Below are positions 1 to 17,790 of a stretch of 17,790 bases of DNA, piece after piece. How positions within the stretch are numbered: position 1 is the first letter of the stretch; each line of letters begins with the position of its first letter. The notes beneath the pieces are model-generated. The model was not told where the DNA came from. It worked only from the letters and a program-made list of their open reading frames with translations, and did not search any database. The stretch is from Spirochaetaceae bacterium (GTDB taxonomy: Bacteria > Spirochaetota > Spirochaetia > Treponematales > Treponemataceae). The position numbers and the translations under genes were made by a program. The stretch is taken from positions 1 through 17,790 of the forward strand of contig JAGCMR010000108.1 in the NCBI GenBank assembly GCA_017646305.1. The letters are read 5' to 3'.

Positions 1-410
1 TTGCAAAAGATCTGATTTTTTTTGCTGAAAAAGGTTATGATATGGTGGGAATTGGACCCTTTATTCCCCATCCCGACACGCCCTTCCGTCATGAAAAAGC
101 GGGAAGTGTAGACTTAACCTTGAGAACGGTATCGCTTGCACGCCTATTGCTGCCCGAAGCCTGGATTCCCGCCACCACTGCCTTGGGGAGTATGGACAGG
201 GATTATCGTCTTGATGCTCTTATGCAGGGAGCCAACGTGGTAATGCCTAATTTTTCCCCCGATGACTGCAAGAAAAAATATGCAATTTATCCCGGAAAGC
301 GCTGTATCAGTGAGGAAAACACTACAGCTCCAACTATGCTGGCTCCCCTTGCTGCTGCGGCGGGTCTCACTGTAGACACCTCCAGGGCAGATGCTCCACG
401 TATGAGCTAG
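1..410 (+). CDS. hydE: [FeFe]-hydrogenase H-cluster maturase HydE, 3' part
   Basis: C-terminal 135 or so residues of a radical-SAM protein; the 5' part lies outside the window and the reading frame begins at base 3. The segment GIGPFIPHPDTP followed by a barrel-type C-terminus (TTALGSMD, QGANVVMPNFSP, GKRCISEE) is the pattern I associate with HydE, which helps build the dithiomethylamine-bearing 2Fe subcluster of [FeFe] hydrogenase. Biotin synthase and PylB are related, but the PFIPHPDTP stretch favours HydE. The N-terminal CX3CX2C cluster motif cannot be seen here. The gene ends with TAG at 408-410, directly before a perfect hairpin terminator, so it is the last gene of its unit. It implies hydrogen-producing fermentative metabolism, consistent with the small ferredoxin gene at 15710-15883. 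Confidence 0.85.
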   Translation, partial: AKDLIFFAEKGYDMVGIGPFIPHPDTPFRHEKAGSVDLTLRTVSLARLLLPEAWIPATTALGSMDRDYRLDALMQGANVVMPNFSPDDCKKKYAIYPGKRCISEENTTAPTMLAPLAAAAGLTVDTSRADAPRMS

Positions 411-416
411 TTGAAA

Positions 417-451
417 AAAACTGCAAGAAATTTTATTTTTCTTGCAGTTTT
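417..451 (+). terminator. Rho-independent terminator of hydE
   Basis: Perfect 14-bp inverted repeat (417-430 against 438-451, arm AAAACTGCAAGAAA) with a 7-nt loop, ending in a short T run. It lies 6 nt after the hydE stop codon and 3 nt before the -35 box of the 5S rRNA promoter, so it insulates the 5S gene from hydE transcription. Confidence 0.85.
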
Positions 452-454
452 CGC

Positions 455-483
455 TTGACAAAAAATTATTCCTCTGCTATTAT
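455..483 (+). promoter_or_regulatory. Promoter of the 5S rRNA gene
   Basis: TTGACA (455-460), a 17-nt spacer and TATTAT (478-483): a perfect -35 and a one-mismatch -10 with ideal spacing. The predicted transcription start falls at about 490, within a few bases of the mature 5S end. It is the strongest sigma-70 type promoter I can read in the window. Confidence 0.85.
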
Positions 484-491
484 CTAATCAT

Positions 492-601
492 TGCTGGTGA
501 CCATGGTAGAGGTGCAATACCCGTTCCCATCCCGAACACGGAAGTCAAGCCCTCCAACGCCGATGATACTGCATTCGCGGGAAAGTAGGTAGTTGCCAGC
601 T
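492..601 (+). rRNA. rrf: 5S ribosomal RNA, stand-alone copy
   Basis: About 110 nt with the hallmark 5S sequence near 519-550 (CCCGTTCCCATCCCGAACAC, then GGAAGTCAAG) and a terminal helix I formed by GCTGGTGAC (493-501) and GTTGCCAGC (592-600), nine pairs including two G-U. No 16S or 23S sequence is next to it: upstream is hydE, downstream a protein gene. It has its own promoter and is followed directly by a T-rich run at 601-607, so helix I plus the T run can act as terminator. Ends are estimated from helix I. Confidence 0.95.
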
Positions 602-618
602 TTTTTTATTTTAAATAG

Positions 619-647
619 TTGTTCTGATTTGCCAATTCCTGTAAACT
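619..647 (+). promoter_or_regulatory. Possible promoter for the aldose epimerase gene (leaderless mRNA)
   Basis: TTGTTC (619-624), 17 nt, TAAACT (642-647). The predicted start of transcription coincides with the ATG at 654, and no Shine-Dalgarno sequence precedes that ATG, so the message could be leaderless. Alternatively, expression comes from read-through of the 5S unit. Confidence 0.45.
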
Positions 648-653
648 AGTTCT

Positions 654-1586
654 ATGGAAATTATCCTTAGTAACAATAGCTTTCAAGCATGTATTTCAAG
701 TAATGGTGCCCAGCTTCTTTCTTTTAAGAATCTTTCCACTGATAAAGAGTATATTTGGAATGGTAATCCTCAAGTATGGAAATTCCGTGCCCCCATTCTC
801 TTTCCCATTGTGAGCCGCCTTAAGGATGGCTATTATCTTTGGCAAGAAAAAGAATATCCTTTAACAAACCATGGTTTTGCTCGCAACTTGGAGCATGAGT
901 TGGTGGAATCTTCTGGCACCAGGGTTTTGTGGCGGCTTACTGACAGTGAATATACTCGCAAGCTTTTTCCCTGGCCCTTTGTGCTAGAAACAGAATATCG
1001 TTTGGAAGGTTCTACCTTGGTATTTTGTACCACAGTTACCAATTCTGGGCAGGAAGAATTGTCATTTAGCATTGGAAGCCACACTGGATTGGTGTATCCC
1101 TGGGCTGGTTCCTCAAAGGATGATTTTGTAATTCACTTTGAACAGCAGGAGGTTCCTGATTTTGTTCAAGTTTCCGACGAGGGATTTCCCTTAGGCACCT
1201 GGCAGGTTGACGGAAATGGCCAGTCTCACAAAAAAAACTTTGTGCCACAAACAATTCCCTATCCCTACATCAAGTCTGGGCAGATAAAACTCCAGGATGG
1301 ATTTTTTGCCAGCGGCCACATTCTCACCAATTTTACCTCACGTTGGGTAGCTTTGGAAAATACAGCCACTGGTGAAGTGGTAAAGGTGAATACTACAGAC
1401 TATCCTTATCTGGTGTTGTGGCAAAGTCCTTCTAACCAGCATCCCTTTGTGTGTATTGAACCTTGGTATGGTTTGCCTGATTGTGCAGATACAAAACACC
1501 TGTGGGAAGAAAAGCCTGCATTAGTGTCTCTGTCACCAGGAAAAAGCTTTACTACAAACCAATCTCTCACAGTGGATAAAATCTAG
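654..1586 (+). CDS. Aldose 1-epimerase family protein (LacX-like)
   Basis: 310 aa, a cytoplasmic beta-sandwich protein of the galactose mutarotase superfamily, most like the LacX/YihR branch. Visible signatures are the N-terminal GAQLLSFKN (18-26), EYIWNG (32-37), APILFPIVSRLKDG (46-59), HGFAR (73-77) and CIEPWYG (267-273), whose glutamate at 269 is in the position of the catalytic base of mutarotases. The usual GGHPAF loop is here GSHTGL (141-146), so the histidine is kept but the neighbours differ. The family interconverts alpha and beta anomers of sugars or sugar phosphates; the substrate cannot be told from sequence. No Shine-Dalgarno precedes the ATG. Single-gene unit between the 5S rRNA and a MATE transporter; no clear terminator follows. 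Confidence 0.85.
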   Translation: MEIILSNNSFQACISSNGAQLLSFKNLSTDKEYIWNGNPQVWKFRAPILFPIVSRLKDGYYLWQEKEYPLTNHGFARNLEHELVESSGTRVLWRLTDSEYTRKLFPWPFVLETEYRLEGSTLVFCTTVTNSGQEELSFSIGSHTGLVYPWAGSSKDDFVIHFEQQEVPDFVQVSDEGFPLGTWQVDGNGQSHKKNFVPQTIPYPYIKSGQIKLQDGFFASGHILTNFTSRWVALENTATGEVVKVNTTDYPYLVLWQSPSNQHPFVCIEPWYGLPDCADTKHLWEEKPALVSLSPGKSFTTNQSLTVDKI

Positions 1587-1640
1587 CCTTCGTCCTGTGA
1601 CGTTTATTGAGTCTTATTTATTCTCTTATACTTGCTATAT

Positions 1641-1669
1641 TTGCTTTTTTTTACGTTTTGATGTATTAT
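1641..1669 (+). promoter_or_regulatory. Promoter of the MATE transporter gene
   Basis: TTGCTT (1641-1646), 17-nt spacer, TATTAT (1664-1669). Predicted start near 1676 gives a leader of about 33 nt ending in a GGAG ribosome-binding site seven bases before the ATG at 1709. Confidence 0.6.
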
Positions 1670-1708
1670 TTGAGAAAAAATTACATTCCTCTTGATTCGG
1701 AGTAAGAA

Positions 1709-3073
1709 ATGCAACAAGAAAATAAAATGGGTGTTATGCCTGTAAATCGATTGATAATCACCATGTCCCTACCCATGATTGTTTCAATGCTGGTAACAGC
1801 CCTGTACAATGTGGTGGACAGTATCTTCGTAGCGAGAATTGGAGAAAAGGCTCTTACTGCTGTATCCCTTTCCTTTCCCATTCAAAATCTGATGATTGCC
1901 ATTTCTACTGGTACTGGTGTTGGTATCAATGCCCTGTTGTCCATGAATTTGGGTCGAAAGGATTTTAAAGCAGTCGGTAAGGTTGCTTCCAACGGTTTGT
2001 TCTTGTCTGCTTGCAGTAGCCTGCTATTTATTATTTTTGGCTTGTTCTTTACTCCTTTATTTTTCCAGAGCCAAACTTCCGACCCAGAAATCATTCAGTA
2101 TGGCTGCGATTACTTAAAAATCTGCTCCATCATGTGCTTTGGTCTTTTTATGCAGATTACCAACGACAGAATTCTGCAGGCTACGGGAAAAACCGTCTAT
2201 ACTATGTTTACCCAGGGTGCTGGTGCTGTCATCAACATTATCCTTGATCCCATCCTGATTTTTGGTCTTCTTGGTTTTCCTGCTCTGGGTGTGGCGGGAG
2301 CAGCCTGGGCTACTGTTATTGGGCAAATTGCAGGTATGTTCTTGTCTATTTTCTTTAACGTAACAAGAAACCACGAGGTTCAGCTTGATGTAAAGCATTT
2401 CCGTCCCCACCTGCAAACAATTCGTGCTATTTATGCCATTGGAATTCCCTCCATTATTATGGCATCCATTGTTTCTATCATGACCTTTGGAATGAACAAG
2501 ATTCTCATGGCCTTTACCTCCACTGCCACTGCTGTTTTTGGTGTGTACATCAAGCTTAATAGCTTTGTTTTCATGCCTGTGTTTGGTCTTAACAACGGAA
2601 TGATTCCCATTGTTTCCTATAATTATGGCGCCCAAAACAGACTTCGTATCAAAAAAACTATTATTTTGTGTATCATCTATGCCACAATCATCATGACGGT
2701 GGGCTTTGCCGTCTTCCAGATATTCCCCGTTACCCTGTTGTCCTTCTTTAAGGCTTCTCCAGAAATGATTGAAATCGGTGTGCCTGCACTGCGGATTATC
2801 AGTATCAGCTTTTTGATGGCAGGTTATGGTATCGTCTGTGGTTCTGTATTCCAGTCTTTGGGCAAGGGTATTTTGAGTATGAATGTTTCCCTGGTACGCC
2901 AATTAACGGTTTTACTTCCAGTAGCATGGCTTATGGCAAGAACAGGAAATCTCCATCTGGTTTGGTGGGCCTTTCCCCTGGCTGATGTGGCTGCTGTTAT
3001 CCTGTGTACCATTTTCATTCGACGAACTTACAATAAAGAGATAAAACCCTTGCCAGAAGGTCGTCCCGCATAA
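1709..3073 (+). CDS. MATE family multidrug/cation antiporter
   Basis: 454 aa, inner-membrane protein with about 12 hydrophobic segments, the usual length and topology for MatE proteins. The N-terminal LIITMSLPMIVSMLVTALYNVVDSIFVARIG is the typical first two helices of the NorM/DinF type, and the half-repeat starts again near residue 235 (AIGIPSIIMASIVSIMTFGMN). MATE proteins expel drugs or metabolites using Na+ or H+ gradients; the substrate here is unknown. Start is supported by GGAG seven bases upstream. It has its own promoter and terminator, so it is monocistronic. No regulator gene lies beside it. Confidence 0.9.
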   Translation: MQQENKMGVMPVNRLIITMSLPMIVSMLVTALYNVVDSIFVARIGEKALTAVSLSFPIQNLMIAISTGTGVGINALLSMNLGRKDFKAVGKVASNGLFLSACSSLLFIIFGLFFTPLFFQSQTSDPEIIQYGCDYLKICSIMCFGLFMQITNDRILQATGKTVYTMFTQGAGAVINIILDPILIFGLLGFPALGVAGAAWATVIGQIAGMFLSIFFNVTRNHEVQLDVKHFRPHLQTIRAIYAIGIPSIIMASIVSIMTFGMNKILMAFTSTATAVFGVYIKLNSFVFMPVFGLNNGMIPIVSYNYGAQNRLRIKKTIILCIIYATIIMTVGFAVFQIFPVTLLSFFKASPEMIEIGVPALRIISISFLMAGYGIVCGSVFQSLGKGILSMNVSLVRQLTVLLPVAWLMARTGNLHLVWWAFPLADVAAVILCTIFIRRTYNKEIKPLPEGRPA

Positions 3074-3078
3074 TTCCC

Positions 3079-3114
3079 AACCTCCAAATCCTTATGGTTT
3101 TGGAGGTTTTTTAT
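3079..3114 (+). terminator. Rho-independent terminator after the MATE gene
   Basis: Inverted repeat AACCTCCAAA (3079-3088) and TTTGGAGGTT (3099-3108), 10-nt loop, followed by a T run to 3112. Located five bases after the stop codon. Confidence 0.85.
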
Positions 3115-3127
3115 TTCTAAATTTTAA

Positions 3128-3156
3128 TTGCATTTTCAACTTAAGCAGTTTATACT
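3128..3156 (+). promoter_or_regulatory. Promoter of glgC
   Basis: TTGCAT (3128-3133), 17-nt spacer, TATACT (3151-3156). Predicted start near 3163, giving a leader of about 59 nt before the ATG at 3222. Confidence 0.65.
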
Positions 3157-3212
3157 AAAATAATAACACGAGAATCATGGAGAGGATGTTCTTGTGTGCT
3201 GTAAGAAATTTC

Positions 3213-3217
3213 GGAGG
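3213..3217 (+). promoter_or_regulatory. Ribosome-binding site that fixes the glgC start
   Basis: GGAGG, four bases before the ATG at 3222. The earlier in-frame ATG at 3177 has no such site, lies in the predicted leader, and would add 15 residues in front of the conserved AKVLSIILGGG start. Confidence 0.75.
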
Positions 3218-3221
3218 TAAT

Positions 3222-4493
3222 ATGGCAAAGGTCTTATCAATTATTCTTGGTGGTGGAAAGGGAACTCGTCTATATCCCCTTACAAAAGAGCGTTCTAAAC
3301 CTGCAGTCCCCTTTGGTGGTCGACACAGAATTGTTGATATTCCAATTTCAAATTGTATCAATTCAGGGTTTCGTCAGATTTATATCTTGACTCAGTTTAA
3401 CTCTGCATCCCTACACATGCATATTTCTAGGGCATATAACTTTGACCGATTTACCCACGGTTTCGTTGAGATTTTGGCTGCAGAACAGACTTTAGAGCAT
3501 TCTGGTTGGTATGAAGGTACTGCCGACGCTGTTCGTAAGAACTTTGTTCACTTTGAAACTCAGAATCCCACCCACTATATTATCCTGTCTGGAGACCAGC
3601 TGTATCGCATGGACTTGAAGGCATTCTTGGACAAGCATATTGCTTCTGGTGCAGATATTACCATTGCTACTACCTGCGTAAATCGTGAGGATGCTTCTGG
3701 CTTTGGTATCATGAAGATTGACAAAAAGCAGCGCATTACTGCATTTATGGAAAAGCCTGCTCCTGATTTGAATATTGATGACTGGAAGATTCCTGAGAAT
3801 TCCCGTGACGGACTACCAGAAGGAAAGGATTATCTTGCTTCCATGGGTATTTATATCTTCAATGCAGAAACTATGCGTGCTGCCTTGGACAATGATTTTA
3901 CTGACTTTGGTAAAGAAATTATTCCTATGGCAATTAAGAAGTCAAAGGTACAGTCCTATATTTACAATGGTTATTGGGAAGACATTGGAACCATTCGTAG
4001 CTTCTATGAGGCAAACCTAGATCTTACCCGTATTAATCCCAAGTTCAATTTCTACGATGAAGACCAGCCAATTTATACCCATCCTCGCAACCTGCCTCCT
4101 TCCAAGCTAAACAGAGCAGAAATGAATCGTTCTTTAGCAACTGAAGGATGTGTTATTACTGATGCAGTCATAAATGATTCCATTATCGGTATACGAACCA
4201 TTATTGAAGGTGGTACAGAGCTGAACGGTGTTATCTGTATGGGTGCCGACAGCTACGAAAATGAGGAACAAAAAAAGCTTACTGTAGAAAAATGTATTCC
4301 TCACTTGGGAATTGGCCGCAACTGTAAGATTGCCAATACAATCATAGACAAGAATGCTCGCATTGGTGATGATTGTCAGATTGGTGTAAGTGGCAAGGTT
4401 TATGAAGACGGAGAGCATGGAGATTTCTTTACTTCTAATGGAATCATCATTATCCGAAAGAATGCTGTAATCCCATCTGGTACAATTTTCTAA
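3222..4493 (+). CDS. glgC: Glucose-1-phosphate adenylyltransferase (ADP-glucose pyrophosphorylase)
   Basis: 423 aa from the ATG at 3222. Makes ADP-glucose and pyrophosphate from ATP and glucose-1-phosphate, the committed step of bacterial glycogen synthesis, in the cytoplasm. The nucleotidyltransferase domain shows the signature GGGKGTRLYPLTKERSKP (10-27) and PFGGRHRIVDI (30-40), the metal-binding aspartate in SGDQLYRMD (D125), and FMEKP (175-179) with the lysine that binds glucose-1-phosphate. The C-terminal third (from about 300) has the isoleucine/valine-rich hexad pattern of a left-handed beta helix (VITDAVINDSIIGIRTIIEG). Length and sequence style are closer to plant/cyanobacterial enzymes than to the enteric type. 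No glgA, glgB or glgP is nearby. It lies between its own promoter and a strong terminator. Confidence 0.95.
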   Translation: MAKVLSIILGGGKGTRLYPLTKERSKPAVPFGGRHRIVDIPISNCINSGFRQIYILTQFNSASLHMHISRAYNFDRFTHGFVEILAAEQTLEHSGWYEGTADAVRKNFVHFETQNPTHYIILSGDQLYRMDLKAFLDKHIASGADITIATTCVNREDASGFGIMKIDKKQRITAFMEKPAPDLNIDDWKIPENSRDGLPEGKDYLASMGIYIFNAETMRAALDNDFTDFGKEIIPMAIKKSKVQSYIYNGYWEDIGTIRSFYEANLDLTRINPKFNFYDEDQPIYTHPRNLPPSKLNRAEMNRSLATEGCVITDAVINDSIIGIRTIIEGGTELNGVICMGADSYENEEQKKLTVEKCIPHLGIGRNCKIANTIIDKNARIGDDCQIGVSGKVYEDGEHGDFFTSNGIIIIRKNAVIPSGTIF

Positions 4494-4519
4494 GTCGGTT
4501 TTGATACCTGTCTTGTTTC

Positions 4520-4553
4520 AAAACGACTCGATGTATATCGAGTCGTTTTTTTT
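4520..4553 (+). terminator. Rho-independent terminator of glgC
   Basis: Perfect 13-bp inverted repeat (4520-4532 and 4537-4549, core AACGACTCGAT) with a 4-nt GTAT loop and a run of eight T (4546-4553). Located 26 nt after the stop codon. Confidence 0.92.
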
Positions 4554-4558
4554 AGAGT

Positions 4559-4593
4559 TAAAAAAAAGTGGTCAGCTTTTTTCACTGACCACT
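4559..4593 (-). terminator. Rho-independent terminator of the SPOR-protein operon
   Basis: On the minus strand: stem AGTGGTCAG / CTGACCACT (4585-4593 with 4567-4575), 9-nt loop, then a run of U's (plus-strand A's at 4560-4567). It sits back to back with the glgC terminator, so the two convergent units are insulated. Confidence 0.88.
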
Positions 4594-4602
4594 GGGTAAC
4601 TA

Positions 4603-5871
4603 TTATCTTATCTTTCTTAAAAAGGAATCTTTGAATCCAAGATTTTTGAATCGAGCTAAAACGGCTCCATATTCATCAACATTTAAAGGTCCTACCATCA
4701 TCTGCATAGCCTTGCCATTTTTCAGGGGAACCATTACGAAGGGATATTTACTACCATATTCCTTCAAAAGTCGGTCGATGTTTTCCTGCTCTGCAAAGGT
4801 AGCCACCTGTATATAATACTTGCCAGATTCCAGCTCAGAAAGGGATTTTACCATACCCTTCTGATTTGTTGTGATACTGGAAGGAGTTACATTCTCTACC
4901 ACCTTATTTTCTACAGGTACTGGAACAAAGGTAGAAACTGCTTCCTCGACAGGTGTAGTTTCCTCTGGTGGATTTTCCTCCGCTGGAACCAGAATAATGG
5001 GAGCAAAGGGATCTACTAAGGAAGAATCATCTGCTGCCAAATATTCGTCTGCCAAGGAGGTATCTTCTGTATATGGCCACTCTTCTGAAGCTTCCATTTC
5101 TGGTTCAGCAGGAATCAAAACAATTTCTTCAGCTTCTTCACTATCATCTGCTTCTGTAATTTCTTCAGTAGGCTCTTCCTCTGTGGAAACTTCTGCCAAC
5201 TCTGGTTCAGTTTCAAATCCTGTGAAGGGATCCTCACTTAAAGATTCCACAATATAAACAGGATCATGTTCTGCCAGTACGTGATTCATTGGTACTTCTT
5301 CCACAGCGGTAACGTTATAGTCTGAAACTTCATCTTGAGCCTCAGCTTCAGGGGCTGTGGTTTCTGGCAAGGAAGCCTCTGTTGTATCTTTTGCCATGTC
5401 TTCTGTTGTACTGGCAGTTCCCAGAGTTTCATCTAAAGATCTTAACTTTGAATCTAAATCATCTTTTACTTGGTTAGGTAAAAGGGTATCGCTGGGGGTA
5501 TCTGATACCAATGTACCAGTACCAGAACCTGCTTCGTCTAGCATTCCAGTTCGTTTAGTAAGCTTTACCTGGGTATTTGAATCAGGTGTAATAAAAAGCT
5601 TGTCTGCAGCTTCTGGAGAAAGAAGAATGGCAACACCAGCAGAGGGGTCAATGGAACCGAGAATCAACACATTAATGGTTATTCCTGTGGCAGGATTGGT
5701 AACACTTACGCTGTCTCCAGGAAGATATCCAACTGTCTTTGCAAACAATCCTGCAGGGAGAACACCTTCTTCAGCAACTACTGCCCGTCCATCTAATGAA
5801 GGTTTAGAGGTGGCAAAGGTAATGCTTACAGTTAATGAAATAATTAGCAGTGAAAAAATAAACCGTCTCAT
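4603..5871 (-). CDS. Exported RlpA-like protein with SPOR domain
   Basis: 422 aa. Signal peptide at residues 1-20 (MRRFIFSLLIISLTVSITFA, ending near ATSKP). Residues about 28-107 resemble the double-psi beta-barrel of RlpA (LPAGLFAKTVGYLPGDSVSVTN, then INVLILG, then ILLSPEAADKLF). Residues about 115-345 are a low-complexity, very acidic Glu/Ser/Thr/Pro linker that twice contains an IXLXPAE segment (250-256, 291-297). Residues 349-421 form a SPOR domain (YYIQVATFAEQENIDRLLKEY), which binds denuded septal peptidoglycan. RlpA enzymes cleave naked glycan strands, but the usual NDRGP catalytic segment is replaced here by ILGSIDPSAG, so activity is doubtful and a structural role in the periplasm is more likely. 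The start is 18 nt after the upstream gene's stop, with AAGGA in front. Confidence 0.75.
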   Translation of the reverse strand: MRRFIFSLLIISLTVSITFATSKPSLDGRAVVAEEGVLPAGLFAKTVGYLPGDSVSVTNPATGITINVLILGSIDPSAGVAILLSPEAADKLFITPDSNTQVKLTKRTGMLDEAGSGTGTLVSDTPSDTLLPNQVKDDLDSKLRSLDETLGTASTTEDMAKDTTEASLPETTAPEAEAQDEVSDYNVTAVEEVPMNHVLAEHDPVYIVESLSEDPFTGFETEPELAEVSTEEEPTEEITEADDSEEAEEIVLIPAEPEMEASEEWPYTEDTSLADEYLAADDSSLVDPFAPIILVPAEENPPEETTPVEEAVSTFVPVPVENKVVENVTPSSITTNQKGMVKSLSELESGKYYIQVATFAEQENIDRLLKEYGSKYPFVMVPLKNGKAMQMMVGPLNVDEYGAVLARFKNLGFKDSFLRKIR

Positions 5872-5889
5872 AATCTATCCTTCTTTTTC

Positions 5890-6408
5890 TTAGTTTTTCT
5901 TCCGTAGTGCAGTATTAATAACCTTTGCCAATTGCTGTCCAAAGGTACTAATCCCTCTTTCAGAGTTATCTATTTGTACTAGCTGACCAGGTTTTTCTGT
6001 TCCTGCATCAATCTGCTGTCTGTCCCGAACTTTTACCAAGCTCCATTGGACTAGTTCAATGTTAGAAAGGAGATTAGCCTCTGCTGCAGTAGATTTTTTT
6101 CGGTCAAAATAAACGGTAATGTATGCAAGGTAATCAGCACTGCCGTTAATTGCATCCTCCAAGGAGATAATCATACCGTTTTGTGCCTTTTCCTTATTAT
6201 AGATAACAGGTGAATTAGATACAATGTAACCTTGTGAAAACATAAAATCCATAATGCTTTCTTCTATCAGCAATGAGGAATCAGTTACATTTCCATGGGC
6301 TTCATCCATTTGTACAATCTGAACAGAAATCGTAGTTGCACCTAAAGGCAAAGCAACAAGACTAAAAAGGAGACAAATCCCCCATATAAGCGGCTTTTTT
6401 TTATTCAT
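5890..6408 (-). CDS. Exported protein of unknown function
   Basis: 172 aa from the ATG at 6408, which is preceded by a G-rich ribosome-binding site (GGGGGTGGGA, 6418-6409); a GTG two codons earlier (6414) overlaps that site and is less likely. N-terminal signal peptide (MNKKKPLIWGICLLFSLVALPLGA). The mature part has alternating hydrophobic residues and the segments SLLIEESIMDFMFSQGYIVSN, ADYLAYITVYFDRK, NIELVQWSLVKVRDRQ and a C-terminal helix FGQQLAKVINTALRKK. This resembles the small alpha/beta domain seen in envelope proteins that scan outer-membrane assembly or lipoprotein partners, but I do not recognise the family. First gene of an operon with the SPOR protein, suggesting a shared role at the cell wall. 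Confidence 0.75.
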   Translation of the reverse strand: MNKKKPLIWGICLLFSLVALPLGATTISVQIVQMDEAHGNVTDSSLLIEESIMDFMFSQGYIVSNSPVIYNKEKAQNGMIISLEDAINGSADYLAYITVYFDRKKSTAAEANLLSNIELVQWSLVKVRDRQQIDAGTEKPGQLVQIDNSERGISTFGQQLAKVINTALRKKN

Positions 6409-6567
6409 TCCCACCCCCAGACAACAAAATGTGTCGTCAGAATACTCCTTTTCCCTATGAAATCCTATTAGCTTTTGAAAAAAGGAGTTTTAATTAGTAT
6501 ACCTTACATTTTAAAGGATACCTTTTTATATATCGACTTTTTTTTTTTCGGGATTAGAATTAGTTGT

Positions 6568-6606
6568 AAAAGTCATTACGATTTTCCCTCCATTTCAATG
6601 ACTTTT
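6568..6606. repeat. Perfect 10-bp inverted repeat, possible operator
   Basis: AAAAGTCATT (6568-6577) and AATGACTTTT (6597-6606), spaced by 19 nt. The right arm ends two bases before the -35 box at 6609. The position suits an operator for the plus-strand operon; the T run is too short to be a confident terminator. Confidence 0.45.
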
Positions 6607-6608
6607 CG

Positions 6609-6637
6609 TTGAAGAAATGGTTTTTGTGTGCTATAGT
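6609..6637 (+). promoter_or_regulatory. Probable promoter of the sugar/redox five-gene operon
   Basis: TTGAAG (6609-6614), 17-nt spacer, TATAGT (6632-6637). Predicted start near 6644 gives a long leader of about 150 nt before the GTG start at 6795. Confidence 0.5.
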
Positions 6638-6715
6638 TTCGCTATATGAATTGTTATATGATTCATTATTTATTGAATTGAGTAAGTGTATTTAGAAACT
6701 GTATCCCCTTATTTC

Positions 6716-6761
6716 GGAGTATATCTTCGGAAGATACTCCTTCAAAAGAGCCTCTTCCGAA
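6716..6761 (+). promoter_or_regulatory. Leader RNA with two mutually exclusive hairpins
   Basis: Hairpin A pairs GGAGTAT (6716-6722) with ATACTCC (6734-6740), continued by CTT/AAG after a 2-nt bulge. Hairpin B pairs TTCGGAAGA (6726-6734) with TCTTCCGAA (6753-6761), nine perfect pairs. They share 6726-6734 and cannot form together. No T run follows, so any control would act on translation or RNA stability, not on termination. No known riboswitch class is recognised. Confidence 0.4.
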
Positions 6762-6783
6762 CTAAGTAAAAATGTGTGTCTGT

Positions 6784-6789
6784 GGGAGG
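6784..6789 (+). promoter_or_regulatory. Ribosome-binding site that fixes the dehydratase start
   Basis: GGGAGG five bases before GTG at 6795. The upstream in-frame GTG at 6774 has no such site and would translate through it, so 6795 is preferred. Confidence 0.75.
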
Positions 6790-6794
6790 TAGTT

Positions 6795-8279
6795 GTGATT
6801 GGGCAGACTGGAAAGAAATTATACATCATTGGGGCTGGCTTTGCGGGCCAAATGATTGCCGAGGAAATTGGGCGCAAAAAAATTTTTGGTCGTGTGGTGG
6901 CCTTTCTTGACGATGATGCCAATATAATCGGTTCAGAGATTGATGGAATTCCTGTATTGGGGCCCATCGACAAAACAATTCCTATTTTAGGATTTGAAGA
7001 TGGTGATGAGGCTATTATTGCCATGCCCAGCACTCCAAATGACAGAATCAGAACAGTGTATGATTGTCTTCGAAAACGAGGTTTTAGTCGCATTAAGATT
7101 CTCCCTGCCATCTCCCAGATTGTAGACGGAAGTGCTCATTTTATTCAAACGAGAGAAATTGATCCCTTAGATATTCTTGGTCGTACCCCGGTAACAATTC
7201 CTTTAAAAAAGAGTCTTGCTTACCTGCGTGGACGGCGAGTACTGATTACTGGTGCAGGTGGTTCCATTGGCTCTGAGTTAGCCCGCCAGCTTTTGTCTGG
7301 AGGTGCACAGCGGCTGTACCTTTTGGGCCACGGAGAAAATTCCATCTACTTGATTGATCGTGAGCTGAGAACCTTGCAGCGAGAGGGAGTGGGGGAAAAG
7401 GCTACCATTATTCCTATTATTGGAGACTTGAAGGATAGAGAATATACTCGCCACATTGTTTCTAAGCTACGGTGTGATGTGATTTTTCATTGTGCTGCCT
7501 ACAAGCATGTTCCCTTGATGGAGGAAAATCCTGTAGCAGTTATAGAAAATAATGTTTTTGGAACAAAGAATTTACTAGATGCAGCCTTGGAAAATGGAGT
7601 CCATCGTTTTGTGCTTATTTCCACCGATAAAGCTGTATCTCCTGTTTCCGTGTATGGTGTGTCAAAGATGCTTTGCGAGAAGCTTGTGCTGGATGCTGCC
7701 AGTAAGGCTCGGGTACAGGATTCCTTTATGTTTGTTCGCTTTGGCAATGTGCTTGGTTCACGGGGCTCTGTGCTACCAGTGTTTATGGACCAGCTGAAAG
7801 CAGGCTTGCCTCTTACCGTAACCCATCCTGAGATGAAGCGCTTTTTTATGACCATTCCAGAGGCCTGTTCCTTGGTGCTAGAAACTGGTGGCGTGGGACA
7901 AAATGGTTCCACCTATCTTTTAGATATGGGTGAGCCAATAAAAATTCTTGAGTTAGCTGAACAGGTGATTCGCTTTTCTGGCTATGAGCCCTACAAGGAT
8001 GTAGATATTATCTTGACTGGGCTACGAAAGGGGGAGCGACTGGACGAGCCTTTGTGGTTGGATGAGGAGGATCCTACTCCAACGGAATATCCTAAAATTT
8101 TACGTTTACGTAGCACTTCCATGGGAGAAAGCTTGCAGACATTGTTGGATAAATTAGCTCCAACATGTATTTTTAATCCCGCCAAGGCAGAATTGTATCG
8201 AAACTCAGAGTATCTTGTACAGACTCTTTGTGATGCAGTTCCTTCGTTAAAGGAGTTTTACGATGAGCAAGGTCGTTAA
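6795..8279 (+). CDS. NDP-sugar 4,6-dehydratase-like SDR (CapD/FlaA1/PglF type, soluble)
   Basis: 494 aa from GTG at 6795. Two Rossmann domains: residues about 8-120 (LYIIGAGFAGQ, then AFLDDD) and the catalytic SDR domain from about 146 (LITGAGGSIGSELARQL, FHCAAYKHVPLME, STDKAVSPVSVYGVSK, FVRFGNVLGSRGSVLPVF, RFFMTIPEA). This is the layout of CapD/WbpM/PglF enzymes that turn UDP-GlcNAc into the 4-keto-6-deoxy sugar, but the four N-terminal membrane helices of those proteins are absent. The SDR tyrosine is present (Y287 in YGVSK), whereas membrane-type PglF/WbpM have methionine there. With the aminotransferase next door, the likely product is a 4-amino-4,6-dideoxy sugar nucleotide for glycan synthesis. 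It overlaps the next gene by 17 nt. Confidence 0.88.
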   Translation: MIGQTGKKLYIIGAGFAGQMIAEEIGRKKIFGRVVAFLDDDANIIGSEIDGIPVLGPIDKTIPILGFEDGDEAIIAMPSTPNDRIRTVYDCLRKRGFSRIKILPAISQIVDGSAHFIQTREIDPLDILGRTPVTIPLKKSLAYLRGRRVLITGAGGSIGSELARQLLSGGAQRLYLLGHGENSIYLIDRELRTLQREGVGEKATIIPIIGDLKDREYTRHIVSKLRCDVIFHCAAYKHVPLMEENPVAVIENNVFGTKNLLDAALENGVHRFVLISTDKAVSPVSVYGVSKMLCEKLVLDAASKARVQDSFMFVRFGNVLGSRGSVLPVFMDQLKAGLPLTVTHPEMKRFFMTIPEACSLVLETGGVGQNGSTYLLDMGEPIKILELAEQVIRFSGYEPYKDVDIILTGLRKGERLDEPLWLDEEDPTPTEYPKILRLRSTSMGESLQTLLDKLAPTCIFNPAKAELYRNSEYLVQTLCDAVPSLKEFYDEQGR

Positions 8280-9528
8280 TGGGCAGCAGTCCTTTGATTT
8301 TATTCCCTTTTCTGTACCTGCCATTGGGGAGGAAGAAAAGGCTGCAGTACTTCGTGTAATGGATTCTGGATGGCTCACCACTGCCAAAGAAGCCTTAGCC
8401 TTTGAACAGGAATTTGCTCGTTATGTTAGTGATTTTCAAGGAGGACAGACTCCTCATGAAATTAAGGCTCTGGCGGTGAATAGTGCTACTAGTGGCTTGC
8501 AGCTGGCCTATCATGCCTGTGGCGTAGGGGATGACGCGCTTATAGGTGGTATTGGCCATTTAGGAAAACAATTTTCTACGCCGGGAAAAATCCTTACGAC
8601 CCCCTATACCTTTGTGTCCACCGCCACTGCTGCCTGTCACCTTGGTGGTGGAGTGGTGTATGCCGATGTAGAAGCTGATGGCTACAACATAGACCCAGTT
8701 CAGGTGGAGCAAAAGCTTACCCAAGACAAGGATATTCGGGCGGTGGTTCCAGTGCATATTGCAGGTCTTCCCTGCAACATGGAAGAGATTTGTGCCGTTG
8801 CAGCAAAATACGGAGTGCCAGTGGTGGAGGATGCAGCCCACGCCTTTCCTTCAAAGACAAAAAATGGCTACGCTGGAACCTTAGGTGACATTGGCGTATA
8901 TTCCTTCTATGCCACAAAAACCATTACCACGGCGGAAGGTGGCATGGTTTGCACAAAAAATCCTGAGTATTACAAGTTTATGTCTACCATGAGAATGCAC
9001 GGTATAGACCGACCAGTTTGGAACCGTTACACCTCAGAAAAGGCATCTTGGGAATATGATGTGGTAGCTCCTGGCTATAAGTTTAATTTACCAGATGTAT
9101 TGGCCGCCATGGGACGGGTGCAGTTGCAGAAAGCTGATGTACTTTTCCAGCAGAGAAAAGCCATTGCTCATCAGTATAATCAAGCCTTTGCAGATTGTGA
9201 CTTTCTTCAATTACCTCCCGACGGAGATGGTAATGCTTGGCATTTATATTTTCTTCGAGTAGTGCCAGAAAAATTAAAGCTTACTCGCAATGAGTTCACC
9301 CAAAAGCTCCAGGAAGCAGGATTGGGAATCTCCATGCATTTTATTCCTCATTTCCGTCTCTCCTATCTTCGTAATCGGTTTGATTTACATTCAGAGGATT
9401 ATCCTAATGCCCAAAAACGCTTTGAAACAAGCTTTTCTCTTCCATTTTGGCCAGGTATGAGCCAAGAGATGGTGGAACGGGTCATTGATACAGTGGTAAC
9501 CTTAGGACGGAAATATTATGGCAACTAA
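8263..9528 (+). CDS. DegT/DnrJ/EryC1-family sugar aminotransferase
   Basis: 421 aa, PLP-dependent, fold type I. Motifs: SGWLTT (35-40), NSATSGLQLAY (73-83), TPYTFVST (113-120), VPVHIAGLP (162-170), VVEDAAHAF (187-195, D190 contacts the PLP nitrogen), and SFYATKTITTAEGGM (214-228) with Schiff-base K219. Members transfer an amino group from glutamate to a 3- or 4-keto sugar nucleotide; the preceding dehydratase would supply a 4-keto-6-deoxy substrate. About 16 extra residues appear between the GVG turn and TPYTF (89-111) compared with the common form. AAGGAG lies eight bases before the ATG. Its start overlaps the upstream gene by 17 nt and its end overlaps the next gene by 11 nt, which implies translational coupling. 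Confidence 0.92.
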   Translation: MSKVVNGQQSFDFIPFSVPAIGEEEKAAVLRVMDSGWLTTAKEALAFEQEFARYVSDFQGGQTPHEIKALAVNSATSGLQLAYHACGVGDDALIGGIGHLGKQFSTPGKILTTPYTFVSTATAACHLGGGVVYADVEADGYNIDPVQVEQKLTQDKDIRAVVPVHIAGLPCNMEEICAVAAKYGVPVVEDAAHAFPSKTKNGYAGTLGDIGVYSFYATKTITTAEGGMVCTKNPEYYKFMSTMRMHGIDRPVWNRYTSEKASWEYDVVAPGYKFNLPDVLAAMGRVQLQKADVLFQQRKAIAHQYNQAFADCDFLQLPPDGDGNAWHLYFLRVVPEKLKLTRNEFTQKLQEAGLGISMHFIPHFRLSYLRNRFDLHSEDYPNAQKRFETSFSLPFWPGMSQEMVERVIDTVVTLGRKYYGN

Positions 9529-11635
9529 AAGGAAGGCTTCTGGAAAGCACTTAGTTGATTTTGCCTCATCCTTTTTCTCTGACTTACGTCTTCCCAACAT
9601 GGTGTATGGTGTGCTGATTCGCAGTCCATTACCGAGAGGTAAAATCAGATCTATTTCCCATCCTCAGCTTCCTGAAGATTACTTCTTGTACACTGCCAAG
9701 GATATCCCTGGCTCAAAAACTATTTCCCTGTTGGGAACAGAAATTCCCTTGCTTGCTCAAGAAGAAGTTGCCTACCAAGGGGAACCTTTAGCAATTTTGG
9801 TGGGACCAGACAAGCTGAAAGTTGCTCAATTATCCAAGGAAGTAATTATCCGATTCCATAGATTGGAGGAAGGAGTAGGGTTTTCTGAATCCATTGAAAA
9901 TCAAAATATTATTTCCCAGAGGACTGTAGAAGCAGGAAGCGATGCAGAATTGTTTTTTGCAGAGGCTGACATTCAAGTAGAAGGAAACTATTCTAGTAAT
10001 TGCTATTGTTCCCATTGTGGAGAAACTGCTGGAGGCATTGCACTCTACCAAGATAACCGATTGATTTTATATGCTCCAGTGCAGTGGTTTAGTCAAGTTC
10101 GTCGTTCCATTGCTGCAGGATTAGGTATTTCTCCAGAGCAGGTAGAAATACGAAAAACCCTTGTGGCTGGTGGTAATAATAGCTCTCAGTGGTATTTTGC
10201 TATTTTGTCTGCTCAGATGGCTGTTGCTGCTTATTTATGTGGTAAGCCAGTAAAAATGTTATTTTCTCGAGAGGAACAAGGCTTGTATTACGAGCGGCCA
10301 GCTCCAGTAATGGTGAGTTATCGTAGTTCAGTTTCTCCAGAAGGAAAGATTTTGGCCATGATTGTGTCCATTGTTTTGGATACAGGAATCTACAACCCCT
10401 TTATCCAGGAGCTGATGAACAGATTGATTGTGGCTGCAGTTGGAGTCTATAATCCTGCTGTTTACAAAATAGAAGCTTATGCTATTCAGTCTCAAACTCC
10501 TCCTACGGCTTTAACCCTGCAGCGGATGGACAGTCAGATTTTCTTTGCTTTGGAATCACATTTGTCTGAAATTGCTCACAAGGTTGGAAAAATGCCCCAT
10601 GAAGTTCGCCTTTTGAACCATGAAAGTGAGCCTATCAAGCCTTTTAAGTTCAATTTTACTTATTTGGAACGGGTACTGCGAGCTGTGGTGGACAAAAGCA
10701 GCTTCCAAAGAAAATATTGGTCATACAACCTTTCTCAAAAGGATTCCTATGAAAAAAAGCTGACCAGTCCCGTTCCTATTCGTGGTATAGGTGTTTCCTG
10801 TGGTTTTGAAGGAAGCGGCTTTTTAGGTGCAATTCGCTATATTCAAGATCTTACCATGGGGCTGACCCTAGAAAAGGATGGAACGGTGGTAATTCACTCA
10901 TATCCTCCTTCCTCCTGGGTACAACGGGTATGGATAAAGATTGTATCTAAAGAGCTAGATGTGGAGGAAAAAAATATCCGCATTGACGGAAACTTTTCTG
11001 TAGATACAGAACCTCTGTATCCTGCTGGATTCTTTGGAAATGTAGGCCTTATGACTCAGCTGTTACGAAAGGCTTGTACAGCAATCCAAAAAAAACGATT
11101 TCAGCAGCCTTTGCCTATTCATGTGTCACGGGGGCTTACCAGTACACAAAAGAAGCAATGGGATTCAGAGAATTTTTCTGGCTCTCCCTTTTTTTCCACT
11201 GCTACTGGTGCTGCCGTGGTGGAAGTGGAGCTGGATCTCTTTACCTATCGAACCCTAATTCGTGGTATCTGGATTGCAGTGGAAGGTGGTGAAATTCTAT
11301 CTCCTGAGCGGGCTGTGGCCACCATTAAGGCTGCTGTACGTGAAAGCATACAGGAATTGGTAACTTGGGAAGAAATGGAAGTAATGGATATTTTTGTGGA
11401 GTTACTTCCTGGAAGTAAGGAACCAAAGCAGCTGGGAACCTTGGTATATTCTTTGTTGCCTTCTGCTATATCTTCTGCTATTTCTCAAGCCTGCAATAAG
11501 GCAATTTCAAGCATTCCCCTTCAAAGTGACTATGTTTACAAAGCCTTTTCAGCCCAGCCAAAGAGTCAGTCAGTAGAAACGAAACAGTCTGGAGTGGCTA
11601 GAGGAGGAGGGGAGTTGCAGGAGGTATCAGAATGA
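9518..11635 (+). CDS. Xanthine dehydrogenase-like large subunit, degenerate molybdenum site
   Basis: 705 aa. Residues 27-115 match the small a/b hammerhead domain (MVYGVLIRSPLPRGKIRSI, EVAYQGEPLAILV) and the rest follows the molybdopterin-binding domain order (AAYLCGKPVKMLFSREE; ALESHLSEIAHKVGKMPHEVRLLN; ATGAAVVEVELD; LLPSAISSAISQA). The usual cofactor loops are changed: VGGGFGGK is VAGGNNSSQ (216-224), the RGFG loop is LTLQRM (332-337), the QGQG loop is PPSSWVQ (463-469), and no glutamate remains at the GVGEP position (638-648). An unusual CXCXXC (C162, C164, C167) replaces the LEPH region. It is probably not a normal Mo hydroxylase; related T. pallidum genes have been annotated quinoline 2-oxidoreductase (from memory). 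Coupled to both neighbours by overlaps of 11 and 4 nt. Confidence 0.8.
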   Translation: MATKRKASGKHLVDFASSFFSDLRLPNMVYGVLIRSPLPRGKIRSISHPQLPEDYFLYTAKDIPGSKTISLLGTEIPLLAQEEVAYQGEPLAILVGPDKLKVAQLSKEVIIRFHRLEEGVGFSESIENQNIISQRTVEAGSDAELFFAEADIQVEGNYSSNCYCSHCGETAGGIALYQDNRLILYAPVQWFSQVRRSIAAGLGISPEQVEIRKTLVAGGNNSSQWYFAILSAQMAVAAYLCGKPVKMLFSREEQGLYYERPAPVMVSYRSSVSPEGKILAMIVSIVLDTGIYNPFIQELMNRLIVAAVGVYNPAVYKIEAYAIQSQTPPTALTLQRMDSQIFFALESHLSEIAHKVGKMPHEVRLLNHESEPIKPFKFNFTYLERVLRAVVDKSSFQRKYWSYNLSQKDSYEKKLTSPVPIRGIGVSCGFEGSGFLGAIRYIQDLTMGLTLEKDGTVVIHSYPPSSWVQRVWIKIVSKELDVEEKNIRIDGNFSVDTEPLYPAGFFGNVGLMTQLLRKACTAIQKKRFQQPLPIHVSRGLTSTQKKQWDSENFSGSPFFSTATGAAVVEVELDLFTYRTLIRGIWIAVEGGEILSPERAVATIKAAVRESIQELVTWEEMEVMDIFVELLPGSKEPKQLGTLVYSLLPSAISSAISQACNKAISSIPLQSDYVYKAFSAQPKSQSVETKQSGVARGGGELQEVSE

Positions 11636-12165
11636 AAATACCTATTACCATAAACGGAGAAATGATGGTGTTGGAGGCTCATCCCTCCATGACCCTTTTA
11701 GATGTTTTACGCCGAGAGGGCTTTATTTCTGCAAAGCTCGGATGTTCTCAAGGACGCTGTGGTTCCTGTACTGTCTTGATGGACGGTAAGGCTATTCCCA
11801 CCTGTATTATTCCCTTTGTGGCTACTCGTGATGCCTCTATTGTAACTATGGAGCAGTTTTCCAAAACAAAGGAATATGAGCTGATTATAGAATCCTTTGA
11901 AAAGGCTGGAATCAAGCTTTGTGGCTTTTGTAATGCAGGAAAAATTCTTGGAACCTATAGTCTTATTTCAACCCACCAACGACCTTCTCATCAGCTGATT
12001 TACGATATGGTACGCCATTTTGATTGTAGCTGTACGGAGCAAGATGGTTTGATACAGGCTATTGTTTACGCTGTAGCTGCTTTCCAAAGCTATGCCCATA
12101 AGCGACAGGAAAAAGAAAAGAAATTAAACAGGACTAATAAAAATGGACGAAAAGGAAAGAACTAA
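11632..12165 (+). CDS. Xanthine dehydrogenase-like [2Fe-2S] small subunit
   Basis: 177 aa. Ferredoxin-like N-terminal domain with the plant-type cluster ligands C38, C43, C46 and C58 (GCSQGRCGSCTV), then the four-helix domain with C97, C100, C132 and C134 (LCGFCNAGK, FDCSC) for the second cluster. All eight cysteines are kept, so it should still carry two [2Fe-2S] centres and pass electrons between the large and FAD subunits. The glutamine that normally precedes CGFC and touches the pterin cofactor is leucine here, matching the loss of cofactor loops in the large subunit. The tail after residue 155 is lysine-rich and longer than usual. ATGA overlap with the upstream stop; AGGAGG precedes the start. 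It overlaps the next gene by 23 nt. Confidence 0.92.
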   Translation: MKIPITINGEMMVLEAHPSMTLLDVLRREGFISAKLGCSQGRCGSCTVLMDGKAIPTCIIPFVATRDASIVTMEQFSKTKEYELIIESFEKAGIKLCGFCNAGKILGTYSLISTHQRPSHQLIYDMVRHFDCSCTEQDGLIQAIVYAVAAFQSYAHKRQEKEKKLNRTNKNGRKGKN

Positions 12166-13069
12166 AGACGTTTATTTTGGAACCAGTCTTGATGAGGTGC
12201 TTTATCAGCTGAGAAATAGATCAAATCTAAAGATTTGTGGCGGTTGTACCTATCTTAGGGAGTTGCCTCCTGTTTCTATGATTATCAGAAACATTAAGGA
12301 GTTTAATCTCATTGAAAAACGGGAACGATATATCGAAATCGGTTCCGGTGTTACCCTTGCCTCTATTATGGAGCTAGGAGAAAAGCATATTCCTCCCGTT
12401 TTTTATCAGGCCCTCAGTTCTATTGCTACGCCACTGGTGCGAAATATAGCTACTTTGGGAGGAAATATTTGTATTGAGCCCCTTTGTGGAACACTTTTTG
12501 CTCCGTTACTGGCTATGGATGCAAAGCTGGAGTTTCGGATTAATTCAGAGATTCTTTCCCTACCTATGACCCAGTTTTCTACCTTTGAAACTGGTAATCT
12601 AGTTCCTGCGGGAAGTGTGCTTACCAAGGTACGTGTTCCTCTAGATGATTGGGAATTGTCTGTGTTCCGACGTATCGGCCCTTCATGGACATTAAATGAA
12701 AATTGTGCTTCTTATGCTTTTTTAGCAAGTATCCAAAAGGAAACCCTCATGAACCTGAGAATTGCTTTCTGTGGAGCAATTCGATTACGGAGTCGTGAAT
12801 TAGAAAATAAGCTCATTGGAACAAAGCTTCCTCTATCTCCCAGAGAAATTCAAGACATGTTGGAAGCTGCAGCTGAGTACTTCGATCAGCAGGTGCAGTC
12901 TTTCTTCTTTGTTCAACAGTCTACTGGGGGAGAAAAAAAACTTATTCACGATGACTGTTCTCTTCTCGGGGAACATCTTTCTTCTTGTAGAATTTCTTCT
13001 GTAGATTTTTCTCTGCTAAAAGCCCGTTTTTTAGGATTATTGCAGGAATCCCTTAATCATTTGGCATAA
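12143..13069 (+). CDS. Xanthine dehydrogenase-like FAD-binding subunit
   Basis: 308 aa, the usual size of the medium (CoxM/XdhB) subunit. The first FAD motif, normally AGGTDL, is ICGGCTYL (31-38); the second, ATLGGN, is intact at 103-108, followed by a normal IXXXXXXGTLFAPLLAM (111-125). A CO-dehydrogenase-flavoprotein-like C-terminal domain follows from about 190 (FRRIGPSW, LRIAFCGAIRLRSRELE). It would accept electrons from the [2Fe-2S] subunit and hand them to NAD or another carrier in the cytoplasm. It is the last gene of the five-gene operon; no plus-strand terminator is evident after it and the next gene is convergent. The start lies inside the previous gene, with AGGA about ten bases upstream. 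Confidence 0.88.
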   Translation: MDEKERTKDVYFGTSLDEVLYQLRNRSNLKICGGCTYLRELPPVSMIIRNIKEFNLIEKRERYIEIGSGVTLASIMELGEKHIPPVFYQALSSIATPLVRNIATLGGNICIEPLCGTLFAPLLAMDAKLEFRINSEILSLPMTQFSTFETGNLVPAGSVLTKVRVPLDDWELSVFRRIGPSWTLNENCASYAFLASIQKETLMNLRIAFCGAIRLRSRELENKLIGTKLPLSPREIQDMLEAAAEYFDQQVQSFFFVQQSTGGEKKLIHDDCSLLGEHLSSCRISSVDFSLLKARFLGLLQESLNHLA

Positions 13070-13097
13070 TCTAATTTTAGTTATTTTTTAGGTATAT

Positions 13098-13124
13098 AAA
13101 AAAAAAGACCGGCTATTGCCGGCC
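13098..13124 (-). terminator. Rho-independent terminator of the minus-strand operon (or of a small RNA)
   Basis: On the minus strand, CCGGC (13122-13118) pairs with GCCGG (13113-13109) around a 4-nt loop, followed by nine U's (plus-strand A's 13098-13106). It lies about 95 nt after the stop codon at 13220. Confidence 0.82.
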
Positions 13125-13195
13125 ATGCCATCAGGCATTCGGATGTGCAATGGGTGGGAGGGGATCTGCACATCCGATACTAGATTATCGGGTGT
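13100..13195 (-). ncRNA. Candidate small RNA or structured 3' UTR
   Basis: Minus-strand order: a short hairpin (CCGATA/TATCGG, ends near 13192 and 13174), a perfect 10-bp hairpin CGGATGTGCA (13140-13149) with TGCACATCCG (13167-13176) holding a 17-nt C-rich loop (CCCCTCCCACCC), a small hairpin ATGCC/GGCAT (13125-13138), then the terminator. Three stacked hairpins plus a U run resemble a trans-acting small RNA or one released from the 3' end of the operon mRNA. No convincing own promoter is visible: TTGAGT with TATCGG at 18 nt is weak. It could also be only a 3' UTR. Confidence 0.4.
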
Positions 13196-13219
13196 AAACT
13201 CAAAAATCTTTACTAGAAA

Positions 13220-14206
13220 TTAAAGAGTTTCTGTAACCTCAACATCTAAAGAGAGGTTTACCACGTAGGATCTTCCATTCACTGCCTGAATGGTTTGTAC
13301 CGTTTCGTAATCTCCTACAATGAAACGAATTTGATGTTCTCCCTGGGAAATTACAAAGGCATCCTTTGTATAAGGAATTTCAATTTCATTAAGGAAAATC
13401 TTGGCATTATCAGGTGCAATAAACTGTAGTGTAGGGGCAATATCTCGTAGCTCCACCTCTACCTTTGTAGTTTTTCCTGGTTCAATAGAAAAGGTTCGTG
13501 TTTCATTACGATAGTGATCAGATACCATGGAAATATAGTGGGTTCCTGCGTTGAGAATTGTTTTTTGATCCTCTAATACTGCTAATTCCTCATCAATGAA
13601 TACGGTATAAGGAAATTCTAAGTTTTCACCGTTTTCATTCTGAGGATAGGTTACATCTAGTTCCATTCGCCCCTTATCAATGTAAACAGGCTTTACCGTT
13701 ACCACAAAGGGTTCCTTTTCGTAATCTTCGGGAATTCCCTTCATAACGAGCTGGAATCGAAAAAACAATACTGCTGAATTCAGATTGTATACAACTGGCA
13801 GGACGATATTGTAGGGCGTTTCTTTTATAGTATTTGACTCTACCAAAGGGATAATGAGATTCAAGCTGAGTCGTCCTGGAATTGTGTCTATCATTTCTCT
13901 TGTTCCAGTGTAATTTATAGTAGTGGCAGTGGGCATGGGGGTGAGCCCTGTGTACAAGGAATAGGCCACAGAACCATAATAACGGGAAAGAACCTCTGGA
14001 ATCTTTATATCTAGTTCAACTCCTTGAAAAAAGGTGGTATCCTCTGGAAGGGTAATAGCCAAAGCATCGTTAATCCCTGCCTGAACAACCACATTTCCTG
14101 TTTCTGGCATTTCTACCATTACAGTTTTATGGATTCTAAAGGTTTCCCCCGTAGCTACTATGTTCAAGAGAAAGAATACTGTAAAAAATAATACATTCTT
14201 TTTCAT
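13220..14206 (-). CDS. Exported protein with two C-terminal PEGA-like repeats
   Basis: 328 aa. Signal peptide about 1-20 (MKKNVLFFTVFFLLNIVATG). Residues 21-195 are beta-rich and not recognised. Residues about 198-252 and 258-318 look like two copies of a PEGA-type beta-sandwich: each has a strand with a small extracytoplasmic element, a GTHYI or GEHQIRF turn, a DHY or GDY segment and a final strand after a glycine (PGKTTKVEVEL, NGRSYVVNLSL). PEGA domains are common in surface-layer and envelope proteins and probably bind carbohydrate or protein partners. Seven bases separate it from the M23 gene, whose stop overlaps its ribosome-binding site (GAGG), so they are one operon. Function remains unknown. 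Confidence 0.75.
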   Translation of the reverse strand: MKKNVLFFTVFFLLNIVATGETFRIHKTVMVEMPETGNVVVQAGINDALAITLPEDTTFFQGVELDIKIPEVLSRYYGSVAYSLYTGLTPMPTATTINYTGTREMIDTIPGRLSLNLIIPLVESNTIKETPYNIVLPVVYNLNSAVLFFRFQLVMKGIPEDYEKEPFVVTVKPVYIDKGRMELDVTYPQNENGENLEFPYTVFIDEELAVLEDQKTILNAGTHYISMVSDHYRNETRTFSIEPGKTTKVEVELRDIAPTLQFIAPDNAKIFLNEIEIPYTKDAFVISQGEHQIRFIVGDYETVQTIQAVNGRSYVVNLSLDVEVTETL

Positions 14207-14213
14207 TTAAACC

Positions 14214-15242
14214 TCAAATAGCTGGTAGCAGCCTGCGGGGATCTTGAGCTGCACCGTTAACACGAATTTCAAAGTGAAGATGGGGACCAGTGGAAGCACC
14301 AGTACTACCAACCTTTCCAATAACTGTTCCTCGAGAGATTTCCTCCCCTGTTGTTACTAACATGGCAGAAAGGTGGGCATAGACGCTTTGGGTTTTGTTT
14401 TCATGATCTAGTATAATATAATTCCCGTAGGTGGCGTCATAGCTGGCAATGGCAACCTTTCCACTCTTACAGGCATACACCTTTGTTCCTTCTGGAGCTG
14501 CCAAGTCGATTCCCTTATGCTGATGATTCAGCCCAGTGATAGGACTTACTCGATTTCCAAATCCCGAAGTCAAAACACTATTGTCTAGGGGCATTCTCAA
14601 GTTGGTGTCCAAGAAAAAGGCTAATTCTGTGGGCGTAAGTCGCTCCTGAGCAAAGTATTGGTAGTTTTTTCCATTGATAGTAAATTCATTGCCTAAGTCA
14701 GGATTTGAAAGACGCTTCTTTACCAAGGTTCCAATGGAAGTTGTAGGATTTAAAGGTACGAACAGGCCTGGAGCATCAGGCAAAATCAAGGTCTTTCCTG
14801 TTAAATCTTCTTCGGCGGAGGTTAAATCGTTTAGTAAGGCAATTTCTCCGTAGGGAATGCTACAACGTGCCGCCAAGCTTACAAGATTTCGTACTGGTAA
14901 GGAGGTATCCTCTGCTGTAACAGTGTAAAGATAAAAACTAGGTTGGAAATTTCTACCAGCACTAATGTTCTGATAGGATTTTTCCACATTCTGCATGTAC
15001 TGAGCAAATTCCTTGTTGCGAGAGGAGAGACTAGTAATTATTGGTAGGAGAGCCGTTTCCACCATATTCTGGTGAGACTGACTCATAGTGGCATATTCTG
15101 CCATAGGTTCAGAAAAAAAATCCGCAGAGGAAACCTGAGCAAGCACAGGCACCGAACCAATACAGGTTAGTAGGAGGAAAATAAAACTGAGGAAATAATT
15201 ATTATTTTTTCTCTTTTTTTGTTCCAAATGCCAAAACTCCAT
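14214..15242 (-). CDS. Exported M23 (LytM) peptidase with LysM-like region
   Basis: 342 aa from ATG at 15242. Hydrophobic signal segment 16-36 (ends VPVLAQ). Residues about 103-157 look like a divergent LysM peptidoglycan-binding unit (YTVTAEDTSLPVRNLVSLAAR, LTGKTLILP). Residues about 219-340 are the M23 domain: SGFGNRVSP, HKGIDLA with zinc ligands H242 and D246, YAHL (H290) and HLHF (H321, H323). All catalytic residues are kept, so it should cut peptide cross-links in the cell wall during growth or division. The ATG overlaps the upstream gene by 41 nt and has no ribosome-binding site; a TTG at 15227 with GGAG nine bases before it is an alternative start and gives a more usual signal peptide. 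Confidence 0.9.
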   Translation of the reverse strand: MEFWHLEQKKRKNNNYFLSFIFLLLTCIGSVPVLAQVSSADFFSEPMAEYATMSQSHQNMVETALLPIITSLSSRNKEFAQYMQNVEKSYQNISAGRNFQPSFYLYTVTAEDTSLPVRNLVSLAARCSIPYGEIALLNDLTSAEEDLTGKTLILPDAPGLFVPLNPTTSIGTLVKKRLSNPDLGNEFTINGKNYQYFAQERLTPTELAFFLDTNLRMPLDNSVLTSGFGNRVSPITGLNHQHKGIDLAAPEGTKVYACKSGKVAIASYDATYGNYIILDHENKTQSVYAHLSAMLVTTGEEISRGTVIGKVGSTGASTGPHLHFEIRVNGAAQDPRRLLPAI

Positions 15243-15627
15243 ATAAAATGATTGTCAGTAGCAACACAATCCAGAGGATAACTACTGATTCATTCAATAT
15301 ACAAGTGATAATTCCAAATAAACCTATGAGAATTACGAATATTCTTCCCACGCGATTAAGAAGCTGTTTTATACGTTTCCTTCGTTCTTCAGGTGTGGGA
15401 AAGCCCCCATTCAAAAATTCTTTTAGACTCCTGGCCGCAAAGAAGACAAGTCCTGCAGCAAAGAGAAGAATAATCACGGTGCTATACATATCTGGTGCAA
15501 TAGTGGCAAATTTCCAGAGTGGTAAAACTAAGACGAAGGCAAAAATGGCACAAAGACCAACTAAAGCTAAAATTTTTACAAAGGATAAAAAAAGTTTTCC
15601 GTAACCATTAATAATTTTATGTATCAT
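15202..15627 (-). CDS. Small membrane protein of unknown function
   Basis: 141 aa with four hydrophobic segments (about 13-37, 46-66, 93-111 and 113-134), a positively charged loop between the second and third (PTPEERRKRIKQLLNRVGR) and a lysine-rich C-terminus, so both ends probably face the cytoplasm. No family is recognised. It is the first gene of an operon with the M23 peptidase and PEGA-like protein, and its coding end overlaps the M23 start, suggesting a role in envelope or cell-wall work. The ribosome-binding site is weak (AGAG, about five bases upstream). The reading frame is long and codes for a coherent membrane topology, which supports it as a true gene. Confidence 0.75.
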   Translation of the reverse strand: MIHKIINGYGKLFLSFVKILALVGLCAIFAFVLVLPLWKFATIAPDMYSTVIILLFAAGLVFFAARSLKEFLNGGFPTPEERRKRIKQLLNRVGRIFVILIGLFGIITCILNESVVILWIVLLLTIILYGVLAFGTKKEKK

Positions 15628-15642
15628 TTTCTCTTTGCTAAG

Positions 15643-15690
15643 AAAAAAACAGGTTCAGTGGAAAGTTACACCCTCCAGCCGAACCTGTTT
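15643..15690 (-). terminator. Rho-independent terminator of the ferredoxin gene
   Basis: On the minus strand, AAACAGGTTC (15690-15681 complement) pairs with GAACCTGTTT (15656-15647 complement) in a perfect 10-bp stem with a 24-nt loop, followed by a run of U's (plus-strand A's 15643-15649). It sits 20 nt after the ferredoxin stop and just before the next minus-strand gene. Confidence 0.8.
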
Positions 15691-15709
15691 TACAAAACGT
15701 AAAAGACGT

Positions 15710-15883
15710 TTATTCCTGGCTGATTACATCTGTGGGGCAAACACCTGCACATGCACCGCAGTCAATACAAGTTCCTGCATCAATAACGCGAAAGCCATCG
15801 CCTTCGCTGATTGCTCCAACTGGACATTCGGGTTCACATGCACCACAGTTTACGCATCCACTAGCATCAATCTTATGAGCCAT
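15710..15883 (-). CDS. 2[4Fe-4S] ferredoxin
   Basis: 57 aa, the classic clostridial-type small ferredoxin. Two cluster motifs: CVNCGACEPEC followed by P (first) and CIDCGACAGVCP (second), each CX2CX2CX3CP, and the usual internal symmetry of the two halves. The start MAHKIDASGC at 15883 is chosen because AGAGGTG lies just upstream and because the 20 residues of an upstream extension are not ferredoxin-like and lie in the promoter region. It carries low-potential electrons in the cytoplasm, for example from pyruvate:ferredoxin oxidoreductase to an [FeFe] hydrogenase, in line with hydE at the left edge. Monocistronic, with its own promoter and terminator. Confidence 0.96.
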   Translation of the reverse strand: MAHKIDASGCVNCGACEPECPVGAISEGDGFRVIDAGTCIDCGACAGVCPTDVISQE

Positions 15884-15914
15884 TCTAACACCTCTTATAA
15901 AGTAGTATACCTTT

Positions 15915-15943
15915 ACTATACCACAATGGTAGACAAAATACAA
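15915..15943 (-). promoter_or_regulatory. Promoter of the ferredoxin gene
   Basis: On the minus strand TTGTAT (15943-15938), 17-nt spacer, TATAGT (15920-15915). Predicted start near 15908, a leader of about 25 nt. A second TATACT lies 11 nt downstream (15909-15904). Confidence 0.65.
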
Positions 15944-15968
15944 GGTTTAAAACAAACTTAAACCTTGT
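15940..15968. repeat. Inverted repeat overlapping the ferredoxin -35 box
   Basis: CAAGGTTTAA (15941-15950) and TTAAACCTTG (15958-15967), perfect 10 bp (11 with the flanking A/T pair) around a 7-nt loop. On the minus strand it lies 58 nt after the metal-binding lipoprotein gene and is followed by only a weak U run, so it may be a terminator, an operator for the ferredoxin promoter, or both. Confidence 0.55.
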
Positions 15969-16024
15969 TTAAATATAATTTTCTCGATAAATATTTTTAA
16001 ACAAAAATCATACAAAGGGTAAGG

Positions 16025-16972
16025 CTACTGGTTAAGAGCTTCCTGTAAGATTTGAGTATTATATTCCATGGCACGCAGATAGGCATCCTTGTCAAGAATT
16101 CCAGTAACAGCTGGGTCTAACTGATGTACCTTAAGGCCTGTTTCTTTTGCAATCACCTCTGCTGCAGAAGATGCATAATTCAGCTCAGCAAAAAGAGCAA
16201 GCTTTCCCCCCTTCGTTTGAACCTCTTTAATTAGGTTGATAGTTTCTACCAATTCCTTGGCAGTGGGCTCACTATCTGGCTCCCGTTCAATGCTTCCCTC
16301 GAGGCTAAAGTTAAACTCTTGGGCCAAGTAGGGGAAGGCTTCGTGGAAGGTAATAAGGGAAGCTCCAGTAAAGGGCTGGAGAGTGGAATGCATGGTATTC
16401 CGCAGGTCTTGGAGCTTAGTTATGTAGGCGGCGGCATTCTGCTGATAAAGCTGGCTGTTTGCTGCATCTAGGGTACAAAGACCAGCAGTAATTTGCTCCA
16501 CCTGATGGATGGCTCCTGCAGGAGACACCCAGACGTGGGGATTTTCATCTACCAAGGGCCAATCTCCTGTGGCGGTCACGATGGAGCTAGGATCCAAGGT
16601 ATCAAGAATCTTGTCCATGAACTCTTCCATGTGGGCTCCGTTTACTACCATAATATCTGTGTCTTGAATTAGCTTCATATCGGCAGGAGACAGGTGATAG
16701 TGGTGGAGGCAACCAGTATCTGCTGGTGCCATGAGGTTCAGCTTGATTCCTGGCACGTTTTCCGTAATGTTCATGAGCATGACGTACAGGGGATAAAAAC
16801 TAGCTGTGATTTGGGTTTCTGCCGTTGCATCTTTTTTTTGTGAGGCAGCATCTTTTTTGGTGCAGCCAGAAAGAAGGCTCAGGCAAAGCAGGGTGAATAG
16901 GATGCCTGTGCTAGCAAGCTTTTTCAAGGTGGTAACCTTTTTCAGGTTCCATGGTGATATATTTCTTTTCAT
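16025..16972 (-). CDS. Zinc/manganese ABC transporter substrate-binding lipoprotein (ZnuA/TroA-like)
   Basis: 315 aa from the ATG at 16972. Cluster A-I metal-binding protein. Lipobox LLSGC with lipidated C37, a short linker (KKDAASQKKDATAE), then the paired domains. Metal ligands by family pattern: H93 in CLHHYHLSP, H146 in NPHVWVSP, H210 in TFHEAFPY, and an acidic residue in the LDP segment (D286). The GCLHHYHLSPADM form belongs to the subgroup typically found in anaerobes. It would capture Zn2+ or Mn2+ outside the inner membrane and deliver it to an ABC permease, but no permease or ATPase gene is next to it. The ATG has no ribosome-binding site; TTG at 16927 with AAAGG eight bases before it would give a compact signal peptide (MKKLASTGILF) and is a strong alternative. 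Confidence 0.88.
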   Translation of the reverse strand: MKRNISPWNLKKVTTLKKLASTGILFTLLCLSLLSGCTKKDAASQKKDATAETQITASFYPLYVMLMNITENVPGIKLNLMAPADTGCLHHYHLSPADMKLIQDTDIMVVNGAHMEEFMDKILDTLDPSSIVTATGDWPLVDENPHVWVSPAGAIHQVEQITAGLCTLDAANSQLYQQNAAAYITKLQDLRNTMHSTLQPFTGASLITFHEAFPYLAQEFNFSLEGSIEREPDSEPTAKELVETINLIKEVQTKGGKLALFAELNYASSAAEVIAKETGLKVHQLDPAVTGILDKDAYLRAMEYNTQILQEALNQ

Positions 16973-17026
16973 GGTGTATAATATAGTGATTTTTTATAGA
17001 GACGGCTATAGTTTTAGGAGAATAAC
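16973..17026. promoter_or_regulatory. Divergent promoter region between the metal-binding lipoprotein gene and deoC
   Basis: A perfect TATAAT on the plus strand (16977-16982), which reads ATTATA on the other, lies only five bases from the lipoprotein ATG. Further AT-rich boxes (TATAGA 16995-17000, TATAGT 17007-17012) lie before deoC. No matching -35 is convincing for either direction, so the boxes cannot be assigned with certainty. Confidence 0.4.
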
Positions 17027-17683
17027 ATGAATAAAAAACAAATGGCAGCCATGATTGACCATACGATTTTGAAGGCGGTGGCAAAAAGGGATGATGTAGA
17101 AAAGCTTTGTGCAGAAGCTTTGGCCAATAACTTTGCTTCAGTTTGTGTAAATCCAGTTCATGTACCCCTTGCAGCCAAGCTTTTAAAAGGCTCTTCTGTG
17201 GAGGTGTGTACAGTGGTGGGCTTTCCCTTAGGAGCCACCAGCCATGAGGTAAAAGCTCAGGAAGCTGCATGGACGGTGAAGGAAGGTGCTACAGAGGTGG
17301 ACATGGTGATTGATATTGGAGCTGCCAAGGAAGGGCGCTTTGATGATGTGGCCTCTGACATTGCCGGTGTAGTAGCTGCCAGTAAACCTGCCATTGTAAA
17401 GGTAATTCTTGAGGTATGCTATTTGACTGAGGATGAGATTGTAGCCTGCTGTAAGGCTGCAGTGCGGGCTGGTGCCCATTTTGTAAAGACTTCCACTGGC
17501 TTTGGTGACAGCGGTGCCACTGTAGAAGCTGTTTCTCTGATGCGGAAAACCGTGGGACCAGACATTGGGGTAAAGGCTGCAGGTGGAATCCGCACTGCCA
17601 AGGATGCCCTTGCCATGGTGGAAGCAGGAGCCAACAGAATCGGTTGTTCAGCAGGCCTTGCAATCATGGCAGAGTTGGAATAG
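17027..17683 (+). CDS. deoC: Deoxyribose-phosphate aldolase
   Basis: 218 aa, a normal length for this TIM-barrel class I aldolase. It splits 2-deoxyribose-5-phosphate into glyceraldehyde-3-phosphate and acetaldehyde in deoxynucleoside breakdown. Visible sites: IDHTILKA (10-17), SVCVNPVHV (38-46), VCTVVGFPLGA (60-70), EVDMVID with D92 in the proton-relay position, the Schiff-base lysine K154 in FVKTSTGFG, and K183 in GVKAAGGIRT. AGGAG lies seven bases before the ATG. No deoA, deoB or nucleoside transporter is visible in the window. Divergent from the metal-binding lipoprotein gene. Confidence 0.96.
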   Translation: MNKKQMAAMIDHTILKAVAKRDDVEKLCAEALANNFASVCVNPVHVPLAAKLLKGSSVEVCTVVGFPLGATSHEVKAQEAAWTVKEGATEVDMVIDIGAAKEGRFDDVASDIAGVVAASKPAIVKVILEVCYLTEDEIVACCKAAVRAGAHFVKTSTGFGDSGATVEAVSLMRKTVGPDIGVKAAGGIRTAKDALAMVEAGANRIGCSAGLAIMAELE

Positions 17684-17688
17684 GCTTT

Positions 17689-17731
17689 TGGGGTACTTCT
17701 TCTTTTGAAGTGCTCCCTCACCTTGTTTTTT
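17689..17731 (+). terminator. Weak terminator candidate after deoC
   Basis: Imperfect hairpin with ACTTC (17695-17699) and GAAGT (17707-17711) plus flanking GGGG/CCC pairs, then a T run at 17725-17731. The run begins eight or more bases after the stem, which is too far for a textbook terminator. Confidence 0.35.
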
Positions 17732-17735
17732 GCAT

Positions 17736-17772
17736 AAAAAATCCCCTCCAGGGCTTTGTTCCTTTGGAGGGG
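17736..17772 (-). terminator. Rho-independent terminator of a minus-strand gene beyond the right edge
   Basis: On the minus strand CCCCTCCA (17772-17765) pairs with TGGAGGGG (17750-17743), 14-nt loop, then a U run (plus-strand A's 17736-17741). It faces deoC, so a convergent gene lies just outside the window. Confidence 0.8.
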
Positions 17773-17790
17773 CTGTCATATTACAGAAAA

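Follow-up and report, generated by a model that had tools for sequence, protein, structure and literature searches.

A spirochete operon joins likely nucleotide-sugar enzymes to a xanthine-dehydrogenase-like trio that probably works without molybdenum

Molybdenum hydroxylases are a textbook family defined by their cofactor. In the 17,790-nucleotide stretch of DNA from a treponeme-like spirochete analyzed here (the window), genes for three subunits resembling that family overlap genes for likely nucleotide-sugar enzymes, which raises the question of what such a trio does beside sugar synthesis and whether it uses molybdenum at all. We conclude that the trio likely has a new, molybdenum-free job, tied to the synthesis of an unusual, possibly surface, sugar.

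Results

A five-gene operon shared by relatives

The features of the region, with the basis of each assignment, are as follows.

6646..6769, + strand: probable LoaP-type NusG paralogue, decayed to a remnant (weak residue match and DNA similarity)
6795..8279, + strand: likely nucleotide-sugar 4,6-dehydratase, CapD/PseB-like (ORF list and Pfam)
8263..9528, + strand: likely PLP aminotransferase, DegT/PseC-like (ORF list and Pfam)
9518..11635, + strand: large subunit, xanthine-dehydrogenase (XDH) fold without molybdenum-cofactor residues (Pfam, alignments and model)
11632..12165, + strand: two-cluster [2Fe-2S] subunit (Pfam and alignments)
12143..13069, + strand: FAD subunit, XdhB/CoxM type (Pfam, alignment and fold match of the predicted model)

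The five genes, all on the + strand, overlap by 17 nt (8263-8279), 11 nt (9518-9528), 4 nt (11632-11635) and 23 nt (12143-12165), in exact agreement with the original prediction. The dehydratase is taken to start at the GTG at 6795; an alternative GTG lies upstream at 6774 (ORF 6774-8279), and AAGGAG at 8250-8255 precedes the ATG of the aminotransferase. Scanning the region for promoters and terminators gave signal not far above that of shuffled sequences, and a scan of viral contigs gave no match.

In 69 of 80 relatives, all five genes lie on one strand and in this order, so the operon arrangement is not due to chance. Among the remaining 11, a contig end truncates seven (L005, L007, L022, L039, L060, L063 and L065), L008 and L053 have no dehydratase match at the locus, L049 has neither a dehydratase nor an aminotransferase match there, and L078 has the correct gene order by BLAST, its exception status being an artifact of ORF ends only. 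The order was also recovered in locus L152 of genome G106, a single contig of 1,139,633 bp that is probably Treponema pallidum (strain Nichols by its length). It had been suggested that T. pallidum keeps a similar order around TP0077-TP0081; such an order was seen in L152, and the set is linked, not mostly unlinked, in most of the loci read. For TP0077-TP0081 in spirochetes, our search of the open-access literature returned no paper.

The LoaP remnant ahead of the dehydratase was recognized by a weak match of 14 to 15 residues at 6696 (KLYPLISEYIF..., from residue 53 of the relatives onward, E 0.05-0.08) and by a resemblance of the DNA near the start codon to that of L001, judged by eye. In L001 a LoaP-type gene is intact at 5686-6258, 5 nt upstream of the dehydratase, and scores 147.5 bits against NF033641 LoaP (cut-off, 125). 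An intact LoaP-like gene also leads the operon in L002, L003 and others. We did not meet operon content like this one in the literature searched.

The large subunit has lost its molybdenum site

By Pfam, the large subunit matches MoCoBD_1 (120 bits), MoCoBD_2 (39.5) and Ald_Xan_dh_C (33); its matches to NCBIfam families are weak, and the XDH fold is present in its predicted model. We compared 134 aligned rows in bovine numbering, leaving out L049, L065, L124 and L128, which carry a stop in the joined frame (4 of 140 loci). E802 and R912 are kept in none of the rows, Q1040 in one and E1261 in 50; at these four positions the window has Q224, L334, S466 and T641. The R880 equivalent, R302 in the window, lies outside the RHP motif and is kept in 94 of the 134 rows. 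The E802, R912 and Q1040 equivalents are lost across one clade, also in genomes that bear MoeA, and the large subunits lacking the site appear to have a single origin. W190 and W225 lie near the former molybdenum site, and near-invariant residues have been newly gained in the clade; the pocket appears to have been rebuilt, with these two tryptophans conserved.

A MoeA match is absent from 87 of 103 host genomes and present in 16, and the closest relatives, G001-G004, gave no MoeA_N match. Thus, the set does not always co-occur with molybdenum-cofactor biosynthesis. The earlier proposal of a linked, molybdenum-independent set retained in T. pallidum drew only on the supposed lack of a molybdenum-cofactor pathway; it is supported by the loss of the cofactor-binding residues themselves, by the many hosts with no MoeA match and by the presence of the set in the genome that is probably this species. 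Judged from residues and gene content, the function of the trio is likely independent of molybdenum. The opposite view, an ordinary molybdenum hydroxylase whose cofactor is made or imported by another route, draws on the Pfam placement and the weak NCBIfam matches that agree with it, on the 16 carriers with MoeA and on the partial retention of R880 and E1261. However, not one of the 134 rows retains E802 or R912, and only a single row retains Q1040, MoeA genomes included; 48 of 50 genomes have no second member of the family. We rejected this barely credible reading on the large-subunit residues and the host genomes.

A trio that has lost its metal site might also be a decaying relic. Its cofactor sites were lost stepwise, the joined frame is interrupted in the four loci named above, and the large subunit diverges fast: in L152 its identity is 29%, against 62% and 60% for the sugar enzymes (best matches over several queries). 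Against decay, the large-subunit dN/dS lies between 0.058 and 0.090 for six pairs and is 0.19 for another, while one more pair (L003/L004) was saturated; the subunit is under purifying selection where this is measurable. The FAD value for L122/L123 and the Fe-S value for L120/L121 were left unused because of frame mismatch. The newly gained near-invariant residues and the retention of the set in a 1.14-Mb genome also speak against a relic, which is very improbable and was rejected on dN/dS.

The iron-sulfur and FAD subunits mostly keep their cofactor sites

The small subunit matches Fer2 and Fer2_2 (Pfam), and in the window all eight ligand cysteines are present (C38, C43, C46 and C58; C97, C100, C132 and C134). 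Both ligand sets are complete in 122 of 131 rows, four rows being fragments (L039, L042, L048 and L078). Cysteines of the N-terminal cluster are lost in L152 (four of four), L146 and L131 (three of four each) and L145 (one), and L148 loses both clusters. Since the N-terminal cysteines are gone in L152, where the gene is still open, not all members have an unbroken electron wire. An apparent loss of second-cluster cysteines in about half of the treponemes was rejected, because these rows have CC instead of CxC. The FAD subunit matches FAD_binding_5 (84.5 bits, Pfam) and retains the ATLGGN motif; the FAD glycines are kept in 128 of 131 rows, and the predicted model matches FAD subunits of the xanthine oxidase family. 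We predict that the three subunits assemble into a flavin/iron-sulfur complex free of molybdenum.

These patterns bear on another possibility, in which the trio has become a pseudo-enzyme and serves as a scaffold or sensor: it would hold or regulate the two sugar enzymes, perhaps in response to flavin or redox state, and would no longer pass electrons to a substrate. The lost catalytic residues, the cluster cysteines gone in five lineages including L152, and the much faster divergence of the large subunit than of the sugar enzymes would all fit. We nevertheless find it unlikely: a scaffold would have no need of the clusters and FAD glycines that nearly all rows keep, and the large subunit is also found where the sugar pair is missing.

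The dehydratase occurs almost only with the large subunit

The dehydratase matches Polysacc_synt_2 (357 bits, Pfam) and has about 150 extra, weakly Rossmann-like residues at its N-terminus. Its catalytic motif is T284 D285 K286 ... Y294 xxx K298 (numbering from 6774), in columns at least 90% conserved. TDK...YxxxK is the motif class of the inverting type (PMC8987622, Table 1), a class that also covers the 5,6-dehydratase Pen and CDP-glucose dehydratase (PMC8987622). The next enzyme matches DegT_DnrJ_EryC1 (326 bits, Pfam), and its PLP lysine, K219 (SFYATKT), is conserved in the alignment of relatives. Both score under the NCBIfam equivalog cut-offs, with 170.7 bits for the dehydratase against PseB (cut-off, 407.75) and 295.3 bits for the aminotransferase against PseC (cut-off, 423.5). 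A strong NeuB match (160 bits or more, E <= 1e-20) occurs in 27 of 28 related genomes that have the pair or part of it, and 11 of 14 genomes with the large subunit and no pair also have no strong NeuB match. NeuB is found as well in five of six genomes where the best match for the large subunit is a canonical one, and the NeuB-type copy of L029 has NeuB plus SAF domains. The pathway is probably of the nonulosonic-acid type.

A large-subunit relative is present in 124 of 125 dehydratase-bearing genomes. The dehydratase depends on the large subunit but not the other way round: the 14 genomes mentioned above carry no orthologue of either sugar enzyme, their closest paralogues reaching 42% identity at most and some of them giving no match at 1e-30, so the large subunit can persist without the pair. 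Such genomes would be expected if the redox reaction of the trio, itself free of molybdenum, has nothing to do with the product of the pair, the operon reflecting common control, e.g., by LoaP. LoaP-trio operons lacking the pair in L142, L153, L156 and L159 point the same way, as does an ECF transporter S component immediately upstream in L136, L138, L140 and L144 (by Pfam in L140 and L136, by clustering in L138 and L144). In L136 and L138, neither an Fe-S nor a FAD gene was found adjoining the large subunit. Weighing against separate functions are the near-constant presence of the large subunit with the dehydratase, a linkage of trio and pair that we infer to be ancestral, at the base of the clade, and G409, G334, G372 and G378, which retain both pair and large subunit though the pair is located elsewhere. 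We regard an unrelated reaction as rather unlikely. A fused 1078-aa protein in G113 was rejected, as it is an upstream extension of the reading frame.

Discussion

Our preferred reading, held tentatively, is that the likely sugar dehydratase and aminotransferase work with a molybdenum-free flavin/iron-sulfur trio that moves electrons to or from a nonulosonic-acid sugar intermediate. The dehydratase, C5-inverting by its motif, would make a 4-keto-6-deoxy UDP-amino sugar, to which the aminotransferase would add an amino group at C4. The trio would assemble like XDH, and at the FAD electrons may be exchanged with NAD(P)H or an oxidized carrier, while the emptied molybdenum pocket with its two tryptophans is the putative holder of the sugar or a derived intermediate; the assembly, the exchange at FAD and the binding in the pocket are the least certain steps. 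A NeuB-type enzyme would then yield the nonulosonic acid, which may be destined for flagellin or the envelope. More doubtful is the full evolutionary account, in which an XDH trimer lost molybdenum once and had its site rebuilt on two tryptophans, becoming a nucleotide-sugar flavin/iron-sulfur oxidoreductase for a spirochete-specific nonulosonic acid.

A clade that retains the fold, the flavin and mostly the iron-sulfur clusters, having lost the metal site, is a strong reason to study how a metalloenzyme changes its trade. Its large subunit is open in a reduced genome, probably that of the syphilis agent, and trio and sugar pair together offer an entry point to an uncharacterized spirochete sugar pathway. 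Such genes labeled xanthine dehydrogenase or quinoline 2-oxidoreductase would need correcting.

With the xanthine oxidase family (XdhABC/PucCDE, CoxLMS and quinoline 2-oxidoreductase), the trio shares the large-subunit and FAD folds, the three-gene set, the [2Fe-2S] ligand sets and the FAD motif. It differs in the loss of the E802, R912 and Q1040 equivalents (a single Q among the 134 rows) and, in most rows, of E1261, in the tryptophans near the site, in hosts mostly without MoeA and in its linkage to nucleotide-sugar enzymes. LoaP-controlled biosynthetic operons resemble this one in some relatives, where a LoaP-like gene leads; the window has only a remnant. The PseB/PseC/NeuB pathways to pseudaminic and legionaminic acid are alike in the TDKxnYx3K dehydratase, the PseC-like aminotransferase and a NeuB-type synthase in related genomes, but here the dehydratase is extended at its N-terminus, and the two enzymes fall under the equivalog cut-offs. 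No XDH-like trio is known from these pathways. In ascarylose E1/E3 sugar deoxygenation, too, a DegT-family enzyme stands beside flavin/iron-sulfur proteins in sugar synthesis. There, E3 is a FAD/[2Fe-2S] reductase, and E1 belongs with the DegT-type proteins. E1 is an ASAT-related 3-dehydratase (PMC8987622). In contrast, the DegT protein of this operon retains the PLP lysine of an aminotransferase, for which reason we set aside an ascarylose-type deoxygenation with this enzyme as the dehydrase, and its redox proteins come from a different family.

Layout and conservation of the operon

The overlaps of 17, 11, 4, and 23 nt in the original prediction were borne out by five plus-strand open reading frames. 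A domain scan placed each product in a family; among the matches listed, none of the five proteins reached the cut-off of an NCBIfam model. The window contains the following features.

493-601: 5S rRNA gene
4603-6414, minus strand: SPOR-domain protein and 174-aa protein, upstream of and divergent from the operon
6646-6769: decayed remnant (about 124 nt) of a LoaP-type gene (NusG-paralogue antiterminator), which leads the operon in close relatives
6795-13069, plus strand: dehydratase (Polysacc_synt_2) and aminotransferase (DegT), the pair; large subunit (Ald_Xan_dh_C, MoCoBD_1, MoCoBD_2), Fe-S subunit (Fer2/Fer2_2), and FAD subunit (FAD_binding_5), the trio, related to xanthine dehydrogenase (XDH)
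Neighbor of the operon, plus strand: glgC
Downstream, opposite strand to the operon: PEGA and M23 proteins

A large-subunit scan with one genome per species returned 253 relatives, and we retained the best 80 of these 253 loci. All 80 are titled Treponema or other, mostly uncultured, spirochetes, and 69 carry all five genes in order on the same strand. In the phylum sample, 222 of 392 genomes have a profile match at 1e-10, a count that takes in canonical relatives, which have the molybdenum-cofactor residues. To sample the lower score range, we read 60 further stretches. Locus L152, from the single 1,139,633-bp contig of genome G106, which is probably T. pallidum Nichols, has all five genes (identities of 62, 60, 29, 41, and 42%, best hits over several queries), and a search of G106 gave no match to MoeA, a marker of Mo-cofactor biosynthesis. 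The divergent upstream proteins, SPOR-domain and 174-aa (family unknown), form clusters present in 68 and 65 of the 140 loci.

Of the 140 loci, 37 have a LoaP-like gene (11 of the best 80 and 26 of the 60 sampled). Where mapped, it lies directly before the dehydratase gene, or before the large subunit in L142, L153, L156, and L159. Against a LoaP cut-off of 125, the L001 copy (5686-6258) scores above, at 147.5, and the L178 copy just under, at 124.7. Excerpts of PMC12691694 report LoaP genes near biosynthetic operons in Spirochaetota.

A large subunit without molybdenum-cofactor residues

We built a quick tree of 86 sequences, among them those from 12 of the best 80 loci and 58 of the 60 sampled stretches. 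All 67 rows lacking the cofactor residues (Mo-less) fall on one side of a single branch, with an SH-aLRT of 100. The Mo-less subunit is kept rather than decaying: window dN/dS against L001, L002, and L003 is 0.058, 0.071, and 0.062, values that are rough because dS exceeds 1. W190, one position after the equivalent of Q767 (bovine XDH numbering; 129/134), and W225, one after E802 (115/134), are newly near-invariant; none of 15 canonical proteins has tryptophan at these positions. Also newly near-invariant are R398 (128/134) and P533 (127/134). The gain of such residues argues for a new function, not just loss. Two loci of genome G421 (L171 and L172) carry canonical Mo motifs; no MoeA match was found in that genome, which includes a 3.59-Mb contig.

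Dependence between the pair and the trio

A dehydratase orthologue (E <= 1e-120) occurs in 125 of 392 genomes, and the initial profile scan matched a large subunit in all of these except G145 and G339. When we inspected eight genomes with a weak match or none, the large subunit adjoined the pair in seven. The sole exception is G339, with LoaP, dehydratase, and aminotransferase and no large subunit. The large subunit is present in 124 of the 125 genomes, a count of the large-subunit gene alone, whether Mo-less or canonical.

The reverse dependence fails. Twenty genomes have the large subunit without the pair beside it; orthologues of the pair are absent from 14 of them, and the other six have one or both pair genes elsewhere. 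The search found neither Fe-S nor FAD genes beside the large subunit at two of the 20 loci (L136 and L138), and no Fe-S match at L169. On the tree, adjacency (of the aminotransferase at least) requires at least six changes, and one gain at the base with five losses fits this history. The dehydratase gene alone has relocated in five genomes (G174, G069, G376, G328, and G316).

In L136, L138, L140, and L144, an ECF transporter S component immediately precedes the Mo-less large subunit. The L160-L169 genome group retains the trio without the pair, in mapped cases between ligA-like and dnaE/recG-like genes (named by eye); the operon of L151 and L178 has much the same placement, before dnaE/recG.

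Association with NeuB

Of the 22 genomes that carry both pair and trio, 21 (all but G004) have a strong match (160 bits or more) to NeuB, the nonulosonic-acid synthase type, as do six with the pair elsewhere or partly found (aminotransferase only in G394, dehydratase only in G224). Strong matches thus occur in 27/28 genomes with the pair or part of it versus 3/14 without an orthologous pair (Fisher, 9e-7). Weaker matches of 27 to 45 bits, above the Pfam cut-off, occur in four pair-less genomes and G004. NeuB is not exclusive, since it is also present in 5 of 6 genomes whose best large-subunit match is canonical. At 10 loci the operon has a NeuB-like gene close by; the L029 protein has NeuB and SAF domains.

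A possible role in electron exchange

Of 131 Fe-S rows, 122 have both [2Fe-2S] sites complete, and the FAD glycines are retained in 128 of 131 rows; the predicted model of the FAD subunit matches FAD subunits of the XDH family. The most likely mechanism would be electron exchange with a sugar intermediate. Nicotinamide or another carrier would exchange electrons with FAD, and these would pass via the two clusters between FAD and the intermediate, held in a rebuilt pocket of the large subunit.

Cluster cysteines are gone in five lineages, from the first cluster in L152, L146, L131, and L145 and from both in L148. The L152 gene (10070-10537) lacks all four first-cluster cysteines. The Fe-S genes short of cysteines in L152, L146, L131, and L148 are still open and linked. 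Broken first clusters, together with genomes that have a large subunit and no sugar pair, are the main facts against electron exchange, and in those genomes and lineages a scaffold role of the trio or an unrelated redox role is favored.

We found no description of a Mo-less XDH branch in an amino-sugar operon in the open-access literature searched. The safest statement is that the trio belongs to a once-evolved, molybdenum-free branch of the XDH family that is tied to such an operon.
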